NCBI GenBank assembly: GCA_017434525.1 | Contig: JAFRFD010000012.1 | Span: forward strand, 1-64,000 | Reading direction: 5' to 3' | Source: Methanobrevibacter sp. | GTDB taxonomy: Archaea; Methanobacteriota; Methanobacteria; Methanobacteriales; Methanobacteriaceae | DNA length: 64,000 nucleotides | Shown here: positions 1-64,000 of the stretch, in pieces | How the letters are laid out: each line of letters begins with the position of its first letter | How positions within the stretch are numbered: position 1 is the first letter of the stretch | Program-made: the position numbers and the translations under genes | The notes under the pieces: model-generated | Databases searched by the model: none | Seen by the model: only the letters and a program-made list of their open reading frames with translations | Told to the model about the DNA's origin: nothing

Positions 1-207
1 GATAAATCATATCTAAATTCATCAAAGAATCTTGTAATGATTTGGTTCTTAGAAGAATCTAAGGTTGCCGGCTCACCTGGAGACGAGCTGTACGAGAACT
101 ACGGAAAGATCCAGGTCGGCAGCGATTTCGGCCTGGTCCTCGGAAATCTGGAAGCGTTCAACGAACTCCGGCGCGAATCGGACGTTCGTCTCGGCATAAA
201 AAAGTAA
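1..207 (+). other. Chimeric open frame with a GC-rich patch, 5' end off window
   Basis: The frame is open from the window edge to TAA at 205-207 and gives about 68 residues that I do not recognise. Roughly the first 60 bases are AT-rich like the rest of the window. About 65-197 is strongly GC-rich, with mostly G or C third positions (GAC, GAG, CTG, TAC, GTC, GGC, CGG, CGC), which is unlike any neighbouring gene. The patch therefore looks like coding DNA from another genome, either inserted or joined by an assembly error. AT-rich sequence resumes at about 198 in a different frame. Confidence 0.4.
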
Positions 208-353
208 TAGTATCTTATTTACCTGTTGGTAAAAGAAGAGATTATCTTAATGATAAGTATTCTACTTGAATTACACCAGAATTATCTAATAGTAGTAAAA
301 ATACAAGTAAATCGTTAACTATTATTAAAAATGTAAGGGATGGTAAAATATAA
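198..353 (+). CDS. 3' fragment of an unidentified gene (TGA read as Trp)
   Basis: After the GC-rich patch, a frame running to TAA at 351-353 reads as a normal phage-like protein end of about 50 residues (KKVIVSYLPVGKRRDY and onward). It includes one in-frame TGA before ITPEL. Its stop directly abuts the ATG of the glycosyltransferase at 354, as expected for an operon. The 5' part cannot be followed through the patch, so no start can be given and the function is unknown. It may belong to the sugar cluster. Confidence 0.4.
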
Positions 354-938
354 ATGATTAAGTTAAGTATTATAGTACCAATATATAATGGGGAGGAATT
401 TATACAACAAGCATTAGATTCTATACCAGTTCGTGAAGATATAGAAGTAATATGCATTAATGATGGCTCTACTGACAATACATTAAATCTGCTTAAAAAT
501 TATAAAAGGTTACCCATTATTATATATACCTATGATAAAAATATGGGAATTGGTTTTGCTACTAATATTGGAATAAAAGCATCTAAAGGTGAATATATTA
601 CAGGATTAGATATAGATGATTGTTTTATTACTGACAAATTCAATGATTGTCTTAATTTAATAAATCTAAAGGCAGATATTTATAGTTTTCCATATTTAAG
701 AAAAGATGGTCGTATGTGACCAGTAAGGGCTACAGTTGGTTTGCCAAGTAAGTGAATTAAAAAATCTTTTATAGGTGATATTAAATGGAGAACAGATATT
801 AGACATGCTGTTGATTATCATTTTTTAACTGAACTGAGAAATAAAAATCCCAATGAAGTATTTTTAGATAAGTTTTATTATAAATATAACTACCCGCGAG
901 AAGGTAGTATGGATTGGAAGAGAACACATGAAAAGTAA
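354..938 (+). CDS. Family 2 glycosyltransferase
   Basis: The N-terminus IIVPIYNGEEFIQQALDSI, the ICINDGSTDNT segment and a later LDIDDCF (the DXD-type metal and nucleotide-sugar site, about residues 84-90) are typical of GT-A fold glycosyltransferases. These move a sugar from a nucleotide-sugar to an acceptor. Two in-frame TGA codons (717-719 and 756-758) read as Trp, giving 194 residues, which is short for the family. The 3' end overlaps the next gene by 11 bases. It sits with two sugar-nucleotide enzymes, so it may modify a virion protein, the host surface or modified DNA bases. The acceptor is unknown. Confidence 0.8.
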
Positions 939-1764
939 GATTTTAGTATTAGGTTGTAATGGTATGCTTGGTAGCATGGTCTCTTTATATTTTAAAGAAC
1001 GTGGCTATGATGTTACCGGTTTTGCCAGGAAAGAATCAAAAATAGTTGATACTGTTATTGGCGACGTTACTTCACTTGGCTCATTAACTTCTTTGTTATT
1101 AGAAGAAGAGTATGATTATATAATAAATTGCGTTGGAAAATTAAATAAAGCTTGTGATGAAAATGTTTGTGAAGCTATTTTTATAAATAGTTATCTACCT
1201 CATTTTTTAGCTAAGATTACAAGAAATTCAAAGACAAAAATTATCCATGTCTCAACTGACTGTGTTTTCAGTGGAGACAAGGGTGACTATAAAGTTTATG
1301 ATAATAAAGATGCTTCATCAATTTATGGTATATCAAAAAGTCTGGGTGAATTAGATGATGAAAAGAACTTAACTCTAAGGACTTCTATTATTGGACCAGA
1401 CTTAAATAAAAATGGTATCGGTTTGTTCAATTGATTTATATCACAAGATTCTCCTGTCAATGGTTTTACCTCAGCTTATTGGACAGGGCTTACTACTTTA
1501 GAGTTAGCTAAAGTTATGGAAAGTGCAATGGATAGAGGTTTAACTGGTTTATATAATGTAGTGCCTGACTCAAAGATTTCTAAATACGAGTTGTTAATGT
1601 TAATTAAAAAATATTTTGGTGGGCAAGCTATAACTCCAGTTGAAATGAAAACTGTTGATAAATCTTTAGTTAATAGTTTTCCGGCTGAGTTACCAGACTA
1701 TGAGACAATGATTAAAGAACTCAGAGAATGAGTTTTATCACATAAAGTTTATTGGGAAGTATAG
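928..1764 (+). CDS. NAD(P)-dependent sugar reductase, RmlD-like SDR
   Basis: The N-terminal LVLGCNGMLGSM is the GxxGxxG nucleotide-binding loop. STDCVFSGDKGDY and YGISKSLGE (YxxxK catalytic pair) match the dTDP-4-dehydrorhamnose reductase family. TGA codons at 1432-1434 and 1729-1731 read as Trp and restore a full 278-residue protein, the usual length for RmlD. The region around residue 170 contains NGFTSAYWTG, resembling the family's substrate side. It overlaps the glycosyltransferase upstream and the next gene starts 3 bases after its stop. Likely role: making a deoxysugar nucleotide. The exact sugar cannot be told. Confidence 0.8.
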
Positions 1765-1766
1765 AT

Positions 1767-2687
1767 ATGAAATATTTGATTGTTGGGGGTTCTGGTTCAT
1801 TTGGGACTAGAATGACTAAGTTTTTATTGGAAAATACTGAAGATGATATTATTATCTTCAGCAGAGGTGAGAAACAACAATGGGAACACCGACTAAAGTT
1901 TAATAATAATCGAATAAAATATGTAATTGGTGACATGAGAGATAGAAGTTCTGTTGATTCTGTAATGGATGGAGTTGATTATGTTTTTCTTGCTGCAGCC
2001 ATGAAGCATATTGATAAGTGCGAATCAAATCCTACTGAATGTTACAAAACTAATATCTATGGATGTTTAAATGTTATAAATTCCGCTATTGAACATAAAA
2101 TTAAAAAATTAGTATTTTTAAGTACTGATAAGGCAGTTGACCCACTAACTATTTATGGAACATCAAAATTATTCATAGAACAATATATAAAATCAGTTGA
2201 CAATAAAGATACTCAATTGATTAGAACTAGATATGGAAACGTATTTGGAAGTAATGGTAGTATAGCCTGAGTATTTGATAAATTATCTAGAGAAGGTAAA
2301 CAATTAACTATTACTGACCCAACAATGACTAGATTCTTTATGAGTTTAGATGACGCCGTTGAATTGGTATGGTTTGCTTGTAACAATGGGAACAATGGTG
2401 ACTTATTTGTTTATAACAATAAATCATGTACAATACAAGAATTAGCTGACGCTTTCAGTGATAATCAAACAATAATAGGACTTAGATGCATTGAAAAAAT
2501 AGACGAAGAACTTTTAAGTGTTATAGAATTAAATCATTCAGAAAAAATTGGAAATTATTTTAGAGTAAATGATTCTATTACTAGTGATAGAATTTATACA
2601 GAACCATTTACAAGCAGGAATTCTGAAAGATTAAGTAAAGAAGATTTATATAACTTGATTGATAATTGAAGAATCTCAAATTCTTAA
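1767..2687 (+). CDS. Nucleotide-sugar dehydratase/epimerase, CapD/FlaA1-like SDR
   Basis: The Rossmann motif GGSGSFG is at residues 7-13, with FLAAAMKHIDKCESNP and YGTSK (YxxxK) further on. This is the pattern of the short UDP-GlcNAc 4,6-dehydratase/epimerase group (FlaA1, PseB, CapD). TGA at 2268-2270 and 2667-2669 read as Trp, giving 306 residues. I prefer the ATG at 1767 because it falls just after the previous stop and places the GxxGxxG close to the N-terminus. Together with the RmlD-like gene it suggests a dehydratase-then-reductase route to an amino or deoxy sugar. Confidence 0.8.
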
Positions 2688-2690
2688 TCT

Positions 2691-2709
2691 TTGCTAAATT
2701 AAATATAAT
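2691..2709 (+). promoter_or_regulatory. Late-type promoter motif before CHAP virion gene
   Basis: TTGCTAAATTAAATATAAT lies directly before the AGGAGG ribosome binding site (2712-2717). Near-identical copies lie at 11082, 14356, 15588, 17308 and 57391. The TGCTAAATT part resembles an extended -10 (TGnTATAAT), and no -35 box is evident. The call rests on repetition at gene starts. Confidence 0.65.
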
Positions 2710-2723
2710 TCAGGAGGTATAGG

Positions 2724-4082
2724 ATGGCACTATCAAGAAACCCAAATCTATATGATGGCCCACCGGTACCACCAGGAGGTGGTGGTGGAAGTGGCTCTGG
2801 GGGCGGTAGCGGCTCCGGTGGTGGTGGCGGACAACCACAAGAAACATTTAACCCAAATGATACTGGTGGTGGAACATATACTTATACTACTGCGCCTGAT
2901 GGTGTTGCGGGCGGATCTTTTGACTATCTCTATCAATATACCACAACCTACCCTGGAATTATTAAATCATTAACTTTCCCAACCGGTGACAAATTAAGCT
3001 CAGGGAGAGGTTTAAAAGATGGGGAATCTGCTGTTTATTCTACTAATATTACAAAATGGAATCCTTATTATACTAAGGCTGGACATACAACTCCAGCAGG
3101 TGAAAGTGGAAAGGCCACTGCTATTTACATTAGCCAGACTAACAGACAAGGCATGTGAACTAAGGCGGGAAAATCACTTTCAACTTACCCTAATCAGATT
3201 GCGGCAAAACTTGATGGTTCTCCTTCAGCCTATACCGTTTTACCTAACTGTGTAGGCTTTGTTAACGGTAGAAGTTATGAAATATGGGGTTTAGCTTTAA
3301 AGTCAGGTTACTTAAAAAAAGAGGGCGATGATTACGTCATCCCATCATTGAATAATAAAAAGGTCCATAAGTTTAAAGGAGTCCCTAACTGTAATGCCTA
3401 CTCATTCAGTTTTAAGTCTCTTTATAGGGATGGCACACCTACTTCAACTGGTTATTATATCTCTGAGGGACCTGTCCCGGGAGCTATTCTTTGTTGGAGA
3501 GGTAATACCACTGACGGTCAACCAGGACACGTAGGCTTTGTCGAGGCTGTCTTCAAACCAGGGACTCCTGAAGAATATTGTGTAACATCCGAGTCCGGTT
3601 ATTCAGGTGGTGGTGTCCAATACTTAGTTTGGACTGGTAGACGATATAGAAGCCAAGGATTTAAATATGGTAGTTATCCTAAAGCTGGTTTTCTATGTTC
3701 TCCTATTTGTGAACTAGCGGCTTATGGTACAGCTGGTGGAACCGTTACTATCGGTGATATAAAAGAGCCAACTTATGAAGAGAATGAAGCTTTGGAAGAT
3801 GCTAGAGATGAGTTCAGTGGACAGAATATTCTAGCTGATGTCCCTGTAGGAAGTAAAGTTGAGATTCAGTGGTTTGGCAACGAAAAGGCTGATAATACTG
3901 GTAAAAGAATAAATAAAATGGGATGTGTGGCTGTAGTCTTAACTAAAGATTTAACTAAGGCTTGCCCATTTGGTCTCTCATTTGATAATAAAAAGGTATT
4001 TGGTTACTATCAACGTGAAGCAATAAAAATGGTTGATAAATCAGACTTTGTAGATACTGGTAGTGTTGGAAGTAACTGGTAA
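2724..4082 (+). CDS. CHAP-domain virion-associated lysin with Gly/Ser linker
   Basis: An N-terminal stretch (about residues 10-40) is an almost pure Gly/Ser linker. A CHAP-type Cys/His peptidase or amidase follows: the Cys is in NCVGFVNG (about residue 175) and the His in QPGHVGFVE (about residue 267), followed by SESGYSGGGVQY. The same arrangement occurs in the endolysin at 44992. One TGA (3156-3158) reads as Trp, giving 452 residues. The C-terminal 130 residues are unassigned. Its place among fibre genes behind a late promoter suggests a structural lysin that opens peptidoglycan during entry, but that location is inferred. Confidence 0.75.
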
Positions 4083-4101
4083 CTTGTATATTATATTAAG
4101 G
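4083..4101 (+). promoter_or_regulatory. Possible promoter motif TTGTATATTATAT
   Basis: CTTGTATATTATATTAAGG sits between the CHAP gene stop and the fibre ATG. A nearly identical string occurs at 23246-23264 and a relative at 30922-30943, each just before a structural gene. It could be a variant -10 element or a leader sequence shared with a ribosome binding site. Confidence 0.35.
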
Positions 4102-4108
4102 TAAAAAT

Positions 4109-5923
4109 ATGGCAAACAGAAAGTTTGATATACAATTAAAAGATAAGAGTAGAAACCTGTTATACCCTTTGGCTCATAAGGATAGTAGCGGAAATATAAT
4201 ACCAACTACTTACGTAAAAAAGTCAGGAGATAAAATGTCGGGTGACTTAGGCCTCATCGGGGTCTCATCCCTTGAAAATTATAGTGGTAGCAGTCAGAAA
4301 GAAAATTATTCAAGAAGGGAAGTATACGCTGAAATCTCAGTGAGTGAAGTTCAAGCTATAGATAGTACTTTGACAACAAATAGTTCAATATCTGATTACA
4401 TGGCTGGTATATTAAAGGCTTTATGTGTTAAATACCCGAATAGGGTTAATACTATCTTCAAGGGCCATACTGCTAAGGGTTCTCATTTCTATTATGAAGT
4501 TTTTATTTATAACACGAATAATAAGGTAAACGACTTACCTCAATACAGTTTTGGAAGTTTAAGAAACTACAATACCAGGGGAAATGTTACTACATTTTAT
4601 TTAATTGGTACTGGTATTAGTAGTAATAATCATTCTTATTATTGTGTAAACGTTACAGCTCATTCGGTCCAAAATAAGATTTATTATGGTACTTGTTCTA
4701 CTGCTGCAGATACTGCTGAGAAAGCAGTTGATTGTAATAATTTTGTTTTGGCTACAGGCGCTACTGTTTTAGTAACTTTCTCTAATACAAATTCAGTTGC
4801 CGTAGCTAGTCTAACTCTTAATGTTGATGGTACAGGTGCTGCCCCTATTAAGTGTTTTAGAAATGGTGGAATAAATAATTTACCTGGAGTTGGCTACCTA
4901 GCTTCTAATCAAACCTATCTTTTCTCTTATGATGGTACAAACTGAGTAACATTAATTGATTATAATACAAATAGTAGTGTGGCACAAACTGCTACATCAG
5001 ATAATAATGACTATGAAATATTGTTTAGTGGGTCAGCTGATAATACTACTAAAACTGAGGGAGCTAGAAAGAATTCTAATTTATTATTTAATCCATCAAC
5101 TGGTAAATTACAGGTTGGTGGAAGCATTGGCTCTGGTACACTATCTGATACCGCAGAAAGGTTTGTTGGTGTTTATTCAAATTCTGGTTCTATACTTCTT
5201 GACTCCGTGGGTAATTCAAATGGAGATGGGACTCGTGGTATTTGAATTGGTGCACATGGTATTGCTACTAAGGGTAAGTGAGCCTTACAAGTTGACACTG
5301 ACAATAATGTTGTAGTAAATGGTTCATCATCATTAAACTTACTTAAAGCGGGAGATACTATGTCTGGTGACCTTGCTTTTGCTGCTAATAAAGGTATTAA
5401 TTTTGTTAGTGCAGGAAGACTTTATTGAAAAGAAAATAATTATGGAGACCAATTTGCTATTGTACCATATTTTTCAGGGTCTGATGATGATAACCTATTA
5501 AAAATACAAAGTGCCGTAGGTGCTCAGGGAACTACTCCTGATTTGTCAGATAAAATAACTATTACAGGAAAATCAGGAAATGTGAATATTATCTCTGGCA
5601 CTTTAACATTATTAAAAACCCAAGATGCAAGCGGCGCCGCAGATAATAAACCTGCTTTAATTATAGGTGGTGCTTCAACTGCTCAGCATATTGAAATGGA
5701 TGGTAATGAAATATTATCAAAAGAAAATGGTAACACTCCTGGAATCCTTTGGCTGCAGGATTCCTCAGGGACTGTTAAAGTTGGTGGTACAGGTGGTTTA
5801 ATTATTGATGCCACAAATAGTGATACTGGATTTAGATGCAGGAATATTTCTTATGGAACAGCTGCTCCATCAGGTGGTAATAGCGGTGACCTTTATATTC
5901 AATATACAGAACCTACAAGTTAA
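4109..5923 (+). CDS. Tail fibre protein
   Basis: Two copies of the tail-fibre hallmark GDxMSGDL occur, SGDKMSGDLGL near residue 43 and AGDTMSGDLAF near residue 414. The rest is low-complexity, Ser/Gly/Asn-rich sequence typical of trimeric fibres. Four in-frame TGA codons (4943, 5243, 5279, 5426) read as Trp and join what would otherwise be fragments into 604 residues. The C-terminus, GNSGDLYIQYTEPTS, resembles that of the fibre at 36510 (GDNGDIWITYVN), pointing to a shared attachment or tip module. Probable role: host-surface recognition. Confidence 0.8.
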
Positions 5924-5946
5924 TATTAGAAAGTGATTGATAATTT

Positions 5947-6627
5947 ATGGGACAGAATTTAACTTTAAATAATGGTGAAAGTGGAGAATTATTAAATGGA
6001 GATACTTTTGGTTGGTATACCGGTACCTCTAATGGGGCAATTAAATTAACTTTGGCTTTGAGTGATTTAGATAGAGTAAATCATACCATTAAGATTACTT
6101 CTACCTGGACTTGGAAACGTAGCTCTAGCTCAGGTTGGTGTTGAGATGTAAACTCAGCTAATAAAGCCTATAAATTATATGCTACGGCTACTAGTTCAAG
6201 CAGCGGTACTTCTCAGACATATTATTTATATGTTGGCGGAAACCGTCATAGTTATGGAACATTAACTAGTGGTACTAACTATTTTAACTGGGCAGCAGCT
6301 TGGGCTAATACTTCTTACCATGACATCAATTATAGTGTTAGCCAAAAGAGTGTTACAAATGTAAGAACCATAAATCTGTCTCCATTTGATACATTGTCAA
6401 TGGACATTCATTGCTATCTTGACTCTAGCTCAAGCTCAAGCTATGGTCCACGTTCAGATAAAGACTGGGGCACTTTTACTCTTACAATACCTGAAAATGG
6501 TCACCCAATTTGGACTAATGTTAATGGTACTTGGAAGGGTGGAATACCATGGGTAAATGTTAACGGTACATGGCAGTCGGGGATAACTTGGGTTAATGAC
6601 GGTGGTACTTGGAAAGTTTTGAGCTAA
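5947..6627 (+). CDS. Fibre/tip protein with C-terminal GTW repeats
   Basis: A 226-residue protein with one TGA (6142-6144) read as Trp. It is rich in Ser, Thr and aromatic residues. It ends in three short repeats of the form W-V-N-x-x-GTW (residues about 193-223). A similar Trp-containing repeat ends the protein at 37984. It follows the tail fibre by 23 bases and precedes terminase. The composition suggests a beta-rich structural or adhesin tip. No enzyme motif is seen and the exact role is unknown. Confidence 0.6.
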
Positions 6628-6649
6628 AAAATTGAAAGGTGGGTAGTCT

Positions 6650-8647
6650 ATGACTAACATCAAATTAGAAGGATTAACTGAACAGGAAAGAAAAGCTGTT
6701 CTTGAAATAGTAAAAGAATATTCAGAGACAGGTAATTCCTCAAAGTTAAAAGATATTTTATATGAAGACTGGAAGGAAATTCCAGTTGACATATTGACGT
6801 TTATAAAAGATGATAATTATTTAGGTAGAGCATGGAAAGACCCTGAGGGTAATTTGAAATTATTCCCTTATTGGGAAAATCTATTACCAAAAATATTCCC
6901 TGACCCCTATACAACATCTGTCAATAACCTGATTGAATCAGGCGGACGTGGTCTGGGTAAATCTGAAATAGCAGTAACCTGCATGTTATATATGATTTAC
7001 AGGTTGATGTGTTTGAAGAACCCACATGCCTATTACAACTTGAAGGTAACTGAAAAGTTTGCTTTTGCCTTCATGAATATCACTAAGACATTATCTGAGA
7101 ATATTGGGATTAATAAATTCCAGTCAACGGTACAACTTTCTCCGTGATTTATGGCCCGTGGAGAAATGACACAACGAAATAACCTTCCATATTGAATGGC
7201 TCCTGATTATATTAATATAATCATTGGCTCACAGCCATCACATGTAATAGGTCAACCTATTATGGGAGCCTTTATGGATGAAATAGACTTCATCCGTAAC
7301 ATGGATGTTGAAATACAAAAAGAAAGAGCAAAAGATATGCTCGATACCGCTATGGGTGGTATGAAAACTAGATTTACCCATAACGGAAATAACCCTGGTC
7401 TGATTATATTAGCTTCTTCAAAGAGAAGTGATAAATCATTCTTGGAAACTCACATGCGTGCTGCTCTTGAAAATGAGCCTGACAATGTTATTATAGTTGA
7501 TGAACCTACATGGAACATTAGGCCAGCTAAAGAATATTCAGGTGAAAAATTCAAGGTAGCTCTCGGAAACAAATTCTTAACTTCACAAGTTATACCTGAT
7601 TCTGACAATGATATTAATTATTGGACAGAAAAGGGGTATACTATATTGGAAGTACCTGTTGAATATAAAGCTAATTTCCTTGAAGGAATTGATAGGGCAT
7701 TAGCAGACTATGCAGGTATTGCTTCAAGTGAGTTATCAAAATATATCTCAGGTGAAAGATTTAATGAATGTAAATCTGATAAGATTAAAAATCTGTTTAC
7801 TAGAGATGTTATTGAAGTAGGAAACTCACCTACTGATACTCAGCAATATTTTGATTTTGTTGACCTGACTTCGGTTGACCCACAAATGAAACGTAAGCCG
7901 ATGTACATTCACCTTGATATGTCTGTATCAGGTGACAAAACTGGTATTGCTGGTATATGAATTAAAGGAAAGAAACCTACACAGGAAGGCGAGACTAGCG
8001 ATAATAGTTTAATTTATCAGCTAGCTTTTAGTGTATCAGTTAAAGCGCCAAAAGGTTACCAGATATCTTTTGAAAAGAACAGGAGATTTATTATCTGGTT
8101 AAGGGAACAGGGCTTTAGTATTCGTGGTATAACCGCTGATACCTTCCAGTCCTATGATACACTACAAGAATTAAGGTCAAGGGGATTTGAGTGTGATACA
8201 TTGTCAGTTGACCGTGTAGATACCGATAGAATTTGTAAACCTTACCAATATTTCAAAACAACTATTTATGAAAACAGATTTATTCTGTATAAAGAAAACT
8301 CAGCTTTACTTACAGAGGAAGTAATAAACCTTGAAAGGAATGCTAACTCAGGTAAAGTTGACCACCCAGACAACGGACGATTTGGTTCTAAGGACCAAGC
8401 AGACGCTGTCTGTGGTGCAATATTTAATGCTTCAAAACATGCTGAGGAATTCGGTTATGAATTTGGGGAAAGTGCTAACTGGGTTGCTGATATTAACGAG
8501 TTTAACCTTGACGACCCAATAGATGCTTTACAAGAAAGCTTGATTAATAATCAAGTTAAAAATATACCTTTGAGTAAACCTATTATAGATTTCGGGATGG
8601 GTGAAGCAGAAGATTACTACCCATCAGATGGTATTATATTATTTTAA
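6650..8647 (+). CDS. terL: Terminase large subunit
   Basis: This is the ATPase-nuclease motor that packages DNA into proheads. SGGRGLGKSEI at about residues 96-106 is the Walker A loop. AFMDEIDF at about residues 206-213 is Walker B with its catalytic acidic residue. The nuclease half starts with HLDMSVSGDKTGI near residue 420 (first catalytic Asp). Three TGA codons (7145, 7193, 7958) read as Trp and are needed to join the two domains into 665 residues. A strong AGGTGGG site precedes the ATG. It is followed 12 bases later by the portal gene. Confidence 0.92.
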
Positions 8648-8659
8648 TGGAGGACACTT

Positions 8660-10558
8660 ATGCCAAGCGATGAAACTTTTAGAAATATAGACTATAAAAA
8701 TAAAGCTGTCGCCGTACCCCTACCCGATAGAATAAATGATATTGATACCAAGAATACTTTATATGATAATATCATTGACGCTGCTGAGAACAAAGTTCTT
8801 GACCTAACTGATATTAATTCATTTACTTCTATCTCTCAGTCAAGAGATGAAGTTTATAATTTAATTGATTCAATGGCACAAGACCCAATTATTGCAGTAG
8901 CTCTTGATATTTACACATCAGATGCTTGCGAACCTAACGAACAGGGACAGATAGTTTGGGCTGAAGCTGATGATGAAAGAGTTCTTGGTGAGGTAGAACA
9001 CTTACTTGATTCAATGAATGTTGACAAGAATATCTTTGGTTGGGTATACTCATTAGTTAAATATGGTGACCTATATTTAAGACTATATAGAGATTCTGAA
9101 TATAATGCAGAATTATTTAAGAAGTCAGAAGTTTTGAATGAAAATGTAATTATTAAAGCTTATAAAGAAAATGACCACTTCGCTGAGTACATGGAGATGG
9201 TTAAGAACCCAGCTGAAGTATTTGACCTGCAGAGATTTGGTAAGACCGTTGGTTACGTAAGGTCTCATATTCAAACAAAATCTCCACAAGCTGACGATTA
9301 TTTCCAGCAGTATTCAAATCTGTTTAAATATAATTTCAATAGTGGAGATGTTGACCTGTACCCTGCAACTGATTTGGTTCATGCTTGCCTTGAAGATAAC
9401 TCAAACAGGACTGAGGAAGAGGTATCTATCATAACTGATGGAACTTCAGAAGCTGAGACTAATTCAATGACTTATTCTGTTAAGCGTGGCCAATCAATCT
9501 TATATAACATTTACAAAATCTGGCGTGAATTATCATTACTTGAAAACTCTGTCTTATTAAACAGAATCACTAAATCATCAATCATCAGAACAGTATCTGT
9601 TGAAGTTGGTGATATGGAAAAGAATGATGTTCAGAAGTTGTTACATAGGATTAAGCAGATGATTGAGCAGAGGTCATCATTAGCCAAGAACTTATCATAC
9701 GAAAACTATACTAATCCAGGCCCAATTGAAAACGTTATCTACGTACCTACTCATGATGGTAAAGGTGCTTTAACTACTGGACAAATTGGTGGAGACGTTA
9801 ACGTTGGAGATTTGGTTGACCTTGATTATTTTAAGAATAAATTATATGGTGCTTTAGGTATTCCAAAACAGTACTTAGGTGATACTGATGATGCCACAGG
9901 ATTTAACGGTGGTACTGCCTTATCATTAACTTCAAGTAGATATGCTAAGACAGTCAAGAGAGTACAGAATGCTATTATTCAGGCTTTAACAGACTCAATC
10001 AACCTGATGTTATTAGACAAGGGTTTGACTAAGTATATTAATGAATTCAGATTAAAAATGCAAGCTCCTACTACTCAAGAAGAGAAGGATAGAAAAGAAA
10101 ATCTTTCAAGTTCAATTTCTAATATTAGAGAAATTATGAGTTTAGTAGATGGAATTGAAGACCAAGTTACAAAACTGAATATCTTAAAGTCATTGCTATC
10201 AAATACAATTTCAGACATCAACGTTATCACTGCTATTCAGGATGAAATTGATAGATTAACCGAAGAGGCAGAAGGTAATAACGAAGGTAGTGAGGAGGAT
10301 TTAGGTGGTGATGAAGACTTCGGTGGTGATGAAGACTTCGACTTCGACCTTGGTGGTGGAGGCGGCGGCGACCTTGATTTAGGCGGAGAGGAACTGCCAA
10401 CACCTGAAGAAGCTATGGGTGGTGAGGAATCAGCTCCAATGGAGATGCCTGAAGCCCCAGAAGAAAGCTTTAGTTCTGGCGAAGGTGAATTATTAACTGA
10501 AGAAGATAATTTACCTAGCTGGTCTGAAATGGGAATATCTTATAATGAAGTAAGATAA
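8660..10558 (+). CDS. Portal protein
   Basis: A 632-residue protein directly after terminase, the standard place for the portal ring at the DNA-entry vertex. It has the long helical core of T4 gp20-type portals (for example KRGQSILYNIYKIWRELSLLENS and the following helices). Residues about 530-610 form an unusual acidic tail rich in Glu, Asp and Gly, with a tandem GGDEDF repeat. That tail is probably disordered and is not part of the ring fold. There are no in-frame TGA codons. Confidence 0.85.
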   Translation: MPSDETFRNIDYKNKAVAVPLPDRINDIDTKNTLYDNIIDAAENKVLDLTDINSFTSISQSRDEVYNLIDSMAQDPIIAVALDIYTSDACEPNEQGQIVWAEADDERVLGEVEHLLDSMNVDKNIFGWVYSLVKYGDLYLRLYRDSEYNAELFKKSEVLNENVIIKAYKENDHFAEYMEMVKNPAEVFDLQRFGKTVGYVRSHIQTKSPQADDYFQQYSNLFKYNFNSGDVDLYPATDLVHACLEDNSNRTEEEVSIITDGTSEAETNSMTYSVKRGQSILYNIYKIWRELSLLENSVLLNRITKSSIIRTVSVEVGDMEKNDVQKLLHRIKQMIEQRSSLAKNLSYENYTNPGPIENVIYVPTHDGKGALTTGQIGGDVNVGDLVDLDYFKNKLYGALGIPKQYLGDTDDATGFNGGTALSLTSSRYAKTVKRVQNAIIQALTDSINLMLLDKGLTKYINEFRLKMQAPTTQEEKDRKENLSSSISNIREIMSLVDGIEDQVTKLNILKSLLSNTISDINVITAIQDEIDRLTEEAEGNNEGSEEDLGGDEDFGGDEDFDFDLGGGGGGDLDLGGEELPTPEEAMGGEESAPMEMPEAPEESFSSGEGELLTEEDNLPSWSEMGISYNEVR

Positions 10559-10604
10559 AAACACAAATCACTAAGTTGATTATATCAAATAGGGAGGCAA
10601 ACAA

Positions 10605-11063
10605 ATGATTTCAAAAAGTGATGTAGTATTACTTTTAACTGAGTTACAAGACTCGGGAGAGGATGTATCAAAGGACATATTAACTTTATATAAGTCAGAT
10701 ACCATTCCACTAGACATTCTAAAAAGAATTAATGATTCTAAACCGTTATCAGTAGTAAGATTTTATGAGAAGATAAGAAAATCTTATAATAACAAACATT
10801 CAAAAATGTATATCAATATCATGAGGTCAGATGAAAATGCTACTCAAGACGCTAAGACTATTTTAACAACACTATCAGGATTATTAAATCAAATATTACA
10901 GTTTGAATGTGATGATAAACCGATGTTCTTAAAACATGTTAGGGCTGATGAAATAACAAAAGCATTAGAGATTTACTTCAAAACATTTAATATTGAACCT
11001 GCTTTCAAATTATTAAAGCTGATAAAGGCAGATGTAAAAGTCTTACAAATGATAAAAGAATAG
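10605..11063 (+). CDS. Small head-region protein of unknown function
   Basis: 152 residues, helical and Lys/Asp/Leu-rich, with a good ribosome binding site (AGGGAGGC) before the ATG. It lies between the portal and the protease-scaffold gene, in the slot where T4-like phages carry small prohead core proteins (gp67/gp68). I see no sequence motif to support that identity. Confidence 0.6.
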   Translation: MISKSDVVLLLTELQDSGEDVSKDILTLYKSDTIPLDILKRINDSKPLSVVRFYEKIRKSYNNKHSKMYINIMRSDENATQDAKTILTTLSGLLNQILQFECDDKPMFLKHVRADEITKALEIYFKTFNIEPAFKLLKLIKADVKVLQMIKE

Positions 11064-11081
11064 AAAAAATATTTTTATGGA

Positions 11082-11099
11082 TGCTAAATTAAATATAAT
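11082..11099 (+). promoter_or_regulatory. Late-type promoter motif before protease-scaffold gene
   Basis: TGCTAAATTAAATATAAT matches the copies at 2691 and 15588 almost exactly and lies about 50 bases before the protease ATG. Confidence 0.6.
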
Positions 11100-11146
11100 A
11101 AAAGGGAAAAGTGGAAGGATATCTTTACGTCGTAGGGAGGCAAACA

Positions 11147-12826
11147 ATGATTAACAAACTGAATGAGGCTACCGTACTAAAGTTCAAAAATCTATCTCCA
11201 GAAGAGAAGGAGAAGAGGGGAATTTTAGGTAGACTGTATGGTAAGGTAGCAGATTTTACAAATGGTACTAGAAACGGTAGAAAATACAGTGAGTCCTTAT
11301 GAGAAAATCTTTTGAACTCAGATTTGATTAAAGAAAGATTTGCTAACGGTGGAATCTTTGGTCAGTTGTGTCACCCAGACTATGAAGAAGTAGATATGGA
11401 AAAGGTTGCCTGCGTTATGCCTGAACCTCCTGTAAAAGATAAGGATGGTCAGTTGGTTGCCTACGTCGATATTCTTGATACACCTTGTGGAAGAATTGCT
11501 TATCAATTGGCTAAGTATGGTTATAAACTTGGTATTTCATCTCGTGGTACTGGTGACTTGATTACCGGCCCTAACGGAGAAGAAGAAGTTGACCCAGATA
11601 CTTATCAATTAAATGCTTTCGACTTAGTAGAAATTCCTGCTGTCGAAAGTGCAAGACTTTCATTCGTAGAATCCCTTGATAAGAAGAGATATAACAAAAC
11701 TTTACGTCAAGCTTTAACTGAATCTTTAAATAAAGAAACAGATGAAAACAAAAAGATTGCTGAGGAAGCCCTTGACGGTTTAGGAATTAAACTTGATGAA
11801 AGTGCTGTCCAAGAGCTACAGCAGTATTTCGATGAATGGAAAGAAATTAACTCTGACATTGATTTAGAATCATTAATTGATGATTACTATAATGAGACTG
11901 GTGTTTTATTATCACAAATTATGTACTCACCAGAAGAATTTGATAATTTTATTAACTGGGCTGAAACCGAAAGAGACACACACGTTAAATCTTTAGGTGA
12001 TGAACCAGTTGAAATAGAAGAAAATAAAGAATCTAGCGTGCCTAGTTCTGATAAAGAGGAAGAAGAAGTTGTCGATGACAAGTCTGATGTGGAATTAGTT
12101 GCTGAATTCCAGGAAGCCTTATTAAAAATTAAAAAGTTGGAAGAAGATAATTTATCGCTTCAGGAACAACTATCAGTTGGTAGTGCCAAGGAAGTTAGGT
12201 TGAATGAAGAGCTACAGAGATACAAATCAGCTGTAGCAGAAATGAGTGATACAGTTAAGAAGCTGAAACCTCTTAAAGAGGAAGTTCAAAACTTAAAAGA
12301 ATCTCTCGATGAAAAAGATAGGTTGCTGTCAACCAGAAATGCTAGAATCACCTCATTGGTTGAAGCTAGGAAAAAGGCTCAGTCTGATATGGATTCAATT
12401 ACTGAATCAAAAGAAGAACTTGAAAAGAAGAATTCTACTTTGACAGAAGAGCTTAACAACCGTACAAAGGAATTAGCTACTGTATCTAAGCAACTAGATA
12501 GTACTAAGGAATTAGTAGAAAAATACAGACGAAGTTATAAGTCTTTAAAAGAAAACTATGTTGAGCTTAAGGCTACCAGCTATGGCCTTAAGAAAGAAGA
12601 AGTATTAAAGAAGTTGGGTGAATCATACAAAATCAGAGACATCGAACCGATTTGCGAAGAATTAAGTCAGTATAAGACTAATATGAGAAAGTTACCTTTC
12701 AGGTTAACCGAAGATACTAAGGTATCTGTTAAACCTTCTAAGAACGAATATATTAGAGGGGACGTTATCGATTTAGGTGATGATACCGTCACAAGTTCTT
12801 TATTACAATTAGCTGATATTAAATAG
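11147..12826 (+). CDS. Prohead maturation protease fused to scaffold
   Basis: The N-terminal 190 residues look like a T4 gp21/S78-type capsid protease (GRLYGKVADF, then GQLCHPDY with a candidate catalytic His, then LGISSRGTG with a candidate Ser, and EIPAVESARLSF). The rest, from about residue 240, is long charged coiled coil (repeated Glu/Lys/Leu heptads), as in scaffolding proteins. I chose the ATG at 11147 because AGGGAGG precedes it at 11134-11140; an upstream GTG would lack this. One TGA (11300-11302) reads as Trp, giving 559 residues. It lies just before the major capsid gene, the usual position. Confidence 0.75.
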
Positions 12827-12843
12827 ACGAAAGAGGTTATACA

Positions 12844-14286
12844 ATGGCAAACTTATTAGAAAGTTATAAGGGAAGATTAGCCATTTCTGAAAAATATTAC
12901 GCTCAGCAGAATGCTGGTTCAAGAATGTCTAATCAGAAGAAACTCCTTACAGCTGCTTGCTTGGACAATACCGCTAAGTTCATCAACGAAGCTTTCGCTA
13001 ACAGCGTAGGCACTCAGAGAGCTGACTTAGGTAAGTTCAAACAGTTCTGTATGGACATTACTACATTAACAATGCCTAACTTAATTGTTAATGACATCTT
13101 CATGGTTAAGCCAATGACATCATTCAGTGGCTACTTAACCTACATGGAATTCGCTCTTGGTACAGAAAAAGGCGGAGTTGGTGGACAGGCTGACGCTGAC
13201 CCATTCAAGAATGCCATCGCTTCATACCGTGGTGAAGACCACACTGGCGCTTACACAGACCCATGGAACGCTCGTAATATTACTAACTCTCCTATCTATG
13301 GCTTAGGCCAGATGACAGAAGACCGTTCACGCTACACTGGTGCTGCAGTTGTTGAATCAGTTGTTGCTGGAACTGTTGTTCCTTCATGGACACCTGTTAT
13401 TGGTGATGTTGAATTCTCATCAGACAATGGTGCTACTTGGGCAAAGTTAGAACCAGATTCAGATGGTACTTTAACTGCTGATGCTGATGGTAAGATTCGT
13501 TATCACTATGACAATGAATACATCCCACAGGAAAAGCTTCCAACATTAGTTGGCCACATGGCTGGTATCAACTTAACTGCTAGAGCTCGTAGAATCGCTG
13601 TTTACTATTCACAGTTCGCTGCATTCCAGAGCAAGCAGGATTACGGCATGGACTTCGAAGCTACAATCGCTCAGCAAGCTCAGGCTGAATTACAGTACGA
13701 AATTGATGGTGAGGCTGTCTTATTAGTTAAGGCTGCTGCAGCTGAAGAAGAAGCTGCTGGACGTTTAGTTCCTCAGACATGGATGGACACTGAATTAGAT
13801 ACTATCTCTTACTCAATGAAGGCTGAAGGCTTTGCTAGAGTTCTAGAACAGGCTAAGGCTGACGTTTATAAGAGAACTGGTCGTTGGATGCCTAACTGGA
13901 TGTTAGTTGGACCAGAAGTTATGCCTATCTTATCATTTGTTAAGGGCTTCCAGCCTTCATCAAATGCTGCTGTAAACGGACCATACGTTGCTGGTACTGT
14001 TGCTGGCTTAAAGGTTATCGTTTCTCCTATGCTTGGTAAGGAATGCTTACTTGGTATCTTAGGTGCTGATGGCAAGACCGCTACTGGTGTCTACGCTCCT
14101 TACATGCCAATCGTTCCTACTCAGTTATTAGGATTCGCAGATGGCACAATGGCTCAGGGCTTCTCAACTCTGTACGATATGAAGATTATCAACAAGTTCT
14201 TAATTGGTAAGATTAATATCACTACAGTTGCTAACGATTCATTCCCAGTCCCAGTTATCGACATGGGTGAATCAAGCGAGATTTAG
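12844..14286 (+). CDS. Major capsid protein
   Basis: 480 residues immediately after the protease-scaffold gene and followed by a strong terminator, as expected for the most abundant head protein. The sequence is Ala/Gly-rich and evenly folded, with a T4 gp23-like layout: an N-terminal helical region likely removed by the protease, then a long beta-rich core. There are no TGA codons. Codon choice is the most uniform in the window (many GCT, GGT, AAG, TTC), which fits high expression. The exact cleavage site cannot be set by eye. Confidence 0.85.
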   Translation: MANLLESYKGRLAISEKYYAQQNAGSRMSNQKKLLTAACLDNTAKFINEAFANSVGTQRADLGKFKQFCMDITTLTMPNLIVNDIFMVKPMTSFSGYLTYMEFALGTEKGGVGGQADADPFKNAIASYRGEDHTGAYTDPWNARNITNSPIYGLGQMTEDRSRYTGAAVVESVVAGTVVPSWTPVIGDVEFSSDNGATWAKLEPDSDGTLTADADGKIRYHYDNEYIPQEKLPTLVGHMAGINLTARARRIAVYYSQFAAFQSKQDYGMDFEATIAQQAQAELQYEIDGEAVLLVKAAAAEEEAAGRLVPQTWMDTELDTISYSMKAEGFARVLEQAKADVYKRTGRWMPNWMLVGPEVMPILSFVKGFQPSSNAAVNGPYVAGTVAGLKVIVSPMLGKECLLGILGADGKTATGVYAPYMPIVPTQLLGFADGTMAQGFSTLYDMKIINKFLIGKINITTVANDSFPVPVIDMGESSEI

Positions 14287-14312
14287 TCTTAGGACTGAGT
14301 TAAGTGAAAACT

Positions 14313-14338
14313 AAAAGAGGAGTTAATCTCCTCTTTTT
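14313..14338 (+). terminator. Intrinsic terminator after major capsid gene
   Basis: AAAAGAGGAG, loop TTAAT, CTCCTCTTTT: a perfect 10-bp stem leading into a T-run. It separates the head operon from the gene at 14397. Confidence 0.9.
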
Positions 14339-14355
14339 CTTTTAGTTTATTTTTC

Positions 14356-14375
14356 TTGCTAAATATAATATAATA
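14356..14375 (+). promoter_or_regulatory. Late-type promoter motif, short variant
   Basis: TTGCTAAATATAATATAAT follows the capsid terminator and precedes the gene at 14397. It differs from the other late motifs by a 2-base deletion in the middle. Confidence 0.55.
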
Positions 14376-14396
14376 TATGTGTAAAGGAATATAACT

Positions 14397-15062
14397 ATGG
14401 ATTATAACTTTTTCGAATTATTATCTAAGGCTTACGGTGTAGTCGAATCTCAGGGTTATTCAAAGGGTGAGACCGCTGAGTATATTAAGAGAGAGTATGA
14501 CAACTTACCAGATAATGTTGATAATAAATACATAAATGATTTTCTAAATTGGTTAGAAGATAGAATTCAGGCTTCGGATTACTTTAAGGCTTTAGGAGTT
14601 TTAAGGATTAGTAAGGTAGTACCTGAAAATAAAATTAATCTCCTGTTATCTGCTTTGAATATTTATTTCAAGAATCAGAAAGAGCAAAGAGAAAGAGACC
14701 TGAACCCATCAACTTTCCAAGGTGAAGTTGGTGATTACATTACTTTTGAAGTAGCTGAGATGAAGGCTATTTCATACAACCATTATGGTTCATATTATGG
14801 TGGAACTGATACAACTTACTGGAGAATTGTTGGAACAGATAAAAATATTTATATGTGGTCAACGGCTACTGAGTTTGAAGTAGGCGATACAATTGGAGGT
14901 AAAGTAAAAGCTCACAAAGATTTTCGTGGTGAGAAACAGACCATCATCACTAGAGGTAAAGTTATTTCTACTTTAAATAAAGAGCCAAAGGAATTACCTT
15001 CTGATGATTATGTAGATTTCCAAAATAGTGTTCTGTTACGTGATATTTATAGTAATGAATAG
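14397..15062 (+). CDS. Conserved-type protein with possible OB-fold C-terminus, unknown function
   Basis: 221 residues. The N-terminal half is helical. The C-terminal half (from about residue 105: GDYITFEV, then a Tyr/Gly-rich loop, TYWRIVGTDKNIYMWS, GDTIGGKVKAHKDFRGEKQTIITR) has the alternating strands and loops of a small OB-like barrel. Such barrels are often used for nucleic-acid binding. It has its own late-type motif and ends in a TAG that is part of the next promoter. No specific family is recognised. Confidence 0.55.
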   Translation: MDYNFFELLSKAYGVVESQGYSKGETAEYIKREYDNLPDNVDNKYINDFLNWLEDRIQASDYFKALGVLRISKVVPENKINLLLSALNIYFKNQKEQRERDLNPSTFQGEVGDYITFEVAEMKAISYNHYGSYYGGTDTTYWRIVGTDKNIYMWSTATEFEVGDTIGGKVKAHKDFRGEKQTIITRGKVISTLNKEPKELPSDDYVDFQNSVLLRDIYSNE

Positions 15063-15092
15063 TTTACATTCGTCTATTAAATCTCCTATAAT
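15063..15092 (+). promoter_or_regulatory. Early-type promoter for the 15120 gene and downstream RNA
   Basis: TTTACA (15063-15068), 18 bases, TATAAT (15087-15092), then ATATTGTAAATA, an initial-transcript string shared with the promoters at 39872, 42727 and 61637. The upstream gene's TAG stop (15060-15062) forms TAGTTTACA. It lies between late-type units. Confidence 0.75.
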
Positions 15093-15119
15093 AATATTGT
15101 AAATAAAGGGGATTAAGAA

Positions 15120-15479
15120 ATGAGGATTACTAGAAATACTGGAAATAACACAACTGTCTACCATGTAAACGAAAATCATGGTAACTATCACATCCGTGAA
15201 AGAGATTATCATAACGTATCAGTTGGACCGTCTTTCGCTTATTTCGTAATAGCGGGAATGATTTTATTTTCATTATTAATAGTATTTATAGTTTACCCAA
15301 AAGGTAATTCACTTGAATACTACAAAGAAATGATTGAAATTGGTTCATACGCAGTAATCTACATAGTGTTTGGAATAGGAAATATTCTTACAGGTGGAAC
15401 CTTATTCAGACACATCCTCTTAAACTTATTCTTAGTTGGTCCTGTTCTGGGAACTGTACTGACTAGATTATTATTCTAA
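15120..15479 (+). CDS. Small membrane protein with three predicted TM helices
   Basis: 119 residues. A polar N-terminus of about 35 residues is followed by hydrophobic segments at roughly 38-60 (FAYFVIAGMILFSLLIVFIV), 78-96 and 99-118. There is no signal-peptide cleavage motif. It is driven by an early-type promoter, unlike the late genes on both sides. It shares its transcript with the anti-SD hairpin that follows directly after its stop. Function is unknown; an effect on the host membrane or on superinfection is a guess from context only. Confidence 0.65.
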   Translation: MRITRNTGNNTTVYHVNENHGNYHIRERDYHNVSVGPSFAYFVIAGMILFSLLIVFIVYPKGNSLEYYKEMIEIGSYAVIYIVFGIGNILTGGTLFRHILLNLFLVGPVLGTVLTRLLF

Positions 15480-15571
15480 CAACAAATTATTGTTTATACA
15501 AATCACCTCCTTTCTAGGGCCAGCGTCGTCTTTATTCACCTCCTTTCACGGCGTTGGCCATTTTTTGTTGT
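15479..15571 (+). ncRNA. Putative anti-Shine-Dalgarno RNA element with terminator
   Basis: ATCACCTCCTTTCTA (15502-15516) is the same as the 3' end of Bacillota 16S rRNA. A 12-bp stem follows: GGCCAGCGTCGT (15518-15529) pairs with ACGGCGTTGGCC (15548-15559), with two G-U pairs. Its 18-base loop carries a second copy, TTCACCTCCTTTC (15535-15547). Six T residues (15561-15566) make it an intrinsic terminator on the + strand. An outer 8-bp pairing (ACAACAAA 15479-15486 with TTTGTTGT 15564-15571) could enclose the whole element. It would be the 3' end of the transcript begun at about 15099. Function as an RNA is inferred. Confidence 0.6.
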
Positions 15572-15587
15572 ATTTTATTTTGTATAT

Positions 15588-15608
15588 TTTGCTAAATTAA
15601 ATATAATA
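15588..15608 (+). promoter_or_regulatory. Late-type promoter motif before SWIM-domain gene
   Basis: TGCTAAATTAAATATAAT lies here, identical over its core to the copy at 2691. It directly follows the anti-SD terminator and restarts late transcription. Confidence 0.65.
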
Positions 15609-15618
15609 AGGTATCTCT

Positions 15619-16536
15619 ATGTCAGAATTATTGCTTGAAAAAACTAGAAGAGAATTAATCGACCAGTCTAAGAAGGCGGATGTCGTAAAGTCTTATGGTA
15701 CTACCAGGTATGAAAGAAAAAATAAACAACATATCTATAACAGTATTACCAATTTTAATAAGATTGATATGAATGCACTCTTCAAAGGTAATATGTTGTC
15801 TTTCAAAGTACCTGTCCACGGGGAAACAGATAACTATGAGGTTGAAGTTCTTTTTGAGGGCGCATGTGATAATATAAAACGAGAAATCAAGAGAAACAAA
15901 GATAAGTTCGAATATAAATGTGTTTACCGAGCATTGATTGATGCCATTAATAGACAAGATATTTATATCGCTTGTACTTGTAAGGATTGGCAGTATCGTT
16001 TTTCTTATTGAGCCACAAAGGATAGATACAATGGTGGTAGACCGGAGGTCAGAGTAGCTGATATTACAAACCCAGGGAATACTAAAGGTGCAGGCTGCAA
16101 ACATACAATAGCTGTCCTTTATAATCTTGACTGGGCAATGAAATTGGCTACTAGTATTACTAATTATGTTGAATATATGCAGGCCAATTATGAAGACAAA
16201 TTCGCTAGATTGATTTTCCCTGCACTGTATGATATGTCGTACGACAAAGCTGTTCAGATGAATCTATTTGGAATGGATGATGAACTGGCCAACACAATGG
16301 ACAATGAAGAGGATGTAGAAGATATCGATAAGGCCATTGAAAAGAGTTTATATAAACCTGAAAAGAAAGAAGAACCTGAGAAGACTTTACCGAACATAAG
16401 TAAAGGTTCTTTAGAAAACTTCTATAAATGGTCTAATCATACAAGAGAAGAAACGGCCAGGAGATTTGGTCTTACTGATTCTGAGCTGGCAGAACTTCTC
16501 AATAAATATGATATAAAAAAATATGATGTCGATTAA
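15619..16536 (+). CDS. SWIM zinc-finger-like protein
   Basis: CTCKDWQYRF (about residues 118-127) followed by GCKHTIAVLYNL (about residues 157-168) gives the CxC...CxH pattern of SWIM zinc fingers, which bind DNA or proteins. One TGA (16009-16011), lying between the two halves of the finger, reads as Trp and is required to join them. The total is 305 residues. The C-terminal third is acidic, then ends in a short helical segment. It lies in the head/neck block, where such proteins are seen in large myoviruses; the precise role is not known. Confidence 0.65.
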
Positions 16537-16548
16537 TGGAGGTTAGAG

Positions 16549-17274
16549 ATGGAATTAAAAGATTATGTCGAACAAATCAAGTTCCAATTAACCGGTGGAA
16601 TATTAGAGAGTGAGCTCAAAGATAAAGATATAGAGAAGATTATCAGTTTTGCTTTAAAAGAGTTAAACAGATATTATGATTCAACTTCTCTTGTAACAGC
16701 TGAAGGTGCTAGCTGTATTGATTTAACTAAACTCCAGAAAGAAAATAACATTAAGATTAGTTCCGTTTCTAACGTGTATAGAACTAATCCCGTTGGTTCT
16801 ACTTCAACAACTACAGGTGGAACTTCTGACCCAATGTTTGTTGCACAATGGAATTTCGCTAATAACTATTATGGCTACAATACAAACAACTGAGCTTTAA
16901 ACTATGCAGCTTACAACACTATGCAGCAGATAGGTAGTACCTTCTCAACTGACCTTGATTATCACGAGGACCAGTCAGGTGGTAAACTATATATCAACTT
17001 TACAGAAGCTGCTCCACCAAAAATTACAATTGAATACGTTCCTAAGTTAGAAGATGTAAATGAGATTAAAGGTGAATATTGGACTGATATTTTATTAAGA
17101 CTATCACTTGCACACACTAAAATAACTTTAGGAAGAATCAGAACTAGGTATACATTAAACGATGCAATCTGGGCTCAGGACGGTGAAACTCTTCTAACAG
17201 AGGGTAAAGAAGAGCTGAACGCCTTAAGAGAAAGACTAGAAGCTCAGGCTAATTTCACTTATCCTGTTGACTAG
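16549..17274 (+). CDS. Probable neck/head-completion protein
   Basis: 241 residues with one TGA (16891-16893) read as Trp. The start has a GGAGG site 7 bases upstream. The N-terminal helical part (DYVEQIKFQLTGG), the Asn/Tyr-rich middle and the C-terminal helix bundle resemble virion connector proteins. The family cannot be named with certainty. Its position between capsid and sheath genes is the main evidence. Confidence 0.5.
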
Positions 17275-17307
17275 TGTGAAATATTGTATAGTTTAATTGT
17301 GATATAT

Positions 17308-17328
17308 TTTGCTAAATTATATATAATA
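17308..17328 (+). promoter_or_regulatory. Late-type promoter motif before acidic protein gene
   Basis: TTTGCTAAATTATATATAAT lies here and leads straight into GGAGG (17330-17334) of the next gene. The leader must be very short if the first TAAATT is the -10. Confidence 0.55.
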
Positions 17329-17341
17329 TGGAGGTTAATTA

Positions 17342-18754
17342 ATGGATAATATTAATTATTTAGAGGAAGCGTTCAAAAGACTCAGCTTACTTGAAGATGA
17401 TTTTGATATATCTGTTGACGCCGATAAGGTAGATGAGCTGAAATCATTTATCGATGATGATGTCGATGAAATCCCAGAAGAAGAAATCGTTGATGTAAAC
17501 GCTGATGATGAATCAGAATTAGCCGATAACTATATTGGTAAGGTAATTCTAGAATGCGAATGCTGCCATTCAAGAATCTATAAGGATGAGGCTGATGTTA
17601 TCATCGATGAAGAATCAGGCTTGGCCAATGTAGATGAAGCTTGCCCTGTATGTAACAATGAACTTGGTTATACAGTAATTGGTAAGATTGAACCTTTCGA
17701 TGCTAACAGAGAAATCGAACCTGAAGAAACAGAAGAAGAAGTTGAAGAACTTCCTGCCGATGATGTAGAAGTTAGTGATGAAGAAGTTGAAGAGGAAGAA
17801 GTTGAAGAATCTTTAGTTAACAGAATCGCTAGAAAACATCTAAGAGAACAGAAAGATGATGTATGTCCTAACTGTGGAAAAAATCCATGTGAGTGTGAGG
17901 ATGTAGATGAATCATGTGGTAAGAAGTTAAAAGAAGAATTCGAAGACCCAGATGATTTGGGGTTAGACCCTGAAACGGCTGTCGAAGACGATATTAAATT
18001 AGAAACCCCTCAAGAAAACCCAGTTAAGGGTGATGAATTAAATGAAGGTATTGAGAATCTTTCATTAGAAACAGATGACCAACACATTGAACTACATTCA
18101 ACAGAAGATGGTGGCGTCAGTTTAACAACCGAACCAGTAGAAAATGCTAATGAAGATTGGCAGGAGCCCGGTGGAGAATTATTAGATGAACCTGAAGATG
18201 CTGAAGCTGGCGAAGAAGAAATCGTACCGTTAGACACAGAAGAAGAAGCTGCAATCGAAGCTAATGAGCCTGAAGTTGAAGCTGGTGAAGAAGAAATATT
18301 TGAAGAAGAACCTCTTGAAGGTGAAGAACCATTAGAAGGTGAAGAGGAAGAAGAAGTTGATATTGAAGACTTCGACGAAGAATCATTCGACGAGATGGGC
18401 GAATCTTATATGCGCAAGGTTTATGGAAATGTTAAAAACTACAAGACCACAAACATTAATGAAGGTAAAGATTCCGTTATCGTAGAAGGTTTAATCACTT
18501 TTGAATCAGGTGCTCAGAAAAAGACTAGATTCGTCTTTGAAGGTGCTTCAATTTCTAAGCGTGGCAAATTAGTTCTTGAGGGTTATAACAAGACTTTCAC
18601 TAATTCTAATAAGGCCTTCATGGTCCGTGGAACTTTAGAGGGAAAGAAATATATTCCTGAAAGCTTAATTTATAACTACAAGGTAAAACAGCTTAATGAA
18701 TCAACTGGTTCTAACGACACAATTAGAGTTTACGGAAGAATCAAGAAGAAATAG
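17342..18754 (+). CDS. Very acidic protein with zinc-ribbon motifs
   Basis: 470 residues. A first four-Cys site is formed by CECC (about residues 71-74) and CPVC (about 101-104). A second Cys cluster is CPNCGKNPCEC (about residues 178-188). Residues about 135-160 and 200-355 are dominated by Glu and Asp and are probably disordered. The last 115 residues form a more ordered beta-rich region (SVIVEGLITFESGAQ). It has its own late promoter. It could be a head decoration, internal or scaffold-like protein; I do not recognise a family. Confidence 0.55.
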   Translation: MDNINYLEEAFKRLSLLEDDFDISVDADKVDELKSFIDDDVDEIPEEEIVDVNADDESELADNYIGKVILECECCHSRIYKDEADVIIDEESGLANVDEACPVCNNELGYTVIGKIEPFDANREIEPEETEEEVEELPADDVEVSDEEVEEEEVEESLVNRIARKHLREQKDDVCPNCGKNPCECEDVDESCGKKLKEEFEDPDDLGLDPETAVEDDIKLETPQENPVKGDELNEGIENLSLETDDQHIELHSTEDGGVSLTTEPVENANEDWQEPGGELLDEPEDAEAGEEEIVPLDTEEEAAIEANEPEVEAGEEEIFEEEPLEGEEPLEGEEEEEVDIEDFDEESFDEMGESYMRKVYGNVKNYKTTNINEGKDSVIVEGLITFESGAQKKTRFVFEGASISKRGKLVLEGYNKTFTNSNKAFMVRGTLEGKKYIPESLIYNYKVKQLNESTGSNDTIRVYGRIKKK

Positions 18755-18769
18755 TTTAGGAGATTAAAT

Positions 18770-19264
18770 ATGGCTTATAAGGGTGATTATGGTGTTTTAT
18801 TAAACCAAAACACAAAGCTCCATCGTCGCTATTTCAACGAAATGGTCAGACTTATAGGCGTTCAGGTTTTATATAAAGCTCCTAAAGAAAATAAACATTA
18901 CAACTTGCAATCTGAGCTTATTTCGAATTATGAAGACCCAATTAAAGTTGGCTGTATCTTTGAAGAAAAGTTAACACAAAGAACCGCCAAGAAACTTGGG
19001 TGGATAGCTGAACTACAAGAATCAGCTGCTTTGATACATGTACCATACGATTTACCAGGGTTACAAATTGGTGCTTTATTCACTATACCTAGTGCGTATG
19101 ATAATACTAAAGGAAGGACTTTCCGTGTAGTAAGAATGTCAGCCATTATGGTTTTCCCGGCTAGTATCACTTGTGAGATTGTCCCTGAATATGAAACTAC
19201 TATTCAGCCAGCAGAACTTCAATTATTTAATAGCTCTGACTTTAATTTATTGAATGAGGGTTAG
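18770..19264 (+). CDS. Neck/head-tail joining protein, putative
   Basis: 164 residues, compact, with no TGA codons. The layout is a helical N-terminus followed by beta strands (LPGLQIGALFTIPS, FRVVRMSAIMVFPASITCEIVPE). It lies in the run of small genes between head and sheath, where T4-like phages encode gp13/gp14-type neck proteins. No diagnostic motif is seen. Confidence 0.5.
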   Translation: MAYKGDYGVLLNQNTKLHRRYFNEMVRLIGVQVLYKAPKENKHYNLQSELISNYEDPIKVGCIFEEKLTQRTAKKLGWIAELQESAALIHVPYDLPGLQIGALFTIPSAYDNTKGRTFRVVRMSAIMVFPASITCEIVPEYETTIQPAELQLFNSSDFNLLNEG

Positions 19265-19267
19265 TTT

Positions 19268-20209
19268 ATGAAGATAAAAAAGTTAAATGAAGATGTATTA
19301 GTTGAAGCTCCTGGAAGTTTATCAGGAAATAAACTAAAAATATTCAAAGAGTTAACTGATGCTGGTTGGGACAATGAGGCTGCCGCTGATGCTGTCAGAG
19401 ATGATAAGTTCTACCAAAAAGTTTTACAGGTCAAGAAGGACGGTAAAGATTTAGGTCAGGATTTAGAAAAAGAAGTTAAATCTGAAAAAGAAAAGGATGA
19501 ATACAATTCTGATGGTATCGAAGGTGAAGAGGCTAATAGGTTTAGCTTAGGTGAAACTGAAAAAGCTTTTAATAGTTCAAAGTTCATGTCTGACAAAAAA
19601 TATAGACAGGCAGCTCTCAATAACTTAGTCAGAAATTATTCTGAGAATATGGGATTAAAAACTGCAGCTAAAACTATTTCAGGCTACAAACCTGAGTTTA
19701 TTAAATCATGGGCCGATAGCTTTAACTGGCAAGCAGTATCTGATACTACTGAGCCATTCGTACAGGCCATAAATAACCCCGGAGTTAATACTGCTCTGGC
19801 TAGGAGTGAAGACCGTTGAGTTAAACTATATAATACTTTATATGATGCAGATGGTGCTGACGCTACAAAATATGCTGCACAAACGGATGCCGTTATTTGT
19901 AATCCTAACTGGTATAAGTTAAAGAATAATAATGAGGCTAAACAAATAGTTAAAATTGATATAGCCGATAAAGGTGAACACAGAAAAGGTTTTAACAAAA
20001 GGCTTGATACTAATAACTATGGTGAAATACTTGACTTCGGTAAGAAGCTTGGCGTAAAAAATGACTCAAGCAGACTTGTAAATACTATTAAAAATAATTC
20101 GAAAAATCTTTCAAGAGAAGAAAAACTTAAAGCTGCTAAGGCTTTAGACTTGGACAAGAAGGACCTAGATACTTTATCTAAGGATTTAGACAATGCAGCT
20201 AACAATTAG
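19268..20209 (+). CDS. Helical structural protein of unknown function
   Basis: 313 residues, Lys/Asp/Ala-rich and mostly helical, starting 3 bases after the previous stop. One TGA (19817-19819) reads as Trp. The C-terminus overlaps the next gene by 17 bases (the ATG at 20193 lies inside it). Repeated short segments ending in SLSKDLDN-like helices suggest coiled coils. No family recognised. Confidence 0.5.
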
Positions 20210-20573
20210 AACAGATTCAAGAGACTTTAAAGAATCATTCATTTATGATTATCTACCCCTTTATATTTATAAGATGTTCCTGTTAACCGTTGATAGGACA
20301 AGGTTAAGTGAATTCGATAACTTCTTTAATATCAATTCATTTTCCATCTTATCTAAAGCCCTCAGGAATTTGCTTATAAGTAAGAACGGTAGTTATGAAT
20401 ATATCATTTCAATAAATAAAACATTGAAAGAGGATGGAATTTTATTGGTCTCATGAATAAACGTAATTACCTATGGAAACAGAGAAGTTAAAGGTTACCC
20501 ACTGTTGATTGACCTGTTTAATGGAATCTCTGATGATATAGGAAATATATATCGAGAATGAGTAGGTGACTAA
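20193..20573 (+). CDS. Small tail-completion-region protein
   Basis: 126 residues with two TGA codons (20454-20456 and one near 20559) read as Trp. It starts inside the previous gene and its TAA is directly followed by the ATG of the next, indicating translational coupling. The fold is mixed alpha/beta by composition. Position before the tail terminator suggests a head-tail joining role. Confidence 0.5.
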
Positions 20574-21293
20574 ATGGCGATTAGATATTATGATGGAGCG
20601 ATGGTTGATAAAATTAAAGCCTGAGTCAAAGACCCTAATATGACCGTTTTATCACCATCTGATTCAACTAGGTTATTCCAGATGAGAGCTGACCAAGTAG
20701 ATGATAAACCACTAAGGTTACCATTAATTGCTCTGTCTAGAGATAGTGATATAGAAATCATTTCAACGGCTAAACGTGCTCTGACTTATGATGCTGGTCA
20801 CATTACTAATGACGAGAATGACCGTAATAAATCAACACCTAGTGTTTCAAAGGTATTAAATGCTATACCGATTAAATTAACTTATCAGCTAGATATTTAT
20901 ACGAAGTACTTTGCAGAAGCTGATGAGTACATGAGGAATTTCATTTTCAACTTTATTAACTATCCAAGAGTTAGTATCGAGATTCCTTACAATGATGCAA
21001 AGGTACTTCATAATTCTACTGTATTAGTTGAACCAACTGTCTCTGACAGTTCTGATATACCAGAAAGATTGATAGCTGGACAATTCACAAGAATGACCAT
21101 CAGATTATCAATCGATGATGCTTACTTATTTAGTGTACCATTTATGGACAACTGGATGGTTGAGACTGGGAAAGTTGGAATTACAACAGGGCAGTTCATC
21201 TATAATGATAATGGTAGAAAAATAGGTGAAATCTTAACTGATGTTAATACTGATGAAGATTTCACTGTCAATTGAGAATTAAAGGAGAGGTAA
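20574..21293 (+). CDS. Tail terminator/completion protein, putative (gp15/gp3-type position)
   Basis: 239 residues with two TGA codons (20622-20624 and 21273-21275) read as Trp; the second is three codons after DEDFTVN. It immediately precedes the sheath gene, where the tail-terminator protein of myoviruses is often encoded. The central part has strands with IPIKLTYQLDIYT and RLIAGQFTRMTIRLS. The call rests on position and on the tail-tube-like strand pattern. Confidence 0.5.
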
Positions 21294-21294
21294 A

Positions 21295-22635
21295 ATGCCA
21301 AGAATAATTATAAAAGAAGATGAATTAACTACATTTGCCCAGTTTAATGCCACAGAGAATTCGGTATTAGTACCTTTATTCGTTACCTTAGACAATAAGA
21401 GCTCAGCTAGATATTCTAACTTAGCTGAATTCAAAAAGGACTTCCCAACTGCTTCAGTAACCTGGGAAGAAGAAGCTGATACTGAAGGTGTCTATAGAGC
21501 TAAGGTTAGTGGTGGGGTTGTATCTTACTGGAGGGATTCAAGAGCTCTTGGCGGTGACCAGTATAGAGAAATCATTTTATTTGATAAGTCTTATTTAATG
21601 ATTTGTGAATTGCTCGCTGCTGGTATGCCTGTTGTAGTTAAGCCGATTTATCATGAAGGTGAATTCGCTAATGAAGCTGAAGCTAGTAGCACTATTCAAA
21701 CTTCTATAGCTGAGGCTTTCGCCGAATTCAATGACAAGAACTTATGGAACATTAAGTTTGTTACTTCTGGTGCTTATCCTAACGTTATCCTAGATGGGTC
21801 TAGCATCTCTGGTGCTTATACAAGCTTAAGAGCTGTTCCTAAAGACAGAGCTGACTGTATTGACCTTCTAGAATTTGAAAAAACTTTACCATTTGATGTT
21901 GAAGTTGACTCACAAAGTTCAGAAAGTATCCCTACTCTGAAGAAAGTATTATCTTTATTAAGTAGTGGAAATAGCTTTGAAGCTGCATTCTACCCATGGG
22001 GTGTTTATACTACTTCTGCTGCAGGATTAGTTAACCAGATGTCTGCTGAAATGCCTGCCTGCTTTGGTTATTTATTAGCCGTTGCACAGAATGCTTTAAC
22101 AAATGCTGACTGGTTAGCTAACTCAGGTACTATTAGAGGTAGAGTTCCTAACTTAAATAGCTTAAAGTATAATATCGGTGAAACAGCTATGCACTACTTA
22201 CAGGGTGATGGCGATGAAGGTGAAACCGCCGACGTCAGAGTTAATCCAATTATGCCAGTAGGAACTTATGGTACAAGAATTTGGGGAAATAGAACAACTG
22301 TTTCTGATACATCAGATAAGTACACAAACTTCTTAAATGTCAGAATTCTAGTTTGTGACATCAAGAAGCAATTATACCATGCATCATTAAGAGTTACTTT
22401 TGAACCTAACGATGACATTGCTTGGATTAACTTCAAGAAATTAAATAACACATTATTAGACCAGATGCAAAGTGGCCGCGGTATTCAGTGGTATAGGTGG
22501 AGTAAATTAATTACTGATAAGAAAGCTACTTTAAAAGCTTTATTAACTGTTAAACCAATTGAAGCATTAGAATACTTTGATATTACTGTTAACTTAACTG
22601 ACGGTGGTTCAGTTGAAGTTGAAGAAGTAATTTAG
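21295..22635 (+). CDS. Tail sheath protein
   Basis: 446 residues, starting one base after the previous stop and followed by the tube gene. The N-terminal region NSVLVPLFVTLDN and the C-terminal domain (DIKKQLYHASLRVTFEPNDD, then RGIQWYRW and PIEALEYFDITVNL) match contractile-sheath proteins, which drive the tube through the envelope. There are no TGA codons. This gene establishes the myovirus morphology. Confidence 0.85.
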   Translation: MPRIIIKEDELTTFAQFNATENSVLVPLFVTLDNKSSARYSNLAEFKKDFPTASVTWEEEADTEGVYRAKVSGGVVSYWRDSRALGGDQYREIILFDKSYLMICELLAAGMPVVVKPIYHEGEFANEAEASSTIQTSIAEAFAEFNDKNLWNIKFVTSGAYPNVILDGSSISGAYTSLRAVPKDRADCIDLLEFEKTLPFDVEVDSQSSESIPTLKKVLSLLSSGNSFEAAFYPWGVYTTSAAGLVNQMSAEMPACFGYLLAVAQNALTNADWLANSGTIRGRVPNLNSLKYNIGETAMHYLQGDGDEGETADVRVNPIMPVGTYGTRIWGNRTTVSDTSDKYTNFLNVRILVCDIKKQLYHASLRVTFEPNDDIAWINFKKLNNTLLDQMQSGRGIQWYRWSKLITDKKATLKALLTVKPIEALEYFDITVNLTDGGSVEVEEVI

Positions 22636-22655
22636 TAATTGGAGGTTAAATACTT

Positions 22656-23237
22656 ATGGCAGAATTTGGAACATATCATTTAGCTGATAACCCAACTGTT
22701 TATCAACCAGTAAGACAGAATAACTTTAGATTTATCGTTTCTGGTTTAGATAGACTATTAAGAGTCGGTGAAAACCCAGACGATGATAATTCCTACATTA
22801 CAAACGCTCAGGAAATTATCGACTTCTCAGTAGTATCATTTGAACCACCACACTTTAAGCAAGATGAAATTGCTATTAAGCGTGGAAACAGCACTGTCTA
22901 CTACGCAGGCGTTCCTACTTTTGATACAAAAGCATTAGTAATCAACGACTTCGTAGGTGCTGACGGAAAATCAGTATTACTAGCTTGGCAATCATTATCA
23001 TATAACATTTTCGAAGATACTATTCCAAGTTCAGATAAATATAAAGTTGATGCAACCGTTCTTGAATACTTACCAGATAACACATTAGTTCGTTACTGGG
23101 ATTTAAAGGGTTGCTGGGTATCAAGCTTATCAGAAGATGGCTGGAGCAATGAAAACGCAGGAAAGAAAACTGTTACTGCCACCATCCGTTATGATAGAGC
23201 TATCCCACATCTACCAGATGCTGAATTAGCTTTATAA
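22656..23237 (+). CDS. Tail tube protein (gp19-like)
   Basis: 193 residues with GGAGG ahead of the start. RQNNFRFIVSGLDRLLR, the middle beta strands and EYLPDNTLVRYWDLKGCWVSSLS are typical of T4 gp19-type tube subunits, which stack as hexamers inside the sheath. It directly follows the sheath. There are no TGA codons, fitting a high-copy protein. Confidence 0.88.
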   Translation: MAEFGTYHLADNPTVYQPVRQNNFRFIVSGLDRLLRVGENPDDDNSYITNAQEIIDFSVVSFEPPHFKQDEIAIKRGNSTVYYAGVPTFDTKALVINDFVGADGKSVLLAWQSLSYNIFEDTIPSSDKYKVDATVLEYLPDNTLVRYWDLKGCWVSSLSEDGWSNENAGKKTVTATIRYDRAIPHLPDAELAL

Positions 23238-23245
23238 AAATAGGT

Positions 23246-23264
23246 CTTGTATATTATATCAAGG
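23246..23264 (+). promoter_or_regulatory. Possible promoter motif TTGTATATTATAT
   Basis: CTTGTATATTATATCAAGG differs by one base from the element at 4083-4101. It ends in the ribosome binding site of the 23276 gene. Confidence 0.35.
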
Positions 23265-23275
23265 AGTAATAACTT

Positions 23276-24028
23276 ATGAGTAATGTAACAATCCAAGAAG
23301 AATATAGTTTACCATCAAAGGGACAGATTTATAGTGTTAAGTTTGACCCATGCGTTAAATTAAGAAGTATGACTGTTGCTGATGAGATGAAGAGATTAAC
23401 TTCAACAGACAGTCCATACAAGAATATGTCAGAAATTATTGAAAGTTGCCTAGAGACAAAGTTGCCTGTTTCAGTCTACGATATGTGTCTAGGCGACTAT
23501 CAATATCTTTTACATAAACTAAGAGTTGTAACTTATGGTCCTGACTATAAGCTATCAATTATTTGTCCTTATTGTGGTGAAGTATTTGATTATGATATTA
23601 ACCTTGATGAATTAGAGGTATATGAATTTGATGATACTGTTAAGCCAATTACTACTTTTAAATTACCAGTAACGGGCAAAACAATTGAAATTGGATTCCA
23701 AACTCCACGTGACTTAGATAACATTGATAAAAAGAAAAAGAAATTAAAGAAGGAATTCCCTGATTTAAAGGAAGACCCATCATTAATGTTAAATCTTGAG
23801 TCAATGATTAAGACAATTGATGGACAACCAGTTAATCCAATTACAATTGAAACATTCATTAAAAAATTACCAATGAAAGATTCAAGTTTAATTTTACAGA
23901 AAGCGGAAGAATTAAATAGTAAGGTAGGAATCGATATTCATATTAATGCAGAGTGTCCGACCTGCGGATATGATATCAATACTATGTTTCGCTTCACAAC
24001 AGAATTTTTTAGACCCCGCGTTGACTAG
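23276..24028 (+). CDS. Tail assembly chaperone / gp26-like protein with zinc ribbon
   Basis: 250 residues between tube and tape measure, the usual site of the tail assembly chaperones. A zinc ribbon is formed by CPYCGE (about residues 98-103) and CPTCGYD (about residues 226-232). The same layout occurs in T4 gp26-type baseplate-hub assembly proteins, which is the alternative name. A T6 run at 24005-24010, seven codons before the stop, could shift ribosomes into the overlapping frame that ends at 24233. That would give a product extended by about 74 residues. There are no TGA codons. Confidence 0.65.
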   Translation: MSNVTIQEEYSLPSKGQIYSVKFDPCVKLRSMTVADEMKRLTSTDSPYKNMSEIIESCLETKLPVSVYDMCLGDYQYLLHKLRVVTYGPDYKLSIICPYCGEVFDYDINLDELEVYEFDDTVKPITTFKLPVTGKTIEIGFQTPRDLDNIDKKKKKLKKEFPDLKEDPSLMLNLESMIKTIDGQPVNPITIETFIKKLPMKDSSLILQKAEELNSKVGIDIHINAECPTCGYDINTMFRFTTEFFRPRVD

Positions 24029-24233
24029 CGACGGTAAACCTTACGGACCATATAGATTTAAAGAAATAGTAAAACAGTGTTATATTATTTCAACAAAATG
24101 TAATACTTCTTACACTGATTTACTTGAAATAACTCCACGTGAGCGTGATTATTTATTCGAATTTATTATGGATGAAGTAAGGGAAACCGAAGAATTAACA
24201 AAGAAAAAATTACAAGAGAGCGGATTACGATAA
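23970..24233 (+). CDS. Overlapping frame, probable frameshift extension of the chaperone
   Basis: The frame +1 (or -2) to the 23276 gene is open well past its stop and codes for a helical tail. After the T6 run it reads LDPALTSDGKPYGPYRFKEI, and it ends in TDLLEITPRERDYLFEFIMDE. That ending resembles small gp51-like or chaperone T-domain proteins that follow gp26-like genes. Candidate ATGs at 23946 and 23970 lie inside the first gene and have no ribosome binding site, so a shift on the Phe codons at 24005-24010 is more likely than separate initiation. A homopolymer sequencing error is the other explanation. Confidence 0.6.
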   Translation: MISILCFASQQNFLDPALTSDGKPYGPYRFKEIVKQCYIISTKCNTSYTDLLEITPRERDYLFEFIMDEVRETEELTKKKLQESGLR

Positions 24234-24252
24234 CAGAAAGGAATAGTCATAA

Positions 24253-26406
24253 ATGGCAGACGTAGAAAAAAAAGCAATGAGCTCAACTCCAAAAGTCAGC
24301 GTTGATGTCGGTGGCCAGTTTGACTATATCAGAAATCTAAGGGAAAGAAAAAAGCTTCAAGCTGAGATAGAAAAACTTCAACAGAAATCTCAAACTAAAC
24401 TTAATAGTGAAGAAAAGAAACAACAAGAAGAATTATTAAAAGAAAAAGAAGATAGATTAAAACAAATTAATGAAGACATTGAAGACGAAAAGGACAAACG
24501 AGATGAGAAGAGGAATGAAGTCTCTAAGAAAGTTCTAGAAAATGCTGGTAATGCAGCTGCCTCTGCTGTTACTGATGGTCTTCTTAAATTAAAATCTACT
24601 TTAGAATCTACAATGGATTCTTTCTTGAAGACTCAAGAAAGTATCGCTTATAACTTAAATGGTACTTCATTAAGTGTCGAAAAGGTAAGTGATGATTTAA
24701 CTAGAGCTATAGCTGGTAGTGGAATCGTAAGGCAGGAAGCTGTTTATTCTAAGTTAGATGAAATGGTTAGACAAGGCATTGTTTACAATGTTGAACAAAG
24801 AGCCTTTTTACAAACATTATCTGATGACTTAGGAATGATGTTTAATGCTACTGACGGAACATTCTTAAGGTTAATTAATTTACAAAGAAAAGATTTAACC
24901 GACCAAAGAATGGCCATTCAAGCTAGTTTAAAAACTTTCTTGAATCAAAATTATGAGACTTCTCAATATATAGCCAATGGATTCCAGTCAGTATCTAATG
25001 CTTTAATTGAAGCCCAATCAACTATGACTTCTTCAGCTGGAATGGCTCTAGAAGCTACTATTCAAAAGTGAATGGGCTCTTTATCAAGTGTTGGTATGTC
25101 TGATTCAACAATTGATGCTTTAGCTACAGCAATTGGACAATTAGGTTCAGGTAACTTATCCGCCTTAAGTGGAAGTAATATGCAGAACCTAATTGTCATG
25201 GGTGCTGCTCAGTCTGGTTTATCATACGCTGATTTATTAACTCAGGGTGTAAGTTCTCAGGCCGCCGAATCATTGATGCAGGGAATTGTTAAGTATATTT
25301 CTCAAATGGGAAATAACTCAAGCAATGTAGTCAGGTCTGAATATGCTAGAATCTTTGGTTTAAATGTTTCAGATATCCTCGCTGCTTCACAAGTTGGAGA
25401 TATTGGCTCACTCGGTTTGAGTAATGATATTTCAGCTCTTCTGAATGCTACATCAGGATATGTATCTACAGGAAATAAAATCAATAACGCTTTAGCCAAC
25501 TTTATGTATGAGTGGGCTACTGGTGTCGCCTCAAATGATTTGAATTATGGTATATATAAGGCACTGGATTTAGTATCAAGTGTTGGACAAGTTCTCACAT
25601 CCGGAATTACTGTTTCAGCTAAATTCTTGGGAAGTGGTGTTGACCTTGACCTAAGTAAAATTATTGGTGCAGTACCACTAATATCTACTCTTCCATCATT
25701 ATTATCGACTGGTTTAGACTCTCTTAGTAATGCTTTAAATGGAGAAACTGGTGCCTTATCTATTTTCAATAAGTTAAATATGAGAGGCGAAGGACAGCAG
25801 ATTAGGGCTGCTGGTCTGTTGACTGGTTTTACAAAGACATCAGGACTTGAAACATCAGGTTCTATGGTTATTGGAAATACCAATGAAGCTGATGCAGCCA
25901 ATGCAGCTATGACTAGTTCAGGTGACCTCGTAAGTAGAACTATGAAGGGTGAAGAACAAGTCTATGATGTTGATGACTTATACCGTTATATTGATGAGAA
26001 CTGGCAAGCTGATATTACTACCGGAATTAAAGATGAGTTATTAGTTCATAGCCATAATAGATTTGATGATATTTATTTATATCTGACTAATGATTTATCA
26101 AACATCTTAACTGAACAGTTACCAACAATTCTAGCTTCACAACCATACGGAACTTATACTAGAATCTCAGAAGCTGCTAATACCGTAACAATTGGAAATG
26201 ATTTAACTACAGCGTTTGACCTGATGTTATTATCAACCATGAACATTGTAAATATCTACGGATTGTTAGCTAATAAGTTTGGTGCTACCGAAACATTCGA
26301 CCCGTTAAAGAATACTACTTACGATTGGAACGCAAGCCTTGGTTGGTTAGTTGATGCAAGTAACTTAGACTATAAGGCTGCTGAGGAAGGTGCTACAGGT
26401 GGTTAG
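24253..26406 (+). CDS. Tape measure protein
   Basis: 717 residues, one TGA (25069-25071) read as Trp. Residues about 28-100 form a highly charged coiled coil (Lys/Glu/Gln repeats). The rest is Ala/Ser/Leu-rich with hydrophobic helices, including GLDLSKI and SVGQVLTSGITV regions. Its place after the tube and chaperone genes and before the baseplate genes is standard for the protein that sets tail length. At this length the tail would be of the order of 100 nm by the usual residue-to-length rule. Confidence 0.75.
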
Positions 26407-26411
26407 AATTT

Positions 26412-27632
26412 ATGAAATATAAGTTTAACGAAAGTAATAACATAACTGGCTTCATTAAGGAACTGCTTTATAATTTTAACCTTCCGACCTATGAAGTGTA
26501 TAAAGATGGTAAAGAATTAATTGAAGGCCGTAGTTATATAAAAGATATTAATATTTTCAAATACTCAAAAGGAAAGCTAGACAACATAGCTCCTTTTGAG
26601 TATGGGAGAAAGATTCTGAATTCAACTACTAATTTGAAGATGAATTCATCAATTTATGATACTTACACCCATGAATATCTGGGTAGGTATTTAAGATTTC
26701 TTAAGAATTACCGTGGCCTTGATTTAATGTCATTATATAATTGTTTTAGTTATAACAGAGCTTTAGAGCTTGAATATAGTTTACCAATTATGAATGACAG
26801 CAATGAAGTAATAAACCATATTGTTCTGAGTACTAGTGATACTCATTACAACTATTACTTGATTCCGGTAATTTTTGACCAAGAATATACAATAGCTATT
26901 GACTCATTTATTCCGTATGAATTATGTACTTTAATTTATACAGGAAATAAGTTATTAGATATTTCAAAAACTTTAATAAAAGAGTCATATCAAAAGGTAC
27001 CGGGCTCAAAGTTCTCAGCTCCTTATATTTATAAAACAGTAGCTTCTACTGGAGACAAAGACTACTGGAAATATGAAGAGAATGCTAGACTTTTGTTAAA
27101 GTTACCGAAGAAAATTGACTCATCAATTGTTATACTTGAAGGCAATTATCTAAGTTGTGCTAATATCTGTGGAGGTGTATTAACTCCTTATTATATTATT
27201 AATAAGGAAGATTTAGATGATAAGCCATCAAGGAACATCACTCCTCCTACAAGGCTATCACTTCTTGAGGTAAACAATGGTATCTCATACCCGTTTGCTG
27301 ACAGGTTAGTAGAATACTTATTAAACAATGCTATTACTCCTCTTGATGAGATAAGTGAAAACATTAAGAGAACACAGGATGCTGCTTACCAAAATAGAGT
27401 TTTCAAAGGTATCTACGGTAGGTGAGATTCTAATCTGAAATCTAATATCTATCATAATTGCCAGAAAGATATTAAGTATAACGTTTCAGAGGTTTACTTA
27501 CCTAACCCAAGTAGTGAGGGTGATACTTCTAATATTGAGGTACGAAGCCAAAAACAAAAATTCAAAGATTTATATCCAGATTTGCTGTACTTTGTAGATA
27601 GAGATGTAGAATCGTTATTAAGGAGTTTATAA
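26412..27632 (+). CDS. Baseplate/tail protein of unknown function
   Basis: 406 residues, one TGA (27423-27425) read as Trp. It begins 6 bases after the tape measure stop. It has a mixed alpha/beta composition with many Tyr and Asn residues and no recognisable motif. The next gene begins one base after its stop, so it belongs to the baseplate operon. Confidence 0.5.
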
Positions 27633-27633
27633 G

Positions 27634-28467
27634 ATGGAAGATAAACTAAAAATGATTCCTAACTATATTTATTTTTATCACCTTGATGAATTCTGTGTCT
27701 TGCCGTTATACCCAGAAACTATTACTGACCAGATGTCTTCAAAGTTTGCTGAGACTAACGCTCTGTCAAGGTCAGCTCCTGTATTCTCTTATATTAACTC
27801 TGGTCCTAGAAGTGTTAACATAAGCCTGAAGCTTCACCGAGACCTGATGAATGATTTAAATAGAGATGTCAGTAATATTAAAGCTAATGTAGTTGATTTT
27901 TCTAAAGGTGATTATATTGATACCTTAATCAAGTACTTGCAGGCTATTTCATTACCGAGATATAAGAATTATTCAACTGGTTCAAAAAGTGTTATTCCGC
28001 CTATGGTTGCTATCCGTTTTGGAAATGATATTTTCATTAAAGGTGTAGTTGATTCTGGAGTAACAGTTACTTATTCAAAGCCTATTATGGTTGATAATAA
28101 GTATGCTCAGGCTGAAATTAGTTTTAGCATAAAAGAAGTTGACCCTTATGATGCTGATTATGTAGCTGGTAAATATGATAACGGTGAAGGTGGTTCTTTC
28201 CGTGGATTGTTTGATTCAAGATTCAAGGGTGGTATTTATAAAGTAAATAATGCTAGTATTTCCAATTCTTCAAGCTCGGCTTCAGGAAGTAATGGTAAAA
28301 AGAAGAAGGGTACTAATTCAACTAAGACTACAAATAATACAACTACTCACTCAATAGTACCTGTACATTATGATAGATATGATGATGGTAGTAATAAAGT
28401 ACCACAAAAGAAAGTGAATATCACTATTCCGTTTGTAGATAAAGTTGTTAATGGACAGTTGAGGTAA
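27634..28467 (+). CDS. Baseplate/tail protein, XkdP-like region
   Basis: 277 residues. The N-terminal half has a beta-rich domain (FCVLPLYPETITDQMSS, then SVNISLKLHRDL, then KGVVDSGVTVTYSKPIM). This layout is seen in tail proteins that sit next to LysM-type baseplate proteins. A Ser/Gly/Lys/Thr-rich linker (about residues 205-245) separates a short C-terminal tail. The LysM-like gp53 homologue follows, supporting a baseplate role. Confidence 0.5.
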   Translation: MEDKLKMIPNYIYFYHLDEFCVLPLYPETITDQMSSKFAETNALSRSAPVFSYINSGPRSVNISLKLHRDLMNDLNRDVSNIKANVVDFSKGDYIDTLIKYLQAISLPRYKNYSTGSKSVIPPMVAIRFGNDIFIKGVVDSGVTVTYSKPIMVDNKYAQAEISFSIKEVDPYDADYVAGKYDNGEGGSFRGLFDSRFKGGIYKVNNASISNSSSSASGSNGKKKKGTNSTKTTNNTTTHSIVPVHYDRYDDGSNKVPQKKVNITIPFVDKVVNGQLR

Positions 28468-28472
28468 TTCTT

Positions 28473-28793
28473 ATGGAAGTATTAAAAGATAAATCGATTA
28501 AAGATTATGAGTACACCTCTAGATATGGCCCATTTCCATTCTTCTACAATGAGAATGATGACAAATATGTTTACGGAATAACAAGCTGGTTAAGCTTGGA
28601 CGCTGAATATTCAATACATAATGTTCAGGGCACAGATACTCTTGACAGCTTAGCTTTCAAGTATTATGGTAGACCCGACCTATATTGAGTCATTGCTGAC
28701 TACAACAGAATAACTGACCCATGAATTAACTTGTGGGAAAATTATAACTTCTTGTATATTCCTGCCCTTGCAGGTGTAAGATACGTATTATAA
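28473..28793 (+). CDS. Baseplate wedge protein with LysM-like fold (gp53-like)
   Basis: 106 residues. The core, TLDSLAFKYYGRPDLY-W-VIADYN followed by DP-W-INLW, matches LysM and T4 gp53-type baseplate proteins, in which both Trp positions are commonly conserved. Both are TGA here (28686-28688 and 28722-28724), good evidence that UGA means Trp. Read with the standard code the gene would be truncated at 71 residues. It ends with FLYIPALAG, the usual LysM-type final strand. Confidence 0.75.
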
Positions 28794-28795
28794 AA

Positions 28796-30100
28796 ATGGC
28801 AAATGTAATTAATGAATATAATAATAGAATAGGTTCTATACTTTCTTCATCAGTCAGAGTTGAAGCCCCGTTTATTAGAGTCAAAATCGGTGGCTTCTCT
28901 TTTGGCGTGTATGAAGAACAACAGAGAGGAACATCTGGTGCTGGCTTCTATAAGAATATAGCTACAAAATACCCAAACTATATTCAATCATTAGAAGTAA
29001 AGAAAATTAATGGTACGGTTAACCAGTACACTTTAAGTATTGACTACCCGGTTACCCATGAGAATGACCCAAACTTCTTTGAAAAGGTTTTCAGTTCTAT
29101 TTCTAATACTCGATTAATTACAATTGATTATGGTGACTTTATGTTACCTGAATATATTTATAGACAGGAAGAAGCTATCATTACTGATGTTAGTACTAAC
29201 CTTGATATAAACAATTCTAAAATAACCTATGTTGTCAAGGCTACTAGTACTGCTACTCTTACACTTAGTGGATGTTATAATTTTGGTAATGTTGACGCTA
29301 AACCTAGTGATGAGATAAAGAGAGTTTTATATAATGTAAACTATCACATGACCGATGTCTTTACTGGTATGAAAGATAAGGCTAAAGTTTTAGCTGACAA
29401 CTTGATTGCCAGTGATGACAAGAAGGTTCATATTCCTACTTGTGTTAATATTAGTGTGTTGGAATATATTTCCATTCTTGTTTCATATATGACACCAGTT
29501 GGTTCACCTGGAACTAGTGCTAAGAAAACTAACGTCTATTCACTTACAACCTATGAAGACACAACTGGCTCTTATGGTGGACCATATTTCAGAGTTCAGA
29601 AGATTCAGAAGGCTTCAAGTGTTTTGAATCAATTATGTACTTATGAAGTTGATATTGGTTACCCATCAGCTAATATTATCACAAACTTTAGTTTAAAGAA
29701 CCAAAGCAACTGGTCAATTTACTATAATTATAATCAATCATTAAATAATTCCGATTATATAAAGAAAATTGATGACAAAGGAAATATTGAGTATGAATAT
29801 TCACCAATGATTGTTGGCGCTAAATATGACCTAACGGAGTCTGATAAGACTTGGTGGACAAAGGTCACTGAGTTCCCAATTCAAGCTACGTTAACCTTAA
29901 AAGGTTTATTAAAACCTGCAATCTTAATGCAGTACCTAAAAGTTAACATGTGGTTCTATGGACACAAACATGCCTCATCTGGCTACTATATTATCACTAG
30001 TCAGGTTGATAGGATTGACCAGAGTAGTGGTTATACCACAACCCTTGAATTAACAAGAGTTGCTGGTGATGAAGGTTACGTAAAGGATTACTACGGATAA
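28796..30100 (+). CDS. Baseplate hub protein
   Basis: 434 residues with no TGA. The beta-rich N-terminal domain (APFIRVKIGGFSFGVY, then QSLEVKKINGTVNQYTLSIDY) and the later part (SSVLNQLCTYEVDIGYPS, LLKPAILMQYLKVNMWF, GYYIITSQVDRID) fit the hub of contractile tails (Mu gp44, gpD and T4 gp27 group). The following spike-like gene supports this. Confidence 0.6.
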   Translation: MANVINEYNNRIGSILSSSVRVEAPFIRVKIGGFSFGVYEEQQRGTSGAGFYKNIATKYPNYIQSLEVKKINGTVNQYTLSIDYPVTHENDPNFFEKVFSSISNTRLITIDYGDFMLPEYIYRQEEAIITDVSTNLDINNSKITYVVKATSTATLTLSGCYNFGNVDAKPSDEIKRVLYNVNYHMTDVFTGMKDKAKVLADNLIASDDKKVHIPTCVNISVLEYISILVSYMTPVGSPGTSAKKTNVYSLTTYEDTTGSYGGPYFRVQKIQKASSVLNQLCTYEVDIGYPSANIITNFSLKNQSNWSIYYNYNQSLNNSDYIKKIDDKGNIEYEYSPMIVGAKYDLTESDKTWWTKVTEFPIQATLTLKGLLKPAILMQYLKVNMWFYGHKHASSGYYIITSQVDRIDQSSGYTTTLELTRVAGDEGYVKDYYG

Positions 30101-30102
30101 TT

Positions 30103-30534
30103 ATGATTTTAAAAGCTTATATAGCAGAATTACCTAAAAGAGATGATAATATCTTTAAAGTAAGAATACCATTCATGGAAGATAATACAACCAATGAAAT
30201 GATATTCAATGCTTTATTATGTAACCAGCCAGGAGAGTATAAGGGTTATAGAGTTGGAGATTGTGTCTTCGTCTCATTCGAAAATGAAAAACTTGACGTG
30301 GCTATTATTCTTGGTAAATTATATGTTAATGAAGACATGGACCAACCAACTTACCATGTAGTAAATGAATTAAATGTAACATCCAAGGTAACGTTACCTG
30401 ATGATACAAGTATTGGTGGTTATTCAGCTAGTGATTTCTTTAAAATGTACCAGAACTTGAGCAACATTAATAATGGTGCTGTTGCTACTTCTGGAGGTAC
30501 ATTATTCTATGAAATAGTAGAAGAATGAAGTTAA
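30103..30534 (+). CDS. Tail spike/puncturing protein with OB-fold (gp5/gpV-like)
   Basis: 143 residues, TGA at 30526-30528 read as Trp just before the final Ser. Residues about 1-75 show the OB-like pattern of membrane-puncturing spike proteins (KVRIPFME, YRVGDCVFVSFENEKLDVAIILGKLY). The C-terminus is Ser/Gly/Asn-rich. It starts 2 bases after the hub gene. It is small and has no lysozyme domain. Confidence 0.65.
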
Positions 30535-30553
30535 AAGGAGGCTAAATTAATAT

Positions 30554-30922
30554 ATGATATCTATAGCTTTCCCTGATATGTTCAATAGAACAGTTACAAA
30601 TACGACTGAAGATTACGATGCTACTCTTCAGAATTTAAAAATGTTACTCTGGTCTGAAAAGGGTGAATTATTTGGTGACCCTTATTATGGAACTGGGTTA
30701 AAGAAATATTTATATGAACAAAATGATGCTGTTTTAAAAGACATCCTCATTGATGATATTTATACCGCCGTGGCTACTTTCATGCCACAATTAAAGATAG
30801 ACCGCAAGGGAATTACCATTAATTATGATGGTACAAAAGTTACGGTTACTATCGAAGCAATTAACCGTGTTAGCTTCCAGACTAACCTATATAACTTAGT
30901 TTTGTTAGATACTACCGTTTAA
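30554..30922 (+). CDS. Baseplate wedge protein (gp25-like)
   Basis: 122 residues. LLWSEKGELFGDPYYGTGLKKYLYE and the following IDDIYTAVATFMPQL match the gpW/gp25 family of baseplate wedge proteins, which initiate sheath assembly. It sits between spike and gp6-like genes, the common order. AGGAGG lies upstream. Confidence 0.85.
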   Translation: MISIAFPDMFNRTVTNTTEDYDATLQNLKMLLWSEKGELFGDPYYGTGLKKYLYEQNDAVLKDILIDDIYTAVATFMPQLKIDRKGITINYDGTKVTVTIEAINRVSFQTNLYNLVLLDTTV

Positions 30923-30943
30923 TTGTATAATATATTTTGAAGG
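30922..30943 (+). promoter_or_regulatory. Possible promoter motif TTGTATAATATAT
   Basis: ATTGTATAATATATTTTG then AAGG resembles the strings at 4083 and 23246. It could be a promoter or a leader feature before the largest baseplate gene. Confidence 0.3.
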
Positions 30944-30959
30944 AAGGTAAGTAAGTAAT

Positions 30960-33900
30960 ATGATAACTAATGAAGAACTTCAATTATCTAAAATGTCATA
31001 TACCGATAAAGATTTTGCTAGTATCTACCCAGACCTTTTAGATTTGGCTAGTCAGCTAACAAATAAATGGGACCCAAGCCTTTCAAATGAGTCTGACCCT
31101 GGTGTAGTACTTTTAAAAGAGGGGGCTTTTATTGCCGACCATAACAACTATAATATTGATAAGAACGTACTTGAAAACTTTTTACCTTCAGCTACTCAAG
31201 ACCGTTCAGTCAGAAATATTACCGAGATGAATGGCTATACCCCAAGATATTACGTATCTGCAACAGGTGATATTAACTTCACCTTTAATGGTAATGATGA
31301 AATTACTTTAAATAACTTCATGGGTTTTACAATTCCTGCTTACACAATTGTTGTTACTAATGAGGATGAAGATATAACCTATACTCAGGTTGAGGATTTA
31401 AAAATTGGTAACTTAGGTGTTAGCTCATCATGTAAATTCATGGAGGGGTCACTCATCCAATTAAGTGTAAATAACTCAGGTGTTATTTTACTTGAAAACT
31501 TAGATGAAAACAACAGAATCTATTTCCCAGACCAATACGTAGCTGAGAATGGAATCTTTATTCATAACGTAGAAAGTGATTATCATGACCTCTGAGTTAA
31601 GAATAATTACTTGTTAACTCAACCTACTGGTTCAAAGATTTACCGTGTAGACTTTGATTCAAGGTTAGGTTTACCTTATGTTGAATTCCCTGATGATATT
31701 GCCAATATCATTGGTAATGGTCTTGATATTAGTTATATTTCAACATCAGGCACAATTGGAAATGTTAAAGCCAATAGCCTGATAAAAGTAAAATCACCTA
31801 CTGACTTCGTAACTAATAATGACCAAGAAGTTAGTTTGGAAAATGACTTTACTATTTCAAACCAGTCATCAATTCTTAATGGTAAAGACCCTGAAACTAT
31901 TAATGAAATGTATCAATCATTTAAGAGGATTGTTGGTACTTTCGATACTTTAGTTACAAGAAGAGACTATGAAAATGCTATTAAAGAAATGGAAGATGAT
32001 TATTCAAATAATCTTGTTTCTAACGTAGCTGTCACCGATGTAAGGACTGATTATAATAATATTATTAATATAGTAACCTTTGATGAATATGGTGTCTATT
32101 ATGAAAATGCTAGTTTAACAAAAGGTATTACTTCATATAATTTCGTAGATGCGGCAGCCGTTGGTTATACACCATCAGTTGGTGATATTAAATACGACAC
32201 AAACAAGTTCATGGTTTGTACTGACGCAGACGAGGACAATCCGACTTGGGAAGAAATTAATTCAATCGGTTATAAGGATTTCGTAGCTGCTTCTGAAACT
32301 ATGACTCCTTATGATTTAGCCATCTATGCATTAAAAACTTTCTCAATGGCTGATTATCTTGAAAGAGACCCTGGTTTGGCACTAAACAAATCATTTACTC
32401 AAGTCAATGGAATTACTCAAGGAACCATTGAATCTGAATTAAATAATTATAAGTGTATCAACCATACTTTCAAAGACCCTGAAACTGATGATATTTTCTG
32501 TTTCAAAAACTATGTGCCATTGAACATTACAATCATTCCTTATTCAAAGGTTACTAGAGAAGAAAAAGATGAGATTATCAGAAATATTTATAGAGCTCTT
32601 ACCGAGAACTTTAATGCTAGTAAAGTTGAATTTGGTGAAGAATTAAACTATGATGAAGTAGTTGATGTATTACTAGCTTCTGATACTAGAATTAAAAATA
32701 TTAGGCTCGAAGACTTTGAATACATTCCAGTAGCTATGTATGCAGATGCTACTGATATTAAAGATGGAACAGAAGAAAAGGTATATGAAAAACCTGAGTT
32801 ATTGGTTGATTTGATTGCCAAGAACGTCTTGGCTGGTAGAGTATGTCTATTCGATTTTGATGAAACCTTTGCTTACACTTATGGCCAGGTTGGTTCTGAA
32901 TACTTCCCTAACATTGGTACTCTTTCAACAGAGGTTGAAATTGAGGTTCCTGAAGAACCTGTTAGTGGTGGTGTTGAGGGTGAAGGAGAAGAGATATATC
33001 AAGTCCCTTCAAGCTTTAGTGCAGATGTAAATGGACTAATAATTCAAATGTTTAATGGTTCAACTAAGGTAGATGCTTGGTCTACAGCTTTAGCTGCTGG
33101 ACAAGATTATACATTACCAGAAGGTTATACTTTAACTGCTGATTGGGAAGAATCTGATATTCAGGAACATTTAGACTTCCCTGAAACTGAAGGAAATACT
33201 GTAAAGATTCATGCTAACTCAAATTATACTTATAATCCTGACGTAGCAGTACAAGACCCAACAAGCATTTCTATCATAGAAGAGAGCTCAAGTGGTAGTT
33301 CAGATAATGGAAGCCTTGATTTCCAATATGAATTAAAAGAAAATGAATATATTGAAATTATTTACCCTAACTATTATTCAACAATAATTTACCCAACATA
33401 TTGTAACTATAGATTTGTTTCACCTAATAATACTACGGTTTATTCAAATACTGATTATAAACTTCAAGATGGTGAATATCTATATATCATGTATAGCAAT
33501 GATGATGAACAGCAATATGTAACCTATAAGAAGGATGACGTAATTAAGACAACCTTCAATATGACTCCTACTTCTGAGTCCACAAAAGGAAGTACAAAGA
33601 GTTTTGGCCCTAATGGTGTAAAGATGTTAATGTCTACTCTGGGCAGTGGCCAGCAGATAGAGATTAGAGAGAAGCTTGAAACTAAACTTTCAGGCCGAAA
33701 TATTCCTTGCTATTGGATTATGAATAATGGAACAGACACTCTGTTTAAAGAAATTGATGATGACATTACTCAGGTTGGAGAAGAAGGCTATAGCTGGGTA
33801 ATTCTTGAATCGGGTGAATATTTCATTTACAGCAACAGCAACTTAGATTCAATGGTCATCTTAGGAGCCGGAACAAAGATTACAAGAAGTGATAATGATA

Positions 33901-35306
33901 AATCACAATGGACTATTGAATCAACTAATACAACAATTGAATCAATTAGTACAAATGGATTTAACTCAAATATTACATGGCAATATAAAGACTTCAGTAT
34001 TAATAATTTAATAATTCAGGAATTAAACGTTGTAACCCTAGGAAATACTGACCAAGTATCAGTCATTGACTGGTCAGGTGATAATTCAAGTATAGTAAAA
34101 CCTACTAGCCTTAATAATAAATGGCAAGATTGTGGTGGAACTATTTATTATAAGATAAACGGTAAACAAACTTCATTAAAGAAACTTAATTTAGAAGATG
34201 GTTATCAAATCAGAAGTAGATTAGATTTAGTCACTGATAAATATAATGGCCAGAAGCTGTTAAGTGGTGATGGAAGTCAGCAAACTATTAAGGTAAAATA
34301 TTTCTCAGGTGCTGAGTCTGTTATTACACCAGATGGTGGTGGAAGTAGTAGCAGTGAGACTTCAGAGTTATATGTACAAAGTACTGTACCTCTTGATTTA
34401 ATCGGAAGTGAAAATATGAACATTGATTTGATTACTTCAAATACAATGTTGAACTTTATGACTTACCAAAAGAATAACCCGAAAGTTTATACCGTTAATG
34501 GAAGTCAGGGTTATTCTGAAGAAGAAATTCAAAGTGATAATGGAAAATACGTAATTAGCATTGAAGGTGCTGGTTATGCGGAATTCCCGTTCACCTATGA
34601 TAACTACTTTACTAACTATGATGGCGCAAGCAGAGAATATGTATTACCAGTATTTATTTCTGGTGACAAATATTCTAACCCAATTACTGCTAGCTTCATT
34701 GTTGACCGTACACATGACCCAGACTCATCATCTGGTTATACTCCTATTCCTGATACTTCAGAAGGAATTGAGGTACTTGACTATAATCATGGTTCTCCTG
34801 CTTCAACTTTAACAATGAACAATAAGGAATTATATTTAGTAACTCCTGTTGTACCAAGTGGGTTAACTTATGAAGAGGGTTCAACTTATGATGATGAGGC
34901 TCCTACTCCATTTGAAGAAGCTTATATAAAAGGTGACCTAATATTAAGACTTGAATGGGATGACCCTCAAGGGGTAGAAATTATTACTGTCTATGACCCA
35001 AAAATTATTCGTGGAGTTAACGATGGTATCGCTGCTGTAAGCAGTGTAGTTACTATGGGAGATGTTCTTGATAGGATGGATTACTTAGTAGCTCACTCTA
35101 ATAAACCTAATGTAAAACCTTATTATATTAATGAACCTGAACAGAGTATTGCTATACAAGACCCTGACTTCAGTAATCCTAATATTTTCTGGGACAAGAA
35201 TAACGTAGCTAACTTAGTTACTATTCCACAGATTATTATTCCGAGTGATAACATTGATATTATTAAATCAATGAAAGGTTACTCTTTAAAGGAAGAGGGT
35301 AAATAA
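30960..35306 (+). CDS. Large baseplate wedge protein (gp6/gpJ-like) with C-terminal extension
   Basis: 1448 residues, one TGA (31593-31595) read as Trp. The N-terminal 600 residues (YTDKDFASIYPDLLDLAS, SNESDPGVVLLKEGAFIAD, RSVRNITEMNGYTPRYY, then TLVTRRDYENAIKEM) match gp6/gpJ-type wedge proteins, which form the baseplate ring. From about residue 650 onward there is a long Ser/Thr/Asn/Tyr-rich part with Glu-Pro linker and Ig-like strands. Such extensions are not part of the standard wedge core and may bind fibres. Confidence 0.75.
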
Positions 35307-35308
35307 AA

Positions 35309-35986
35309 ATGATTGATGTCGTTAAACAAACCCCTGCTGAGTATAGCAAACAATCAAGAGATTATCAGGTTTTAGCTAGACTTTATACTGCCTTATATAA
35401 CATGAATAAAATGTATATAGACAATATGCAAGTTTGAGATAATGACATTGATAATAAGCTTACTACTCTCAGGTCAAGAACCTTAAACTTTATTCCAAAG
35501 CACTCGTGGGACTTAGATGACCTTGATGCTGCTATCTCCTGTTTCAAATATATCATGAGAAAAAAGGGAACCATCACGGCCATCAAGTTCTGCTTAACAA
35601 TCTTGCTTAGAATTAAAAAATTAACAGGTGAGATTAGTGAAGAATCTGGAACATTAATTATTAATAATGAAGACAATAAATTAGAAGTTAGAATACCAAG
35701 CCAGCTGGCTAGTGTTGGTGTAGTTGAAGACTTATTTGATTACTTACTTCCAGCTGGTATGGTTTATAGAGTAACTGAATACGGAAGAAGTGCTCCAAGC
35801 AATACTGTTACCGATGTTTACTTTACTTCTACTATTAATAGTGAAACTGTAAATGATGAAAACATCACTATTTACGGAAGTGTCTATAATGAAAGTGACC
35901 CGACCGATATTAAAAATACTGCAGGTAGCACAATTCATAAGAACTTAGTTGTTGACCCTGAAAGCGGAAGTGAGTCATCAAACTAA
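35309..35986 (+). CDS. Baseplate protein of unknown function
   Basis: 225 residues. I chose the ATG at 35309 just after the gp6-like stop. The longer frame is only visible if TGA near 35438 is read as Trp. The N-terminal half is helical (DYQVLARLYTALYNMNKMY, FIPKHSWDLDDLDAAI). The C-terminal half is Thr/Ser/Asn-rich. The position suggests a wedge or tail protein-I-like component, but no motif confirms it. Confidence 0.55.
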
Positions 35987-36005
35987 AAAATGAGGACAAT
36001 GATTT

Positions 36006-36494
36006 ATGGCTAAAGAAAAGAAAATTAAAGCAATAAGCTCATCTCAAATATATGAAGGAAATGTTCGCATAACTTTATTGAATGGGAAGAAACCATACAA
36101 AGTTATTAATAAACATAATTATGGAACTTCCGAGTTTTTCCAATATATTTGAAGAAGGGTTAGAGGTGAAAACTTAAATACACAAACTCCGTCATATATC
36201 TTTGCTATTGGAAGAGACGGGAATAGATTAACTAACTTTGGTGTAATTACTGAAGGACAACCAGTTTTAACTTATGATAATAACTCACAAGACCAAAATG
36301 ATTCAGCTACCCTAACTTATACATTCTTAATACCAGGAACAATTGTGCAGGGTAAAGAAATTGCTGGCTTCCAATTAGTTAGCTTAGACCAAAATACAGT
36401 CTATGCTGTACTAGAGATTGAAGCCATAACGATTAATAATTCTAAGACTAATATCTTAGTTGACTGGTCATTGGTTTTGGCCAACGGAATTTAA
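36006..36494 (+). CDS. Structural protein of unknown function
   Basis: 162 residues, seen only when TGA (after FFQYI, near 36150) is read as Trp. It starts with MAKEKKIKAISSSQIYEGN and is beta-rich (YIFAIGRDGNRLTNFGVI, YTFLIPGTIVQGKEI, TVYAVLEIEAITIN). It lies between baseplate and fibre genes and has GAGG ahead of the start. It may be a fibre-attachment or baseplate decoration protein; no family recognised. Confidence 0.55.
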
Positions 36495-36509
36495 AGGAGA
36501 TAGATAATT

Positions 36510-37967
36510 ATGAGCTCATATTTAAACTCAAATGCAGTTAAAGTTTTCCCATCATCATTGAGGTCAGCTCAGAATGGTGACCAGTCATCGGGAAAATATA
36601 CTTCAGAAAAGAACTTAACTGGAATCATTAAAACTTTGGCCAATAAAGACAGTTTTATTATTAACTGAGGTGATTCATCAGCTGAATTAGTTATTGGTGG
36701 CTATTATTTCAAATTAACATCGCTTCCCACTACTATGCCAACTGTTGGTAATTATTATGCTGGTATCAGGCTTGACTCGGCTGATAGATTATGTTCATTA
36801 TTTGATGGTGGAACTGACCTTGACCCAGAAGGTGGTAGTTCTTTCTATGGTTTAGGATTCAGTTCTTCATATACTGATTTTCCATCTGCCTATCTTCAAA
36901 TATTGGAAGATGGACAATTATGTGAAAAGAGCTTCCACAAATTCAACGCCGAGACTATTTTCTTCGGAGAAGGAGAAGGTAAATCATTAGCGGAACTATT
37001 TAATGACAGTGACATATTAAAGATTGAAGCTGGTGGTACTGGTGCTTCATATATGTTAGGTGGATATGCTCTTGTGGCGGGTGGAGATGTAACTGACCCA
37101 CCTACACACACAACTAGCCCAATTACTTTTAGACAGATAACAAACAAAACTTCTGCCTATTTACTAGACCCAAATAGTACTAATTTAGTTAATGAGAAAA
37201 CTGTTTATAATGCTTTAGCTGTAATCAATAATACTCAGCAATCTGGCTCAACAAATATTTATGCCCCAGAGAGTGCTGGTAGTGTTAGTAATATTGGTGA
37301 AATTACTGAATCTAGGTCAATCTTAGTGGCACAGGGTAATAATGCTGCTCCGATGTGGCTTGACCCTAAATCTACGGCTAAAATACTTATTAATAACTTA
37401 ACTGAGGGAACAGGTACTGTAACTAGTGGTGATGTCTACATTATTACTAGCCCAAATAATGGTACCAATTCAGGTGAATATTACAGAAGGAAAGTTAGTA
37501 ATGTAAGAGTTGGTGGTTTAACTACCGGTAGGACTTTACAAGTTAACCTGGCTAGTACAAGTGCTTCAACAGCTTTTGATGGAACAGATAGTATTAATGA
37601 TATTGGTGTTTCTGGTAAATTAGCTGTCGGTAATGGTGGTACTGGAGCTACAACTTTTACTAGTGGTAATCTATTAGTGGGAAATGGAACTAGTGCTGTT
37701 TCAACAATAGCGAAAGCTTCAACTAACACAGCAAACGCAGTAGTTGTAAGAGATTCAAGTGGTAACTTTAGTGCTGGGACAATCACGGCCTCACTAACTG
37801 GTCATGCATCTCTTGACTTACCGATAGCTGGTGGTACAATGACTGGTATTTTAACAGCTCAAAATAATACAAGTTATTCTACTAAGCAAGTTAGAAATAT
37901 TTTCTTATCTACTAGTGATGCATCAGGTGGAGATAACGGTGATATTTGGATTACTTATGTTAACTAA
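36510..37967 (+). CDS. Tail fibre protein
   Basis: 485 residues; one TGA near 36666 reads as Trp. The C-terminal half carries tail-fibre features: GKLAVGNGGTGATTFTSGN, and PIAGGTMTGILTAQNN (the GGTMTG motif). It ends GDNGDIWITYVN, similar to the end of the fibre at 4109. An AAAGGAGA site precedes the ATG at 36510. It likely helps in host recognition together with the next protein. Confidence 0.8.
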
Positions 37968-37983
37968 GGCAGGTGAGTAATTT

Positions 37984-39798
37984 ATGGCAAATGTAGTTAG
38001 CTCATGTCTTAAATGTACTTCAGAAAAATTATATTATGATGGCTCTGTTGTATTATCTAAAACTACTACAGCAAAGTCTAACCATAAAAGTACAGCCTAC
38101 ACAGCTGGCTCCGCTAGTGTTTACATTCCTTCTTATACTTATTCTTGAAATAATTCCGGTACTTTACCAACTAATATTTTTGGTTCAAGTTATACAGGTT
38201 CGGCTGTAAACAATAACTATGTTACTCATTATTATTATAAAGCTGACCGTACTACGGTTGGGTCAAGTAGTTCAAAATATCAAACTAGAAAACCAACATA
38301 TACTCCACCATCTACTTGGAGTAATGGAACTGAGAGTTATAAATATGGTCCTTATAGTTTAACTTATGGGTCAGTTGGTGAAATTGAGTTAATTATCAGT
38401 TCTAGTAAAGTGTTGACGGCAACAGCTACTCGTACTTGGGGGAGTTATTCATTTTCTACAACTACTGCTGCAGCCTCAGCTGCAGGGACTAAGACTGGTT
38501 ATACTTTTTATAGGTGGGCTTGTCAAAATTCTCCTTATAACTCTGGATTAAACACTGATGCTGAATTAATTTTACAAGAAAAGCCATCATCAGCTCCTAG
38601 TTATACCTATGCTGCTGAAGCTTCATGAACATCAACTTCAAGTAGTTTAGGTACTACCTATAAATTCTACCCAATGTGAGTAGCTAACCAATATACTATT
38701 ACTTATAATGCTAATGGTGGTACTGGTACAATGGCTGCCCAAACAGTTACTTATAATAATAGTATTACTTTAAATGCAAATACTTTTACTAGAACTGGTT
38801 ATACATTCTCGGGGTGGGTATCAGATACAAATGCTAGTCACCCTGATAAAGAAACCTTTACTTACCAAAGGGCCGCTAACACTATTATGTATGCCCAATG
38901 GACTCCTATCACTTATAGTATCAAATATAATGCCAATGGTGGTAGTGGCACGATGTCTAATACATCAGCTACCTATGATGTTAACGTAACTCTTAGTAAT
39001 AACGCCTTTACTAGGACAGGTTATTCTTTTAGTGGATGAGGTACCTCGTCTGGAGCTACTTCTGCTACTTATTCAAATCAAGCTACCGTTATAAACTTAA
39101 CGAGTACTCAAGATGCTGTTGTTAACTTATACGCGGTTTGGGTACCTGTAGTCTACACAATAACTCTTAACAAGAATAGTGGTACTGGTGGAACAGATAC
39201 TATTTATGAAAAGTATAATACTGGTTGGTATAGTAATTCAACTGCGTCAACAAGCATTTCTTCAATCACTGTTCCTACTAGAACTGGTTATCAGTTTAAA
39301 GGTTATTATAATTCTACTTCAGGAACTACACAATATATTCCTTCGGGTGGAAGTTTATCTAATTTGAGTAATACAACATTCACTTCTAATTCTACTATTT
39401 ACGCTCAATGGACAGCTAATACTTATACTGTATCATTTAACTCAAATGGTGGTAGTGGTACAATGAGTAATCAATCATTCACTTATGGTGTTGCTCAGAA
39501 TTTAACTACTTGTTCATTTACAAAATCAGGCTATGCTTTCAGAGGTTGGAATACTAGTAGTGATGGAACTGGGACATCATATAATGATGGTCAATCAGTA
39601 AGTAACTTAACTACGACTAATGGTGGAACAGTTACTTTATATGCCCAGTGAGCTTTAACTAGCAAGGTTAACATTGGCGGTACATGGAAAACAGTTAAAT
39701 CTATAAAAGTAAAGATAGATGGAAACTGAAAAACTGTTACTAGTGTTAAAGTTAAAATCGGTGGAAGTTGAAAGAATTTTACAGGCTGAGGTTCTTAG
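37984..39798 (+). CDS. Tail adhesin with InlB/Flg_new-type repeats
   Basis: 604 residues. From about residue 238 there are four beta-repeats of the Listeria-Bacteroides (InlB B-repeat, Flg_new) type, each with YxANGGxGTM or a relative, TRTGYxFxGW and a final YAQW. The last 45 residues contain three GxWKxV/NF repeats. Eight TGA codons occur. Copies of the same repeat use TGG in one place and TGA in another at the same GW and AQW positions, direct internal evidence that UGA is Trp. Such repeats are common in cell-surface proteins of gut Bacillota, so the tail adhesin may borrow a host-type binding module. Confidence 0.8.
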
Positions 39799-39837
39799 CG
39801 TATAAATACTGTGTGAGTATTTATTTAATATATATGG

Positions 39838-39869
39838 GTGAACATCTAGATAGGGTGTTCACTTTTTTT
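39838..39869 (+). terminator. Intrinsic terminator at end of the tail gene block
   Basis: GTGAACA pairs with TGTTCAC (extended by three further pairs, two of them G-T wobbles) around an AT-rich loop, followed by seven T residues. It closes the structural block. Confidence 0.8.
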
Positions 39870-39871
39870 AG

Positions 39872-39900
39872 TTTGATTTTATTTTGTTTTAAGATATAAT
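39872..39900 (+). promoter_or_regulatory. Early-type promoter for the accessory region
   Basis: TTTGAT (39872-39877), 17 bases, TATAAT (39895-39900), then TATATTGTAAATA. The downstream string is shared with promoters at 15063, 42727 and 61637. Confidence 0.75.
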
Positions 39901-39929
39901 TATATTGTAAATAAAAGGAGAAAACTAAA

Positions 39930-40226
39930 ATGAAGAAATTATTTAAGGTTATTATCATTACTGCTGTTCTGTTAGGACTTACTGGATGTGGAAATAAAGA
40001 TTTTTGGGGAGTTGGCCATTTTACTTTTAGAAAAATTCATATTATTAACCCAGATGGTGAAGATATCTGTTTAACTGTTAAGCAGTGGACTGAAAGTGAA
40101 ATTGGTATTGAAGTTGATACTGAAGAATATGGTCCATTATTCCTGAGTGAAGGAACTTATATTATGGTAAGTGATGTTTGCCCTATTTGTGAACACAATC
40201 ATCAAGGAGTAGAGGTAAATGAGTAA
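39930..40226 (+). CDS. Small lipoprotein
   Basis: 98 residues. MKKLFKVIIITAVLLGLTGC is a classic lipoprotein signal peptide with lipobox LTGC (Cys at residue 20). The mature part is about 78 residues and ends with a CPICEHNH motif that could bind a metal. It is the first gene after an early-type promoter, so it would be displayed on the host membrane early. Phage lipoproteins often block superinfection, but here that is only a possibility. Confidence 0.75.
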   Translation: MKKLFKVIIITAVLLGLTGCGNKDFWGVGHFTFRKIHIINPDGEDICLTVKQWTESEIGIEVDTEEYGPLFLSEGTYIMVSDVCPICEHNHQGVEVNE

Positions 40227-40521
40227 AGTAGACGTAGCAAAAGAAGATTTATATAGACATACTCACTGTATTATTTGCGGTGAGTATAAAGATTTGAGTG
40301 ATGGAACATCTTATCATAATTACATCTGTGATGAATGTATGAATAGTTTTCCCATCGATTATATTATGTTCAGAATAAAGTGCTGGAAAGATGGTATTTG
40401 GTTGAAACAGTTTAATAATCTTGAATGGAGATTATCTGGCCGTAGATTAGAAAAAGAAGATTTGTATGAAGATGAGTATACTTGGAATTGGGGTGATGAA
40501 CCCGATACTGATGAGGAATAA
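40219..40521 (+). CDS. Small zinc-binding protein
   Basis: 100 residues. HCIICGEYKDL and YICDECMNSF form a four-Cys zinc site (about residues 13-40). The C-terminus is acidic and Trp-rich. It overlaps the lipoprotein gene by 8 bases, so the two are translationally coupled. Function unknown. Confidence 0.65.
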   Translation: MSKVDVAKEDLYRHTHCIICGEYKDLSDGTSYHNYICDECMNSFPIDYIMFRIKCWKDGIWLKQFNNLEWRLSGRRLEKEDLYEDEYTWNWGDEPDTDEE

Positions 40522-40523
40522 TT

Positions 40524-40937
40524 GTGGCAGCTATTGATTACGGAACATTAATAATTAAAGATGGAAAAGTTCTTAATAAAGAAGATGAATTATTTCCTGA
40601 CCTTGTAATAGGTAATTATATTCTTTATTTTTATAAAAAAACTTTAACTATCTTTAGCAGAGACACAAAACAAAGTATTGAAAACTATTATTTTTATGAT
40701 AATAAATACTCTTATCATCTTGATACCGTTGCAGGTCATATAGATATAAGAGCGTTAGATAGAGATAGCAAAGGCTGGGAAAGAGAACGTTTTATTGCAA
40801 AAATTGGTGATTATATAATTATTTTTGGCTATGGAATTGATAATAATAAAAACCATAGTTACCAAAAGAAAGTGATGAAAGACTACGGATTTTCTAATCG
40901 AGAGAAAAGAATCATTTCAAAATATTTGTGGAGTTAA
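40524..40937 (+). CDS. Hypothetical protein
   Basis: 137 residues with a GTG start two bases after the previous stop. Strand-rich start (IDYGTLIIKDGKVLNKED), then FYKKTLTIFSRDTK and FIAKIGDYIIIFGYGID, ending in a basic helical tail. No family recognised. It belongs to the lipoprotein operon. Confidence 0.55.
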   Translation: MAAIDYGTLIIKDGKVLNKEDELFPDLVIGNYILYFYKKTLTIFSRDTKQSIENYYFYDNKYSYHLDTVAGHIDIRALDRDSKGWERERFIAKIGDYIIIFGYGIDNNKNHSYQKKVMKDYGFSNREKRIISKYLWS

Positions 40938-40939
40938 GT

Positions 40940-41686
40940 ATGAAGAAATATTTTATTGTAGCTGATGTTCATGGATTTTATGATGAAATGATGGAAGCGT
41001 TAAATAAAAAGGGATTTGATATAAACAATCCTGACCATATCTTTGTTTCTTTAGGAGACTTATTGGATAGAGGTGAACAGCCATTTGAATGTTTAGATTT
41101 TGTCTTAAGTTTACCTGAAGACAGGAAGATTTTAATTGTTGGTAACCATGAGTTATTAATGAAAGAGATGATTTCTCGCGGGGTACCTTTGATGCATGAT
41201 ATTCATAACGGTACTTATAGGACAGCTGAAATATTATCAGGTGGTGATTATGATGATACTGTGATGGGAGGCATGAAGAATTGTCAGGTGTGGAAAGACT
41301 ACTTAGCGCAGTGTCAATTCTATTACGAATTAGGTGATAATATTTTTGTTCATGGTTGGATTCCATGTCATTCATATAGTAATTCATGGATGGACTACCA
41401 TGACTACAATCCTCTTTGGAGAAACAGTTCTGCTAGAGACTGGAAAGAAGCTACTTGGTATAATGGTATGAAAGTATGGTCTGATGGGGTTAAAGAGCCA
41501 GGAAAAACTATATGGTGTGGACACTGGCACACTTCATGGGGACACAGTATTATCAACAAAGAGTGTAGCGAGTTTGGTGAAGATGCAATCTTTACCCCAT
41601 TTAAAGCTGAGGGTATTTGTGCAATGGATGCTTGTACAGTTCATAGTCATTTTGTTAATTGTGAGGTGATAGAGTATGAGAATTAA
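40940..41686 (+). CDS. Metallophosphoesterase, PPP-type phosphatase
   Basis: 248 residues with the full set of metal-binding motifs: ADVHGFYDE (residues 6-14), GDLLDRGE, VGNHELL, FVHGW and CGHWHTSWGH. This is the PPP/Ap4A-hydrolase group that includes phage lambda phosphatase. I prefer the ATG at 40940 (GGAG 7 bases upstream) over an in-frame GTG at 40928. The 3' end overlaps the next metallophosphoesterase. The substrate could be a protein, dinucleotide or signalling nucleotide. Confidence 0.85.
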   Translation: MKKYFIVADVHGFYDEMMEALNKKGFDINNPDHIFVSLGDLLDRGEQPFECLDFVLSLPEDRKILIVGNHELLMKEMISRGVPLMHDIHNGTYRTAEILSGGDYDDTVMGGMKNCQVWKDYLAQCQFYYELGDNIFVHGWIPCHSYSNSWMDYHDYNPLWRNSSARDWKEATWYNGMKVWSDGVKEPGKTIWCGHWHTSWGHSIINKECSEFGEDAIFTPFKAEGICAMDACTVHSHFVNCEVIEYEN

Positions 41687-42308
41687 ACTTTATAAACCAT
41701 TTGAACATTGGTATCATGGTGGAACTATTTGGGTTATTTCTGACACTCACTTCGATGACCCAGATTGTAAATTAATGGACGTAAACTGGGTATCACCTGA
41801 AGAACAGGTTAAATTAATCAACTCAAAAGTTGGAAAGAATGATACTCTAATTCATTTAGGAGATGTTGGAAACAAAGAGTGGGTTAAGAAGTTAAAGGGT
41901 TATAAAGTATTAATTAGAGGTAATCATGATTCTGGTTCTACTACCTATGAAGGTATATTTGATGAAGTCTATGGTGGACCACTTTTCATAAATGAGAAGA
42001 TTTGTTTATCACATGAGCCACTTGGACACGCATTATCTTTTGGCCTGAATATTCATGGTCACGTTCACTCTCTTTCAAAAGAAATGACCAATATGTCAAA
42101 CCTGATGATGGAAGCGGGTGATTATAAATTAATTAATATGGCTGCAAACATTTGTGGTTATACACCTGAAAGATTAGATAAACTTGTTGAGGGCTCAAAG
42201 ACTAAAACTATTCATCGCGAACGCATCGATAGCGTTCTTGAGTCAAAGAAAAGAACTGAAGAAATGATATCTAAGATAGAAAAACTTAAAAGAAAGTATG
42301 GTTACTAA
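41676..42308 (+). CDS. Calcineurin-like metallophosphoesterase (second, unrelated copy)
   Basis: 210 residues: ISDTHFDDP, HLGDVGNKEW, IRGNHDSGS, LSHEPLGH and IHGHVHSL give the five metal sites of calcineurin-like phosphoesterases. The protein is shorter than and clearly different from its upstream neighbour. Its start overlaps the neighbour's end by 11 bases. Two adjacent enzymes of this superfamily suggest an attack on small signalling or defence nucleotides, but this is inference. Confidence 0.82.
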   Translation: MRIKLYKPFEHWYHGGTIWVISDTHFDDPDCKLMDVNWVSPEEQVKLINSKVGKNDTLIHLGDVGNKEWVKKLKGYKVLIRGNHDSGSTTYEGIFDEVYGGPLFINEKICLSHEPLGHALSFGLNIHGHVHSLSKEMTNMSNLMMEAGDYKLINMAANICGYTPERLDKLVEGSKTKTIHRERIDSVLESKKRTEEMISKIEKLKRKYGY

Positions 42309-42726
42309 TATGGACACAACTATTACTTCAATAACATTGCCGAGCGGAGAAACTCTGTCATCAGGAACAACGACATCAAGTACTTATACTGTTGGCTATA
42401 CACCAACTACTTCAACTAATTTCACTTTCAAGATAAGTGGAATTAATCCACTTAAACCTGATTACTATGTAGTTGATTGTGATGGTGAATTACAGCCACG
42501 TTATAAATCTTATGATGTTGATAGTCTTTCTATCCCATACGATAGCCCGTGGGTAACTCTCGGCCAACCAGTTGTTACAACAACTACACCAGTTGTTACA
42601 ACAACTACTGCTTATGGAACAGGCGGTACTTGGTCCCCGGCTAATATATATGTCAGAAATGATAGTACGGGAAATTGGGATAATATTGGACAAAACGGTG
42701 ATATTATGGTAAGAGTAGGTAGCTAG
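42298..42726 (+). CDS. Small Thr/Ser-rich virion-like protein
   Basis: 142 residues starting inside the previous gene (a second ATG at 42310 is also possible). The centre has a tandem PVVTTTT repeat from a 21-base DNA repeat (42568-42588 and 42589-42609). The C-terminus, GNWDNIGQNGDIMVRVGS, resembles fibre or tip proteins in this window. It may be a virion surface protein misplaced in the accessory region, or a secreted adhesin. Function not recognised. Confidence 0.5.
   Translation: MVTNMDTTITSITLPSGETLSSGTTTSSTYTVGYTPTTSTNFTFKISGINPLKPDYYVVDCDGELQPRYKSYDVDSLSIPYDSPWVTLGQPVVTTTTPVVTTTTAYGTGGTWSPANIYVRNDSTGNWDNIGQNGDIMVRVGS
42568..42609 (+). repeat. Two tandem 21-base repeats
   Basis: Two copies differ in the last base only and code for PVVTTTT twice within the 42298 gene. 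Confidence 0.9.
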
Positions 42727-42745
42727 TTTACCTACTCTTCTTTTT
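42711..42745 (+). terminator. Terminator hairpin overlapping the next promoter
   Basis: AAGAGTAGGTA (42711-42721) pairs with TACCTACTCTT (42729-42739) around GCTAGTT, followed by C and five T residues. The TAG stop of the upstream gene lies in the loop. The -35 box TTTACC (42727-42732) lies in the loop and stem. Confidence 0.8.
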
Positions 42746-42755
42746 CTTTTATAAT
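42727..42755 (+). promoter_or_regulatory. Early-type promoter
   Basis: TTTACC (42727-42732), 17 bases, TATAAT (42750-42755), then AATATTGTAAATA. It overlaps the terminator hairpin. Confidence 0.75.
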
Positions 42756-42792
42756 AATATTGTAAATAAAAGAAAAGGAGTGTATATTATAT

Positions 42793-42993
42793 ATGGAAAA
42801 GAAAATACATTTAAAGCCGTGGGTACAGAAAACATTAGAAGTAATTACTGCTTTCCAGTTTATCTTAGCGGCTAGTATAGATGATTTCGAATGGCGTGGC
42901 CTTCCTTTCATCATTCTTCATTGGGTTATAATGTTATTTAATATTTATATTCTTGATGAATATGGTAGAGACGGAAATGGCTTTATGAGGTAG
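42793..42993 (+). CDS. Small membrane protein
   Basis: 66 residues. A basic N-terminus is followed by hydrophobic segments at about 16-29 and 37-54 (LPFIILHWVIMLFNIYIL). AAAGGAG lies upstream of the ATG. First gene after an early-type promoter. Function unknown. Confidence 0.55.
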   Translation: MEKKIHLKPWVQKTLEVITAFQFILAASIDDFEWRGLPFIILHWVIMLFNIYILDEYGRDGNGFMR

Positions 42994-42996
42994 AAA

Positions 42997-43320
42997 ATGT
43001 TAGATAAAAATATTCAAATTATTACTTGTCCCGTTTGTGGACATCAGTACTTACCATCAGAAATATTTTTTCCTGAAGATTTAGTAGGAAAGCCAACTGA
43101 GATTGTTAAAGATAATTTAGGTAAGATTGATTTCTATCTCGGTGAGGACCAAAATCTCGTAGAAGAATATGTCTGTGATGGTTGTGGAACACATTTGACT
43201 ATTACAGCTCAGGTTATCTTTAAGCCAGAGGTTACGGAAAATAAGTTTGATGAGGAATATGTAAGTAAGTTTACTAAACCGAAAAAGTTAATATTAGAAG
43301 AGAGTTCACTGTTTGATTAA
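42997..43320 (+). CDS. Zinc-ribbon protein
   Basis: 107 residues. CPVCGHQY (about residues 9-16) and CDGCGTHL (about residues 60-67) form a zinc ribbon. It overlaps the start of the helicase gene by 8 bases. Possibly a partner of the helicase; function not recognised. Confidence 0.6.
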   Translation: MLDKNIQIITCPVCGHQYLPSEIFFPEDLVGKPTEIVKDNLGKIDFYLGEDQNLVEEYVCDGCGTHLTITAQVIFKPEVTENKFDEEYVSKFTKPKKLILEESSLFD

Positions 43321-44980
43321 TATTTTTGAAAACTACAGTAAAAAATCAGTAGGACAAACAAGTTTGTTTGTCTCTTTTGATTATGACCCTAAAGTAGTTG
43401 AAATAATAAAACAAGCAGAGAACGCTATTTATGACCAAAATACTCGGACTTGGGAATTACCACTAAATAAGTTATCATACTTGATTGATAACCTTACCTC
43501 TATTGATGATATTAATCTTGATTTAATTCCAGAAGATGCAGAAAAAGAAGTTTTAGATTTAACAATTGATTATAAAGTAAAACCATTTGACCATCAGCTG
43601 GAAGGAATTAAATGGTTAATAAACCATGAGAGTGGTTTATTGCTTGACGTCCCTGGCTTAGGTAAAACGGCCCAGGTTATATATGCAGCCGAAGAGTTAA
43701 AGAAACAAAAAGGTATTAAACATTGTTTAATTATTTGTGGTATTAATACTTTGAAAAATAACTGGAAAAGAGAAATACAATTGTTCTCTGACCTTGATTG
43801 TGTTATTATCGGTGAGAAAATAAACTCAAAAGGTAATATCACTTATACTTCCGTTAAAGAGAGAGCCGAGCAATTATATCAACCGATTTCAGAATTCTTT
43901 GTTATTGTTAACGTTGAAACCTTACGTGATTCCACAGTAGTTGACGCAATTAAAGATAGCAAGAATGATTTTGATATGATTGTTGTAGATGAGATACATA
44001 AGTTGAAAGGTGCTACTACATCTCAACAAAGTAAGAATCTTTTAAAGTTAGTAAAGGTAGGTAAGTATCATTATGGTCTTACAGGTACTTTATTAGTTAA
44101 TTCACCACTTGACGCTTATATACCATTAAAGTTCATCAGGAAAGAAAGAGCTAATTTTACTAATTTTAAAAAGTTTTACTGTAACATTAATTTTGTATTT
44201 GGGCATCAGAATATTGTAGGTTACAAGAACGTAGATTTGTTAAAGGATGAAATATCTGAATTCTCACTTAGGAGAGATAAGAGCTTACTGAATCTTCCTG
44301 AGAAAATTATTGTACCTGAATTCTTAGATATGCCGTCCTCACAATTAGAGTTTTATGAAAACCTACAAAAAGGAATTGTTGAAGAAGCTGACCGTGTGAA
44401 TATTAAAAACACATCACTGTTAGGTTTAATTACTAGACTTAGAGAGGCAACAAGTTGTCCATCAGTTTTATCATCAAAGAATATTACTAACGTCAAGATT
44501 GAACGTGCTTGTGAACTAGTTGATGAAATTACCTCTAATGGTGAGAAGGTTGTTATCTTTTCAGTATTCAAGGAACCTTTATATAAATTAAAAGAAATAT
44601 TGGGAAACAAATCACTTTTATGTACAGGTGACCAAACTGAACAGGAACTATCAGATAATATCAACCTTTTCCAAAATGATGCTAAATATAATGTGATGTT
44701 ATGTACTTCATCTAAGATGGGTACAGGTATCACTTTAACTGCTGCTAGCTACGAAATACACTTAGACACAAGCTGGACATACGCTGAGTTTGAACAGTGT
44801 TGTGATAGGTGTCATCGTATCGGTACCGAGAAAACTGTTATCATCTATGACCTTATCGCTAGGAAGACAATAGATGAAAGAGTTTATGAGTTGATAAATA
44901 CCAAGAAGGAAATATCGGATTATATCATTGACAATAAGTTTAACGAATCTGAAGAATTGAGGTATTTATTAGGCCTATAG
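43313..44980 (+). CDS. SNF2-family DNA helicase/translocase
   Basis: 555 residues, TTG start. The N-terminus (SLFVSFDYDPKVVEIIK, then YDQNTRTWELPLNKL) resembles the HARP domain of SMARCAL1-type annealing helicases, supporting the early start. Motif I is LDVPGLGKTAQ (about residues 110-120), motif II VVDEIHKLKG (about 223-232), motif III GLTGTLLVNSPLD and motif VI CCDRCHRIGTEK. It would translocate on double-stranded DNA and could remodel forks or D-loops in phage replication or repair. Confidence 0.85.
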   Translation: MINIFENYSKKSVGQTSLFVSFDYDPKVVEIIKQAENAIYDQNTRTWELPLNKLSYLIDNLTSIDDINLDLIPEDAEKEVLDLTIDYKVKPFDHQLEGIKWLINHESGLLLDVPGLGKTAQVIYAAEELKKQKGIKHCLIICGINTLKNNWKREIQLFSDLDCVIIGEKINSKGNITYTSVKERAEQLYQPISEFFVIVNVETLRDSTVVDAIKDSKNDFDMIVVDEIHKLKGATTSQQSKNLLKLVKVGKYHYGLTGTLLVNSPLDAYIPLKFIRKERANFTNFKKFYCNINFVFGHQNIVGYKNVDLLKDEISEFSLRRDKSLLNLPEKIIVPEFLDMPSSQLEFYENLQKGIVEEADRVNIKNTSLLGLITRLREATSCPSVLSSKNITNVKIERACELVDEITSNGEKVVIFSVFKEPLYKLKEILGNKSLLCTGDQTEQELSDNINLFQNDAKYNVMLCTSSKMGTGITLTAASYEIHLDTSWTYAEFEQCCDRCHRIGTEKTVIIYDLIARKTIDERVYELINTKKEISDYIIDNKFNESEELRYLLGL

Positions 44981-44991
44981 GGAGGTTACAA

Positions 44992-45939
44992 ATGGCTGAA
45001 AAGAAATTATTTACACGTCAGACCTCAAGGCCAACAGCTAAGGATAAGGACGGGAAGTATTACACCAGAAAAGGTAAAGATGGTGGTATTTCTCCATGTA
45101 TCGTTGGAAAGCCAGCTGTTTGGGCAAACAGTACTCTAGCTAACTGCGTTGGGTACGCGTGAGGTAGATTCGCTTCTCTTGAAGAGAATAAGAATTGCAG
45201 AGTTGGTTGTGCAAAAGGAAATACTTATCCGGGTAATGCTAGTTCTTGGATTACATACTCAAAAGCACAGGGGTATGAGGTTGGTAAGACACCAAAATTA
45301 GGTGCGGTTGCAGTATGGGCCAAGGCAGGAAGTGCAGGACACGTTGCTATTGTAGAACACGTGAATAAAGATAATTCATGAGAAAGTTCAGAAAGTGGTT
45401 ACAACTGTACTGCTATTTGGTGGACTAGAAAATTCAAAGCAAATTCATTCAGAAGTGGTTATACTTTCCTTGGATTTGTATACCCGAAGTATGAATTTGT
45501 TGAGGAAATGCCTACTCCTACACCTACTCCTAAGTTTAAAGTTGGTGACGAAGTAATTGTCAATGGTTACTTATATAAGTCATCAAATGCTACTAAAGCT
45601 TCAGGTGTAGTTAAGGAAAAGAAGACTAAGATTACTAGGTATGCAGAGGGTGCTATTCATCCTTACAATACAACTGGTGATTTGGGTTGGATGAGTGAGG
45701 TAGACATCAGACTAGCTAATACACCACAGCCAGAACCAGAGTTAAAGGTTGGAGACCTCATCATGATTATGTCTCCTGGAAACTCAAGACCTTGGGGAAC
45801 AGGGAAGACAAGTTATGGTATTAAGTATAAGAGGTACATCCTGAAGATTTGGAATGGTGAACCATTCCCATACCAAGTTGGAAACGCTAAAGGCGTAACT
45901 ACTGGTTATTACAAAGCCGAAGCATTAAAGAAAATATAG
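44992..45939 (+). CDS. CHAP endolysin with C-terminal wall-binding repeats
   Basis: 315 residues, preceded by AGGGAGG. The Cys is in NCVGYA-W-GRF (about residue 52) and the His in SAGHVAIVE (about residue 116), the CHAP catalytic pair. The W in that motif is TGA, and a second TGA lies before ESSESGY. A TPTPTP linker (about residues 174-179) leads to two SH3-like modules (KVGDEVIVNGYLYKS and KVGDLIMIMSPGNS) that probably bind cell wall. It follows the helicase by 11 bases and ends at a strong terminator. Likely role: release of progeny from a walled host. Confidence 0.85.
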
Positions 45940-45965
45940 GTGTTAGTTTACACCTATATTTTTTT
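45931..45965 (+). terminator. Terminator hairpin overlapping the next promoter
   Basis: AAAATATAGGTG pairs with CACCTATATTTT (12 bp) around TTAGTTTA, and the 3' arm runs into more T residues. The stop codon of the endolysin is in the 5' arm. The -35 box of the next promoter is in the loop. Confidence 0.85.
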
Positions 45966-45975
45966 CACCTATAAT
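45947..45975 (+). promoter_or_regulatory. Early-type promoter for the replication block
   Basis: TTTACA (45947-45952), 17 bases, TATAAT (45970-45975), then TATTTTGTATATA. It lies partly in the terminator hairpin. Confidence 0.75.
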
Positions 45976-46006
45976 TATTTTGTATATATAAGAGTAGGTG
46001 ATAATA

Positions 46007-46753
46007 TTGCTTGAAGAGGTATACGATTCTTACCGTAGTCTAGCAGACGAAATAGAATGAACAAAGTATAATCAAAATGATTTATTCTTTGAGTATATCA
46101 ACCATGAGGATGATGACTTAAAAGAAAAGTTTTATGCCGGAATTGTTTGTAGATATTGGGGTTATACCGGTAAGATGTATTTACAATGTAACAAACATGT
46201 ACCGTTTGAACAGTGTTATGATGTACTTATTGATACTATTAATTATGTGTTAGATAAACGGGTATGGTTAAACCCCGAAAGTAGTTTGTATGGTGATAAG
46301 ACAGCGCCAGATAAAGCTTTTCACATGGTGTTAAAAAGACAGAGGTCTATCTTATTATCTAATCTCACGGCTTTCAAGAGGAAAACTAATTTTAATACTC
46401 TGAGCATTGATGAAATACATGAGAAGTATTCAGATGCAGCAGAAGGTTTATTTGAGATATACAGTACAAGTGAACATGAATGGGAACTGGTTGATTTCAT
46501 TAAAAATCACGACCCTTTAGAGATAATTATCTTAGATAGGATTTGTTTTGGTGAGTGGAGAACACTCAAAAATATTGTTAAGTTAATTAAAAATCTTGAT
46601 GAAAGTTATAGCGAGTATTATAATATTAGTTATGGAATTTCACCTGAAAATTACACTAAAATTATCACAAAAATAGGAGAAGCAAAGGATTCTAGGTTAT
46701 TATCTGAGATTAAAAAGTTGCTGTATATTTTAAGGAAAGATTATTATAAATAG
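46007..46753 (+). CDS. Unknown helical protein, possible phage sigma factor
   Basis: 248 residues. I take the TTG at 46007 as start because AGGTG is 6 bases upstream; TGA at about 46058 reads as Trp. The protein is all-helical with a Trp/Arg/Tyr-rich middle (FEQCYDVLIDTINYVLDKRVW, AFHMVLKRQRSILLSNLTAFKRK), somewhat like phage-encoded sigma-type factors of T4-like phages. I cannot find a clear region-2 or region-4 match. A factor is needed for the late-type motif, and this is the best candidate in the window. Confidence 0.4.
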
Positions 46754-46763
46754 GGAGGAGAAA

Positions 46764-47546
46764 ATGGAAAATCGGATTAAATCAAAAAACTTTGTAGTAA
46801 TACCTGGTTGAGCAGTAACCGAGCTCGGGTTAAAGGGCAATGCATTGATTATTTATTCAGTGATATATGGCTTTTCACAGGTAGAAGGCGTTGGCCATTG
46901 TTTTAAAGGTAGTATTGATTATCTGGCTGAGTGGACTAACTCAACTAGAACAGGTGTTGAGCGGGTATTAAAAGATTTAGTTGAAGAAGGTTTATTAGAA
47001 AAAACTATATCTTCACCAACTAACATTTATAAAGCCGTTGACCCTGATATTGTTATTAATAAAAGAAAAGCTGGGCTCCCAGAAAATCTTGGGGAAGGTC
47101 TTAGAAAATCTGAGGGTGATACCCAGAATATCTTAGACAATAATATAAATAATAAAAATAATAATAAAGATAGTTATACTAAAAAGAAAGAAATAAACGA
47201 AAAGACAGAAGAAATAATTAAATACTTTAATAAAGTATGTAAAACTACTTTCAAATCTAATACTACTGCAAATAGAGATTTAGTTAAGGGGCTGCTGAAC
47301 CTCGGGTTCACTCTTGATGATATGAAAACGGTCATTGATTCAAAATATGATGAATGAGGAAAGAAGCCATACAAATTCCAGAATGGAATGGTAAGCACAA
47401 TGAACTTAACTCCAGATACTTTATTTGGAAAAAGATTTGAGAGTTACCTGTATAAAGCTTTGGTTAAAGATAGTTCAGAAAACATGTTTGAATCTGATAG
47501 TATTTCGTCAGATGAGGTTGAAGTTGATAGTAAATATAGATTTTAG
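46764..47546 (+). CDS. DnaD-like replication initiation protein
   Basis: 260 residues, two TGA codons (after VVIPG and at 47355-47357) read as Trp. Residues about 20-95 form a winged helix (LKGNALIIYSVIYGF, then SIDYLAEWTNSTRTGVERVLKDLVEEGLLEK). The C-terminus (IIKYFNKVCKTTFKS to PDTLFGKRFESYL) matches the Phg_2220_C domain of phage replication proteins of Bacillota. The middle is an Asn/Lys-rich linker. It likely binds the origin and recruits the helicase loader encoded next. It ends in the TAG that forms part of the next promoter. Confidence 0.75.
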
Positions 47547-47575
47547 TTTACTTATCATTTTCGGTGATTTATAAT
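47547..47575 (+). promoter_or_regulatory. Early-type promoter before helicase loader
   Basis: TTTACT (47547-47552), 17 bases, TATAAT (47570-47575). The upstream TAG stop (47544-47546) precedes it directly. Confidence 0.72.
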
Positions 47576-47594
47576 TTAATAAATCGAGGTATTT

Positions 47595-48203
47595 ATGTTA
47601 GAAGATACTTATTTGAAGAACGCGATGATACCAGAGAGGTATCAAGAGGAGATTGAACTGATTCCATCAGAAAGAGATGAGCAGACTTTCTTCGAATTAA
47701 ATAATATCAGGAATAACATTAAAGACTTTGTTGACTCAGGGAAGAACTTATTAATTTGTTCTAACGGGGTTGGTAATGGTAAAACAACTTGGAGTGTTAA
47801 GTTGTTAAAAGCTTATATAAAATCTGTTGGTAAAGTCGGTTTTACCAATAGCACTCCAGGGTTATTTATCAATGTTAATAGTTTTCTAAATGAAAAGAAG
47901 CTAGCCATCACTGACCCAACAATAGCCGAAAAGATTAGACAAACTGAGAAGAATATTTTGTCAGCGAAGTTAGTAGTGTTTGATGATATTGCTGACAAAT
48001 CTTTGTCAGAGTACGATATTAATATGATGTATTATTGGTTGGATTACAGGACAGCTAATCTAAAGAGTTGTATTTTCACAACTAATCAGTTACCTGAACA
48101 ATTAAAGAAAAGTTTGAATGCTAAAGTTTATAGTCGTGTAGTTAACTATAGTATTGTTAAATATATAACGGGGAGAGACCATAGAGGAGAATCAGGATGT
48201 TAA
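47595..48203 (+). CDS. Helicase loader, DnaC-like AAA+ ATPase
   Basis: 202 residues. Walker A is NGVGNGKTT (about residues 57-65) and Walker B is LVVFDDIAD (about residues 126-134). TTNQLPEQLKK and SRVVNYSIVKYITG complete the DnaC/DnaI pattern. It overlaps the helicase gene downstream by 7 bases. No TGA codons. It would place the DnaB-type helicase on DNA. Confidence 0.82.
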   Translation: MLEDTYLKNAMIPERYQEEIELIPSERDEQTFFELNNIRNNIKDFVDSGKNLLICSNGVGNGKTTWSVKLLKAYIKSVGKVGFTNSTPGLFINVNSFLNEKKLAITDPTIAEKIRQTEKNILSAKLVVFDDIADKSLSEYDINMMYYWLDYRTANLKSCIFTTNQLPEQLKKSLNAKVYSRVVNYSIVKYITGRDHRGESGC

Positions 48204-49477
48204 CTGAATTACAAATAATTAATTTAATATTAGCCACACGTGATTTCTCTTTCATTATTGATAACAATATTAGTTCAGACTATTTCTTGAACTTAAAGAA
48301 AGAGTTTATCTTTATTAATAAACATTATGTTCAGTATGGACAGGTACCAGACCAAGCAACATTCTTAAAATCATTTCCTGAGTTTGAGATTATTCAGGTA
48401 AACGAATCACCTGAATATTTACTAAATGAGTTATATCGACAGTATAATGAAAAGTTCTTAGTTGCAACCTTTAATAATATTAGAGGATTGTTAATGGATG
48501 GTAAGACTGATGAAGCCATGACTTTGTTGACTAACTCAGCGAACAATGCTTCCGGTAATAGGAAGATGGATGCCGTCGACATTTTAACTGATACTTCACG
48601 TTATGACTCATATATTGAAAAGTGCCATGACTTCAATAAGTTCTATGTTACCACAGGGTTTAGAGAATTAGATTTAACTCTGGGTGGAGGAATAGACAGG
48701 CAGAATTCATACTTCGTTATTTCAGCGAGAGCTGGTATCGGTAAAACTTTAATCATGGTTAAGTTCGCAGCAGCGGCTGTTGAGGCTGGGTTAAAGGTTG
48801 GTATGTATGAAGGTGAGATGACTGTTGATAAGATTGCTGGGAGATATGATACATTAGTATCACATATTTCTAACTCGGCAATTACTCATGGTAATATCAG
48901 GGTATCTAATGCGTATAAAAATTATTTAGATAACTTAGGTAATAAAAAGAAGCAGGGTAAGTTTTATATTCTCACTAGAGATATGGTAGCTGACAATAAA
49001 GTTACTGTAACAACATTACGAAACTTTGTTGAGAAATATGACCTTGATATTTTATTCGTTGACCAGTTAAGTTTATTAGACACAGAAGGACACTATAGAC
49101 AATCATTCGAACAAATGGCTGATATTAGTAAGTCGTTAAAGAACTTACAGGTTCAAAAAAGGATTCCAATTGTAGTAGCTTCTCAGCAGAATAGGTCATC
49201 ATTAGAGTCGGGTGAATTAGCGGGTACACAGAACTTGAGTTTATCTGATAGAATTGGACAGGATGCAACAGAAGTAATTTTCTTATCAAAAGATGACAGC
49301 TTAATGAAAATAAATATTGCTAAGGCAAGAGATGGTTATATTAAGAATGTTTTAACTTATGAAGTTGATTTTGATAAAGGAACTTTTAATTATATTCCTG
49401 ATGAAGATGAGCCTGACCTTGAACGAAAGAGTGAGGAAGAACCAGTTAATCTGGGTGAAGGAGAAAATATATTCTAA
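48197..49477 (+). CDS. dnaB: Replicative DNA helicase, DnaB-like
   Basis: 426 residues. ISARAGIGKTLIMVK (about residues 174-188) is Walker A and DILFVDQLSLLD (about 284-295) is Walker B. VVASQQNRSS and ATEVIFLSKDD follow the RecA-fold order of DnaB. The N-terminal 110 residues are helical. No TGA codons. Overlaps both neighbours by a few bases, so loader, helicase and primase are one translation unit. Confidence 0.92.
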   Translation: MLTELQIINLILATRDFSFIIDNNISSDYFLNLKKEFIFINKHYVQYGQVPDQATFLKSFPEFEIIQVNESPEYLLNELYRQYNEKFLVATFNNIRGLLMDGKTDEAMTLLTNSANNASGNRKMDAVDILTDTSRYDSYIEKCHDFNKFYVTTGFRELDLTLGGGIDRQNSYFVISARAGIGKTLIMVKFAAAAVEAGLKVGMYEGEMTVDKIAGRYDTLVSHISNSAITHGNIRVSNAYKNYLDNLGNKKKQGKFYILTRDMVADNKVTVTTLRNFVEKYDLDILFVDQLSLLDTEGHYRQSFEQMADISKSLKNLQVQKRIPIVVASQQNRSSLESGELAGTQNLSLSDRIGQDATEVIFLSKDDSLMKINIAKARDGYIKNVLTYEVDFDKGTFNYIPDEDEPDLERKSEEEPVNLGEGENIF

Positions 49478-50448
49478 TGTCATCTATACAAGTTAGAGAT
49501 AGAGTTATTGAATTAGATATTTTTGATACACTCAAAAAGATTAAAAGTGAAATAACTAATGGTAAATTAAATAACATTAGAGTAATGGGTGATAGCATTT
49601 CAGTACCATGTCCGTTTCATAAAGATGGTATGGAGAGGCACAACTCATGCACAATCTATTGTGGTGATGGTGATTTACCAGCGGGTTCATTTCATTGCTT
49701 CACTTGTTCAGAGTCAGGTAACTTTCCTAAGTTTGTTGGAGCATGCTTTGATAAAGATAAAACATTTGGAGAAGATTGGCTACTAGAAAACTATTCATAT
49801 AATTTTGTAAAGAAAGAACTTGACTTACCTTTAATTGATTTGACACCTGTTGTTGAAGAGAAACATTATTTAGATGAGTCAGTATTAGAACAGTTTTCTG
49901 ATTATCATCCTTATATGGCCAAGCGTAAGCTTACTGATGATATTATCAAGCAGTTTGATATTAAATATGACCCACTTACTAGAAGTATAGTGTTTCCTGT
50001 TAGGGATGTGAACGGAAAGATTTCTTTCTTAACAAGGCGAAGTATTGATGGATTACTTCCTAATGGTGCTAGATACTTACTAGATAAAGGCGCTGATAAG
50101 AATGTAATTTATTTATTGTATAATATTCTTAAGGAAGATATAAAAGAAGTAGTTGTCTGTGAAGGACAGATTAATGCTCTAACAAGTTGGTCGTATGGAC
50201 ATCCAGCGATAGCGTTGTTGGGTGCAGGAACTTCTGAAAGTCAAATGAAGGTACTGAATAGTACTGGAATTAAACATTATATCTTATGTTATGATAACGA
50301 CCTGGCTGGAAGAAAAGGTGCTTCAAGGTTTAAAAAGTTTATTAGAAAAGATGTATTTGTAGATGACATTATAATGCCAGAGGGAAAAGATATTAATGAT
50401 TTAAGTAAAGAAGAATTTGATAATTTAGTTTACAAACCACTTAATTAA
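49477..50448 (+). CDS. dnaG: DNA primase, DnaG-like
   Basis: 323 residues. The CHC2-type zinc site is CPFHKD (about residue 45) with CTIYCGD and FHCFTCSE. The Toprim part has VVVCEGQINALTS (about residues 224-236) and LCYDNDLAGRKGASRF (about 270-285). It lacks a separate helicase domain, matching the DnaB-like partner upstream. No TGA codons. Its last codons overlap the -35 box of the SSB promoter. Confidence 0.9.
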   Translation: MSSIQVRDRVIELDIFDTLKKIKSEITNGKLNNIRVMGDSISVPCPFHKDGMERHNSCTIYCGDGDLPAGSFHCFTCSESGNFPKFVGACFDKDKTFGEDWLLENYSYNFVKKELDLPLIDLTPVVEEKHYLDESVLEQFSDYHPYMAKRKLTDDIIKQFDIKYDPLTRSIVFPVRDVNGKISFLTRRSIDGLLPNGARYLLDKGADKNVIYLLYNILKEDIKEVVVCEGQINALTSWSYGHPAIALLGAGTSESQMKVLNSTGIKHYILCYDNDLAGRKGASRFKKFIRKDVFVDDIIMPEGKDINDLSKEEFDNLVYKPLN

Positions 50449-50458
50449 GTGGTATAAT
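50429..50458 (+). promoter_or_regulatory. Promoter with internal palindrome before SSB gene
   Basis: TTTACA (50429-50434), 18 bases, TATAAT (50453-50458). The spacer is almost entirely an exact 18-base palindrome, ACCACTTAATTAAGTGGT (50436-50453). That could be an operator blocking RNA polymerase, or the start of a leader hairpin. The promoter lies within and just after the primase stop. Confidence 0.65.
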
Positions 50459-50526
50459 TTATATAGATAAAGGGTTAGAGTTGCCCGAAAAGTTAAACTC
50501 ACATACATAACAAGGAGATTTATATT

Positions 50527-51213
50527 ATGTACATTTCAAGAGAAGAATTTTTAAAGAGACAGAAAGAAAGACAAGAAAGAGCATCTAATTTTCAGAATCA
50601 GGGACCTAGAGTCAGTTACTTTTCATTAAAGGAAGATGGCGATGAAGCCGTAGTAAGATTTGCTTACAATAATCAGGAAGAACTGTATTCTGACATTTTC
50701 CCGACTCATCAGGTAACAATTGATGGTAAGTTTAGAAGAGTAAAGTGTTTAAGAGAAAATTATAACTCACCATTAAGTGATTGCCCATTATGTGTTTCAG
50801 GTACACCTGTTAGTGAACGTTTCTATATTAAGTTAATTGAATACACTAGAAACGAAGCAGGTGAGATTGAAATTACACCAAAGGTTTGAGAAAGACCTAC
50901 AAGCTATATTTCAACCCTTAGTGATTTCTTTGATGAATACGGAAACATTTCTGAAGTGGTATTCAAGGTAAAGAGGTCTGGTGAACGCGGTTCATTACAG
51001 ACAACTTACTCAATTCTTCCTGCTAATCAGAAGATTTATAATGAAGAATTATACCCAGCTGATTTCACAGCATTCAAGGATTATAACATTGTTGGTGGTG
51101 CTTTGGCTAGTAAGACAGCCGACGAAATGTTAACTGAGATTCTTGGAACAAAGGCTGCTCAAGCTGAGACTCCTTCTATTCAGCAGTCAGAACCTAGAAA
51201 AGTCACATATTAA
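50527..51213 (+). CDS. Single-stranded DNA-binding protein, gp32-like
   Basis: 228 residues with one TGA (50887-50889) read as Trp. The order (YFSLKEDGDEAVVRFAYNN, then KFRRVKCLRE and CPLCVSGTPV, then YFIKLIEYT) fits phage SSB proteins of the T4 gp32 type with a Cys cluster. The C-terminus is short. It sits between primase and polymerase behind a strong promoter, as expected for a high-demand replication protein. Confidence 0.75.
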
Positions 51214-51216
51214 AAG

Positions 51217-51239
51217 AAAGAGCTACGGCTCTTTTTTTT
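51217..51239 (+). terminator. Intrinsic terminator after SSB gene
   Basis: AAAGAGC and GCTCTTT form a 7-bp stem around TACG, followed by T residues (51235-51239). Confidence 0.85.
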
Positions 51240-51241
51240 AG

Positions 51242-51270
51242 TTTACTTTATGTATATATTATGTTAATAT
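51242..51270 (+). promoter_or_regulatory. Early-type promoter before polymerase gene
   Basis: TTTACT (51242-51247), about 17 bases, TAATAT (51265-51270), a weaker -10 than the others. It follows the SSB terminator. Confidence 0.55.
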
Positions 51271-51293
51271 TTATATACAAAGAGGTATGTAAA

Positions 51294-54008
51294 TTGGAAA
51301 AAATAATTCAACAAAGCTTATTTGGTCCAGAGATGGACATAGTATTAAATGATGAGAAGACTGATAAGATTATTAAGAAGTTAAAGAAGAAACCAAAAGA
51401 AGTTGGTGAACTACCTCTTGATAAGTTTTTGAAGTCTAAGAATATCTCGTTCAGTGATAAGTTAGGAAGAGTTAAGGCCGAGGTGGAAAGAATTCTCGGT
51501 GGTTATAATGAGAACACTGTTTGTATTTATGACCGAAATGAATTTCATGACTATATATCAGCGGCGATAAAAAATGGTATTATTGCCATAGATACTGAAA
51601 CACTTGGAACACGAGATGATATTGAAAAACCAGCAACTGATTCATTCACTTGTAGGTTAGCTGGTTTGTGTATTTATACTCCAGGACAGAAGAATGCTTA
51701 CATTCCGATTAATCATGTAGACTATGAAACAGGTGAAAGATTTGAAAATCAGTTAACCGAAGAAGATGTATATGAAGAGTTAAAGAGAGTAGTCGATGCC
51801 AAGACAATTAACCTTTTCCAGAATGGTAAGTTCGACTACATGGTTTTATATTATACATGTGGTATCAAGGTACCAATCACTTGGGACACAATGATTGGCT
51901 CCCAGATTTTAGATGAAAATGAATTAGCTGGTTTGAAATTCCAATATAGAGATAAGATTAACCCAGAACAGGAAAAGTACGACATTGACAAACTGTTCGA
52001 CTTGGATAACTTAGATAAATATCCACCTGAGCTCTTTGCATTATATGCTGCGACTGATGCTTTCATGACTTATGAATTATATAAGTATCAGAAGAAAGAA
52101 TTTGAAAAACGTGGTAATGAAAAACTTTACAGTTTGTTCTTAGATATTGAAATGCCAGTTGTAACCGTAACATCTGAAATGCAAATGAGGGGTGTTGGTA
52201 TTGATAAAGAGTTTGCCCAGAGATTAAGTGATAAGTACCACAAAAAGTTAGAACCTGTAGAAGAGGGAATAGCTAGAGAGCTAGAAAGTTATAAAGATAT
52301 TATCAATGAGTGGAAATTAACTCCTGAAGCAAATAATCATCCAATAGCTCCTAATGGTAAAAAACAAAAATCAATGGTTGAACAATTATCTGACCCGATT
52401 GATGTTAACTCATCTAAACAATTAGGTATTTTATTATATCATATTCTTAAAGTTTTAAAACCTAAGGTAGAAGAACATAAGTTTGAGCGCACAAAAGTTA
52501 AGGAGTCAGTTGATGAAGATACCTTATTGACAATAAAAGATAAGTTACCTTTGATTCCGTTAATCTTAAAGAAGAGGGAATATGATAAGTATTTAGGTAC
52601 TTATATTGATGCTTTACCTAAGATGGTTAGTCCAAGAGATGATAGACTTCATCCAAAGTTTAATCAGTTAGGACGAGAAGAGGGTAACGTTGTTACAGGT
52701 AGATTTAGTTCAAGTGACCCGAACTTTCAGAACATCCCGGCTAGAGGTAATATCACCTCAGTCAGATGTATGATTGTACCAACAACTGATTATTTCACTC
52801 GTTATAGTATGGATGAAATAGATGCTTCAGAAGAATTATTAATTAATGATAATTGGGTATGGAAGAATGAATTTAGAGGAACATTGGTATTCCCAGTAAA
52901 GACACGTAAACGTTATCAGTTATGTGGTGCTGACTTTAGTGCTCAGGAAGTTAAAGTATTTGCCCAGACTTGTGGTGATAAGATACTGTTGAATTCATTG
53001 ATGAATGGTAAGGACTTATATTCAGAAGTTGCTTCAAAGGTTTATAATATGCCGTATGAAGAATGTTGTGAGTTCAGGCCAGATGGAACATTTAACCTTG
53101 AAGGAAAGGCCAGAAGAACTAAGTCAAAGAGTATTGTTCTTGGTTTGATGTATGGCCGTGGTAATACTTCAATTGCTGAGCAGATTAAATCACATCCAGG
53201 CCCAGTAACTAAAGAAGATAGACAAGAAGCAAAAGAGATTGTAGACACCTTCTTTAATAGTTACCCTGGTGCTAAAGAGTGGGTTGAAAGAATGCATAAA
53301 CAGGCGAGAGAGATTGGTTATGTTGAAGACTTATGGGGAAGACGTAGAAGATTACCAGATGCTTCACTTCCAAAATATGAATTCTCACCATTAAAAGAAG
53401 AAGAAATGTTTAACCCGCTTTTGGGTACAACTTCTCGTAAAGTAGAACTTGACCCGTCGATGATTACTAAGTATACTGAGATGTTAGACAAGTGTAGGTC
53501 ACAGACTGACAGAGAAGCAATCATCAAAAGAGCTGAATATGATAACATTAAGATACAGAGTAATACTGGTTATATTGCTACTGCTGAGAGACAGAGTCAG
53601 AATAGCCCTATTCAGGGTGGTGCTGCAACAATGACCAAGATTGCGATGAGGAACATTCATTTTGATAAGGAATTAAATGAGTTAGATTTCCATTTATTAA
53701 TTCCGGTTCACGATGAATTAATCGGTGAAGCTCCGTTGTATTATATAGAGGAAGCTAAAAAGAGAATGTTCTATCTGATGTGTAATGCTGGTAAGCCAGA
53801 GTTTAAGTTACCAATGAAGTGTGATGGTGATGACTGGTGCAGGTGGTATTTGGACGTAACTGGTCAGCATATTCGTGATGAATATGAAGAAGCTATCAAA
53901 GAAGGTAAGTCAGCTGATGAGGCATTTAATGAAGTTTGGAGTAATAACTGCGAGTTTACTAAAGAGCAGATAAACTTAATCTTAGCCAATAATAATACAG
54001 ATGTTTAG
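51294..54008 (+). CDS. polA: DNA polymerase, family A with 3'-5' exonuclease
   Basis: 904 residues, TTG start at 51294 with AGAGGT upstream (an ATG at 51261 lies in the promoter and is unlikely). The exonuclease has IIAIDTETLG (about residue 97), NLFQNGKFDYM and YAATDAFMTY. The polymerase has motif A CGADFSAQEVK (about residue 546), motif B RRTKSKSIVLGLMYG (about 607) and motif C VHDELIGE (about 804). Before motif A there is an insertion of about 45 residues (MDEIDASEELLIN onward) not seen in the common core. No 5'-3' exonuclease domain and no TGA codons. Confidence 0.92.
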   Translation: MEKIIQQSLFGPEMDIVLNDEKTDKIIKKLKKKPKEVGELPLDKFLKSKNISFSDKLGRVKAEVERILGGYNENTVCIYDRNEFHDYISAAIKNGIIAIDTETLGTRDDIEKPATDSFTCRLAGLCIYTPGQKNAYIPINHVDYETGERFENQLTEEDVYEELKRVVDAKTINLFQNGKFDYMVLYYTCGIKVPITWDTMIGSQILDENELAGLKFQYRDKINPEQEKYDIDKLFDLDNLDKYPPELFALYAATDAFMTYELYKYQKKEFEKRGNEKLYSLFLDIEMPVVTVTSEMQMRGVGIDKEFAQRLSDKYHKKLEPVEEGIARELESYKDIINEWKLTPEANNHPIAPNGKKQKSMVEQLSDPIDVNSSKQLGILLYHILKVLKPKVEEHKFERTKVKESVDEDTLLTIKDKLPLIPLILKKREYDKYLGTYIDALPKMVSPRDDRLHPKFNQLGREEGNVVTGRFSSSDPNFQNIPARGNITSVRCMIVPTTDYFTRYSMDEIDASEELLINDNWVWKNEFRGTLVFPVKTRKRYQLCGADFSAQEVKVFAQTCGDKILLNSLMNGKDLYSEVASKVYNMPYEECCEFRPDGTFNLEGKARRTKSKSIVLGLMYGRGNTSIAEQIKSHPGPVTKEDRQEAKEIVDTFFNSYPGAKEWVERMHKQAREIGYVEDLWGRRRRLPDASLPKYEFSPLKEEEMFNPLLGTTSRKVELDPSMITKYTEMLDKCRSQTDREAIIKRAEYDNIKIQSNTGYIATAERQSQNSPIQGGAATMTKIAMRNIHFDKELNELDFHLLIPVHDELIGEAPLYYIEEAKKRMFYLMCNAGKPEFKLPMKCDGDDWCRWYLDVTGQHIRDEYEEAIKEGKSADEAFNEVWSNNCEFTKEQINLILANNNTDV

Positions 54009-54037
54009 TTTACTATACCTTTAATATGATTTATAAT
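54009..54037 (+). promoter_or_regulatory. Early-type promoter before nucleotide-metabolism genes
   Basis: TTTACT (54009-54014), 17 bases, TATAAT (54032-54037). The polymerase TAG stop (54006-54008) directly precedes it. Confidence 0.72.
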
Positions 54038-54067
54038 TAAAGTGAAGAATAAGAGGAGTTTTAATAT

Positions 54068-54562
54068 ATGAATATTGTTGTATTTGGTTGTGATAACAGT
54101 GGTAAAACAACATTATGTAACCAGATAGTTAGTCAGTTTAATGAAGATGCTGACTTCACAGCTGAGGCTGTCCACAGTCTTGGACCGAATAAAACTCTTG
54201 ATGAAATGATTGATTTCATGGACAAGAACTTAACTCCAAAGGGCTCAACACATACTAAAGTGTTTGACCGTTTTCCGATTATTGAAGAATTAGTTTATGG
54301 ACCTTTATTAAGGGGTGAAAATAAGTTTGCTCCAGTTCAGGTACATGAGTGGTTAGATAAAGTGGACTTATTTATCTACTGCTACCCAGGGTTATTCACT
54401 ATTCTTAATTGGGGTGAAAGGGAACAGATGGAAGGTGTTAAAGATAATGTCTTCGAAATTATCAACGCCTACAACAAGTTAGCTGTACTCCTGAAGCAGA
54501 GTGGTTATAACGTTAAGGAATATAACTTTAGATGTGATGACTACAGGAAGGTGGTAGACTAA
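54068..54562 (+). CDS. Deoxynucleoside monophosphate kinase
   Basis: 164 residues. VVFGCDNSGKTTLCNQIV is the P-loop (residues 4-21), and VFDRFPIIEELVYG resembles the DR(F/Y) motif of thymidylate kinases. Shorter than cellular Tmk. Its first-gene position before the pyrophosphatase and hydroxymethylase-like genes fits a kinase for a phage-made dNMP, as T4 gp1 does, but its preferred base is not shown by the sequence. Confidence 0.75.
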   Translation: MNIVVFGCDNSGKTTLCNQIVSQFNEDADFTAEAVHSLGPNKTLDEMIDFMDKNLTPKGSTHTKVFDRFPIIEELVYGPLLRGENKFAPVQVHEWLDKVDLFIYCYPGLFTILNWGEREQMEGVKDNVFEIINAYNKLAVLLKQSGYNVKEYNFRCDDYRKVVD

Positions 54563-54744
54563 TGGAACCGAATAAAGTAAATGATGATTTAATTATTTAT
54601 CATAGTCTTCTGTTGTATCGTGACCACCTTCATAAGTTAAGGGTTTATGGAAGTGAGACAATGGAATATTCAGAAATATTAGATTTATTGGCCAGGGTTT
54701 TCATCTTGATTAAAGAGTATGGTGATAGATTAAATGAACACTAG
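54562..54744 (+). CDS. Small hypothetical protein
   Basis: 60 residues, helical, in the TAATG overlap with the kinase gene and overlapping the next gene by 11 bases. The tight coupling supports it as real. Function unknown. Confidence 0.5.
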   Translation: MEPNKVNDDLIIYHSLLLYRDHLHKLRVYGSETMEYSEILDLLARVFILIKEYGDRLNEH

Positions 54745-55363
54745 TGATGTAAAGTTTAATAATGAAATAAAAAACTTTAATGAACTTTATCAGGCAGCCA
54801 GAGACCAATTCATTATGTATGAGAAGTTAGAGGGAATTGATAATTGGGAAGATTATGATTTCTCTATTGACTGTTCATGTGACCAAATGAAGTTTAAGGA
54901 CATGCTGCAGATTAGGTTTATTGAGGAGTTAACAGAAGCTTCAATAGCTATGCTTGAACCGAGTGAACATTTCTGGGAAGAAATAGGGGATGCCTTAAAC
55001 TTCTTCTTATCTTCTTATGTAATGTTAGGAATAGATTTCAATTCACTCACTTCACCTGAAGAGATACTAGTTGATTACACTAAGGCTTATCAGAAAACCA
55101 AAACTATTTATAAAGAGGAGTATTCAACTCATGTTTACCCCGTTATTGAAAAGGTTGGTTATCTGTGTAATTTATTAAAGAATAGGCCATGGACACAATC
55201 GAACTTCTTAGTATCTATAACTGATTTTAACGAAAGGTTAAATGAATTGTGGGTAGAGTTCTGGTCCTTCTTAAATTATATGAAGGTAAGTCCAACAGAT
55301 GTGTTTGAAATGTTTTGGAAGAAATATCAGGTGAATATTCATAGAATAGAAACGGGGTACTAA
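54734..55363 (+). CDS. All-alpha NTP pyrophosphatase (dimeric dUTPase/dCTPase or MazG-like)
   Basis: 209 residues. FIEELTEASIA (the ExxE-like metal site) and FWEEIGDALNFFLS (ExxD-like) about 30 residues later mark the all-alpha nucleotide pyrophosphatase fold. T4 gp56 and dimeric dUTPases of Bacillota phages belong to it. It would turn dUTP and/or dCTP into monophosphate for the next enzyme. It overlaps the small gene upstream and is followed after one base by the thymidylate synthase-like gene. Confidence 0.7.
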   Translation: MNTSDVKFNNEIKNFNELYQAARDQFIMYEKLEGIDNWEDYDFSIDCSCDQMKFKDMLQIRFIEELTEASIAMLEPSEHFWEEIGDALNFFLSSYVMLGIDFNSLTSPEEILVDYTKAYQKTKTIYKEEYSTHVYPVIEKVGYLCNLLKNRPWTQSNFLVSITDFNERLNELWVEFWSFLNYMKVSPTDVFEMFWKKYQVNIHRIETGY

Positions 55364-55364
55364 A

Positions 55365-56114
55365 ATGGCGAGAATATATAAAACTATTTATGATGCAATG
55401 GATGAAACAGCGAGAGATTTAAAGGTCCGTGGTATCTCAGTTGAATGTGATTCTTATCAAGATAAGAAGTTAACAGGTGAAGATAGGTTCGTTAAAGAAT
55501 TAGTCGGTGTTAACTTTGTAATTGATAAACCTTTAATCGATAGAGAAAAGGCAATCAAATATATCTTCAGAAGTGATGAGGAAACTCAGAAGATTGTTGA
55601 ATATTGTAAACAGGAAATTAAAGACAGATGTTCTGGCGAGCCATTGAACCCTGGTAATTCTTATAAGATTAGAGCTGATATGTGGAACCAATTCTTGGAA
55701 GATAGTGGTAAGTTTAGTTATCAATATGCTGAGAGATTGTGGACAAATGACCAGTTTAGAGCCGTTATTAATTGTTTGAAGAATGACTCAGGTACAAGAC
55801 AGGCTGTATTATCTGTTTGGAACCCAGATTTAGATATGGACCCAAAGAAACTTGGTGGTGGAAACCGTATTCCGTGTTCATTAAATTATCAGTTCTTAAT
55901 TAGGAATAATCACCTGCATTGTATTTATCACATGAGGTCAAATGACTTCTTGGGACATTGTGTCATTGACTTAGTAGTGGCTTCAGGTTTAATGGAATAT
56001 GTTGTTAATGAACTAAAAGATACATACCCTGACTTAAAGGTTGGAAGTTTAACTTACTTAGCGGGAAGCTTACATGCATTCCACTGGAACTTAAAGGATT
56101 GGGTTTTATTCTAG
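55365..56114 (+). CDS. Thymidylate synthase-superfamily enzyme, likely dCMP hydroxymethylase
   Basis: 249 residues. The active-site Cys is in NRIPCSLNYQF (residue 171) and the phosphate-binding RSND (about 190-193) follows. Counting without gaps from that Arg, the residue that is Asn177 in E. coli TS is Asp here (VIDLV). Asn-to-Asp at this site is the known switch from dUMP to dCMP, as in T4 gp42. GSLHAFHW replaces the usual DxHxY region. The residue after the Cys is Ser, not the usual His. Thymidylate synthase remains possible. Confidence 0.65.
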   Translation: MARIYKTIYDAMDETARDLKVRGISVECDSYQDKKLTGEDRFVKELVGVNFVIDKPLIDREKAIKYIFRSDEETQKIVEYCKQEIKDRCSGEPLNPGNSYKIRADMWNQFLEDSGKFSYQYAERLWTNDQFRAVINCLKNDSGTRQAVLSVWNPDLDMDPKKLGGGNRIPCSLNYQFLIRNNHLHCIYHMRSNDFLGHCVIDLVVASGLMEYVVNELKDTYPDLKVGSLTYLAGSLHAFHWNLKDWVLF

Positions 56115-56115
56115 A

Positions 56116-56925
56116 ATGATTTACTTGGAGTATAAAGATTTTACAGAGTTGTACCATGAATTATCAAGATTCCCGATTCATCACGAGGATGACTTCGGTG
56201 ATTTCGGAAATGATTATTTTAACATCGGCGCTTCTCAGTATATAAATAATCTGATAGTTAAAACTTCAAGTCACTCATTAGAAGGACCACAAGCAGACCT
56301 AAGTAATTTTAATTATACGATTGCCAAGTGGACTACATTAATTAATAAGTATATTGATAAAGAAGATTATTTTCTTCTGAAGGAAAGGTTAGCTACTTCA
56401 ACAGCGAAGACGTTAACCTTTAATTTCAAAATACATGTGGGGTTGAATACGGATAAAGACCAAACAAAGAACAGAGATTCCTGTATCATTGCTTTGGTGT
56501 TTAGTAGGAATGGAAACAAAGGACCGTGGACAATTGTTAATATATTCTACCGAGTATGTGAGATTTATAAGAAGTTTGCTTGTGATTTAATGTTATTGAA
56601 TAGAATGTTTGAGGATTTACCGAACTTAGACTTACAAGAGTACTTGTTTCATATTCCTCAACCATTCTTTTCAACTTTCATTATGTGTGAACTTATCGAC
56701 AGTCCACTTTTTACGATAGAAGAGTTTAGGGACAGTGATAGTTTTGTATGCCGAAAGTTATATGCACATTATCTCAGGTATTATGGGCCTGACGCTAAAG
56801 ATTCCAACTATCATGCTATAGCTAGGAAACAAAAGATGAAAAAAGAAGGAGTCAAACGAGACCCGATACCTCTCGAAAGTCTAAAGTTATTTGATGATAT
56901 TTATATAGAGCAAACTTTATGGTAG
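56116..56925 (+). CDS. Diverged thymidylate synthase-fold paralogue, function unknown
   Basis: 269 residues, starting one base after the previous gene. RDSCIIALVF lines up with RIPCSLNYQF of its neighbour, keeping the nucleophilic Cys. NIFYRVCEIYKKFACDL lines up with the RSND region, with an Asp again at the base-recognition position. Overall identity looks low, so this is inferred from pattern. Related paralogues occur in phage base-modification clusters. The C-terminus has extra helices. It ends in a TAG used by the next promoter. Confidence 0.45.
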   Translation: MIYLEYKDFTELYHELSRFPIHHEDDFGDFGNDYFNIGASQYINNLIVKTSSHSLEGPQADLSNFNYTIAKWTTLINKYIDKEDYFLLKERLATSTAKTLTFNFKIHVGLNTDKDQTKNRDSCIIALVFSRNGNKGPWTIVNIFYRVCEIYKKFACDLMLLNRMFEDLPNLDLQEYLFHIPQPFFSTFIMCELIDSPLFTIEEFRDSDSFVCRKLYAHYLRYYGPDAKDSNYHAIARKQKMKKEGVKRDPIPLESLKLFDDIYIEQTLW

Positions 56926-56953
56926 TTTACTTTATTATGATAAATGATATAAA
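56926..56953 (+). promoter_or_regulatory. Early-type promoter before dUTPase gene
   Basis: TTTACT (56926-56931), 16 bases, TATAAA (56948-56953). The TAG stop of the upstream gene (56923-56925) precedes it directly. Confidence 0.6.
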
Positions 56954-56970
56954 ATAAATATAGGAGTATT

Positions 56971-57381
56971 ATGAAAGTTAAAGTAATTAAGTTTGATAAT
57001 TATAAGGGCCCGAGACGTGAGCATTATAATGATAGTGGAGCTGATGTTTTCGCGGCTGAAGATGTATTAATTAATCCACATTGTGTTTATGCAGTTCCAA
57101 CTGGTGTAGGTTTAGAGTTACCTGATGGCTATGATGCAGTTATCCATTGTAAGAGTGGTTTAAGCAAAAAGGGTATTTGGGCGAGCAACGCTCCTATTGA
57201 TGCTGGTTATAGAGGAGAAATTCATGCTATCCTTCAGAATACTACTGATACACCTTATTTAGTTTTATCTGGAGAAAAGGTTGGTCAGTTAGTTGTGAGA
57301 CCAGTTATTTATACCGAGTTTGTAGAAGACCTTGGTGAAGAAAGAGGAACAAACGGATTTGGTAGTACTAAAATGGTTTAA
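56971..57381 (+). CDS. dut: Trimeric dUTPase
   Basis: 136 residues with all motifs: NDSGADVFA (1), HCKSGLSKKG (2), NAPIDAGYRGEI (3), GEKVGQLVVRP (4) and RGTNGFGST (5). It hydrolyses dUTP to dUMP. A second potential dUTP hydrolase of a different fold is at 54734, so the two may have different substrates. AGGAG lies just ahead of the ATG. Confidence 0.92.
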   Translation: MKVKVIKFDNYKGPRREHYNDSGADVFAAEDVLINPHCVYAVPTGVGLELPDGYDAVIHCKSGLSKKGIWASNAPIDAGYRGEIHAILQNTTDTPYLVLSGEKVGQLVVRPVIYTEFVEDLGEERGTNGFGSTKMV

Positions 57382-57390
57382 CAGTTAACT

Positions 57391-57412
57391 TTTGCTAAAT
57401 TAAATATATAAT
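57391..57412 (+). promoter_or_regulatory. Late-type promoter motif before homing endonuclease
   Basis: TTTGCTAAATTAAATATATA then AT, a two-base expansion of the late motif, in an early gene block. It lies directly before the HNH gene, so it may have been carried in with it. Confidence 0.5.
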
Positions 57413-57428
57413 TTAGGAGAGAAAAAGT

Positions 57429-58175
57429 ATGACTTATAATGATTTTATTCAACATATCATTGATACCAGAGGACAATGAAATATTCCTGAGGGTGAATAC
57501 TATGAAGTACACCATATTATCCCTAAATGCATGGGTGGGTTACCAAAAACTTCTCCAAGGAAGAAAAAACACGATAACTTAATTTGGTTAACTGCTCAGG
57601 AGCATTATGAGGCTCATAGATTATTGTTTATAGAAAACCCTGACAATGTTGGCCTAGCTATTTGCTGACGTAATTTCCATCAACGTAAAGCCTCACCCAA
57701 TACTCCAGAAATTAGATTTATTTCTGGTGAAGAATATGCTTTGTTACAGAAACAATATCATTATTTACAACATAAGAGATTATCAGGGGTAAACAGCCCT
57801 AGTTATGGAAAAAAGGCTTCACCTGAAACAATTGAAAAAATAAAAAAGGCTAAAAAATTACAAGATACAGTTTCCCCACCACACAAAGGAATTTCTCATT
57901 CAGCAGAAACTAGATTACACCTTAGTGAATTGGCTAAAAAACAATTTAGTAACCCCCAAAATAGAGAAAAGGTGTCTTTGGGGCTAAGAAGTTATTATAA
58001 AAATAATAGGCCAGTTAATTGTAAAAAAGTTAAATGTGTTGAAACAGGGTTAATTTTTAATTCTATTTCAGAAGCTAGAAAATGGTTAGGTAAAAATAAA
58101 GCTCATATAAGTGAGTGTTGTAATTCTAAAGTTAAGATGTCTGGCGGATATCATTGGGAGTATTTTAATGACTAG
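57429..58175 (+). CDS. HNH homing endonuclease with NUMOD domains
   Basis: 248 residues, two TGA codons (57477-57479 and 57666-57668) read as Trp. EVHHIIPKCMGG followed by HDNLIWLTAQEHYEAH is an HNH nuclease. GKKASPETIEKIKKAKK is a NUMOD3-type DNA-binding motif. KCVETGLIFNSISEARKWLG with GGYHWEYF is a NUMOD1/IENR1-type module. It is free-standing between dUTPase and dCMP deaminase and overlaps the deaminase start. Likely a selfish element that cuts related phages. Confidence 0.85.
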
Positions 58176-58614
58176 AAAAGAATTATATTACATGGAGCTG
58201 GCTAAGACAGCAGCTCAGCAAAGCAAGGACCCTTCTACAAAAGTTGGTTCATGTATAGTTAAGGATGGAAAAGTTCTGTCATTGGGATGGAATGGACCAC
58301 CCAGAGCTATTGATGACTCTTTAGTACCATTTACTTGCAGAGACACTACAAAACCGTTAAAAGAACAGAAATACCCTTACATTGTTCACGCTGAGATGAA
58401 TGCTGTTTTAAATTATGGTGGCTCATTGTTAGATTTGGTTGATTCAACTTTATATGTAACGGTATCACCTTGTCATGATTGTGCTAAAATGTTATGCCAA
58501 CTAAAAATTAAAGAAGTAGTATACTTAGAAGAATATCAGCGTTCTGAAATGTGGGAAATGTCAAAATATTTATTTGATTGCTGTGGTATAAGTTACCGTA
58601 AATTGGAGGAGTAA
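58168..58614 (+). CDS. dCMP deaminase
   Basis: 148 residues. The ATG at 58168 overlaps the HNH stop. KDPSTKVGSCIV, the zinc-binding HAEMNAV (about residue 71) and SPCHDCAKML (about residue 97) are the dCMP deaminase motifs. It converts dCMP to dUMP and would share substrate with the putative hydroxymethylase, as in T4. Confidence 0.9.
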   Translation: MTRKELYYMELAKTAAQQSKDPSTKVGSCIVKDGKVLSLGWNGPPRAIDDSLVPFTCRDTTKPLKEQKYPYIVHAEMNAVLNYGGSLLDLVDSTLYVTVSPCHDCAKMLCQLKIKEVVYLEEYQRSEMWEMSKYLFDCCGISYRKLEE

Positions 58615-58616
58615 TT

Positions 58617-59744
58617 ATGATTGTAAAAACAGAAGAATTCAAAGAGGCTTGCCAAACGATTCTTTTAGCTTTAGATACAAAGGAAGTAACATTGTATAAT
58701 GAAGCATTAGAATTATCAGCCAATGGTTCAGTTCTTGATTTGAATGTCACTAATCGCCAGTATTACGTAACGGTAAAGTTTAACCTTAGTTCTCCAACCC
58801 AGTTTAAGGCCACTGTTAAAGCAAAAACTTTCCTGTCATTAATTAGTAAAATCACCACAGAGTTTATTGAGTTGATTGTTACTGAAAAGACATTAAAAGT
58901 AAAAGCTAATGGTGAGTACACTTTCCCGATTATCTTTAATAATTCAACTATGTTAGAGTTACCAAAGATTAACCCTGGAGTTGTAACAAATAGTTTTGCC
59001 ATTAATAGTGATATTCTTTTGAGTATATTATTTAATAATAGTAAAGAGTTATCACGTGGTGCCGAAGTAATTAAGAACAGTAGTTCACGTTCTGCTCAAC
59101 CTTATTATTATATTGATGAGCAGGGTGCTATTACTTATACTACAGGTGCTTGTGTTAATACTTTCTCATTACCGACTCAAATTAAGATGCTCCTTGATGA
59201 TAAGTCGGTAAAATTATTTAAGTTATTCAAGGGAAATACAGCAGTTGATTTCAAGATGAGTCAGGTAGCAATCACTGATACTTTAATTCAAACTGTCTTA
59301 CAGTTTAGTACTGATAAGGTAATTTTGAATACTATTATGCCTGAATCATCACTGATTTCATCAGTACCAGCCATCACCATTAGGGAAATGGCTAATAAGA
59401 GCTACCCATACAATGTAGTGTTAAGTAAAGATGATTTACTTGAGGCATTAAACAGGTTAAACATTTTCAATACTGACTCTAAATTATTAATCAAGGTAAG
59501 TGTAGAAAATGATACACTAACTCTCAGAAGTTTAACCGATGACTTTGTAGAGGAAGTTAAGATTTCGGGTGGAAGTACTTTAACTGATGAGTATTCATTC
59601 TACTTAATTCTTAAGAACTTAAAACTCATTCTTGATGGTTATACTGAAGATTATATCACTATGGGTTTTGGTGATAATAAGGCCATTGTATTTAAGAAAC
59701 AAGCTGTTGTAGATATTATCCCTGAGCCAAAGGTGGTAGGTTAA
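58617..59744 (+). CDS. dnaN: DNA polymerase sliding clamp, DnaN-like
   Basis: 375 residues in three beta-alpha repeats: FNLSSPTQFKATVKAKTFLSL, then a middle domain, then PYNVVLSKDDLLEALNRLN. The size and layout are those of bacterial beta clamps rather than T4 gp45 (about 230 residues). It would tether the polymerase and be loaded by the DnaX-type protein at 63677. GGAGG precedes the start. No TGA codons. Confidence 0.75.
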   Translation: MIVKTEEFKEACQTILLALDTKEVTLYNEALELSANGSVLDLNVTNRQYYVTVKFNLSSPTQFKATVKAKTFLSLISKITTEFIELIVTEKTLKVKANGEYTFPIIFNNSTMLELPKINPGVVTNSFAINSDILLSILFNNSKELSRGAEVIKNSSSRSAQPYYYIDEQGAITYTTGACVNTFSLPTQIKMLLDDKSVKLFKLFKGNTAVDFKMSQVAITDTLIQTVLQFSTDKVILNTIMPESSLISSVPAITIREMANKSYPYNVVLSKDDLLEALNRLNIFNTDSKLLIKVSVENDTLTLRSLTDDFVEEVKISGGSTLTDEYSFYLILKNLKLILDGYTEDYITMGFGDNKAIVFKKQAVVDIIPEPKVVG

Positions 59745-59745
59745 T

Positions 59746-59925
59746 TTGGAAGAAAACAGGAATAAAGAAGAAGTCATACCCGCCGTCGTAAAACATGGTT
59801 GGTTTTATTGTCAAGTATGTGGTCAGATAGTGGGTGATGACAATTACTGCAAGAATTGCGGTCAGAGGTTAAAAGATGGACCTTGGGAAAAAGTTCGAGA
59901 CCCATTTGAAGGCAAACTGAGCTAG
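59746..59925 (+). CDS. Small zinc-ribbon protein
   Basis: 59 residues with a TTG start one base after the clamp stop. CQVCGQ and CKNCGQ form a zinc ribbon. The upstream AGGTGGTAGG in the clamp gene is a plausible ribosome binding site. It overlaps the recombinase gene start. Function unknown. Confidence 0.55.
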   Translation: MEENRNKEEVIPAVVKHGWFYCQVCGQIVGDDNYCKNCGQRLKDGPWEKVRDPFEGKLS

Positions 59926-60349
59926 TTCAGTACCCGATGCTTTTCTGTATCGATTAGATGACCAGATGTCTGGTTATCAGGGTTCTTCAAATATTTGTGA
60001 TTTCATCGGTTACAAGTACCCTAACATTTACTTAATTGAATGTAAAGAACACAAGAAAAATACTTTCCCTTTCTCGGCTTTTAGACAGTATGATGACTTG
60101 GCTAAGTGTACTGGGATTAAGGGTTTACATGCAGGAGTAGTGTTATGATTTTCTGACCACGACCTAGTTTTATGAATACCAATAGAAACGTTTATTAAAT
60201 TAAAAGAAGAAGATAAAAAATCATTTAATGTAAAGATGGTTGATGACCCTGAATACGAATGCCTAGTATTACCATCTCGAAAATTGATACGGTATATGGA
60301 CACTGACTATTCAGCGTTAATAGAATATTACAGGAGTGAAGATGATTAA
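59876..60349 (+). CDS. recU: RecU-like Holliday junction resolvase
   Basis: 157 residues, visible only if three TGA codons are read as Trp (LKAN-W-ASS, VVL-W-FSD, LVL-W-IPI). The start MDLGKKFETHLKAN, FLYRLDDQMSGYQGSSNICDFIGY and YLIECKEHKKNTFPF match RecU resolvases of Bacillota, with catalytic Asp in ICDF and Glu/Lys in ECKE. I chose the ATG at 59876 (AGAGGT upstream), inside the zinc-ribbon gene. It resolves branched intermediates before packaging. Confidence 0.8.
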
Positions 60350-60899
60350 AATAGATAAATCAAAACTTGGAGTTGAGTACAATAAAATTAAATCTTATCT
60401 TGAGTATTATGAAGAATATGGTGCCCCATTAGTTGAGGAATATTCAAGGGACTTGGATGAGAAGGTTAATAGTATCACTTCTTACTTAAATCAGTGCCGT
60501 ACATATAACCTTGATTTCGATGTTGTATCACTCCAGAGAATTGTAATTGATTTATCATCAACTATCTACTATACTTCTTCTAGGTTAGAGCAAGTTGAGA
60601 TTTTAGCTGATATGGCTAAGATTTCATATAAGGACAGATATAATGAGGCGTATACTTCAAAGCAAGGTGCAAGCAGACAGGAAGAGAGAAGATATACTTC
60701 TGACCAGTTAAAGGCGTTAGCTGACCAAGAAGCTATTGAAGAGGAATTAGTACATTTCATTTATCAGCATTGTGCTTCAATCTTGCAGGCTAAGGTAGAT
60801 GCGGCAAATGAATTACTTAAGAGTTGTTCAAAATCATTATCAGCATGTATTGAGAGCATGAAGTCAATGAGTTATACTTCTAACAAGGCGGGTATATAA
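60342..60899 (+). CDS. Helical protein of the recombination cluster
   Basis: 185 residues, nearly all helix with coiled-coil character (Glu/Tyr/Ser/Leu-rich). It starts inside the RecU stop with GGAG ahead. It lies between the resolvase and a RecB-like nuclease, so a recombination mediator role (UvsY-type) is conceivable but no motif supports it. Confidence 0.5.
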   Translation: MIKIDKSKLGVEYNKIKSYLEYYEEYGAPLVEEYSRDLDEKVNSITSYLNQCRTYNLDFDVVSLQRIVIDLSSTIYYTSSRLEQVEILADMAKISYKDRYNEAYTSKQGASRQEERRYTSDQLKALADQEAIEEELVHFIYQHCASILQAKVDAANELLKSCSKSLSACIESMKSMSYTSNKAGI

Positions 60900-61636
60900 T
60901 GAAGGTATCATATAGTAAAGTTGACACTTATAACACCTGCCCATTTCTTTACAAGCTGAAATACATAGAACACCTTGAGCCTAAAGATGATTTGTCGCCA
61001 TCTAACCCATTATTTATTGGTACTGCCTGTCATGAAGGAATTGAAACTCGTGATGTAGAAAAGGCAGTTGAAAGTTATAAATCTCACTTTGATGAAATAA
61101 CTTCTGAACATGAAGTAGAGATAGAGAAGATAAAATCAATAGTACCTAAAGCCATTGAACAAATACCTGACTGTGAGTTTTACGAATATAAACTTGATGT
61201 ACCTGATGAATTTGTTGGTTACATAGATGGTTTGGTTAAGGTGGATGAAGGCTTATATGATTTACTTGATTTTAAGACTAGCAATAATATATCAGGTTAT
61301 AAAACTTCTCCACAAGTACATATTTACAAATATTACTTTGAGAGGCTTACTGAAAACAAAGTTAGGGATTTGTATTATGTATTTATCCCTAAGTCAGCTA
61401 TAAAATTAAATGAAGACCTTTCAAATGTTAAGGAGATAACTGATGAGTTAAAGAGCCGAGATATTCACTTTGAAAAAATTGATTTTGATAAACAACAGGT
61501 GAATTACTTCTTTGCTCGAAAAAGCTTATTGGAGAAAGAAACAAACTTCCAGAAACGGTATTCATCAAAATGTAATTGGTGCCAACTTAGGAAGTTCTGT
61601 AAAACAAACGGTGCAGATAGAAGTGAATTAAAATAG
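60899..61636 (+). CDS. Cas4/RecB-like PD-(D/E)XK exonuclease
   Basis: 245 residues. VSYSKVDTYNTCPFLYKLKY at the N-terminus, GTACHEGIET, the nuclease core YDLLDFKTSN and QVHIYKYYF, and a C-terminal CNWCQLRKFC follow the Cas4-type family. The family often carries a 4Fe-4S cluster on one N-terminal and three C-terminal Cys residues, matched here by Cys in TCPF, CNWC and FC. It likely produces single-stranded ends for recombination. Confidence 0.8.
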   Translation: MKVSYSKVDTYNTCPFLYKLKYIEHLEPKDDLSPSNPLFIGTACHEGIETRDVEKAVESYKSHFDEITSEHEVEIEKIKSIVPKAIEQIPDCEFYEYKLDVPDEFVGYIDGLVKVDEGLYDLLDFKTSNNISGYKTSPQVHIYKYYFERLTENKVRDLYYVFIPKSAIKLNEDLSNVKEITDELKSRDIHFEKIDFDKQQVNYFFARKSLLEKETNFQKRYSSKCNWCQLRKFCKTNGADRSELK

Positions 61637-61654
61637 TTTACTTCTATCTTTTTT
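61616..61654 (+). terminator. Terminator hairpin overlapping the next promoter
   Basis: GATAGAAGT (61616-61624) pairs with ACTTCTATC (61640-61648), followed by six T residues. The -35 box TTTACT is at the start of the 3' arm. The gene's TAG stop is in the loop. Confidence 0.85.
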
Positions 61655-61665
61655 AGCCTTATAAT
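61637..61665 (+). promoter_or_regulatory. Early-type promoter
   Basis: TTTACT (61637-61642), 17 bases, TATAAT (61660-61665), then AATAATGTAAATA. It overlaps the terminator. Confidence 0.78.
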
Positions 61666-61695
61666 AATAATGTAAATATATAAGGAGGAAAATAT

Positions 61696-61983
61696 ATGGT
61701 AAATCATGAATATTGGATTGACATCTACCCTACCTCAAAGTTAAATATTCCGTGGAGAGTAGAAGTTACTGAAACTCGTACTTACAAAACTATCGAGAAT
61801 GTTGAATTCAGAACTCCTGAAGAGGTTATCGAAAAGGTTAAGTCATATTGGAGAAGATATGGTAAGAATCAGGCTAGATTAGCTGAACATGTTTATTATA
61901 TCGCCCCAAACAAGAGTTTTGAAAAATTAGCCATAGAATATGAAGATGAGGTAGCTAATGACGAAAGCGGAAGAAATGATTAG
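61696..61983 (+). CDS. Small hypothetical protein
   Basis: 95 residues with AAGGAGG upstream. Trp/Arg-rich, including VEKVKSYWRRYGKNQ-like helices. First gene after an early-type promoter. Overlaps the next gene by 26 bases. Function unknown. Confidence 0.55.
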   Translation: MVNHEYWIDIYPTSKLNIPWRVEVTETRTYKTIENVEFRTPEEVIEKVKSYWRRYGKNQARLAEHVYYIAPNKSFEKLAIEYEDEVANDESGRND

Positions 61984-62155
61984 AGACTATAATTTGAAAT
62001 ATAATTATAGGAAAAATGATTATGAATTATCAGAAGTAAAAGTTCTTAAGGTTAAAAAGCCTATTGAGCTTTTATTTCCTTTGGGTATTATATTAGTTGG
62101 AGTATTATATGGAAGATACAAAGTTCGAAATAAAAAAGACACAAGTTCTAAGTAA
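61958..62155 (+). CDS. Small single-pass membrane protein
   Basis: 65 residues. A polar N-terminal half is followed by one hydrophobic segment (about residues 36-51, IELLFPLGIILVGVLY) and a basic tail, suggesting an N-out orientation. It overlaps both neighbours. Function unknown. Confidence 0.5.
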   Translation: MTKAEEMIRDYNLKYNYRKNDYELSEVKVLKVKKPIELLFPLGIILVGVLYGRYKVRNKKDTSSK

Positions 62156-62516
62156 TGTTAGATATGAGGGTAGATTGACCTCTGGTGTTGATACCGTTTG
62201 CATTTGTAAGGTTAACGTTTATGTTCCTGATAACGCATGGAGTATCTCTGGGTGGTATACTGCTGATGGCTATAAAAATAAAGGTTATGGTAAAATAGCC
62301 ATGAGTGATACTTTAAAAGAAATATATAAAGAACATGGTAAACCCGATAGAATTGAATATGTCTGGAATGGTTTAAATGATTATGTTTATAATTGGATGA
62401 CGAAACACTTCGGTGCTAGACAGAAGACAGCTTCAGTTGGACCCGAAGATGATTGGGACTCTCATATTTATTATTTAAATGTTGATAAAGTATTAGATTA
62501 TTTTGAGGTAAGATAA
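62109..62516 (+). CDS. GNAT-type N-acetyltransferase
   Basis: 135 residues. SISGWYTADGYKNKGYGKIAM is the acetyl-CoA binding region (the G-x-G part is KGYGK). The C-terminal part (YVWNGLNDYVYNWMTKHFGA) is typical for GNAT enzymes. I chose the ATG at 62109 with GGAG 7 bases upstream. It overlaps the preceding gene and abuts the HD gene. The target is unknown. Confidence 0.75.
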   Translation: MEDTKFEIKKTQVLSNVRYEGRLTSGVDTVCICKVNVYVPDNAWSISGWYTADGYKNKGYGKIAMSDTLKEIYKEHGKPDRIEYVWNGLNDYVYNWMTKHFGARQKTASVGPEDDWDSHIYYLNVDKVLDYFEVR

Positions 62517-63143
62517 ATGATTGAAGAAAATAAGAACAGGTTTATTGATGAATTAAGTAAAGTAGACAGAAACGGGATTGAAGGTTTAATTGAATATCTT
62601 GTTGTATCTGATTTCTTCACGGCCCCAGCTAGTACTAAATATCATTGTGATTTTGCTGGTGGGTTATGTCAGCATAGTTTAAATGTTTTTGATAATATTA
62701 TGAAGTTAAAAGATTTATATAATCTTGATATAAGTGATGAATCACTTAGGCTTGTTTCATTATTACATGATGTTTCAAAAACTAACTTTTATGAAGAGTA
62801 TTTTCAGAATAAGAAGTTATACTCAAGCGGTGGAAGCAAGGTTGATGAGGGTGGTCGGTATGACTGGGTAAGTGTTAAGTCATATAAGATTAAAGAACCT
62901 GAATTAAGAATGGTATCAGGTGAACACGGCTTCAACTCATATATGATTATTAAAGATTATGTTAAGTTGACTGACGAAGAGATTACAGCCATTGTTAACC
63001 ATCATTTAGGAATGGACAATGGTTACTGCTTCAAAGACATGAACGAGGTCTGTGATAGATACCAGTTAGTACCATTACTACACTTAGCAGATATGTGTAG
63101 TGTTTACTTTACTGAAAATAAATATCATGAACAAAATAATTAA
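62517..63143 (+). CDS. HD-domain phosphohydrolase
   Basis: 208 residues. GLCQHSLNV (about residue 51), SLLHDVSKTNF (HD at about residues 83-84) and VNHHLGMD (about residue 161) are the metal-binding sites of HD hydrolases. Related phage and bacterial proteins are nucleotidases or part of YhaM-like exonucleases. The last residues overlap the next gene. Confidence 0.8.
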   Translation: MIEENKNRFIDELSKVDRNGIEGLIEYLVVSDFFTAPASTKYHCDFAGGLCQHSLNVFDNIMKLKDLYNLDISDESLRLVSLLHDVSKTNFYEEYFQNKKLYSSGGSKVDEGGRYDWVSVKSYKIKEPELRMVSGEHGFNSYMIIKDYVKLTDEEITAIVNHHLGMDNGYCFKDMNEVCDRYQLVPLLHLADMCSVYFTENKYHEQNN

Positions 63144-63483
63144 GAATGAGTTAAATAGAGTTACTGCTACAAAGGTTGAATATTCAGACAATGATACTCA
63201 TATCTTTATTCCACGTTCAATAAAGATTTTGAACTCATCACTCAAAGTTGGTTCAGTATATAAAATAAGGTTGAATGATTTCATTACTAACCCGTATGAT
63301 GGTTCGACTTTAGCTGCTAACTGGAACGGTGGTGTGATTCCAAAGTATAAAGAATATTTAGTAGAAGTATTAGATTTTATGGCTAATATGATTTCAGTAA
63401 ACGGTGTAGCGGTAGAAAACAACTCAAGCCAATTTATTGGTTGGTTACCATTAGATGGATTTGAAACAATCTCAAAGGAGTAG
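63127..63483 (+). CDS. Hypothetical protein
   Basis: 118 residues, ATG at 63127 within the HD gene. Beta-rich (HIFIPRSIKIL, SVYKIRLNDFI, YLVEVLDFMANMISVNGVAVE). No motif recognised. Confidence 0.5.
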   Translation: MNKIIKNELNRVTATKVEYSDNDTHIFIPRSIKILNSSLKVGSVYKIRLNDFITNPYDGSTLAANWNGGVIPKYKEYLVEVLDFMANMISVNGVAVENNSSQFIGWLPLDGFETISKE

Positions 63484-63486
63484 ATT

Positions 63487-63699
63487 ATGAAATATTATGT
63501 AACTGCAAACGATGATACTGTAAAGTTTGATACACGTGAAGCTGCTGAGTTATTTGCATATACAATGTTAGATGATGACAATGTAGTTTACCTTGAGTAC
63601 GGAGTAATTGATTATGACGGGTGGCAAGGAAACTCAACATTAGCTATATTAAAACCAACAGAAGGAGGTACTTGCAGTGAGTGTCTCATTAGCGGTTAA
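63487..63699 (+). CDS. Small hypothetical protein
   Basis: 70 residues, acidic, ending in CSECL. It overlaps the start of the clamp loader gene, whose AAGGAGG lies inside it. Function unknown. Confidence 0.5.
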   Translation: MKYYVTANDDTVKFDTREAAELFAYTMLDDDNVVYLEYGVIDYDGWQGNSTLAILKPTEGGTCSECLISG

Positions 63700-64000
63700 A
63701 TATAGGCCAACTGACTTTAAGTCGGTATGTAGCCAAGAGGCTATTATTAAAATATTAGAAAGACAGTTGGAGACTGGTCAGTTTGTTAATTGTTATCTAT
63801 TCAGTGGGCCTAGTGGAACAGGTAAAACAACTATTGCTAGAATATTAGCTGACAAGATTAATTGTGGACATGGAAGTCCAATTGAAATTGACGCAGCTAG
63901 TAATAACGGTGTTGATAACGTTAGGTTATTAATTGAACAGGCAGGACAAAGGTCAATTGATTCTGAATACAAGATTTACATTATTGATGAATGTCACATG
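63677..64000 (+). CDS. dnaX: Clamp loader subunit, DnaX (tau/gamma)-like, 3' end off window
   Basis: The first 108 residues are present. GTG start with AAGGAGG 7 bases upstream. VKYRPTDFKSVCSQEAI, the P-loop FSGPSGTGKTTIARILA, then DAASNNGVDNVR and IYIIDECHM (Walker B) match DnaX/RFC clamp loaders. The four-Cys zinc insert of bacterial DnaX is missing between the P-loop and DAASN (only NCGHGS remains). It would load the beta clamp encoded at 58617. Confidence 0.88.
   Translation, partial: MSVSLAVKYRPTDFKSVCSQEAIIKILERQLETGQFVNCYLFSGPSGTGKTTIARILADKINCGHGSPIEIDAASNNGVDNVRLLIEQAGQRSIDSEYKIYIIDECHM

Follow-up and report, generated by a model that had tools for sequence, protein, structure and literature searches.

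A one-gene, early-type transcription unit lying among the late genes of a tailed phage ends in a 3' untranslated region (UTR) and intrinsic terminator that carries two copies of an anti-Shine-Dalgarno motif, one of them an exact 15-base repeat of what we take to be the 3' tail of Bacillota 16S rRNA. One copy lies in a predicted single-stranded joint and the other in the terminator loop. The terminator of this cargo unit may double as an anti-Shine-Dalgarno regulatory RNA acting in trans on strong Shine-Dalgarno (SD) sites, a reading that we favour tentatively and place somewhat short of an even chance.

The window analysed here comprises the first 64,000 bases of a contig of 151,219 bases, which is a T4-like tailed phage. 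Its major capsid protein matches the T4-type Pfam family Gp23 (E 3.6e-25), and its closest capsid matches among named phages are Listeria phage LIS04, Streptococcus phage vB_SagM-GXN1 and Bacillus phage SP-15 (27-29% identity), with partial and weaker matches to Rhizobium phages. That the best named relatives come from Bacillota agrees with the Bacillota type of the 16S tail. An archaeal/eukaryal eIF-6 is present in the 3.13-Mb assembly bin that holds the contig; searches of the bin found no 16S rRNA and no match to methyl-coenzyme M reductase alpha. Since the bin looks archaeal, the contig, which is that of a bacterial phage, was probably misbinned. In alignments with relatives, TGA stands opposite tryptophan TGG 42 times, opposite TGA 8 times and opposite other codons 5 times, and TGA is a tryptophan codon in this phage. 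ARAGORN found 29 tRNAs just outside the window, one with a UCA anticodon; this tRNA has a long variable arm (L232:1903-1999, with the tRNA genes within L232:1903-8570 of the phage contig), and the tRNA-Trp of the phage has the anticodon CCA. Named phages showed no DNA similarity to the region of the element, and Rfam at gathering score gave no family in the window and, over the remainder of the contig, nothing but tRNAs.

The transcription unit and its two anti-Shine-Dalgarno copies

The unit and its element comprise the following features.

15063..15092, plus strand: early-type promoter, TTTACA-18-TATAAT, 11/12 matches
15107..15112, plus strand: Shine-Dalgarno site AGGGGA of the cargo gene, from the sequence; moderate pairing with the anti-SD copies, rank 88 and 118 of 176 starts
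15120..15479, plus strand: cargo gene from the open reading frame list, encoding a 119-aa orphan with roughly three hydrophobic helices
15480..15486, plus strand: predicted 5' arm of an outer stem, immediately after the stop codon
15490..15501, plus strand: small 4-bp hairpin, predicted, weak
15502..15516, plus strand: anti-SD copy 1, ATCACCTCCTTTCTA, in the single-stranded joint; mostly unpaired, near 0.5 at 15510-15511
15518..15529, plus strand: predicted 5' arm of the terminator hairpin
15535..15547, plus strand: anti-SD copy 2, TTCACCTCCTTTC, in the 18-nt loop 15530-15547; unpaired probability about 1
15548..15559, plus strand: predicted 3' arm of the terminator hairpin
15561..15566, plus strand: T-run of the intrinsic terminator, from the sequence; 15564-15570 doubles as the predicted 3' arm of the outer stem
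15591..15605, plus strand: late-type promoter GCTAAATTAAATATA of the next head gene, which bounds the element and is equally placed in relatives

The initial annotation had described the element as the 3' end of an early-promoter transcript placed among late genes, and the order of promoters supports this: an early-type promoter stands ahead of the cargo gene and a late-type one behind the terminator, the labels "early" and "late" being drawn from promoter type and gene content. The contig has ten plus-strand sites that match the early-type promoter at 11/12 positions or better, seven of them in the 9.5 kb of intergenic DNA, and they typically lie about 27-30 bases ahead of a gene; the cargo promoter lies 27 bases upstream. 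The late-type motif occurs 13 times in the contig, mostly at most 64 bases ahead of genes. Between the cargo promoter and the element we found no further promoter-like site on the plus strand (15120-15480), and the element begins right after the stop codon of the cargo gene. The 119-aa protein has no relative in IMG/VR, the named phages or PHROGs, and none above the cut-off in Pfam.

The motif TCACCTCCTTTC occurs exactly twice in the 3.13-Mb assembly, starting at 15503 and 15536, 33 bases apart, so that both occurrences fall inside the element. Under a third-order Markov model of the 151-kb contig, 0.0023 copies are expected per strand, and about 2e-9 pairs no more than 60 bases apart. The claim that 15502-15516 repeats the Bacillota 16S 3' end thus stands, the identity being exact and far beyond chance. 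The duplication is likewise non-random, since a 15-base identity to the 16S tail together with a second 12-base copy is far from chance; the second copy could have arisen neutrally by a local duplication of 12 bp. By eye the likeness to 16S rRNA is limited to its last 15 bases. A fragment of a 16S rRNA gene was considered and rejected, as there is no homology past the tail (helix 45 and upstream) and the window gave no rRNA match at gathering score.

Fold and strand of the element

Fold prediction for the RNA at 15480-15572 gave, in order, the outer stem, the small hairpin, a 16-nt joint (15502-15517) nearly coextensive with copy 1, a 12-bp hairpin with copy 2 in its 18-nt loop, and then ATTTTTTG. 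The hairpin (15518-15529 with 15548-15559; 8 G-C, 2 A-U and 2 G-U pairs) has a predicted energy of -19.2 kcal/mol on its own, and the entire element one of -24.8 to -26.9 kcal/mol (z = -6.4), with none of 200 shuffles as stable. Because 97 of 3000 random 93-base pieces of the contig reach this energy, which puts the element in the lowest 3%, the fold by itself is not extraordinary; the placement of the motifs within it is. Judged by its sequence, with 12 bp, 8 G-C pairs, ATTTTTTG and a position at the end of a unit, the hairpin qualifies as an intrinsic (Rho-independent) terminator. Its loop of 18 nt compares with loops of 3-6 nt in the 15 other clear terminators of the contig, where the only other long-loop case, at 149151, contains a late promoter in its loop.

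Both copies are predicted to be exposed, with unpaired probabilities above 0.8 at most motif positions and a minimum of about 0.5 at 15510-15511, so that the element shares a predicted accessible, SD-complementary motif with the functional class of translational repressors with anti-SD or C-rich loops. These predictions confirm that a second copy of the core fills the 18-base loop of a 12-bp hairpin followed by a T-run, and they give the outer stem that had been suggested as a possibility 7-8 bp, at about 15480-15486 and 15564-15570. The two G-U pairs of the hairpin had been taken as a sign of selection on structure. This argument falls: the module is unique, covariation is absent for want of a homologue, and the pairs carry no evidence.

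Read on the opposite strand, the two motifs are perfect SD words, and they might be the SD sites GAAAGGAGGTGA of minus-strand genes, much as most matches to the word pair in other viruses look like minus-strand starts or repeats within genes. No gene of credible length follows, however, and no frame open through both motifs exceeds 23 codons. Of the 192 called frames, 176 lie on the plus strand; the remaining 16, on the minus strand, are short and score poorly for SD sites. The T-run and the fold belong to the plus strand only, the minus strand of the element folding no better than shuffles (z = -1.2). The convincing genes of the contig, mostly equipped with SD sites, are all on the plus strand, which excludes minus-strand gene starts for practical purposes; we rejected them as scarcely credible. 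These results support the initial preference for a plus-strand RNA.

Relatives and the cargo site behind the capsid gene

We searched IMG/VR for relatives with the capsid, g15619, g16549 and g15120 proteins. The element was found in none of the relatives, and the nearest syntenic loci have plain terminators. In two relatives with g14397 proteins 45-50% identical and g15619 proteins 81-90% identical to those of the phage (L003 and L010), only about 83 bases separate these genes, holding a plain terminator and the same late promoter. In five others (L012, L005, L007, L008 and L013) the capsid gene and g15619 are separated by different small genes or by different sequence. As the inserts differ among relatives, the interval behind the major capsid gene is a cargo site in which lineages carry different small genes. 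The cargo of relatives is closed by an ordinary hairpin just ahead of the conserved late promoter, and in this phage promoter, gene and anti-SD terminator (15063-15572) look like one unit unique to it. Conservation of the hairpin in relatives, which had been proposed as a check, is absent because the whole module is missing there. A 35-base match in a related bin (L073) extends over the second half of the element alone and was treated as chance.

The capsid gene itself is interrupted in several relatives (L004 and L010, which are two ends of IMGVR_UViG_3300026549_000043, L009, L011, L015 and L016). Protein matches are split near residues 73-80, by stretches that range from several hundred to some 2,500 bases, and in L003, L010, L015 and L016 further along as well, as if by introns, inteins or inserted genes.

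A wider search for equivalents was made with paired anti-SD words. Among the 55 stretches found in IMG/VR and the 26 in GTDB genomes, none has the same terminator hairpin; those inspected look like minus-strand SD sites, within-gene repeats or arrays. Single anti-SD words before a T-run were collected from IMG/VR in two sets, of 116 and at least 120 stretches, the second being a sample. Two unrelated phage contigs (L115 and L262) have genuine-looking terminators with one anti-SD word in the loop. The count of such terminators, 2-3 among 236 stretches, fits the roughly 3.5 expected for random positions before T-runs, and the two are therefore no evidence for a class.

A further stretch, L231:2827-3155 (CADCMR010000013.1, uncultured bacterium RUG14783, at about 34827-35152 of the contig), is a tandem array with 14 exact ATCACCYCCTTTCT matches, built of 16S-tail-like units of 20-26 bases and degenerate copies. 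It sits in the sense strand between plus-strand genes for Pkinase-domain and Sel1-repeat proteins, ends before a T-run and has no predicted structure (z +2.1). An anti-SD array RNA is one possible reading of it among others.

These comparisons bear on the main sceptical reading, in which the element is a plain intrinsic terminator of the cargo gene and the anti-SD-like, pyrimidine-rich word arose by chance or drift and was locally duplicated without regulatory role. The position is ancestral, with relatives having ordinary hairpins ahead of the same late promoter; there is no conservation; and anti-SD words in terminator loops of IMG/VR are no commoner than chance. Against this stand the improbability of the 15-base identity with its second copy, a loop length that is an outlier in the genome, and the location of both copies in unpaired places. 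We take this reading seriously and judge it rather unlikely.

Possible function and precedents

Starting from the sequence, the predicted fold and accessibility, the promoter and terminator types and the non-random duplication, regulation by the anti-SD terminator would proceed as follows. RNA polymerase would start at about 15100, transcribe the gene for the 119-aa membrane protein and stop at the hairpin. The 3' end, whether still part of the mRNA or released by processing as a fragment of about 90 nt, would then present two redundant CACCUCCUUUC motifs, displayed in the single-stranded joint and in the terminator loop, which would pair in trans with strong SD sites of the AAAGGAGGUGA type and block 30S binding. 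The targets would be host mRNAs with long SD sites rather than phage mRNAs. At 160 phage starts, the exact match to the complement of the motif is never longer than 8 bases (a length reached in 5 genes) and most often measures 5; because a perfect host SD of 12 bases would pair better, the RNA might be biased against host messages. Against the model, a motif that fits every SD site has little specificity, and the absence of a homologue leaves the sequence with neither conservation nor covariation to offer. Because the 16S tail, present at high copy in every ribosome, competes with an mRNA 3' end, repression of a subset of strong SD sites is more plausible than a global effect on translation.

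The RNA might instead act on its own message. Such self-regulation, in which the 3' UTR pairs with the SD of the cargo gene (AAAGGGGA, 15105-15112), lowers translation and invites RNase III, has a precedent in icaR (PMC3868564), and the SD pairs with copy 1 in part of the full-length ensemble (probability about 0.13). The cargo-gene start is nevertheless a middling target, ranking 88th of 176 for copy 1 and 118th for copy 2, and the dominant partners of its SD are coding bases (15414-15432), so that we see only a slim chance of this.

A different use of the mimicry would be as a decoy, in which the two exposed copies draw off a toxin-type RNase of the host, or some other factor that targets or occupies the anti-SD during infection. 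Toxins with RNase activity are known to take off the anti-SD: the cut made by MazF-mt11 falls at C^ACCU, just ahead of it (PMC12274833), and that of RelE1 directly upstream of it (PMC12620021). CACCU is predicted to be single-stranded in both copies, the match of copy 1 to the 16S tail extends past the pairing core, and phage PhiTE with ToxIN gives a precedent in principle for phage RNA mimicry directed at a toxin (PMC3475682). However, the anti-SD-cutting toxins were shown in mycobacteria, outside the likely host group, and a decoy would need very high abundance; we give it little credence. A bolder proposal, which we consider improbable, is that an early phage RNA mimics, in duplicate, the 3' end of host 16S rRNA and thereby either shuts off host messages with long SDs, sparing the weaker SDs of the phage, or soaks up a defence RNase that cuts the anti-SD.

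Regulation by an exposed anti-SD motif has close bacterial precedents. In LhrC, a single-stranded stretch and the terminator loop each hold CU-rich motifs; both can bind the target mRNA, and the interaction impedes translation (PMC4132741). The phage element resembles LhrC1-5 of Listeria monocytogenes, also a member of the Bacillota, in having redundant CU-rich motifs in these two places, which in LhrC are aimed at the SD. LhrC differs in being a stand-alone sRNA with three motifs (CUCCC) and shown bacterial targets, whereas the phage element is an mRNA 3' end with an exact 16S tail; it shows no sequence-family relation to LhrC, with no Rfam match at gathering score in the window, and no plus-strand promoter-like site of its own within 15120-15480. 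RNAIII and the Rsa RNAs of Staphylococcus aureus pair exposed UCCC loops with SD sites (PMC3861533) and share the exposed C-rich loops, but are chromosomal and stand-alone and have a shorter motif. In the icaR mRNA of S. aureus, UCCCCUG in the 3' UTR pairs with the SD of the same mRNA (PMC3868564). The placement of an anti-SD motif in an mRNA 3' UTR is thus alike, while icaR pairs with its own 5' UTR and the cargo-gene start is not the preferred partner of the phage element.

Several phage and prophage RNAs (AgvB, AsxR, c4, DicF and STnc6030) act on translation, c4 by binding around the ribosome binding site; in the parts of this source consulted, neither a copy of the 16S tail nor a general anti-SD is described for them, unlike in the phage element (PMC12197685). 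The initial annotation knew of no described phage RNA of this kind. Within the literature searched this holds, as we found no phage RNA with the 16S tail itself, twice, in a terminator; the novelty does not extend to the mechanism, for which LhrC, RNAIII and icaR are close precedents.

The element is at present a well-defined single case without relatives. Anti-SD pairing through exposed C-rich loops is established translational repression by RNAs of Bacillota; the mechanism is known from bacteria, and the new form, if expressed, is a phage message that ends in two copies of the 16S tail. It would then offer a simple test of whether a phage biases translation away from host messages by competing for SD sites or, alternatively, shields ribosomes with a decoy tail. 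Either reading, host shut-off or RNase decoy, would if true amount to mimicry of ribosomal RNA by a phage transcript.
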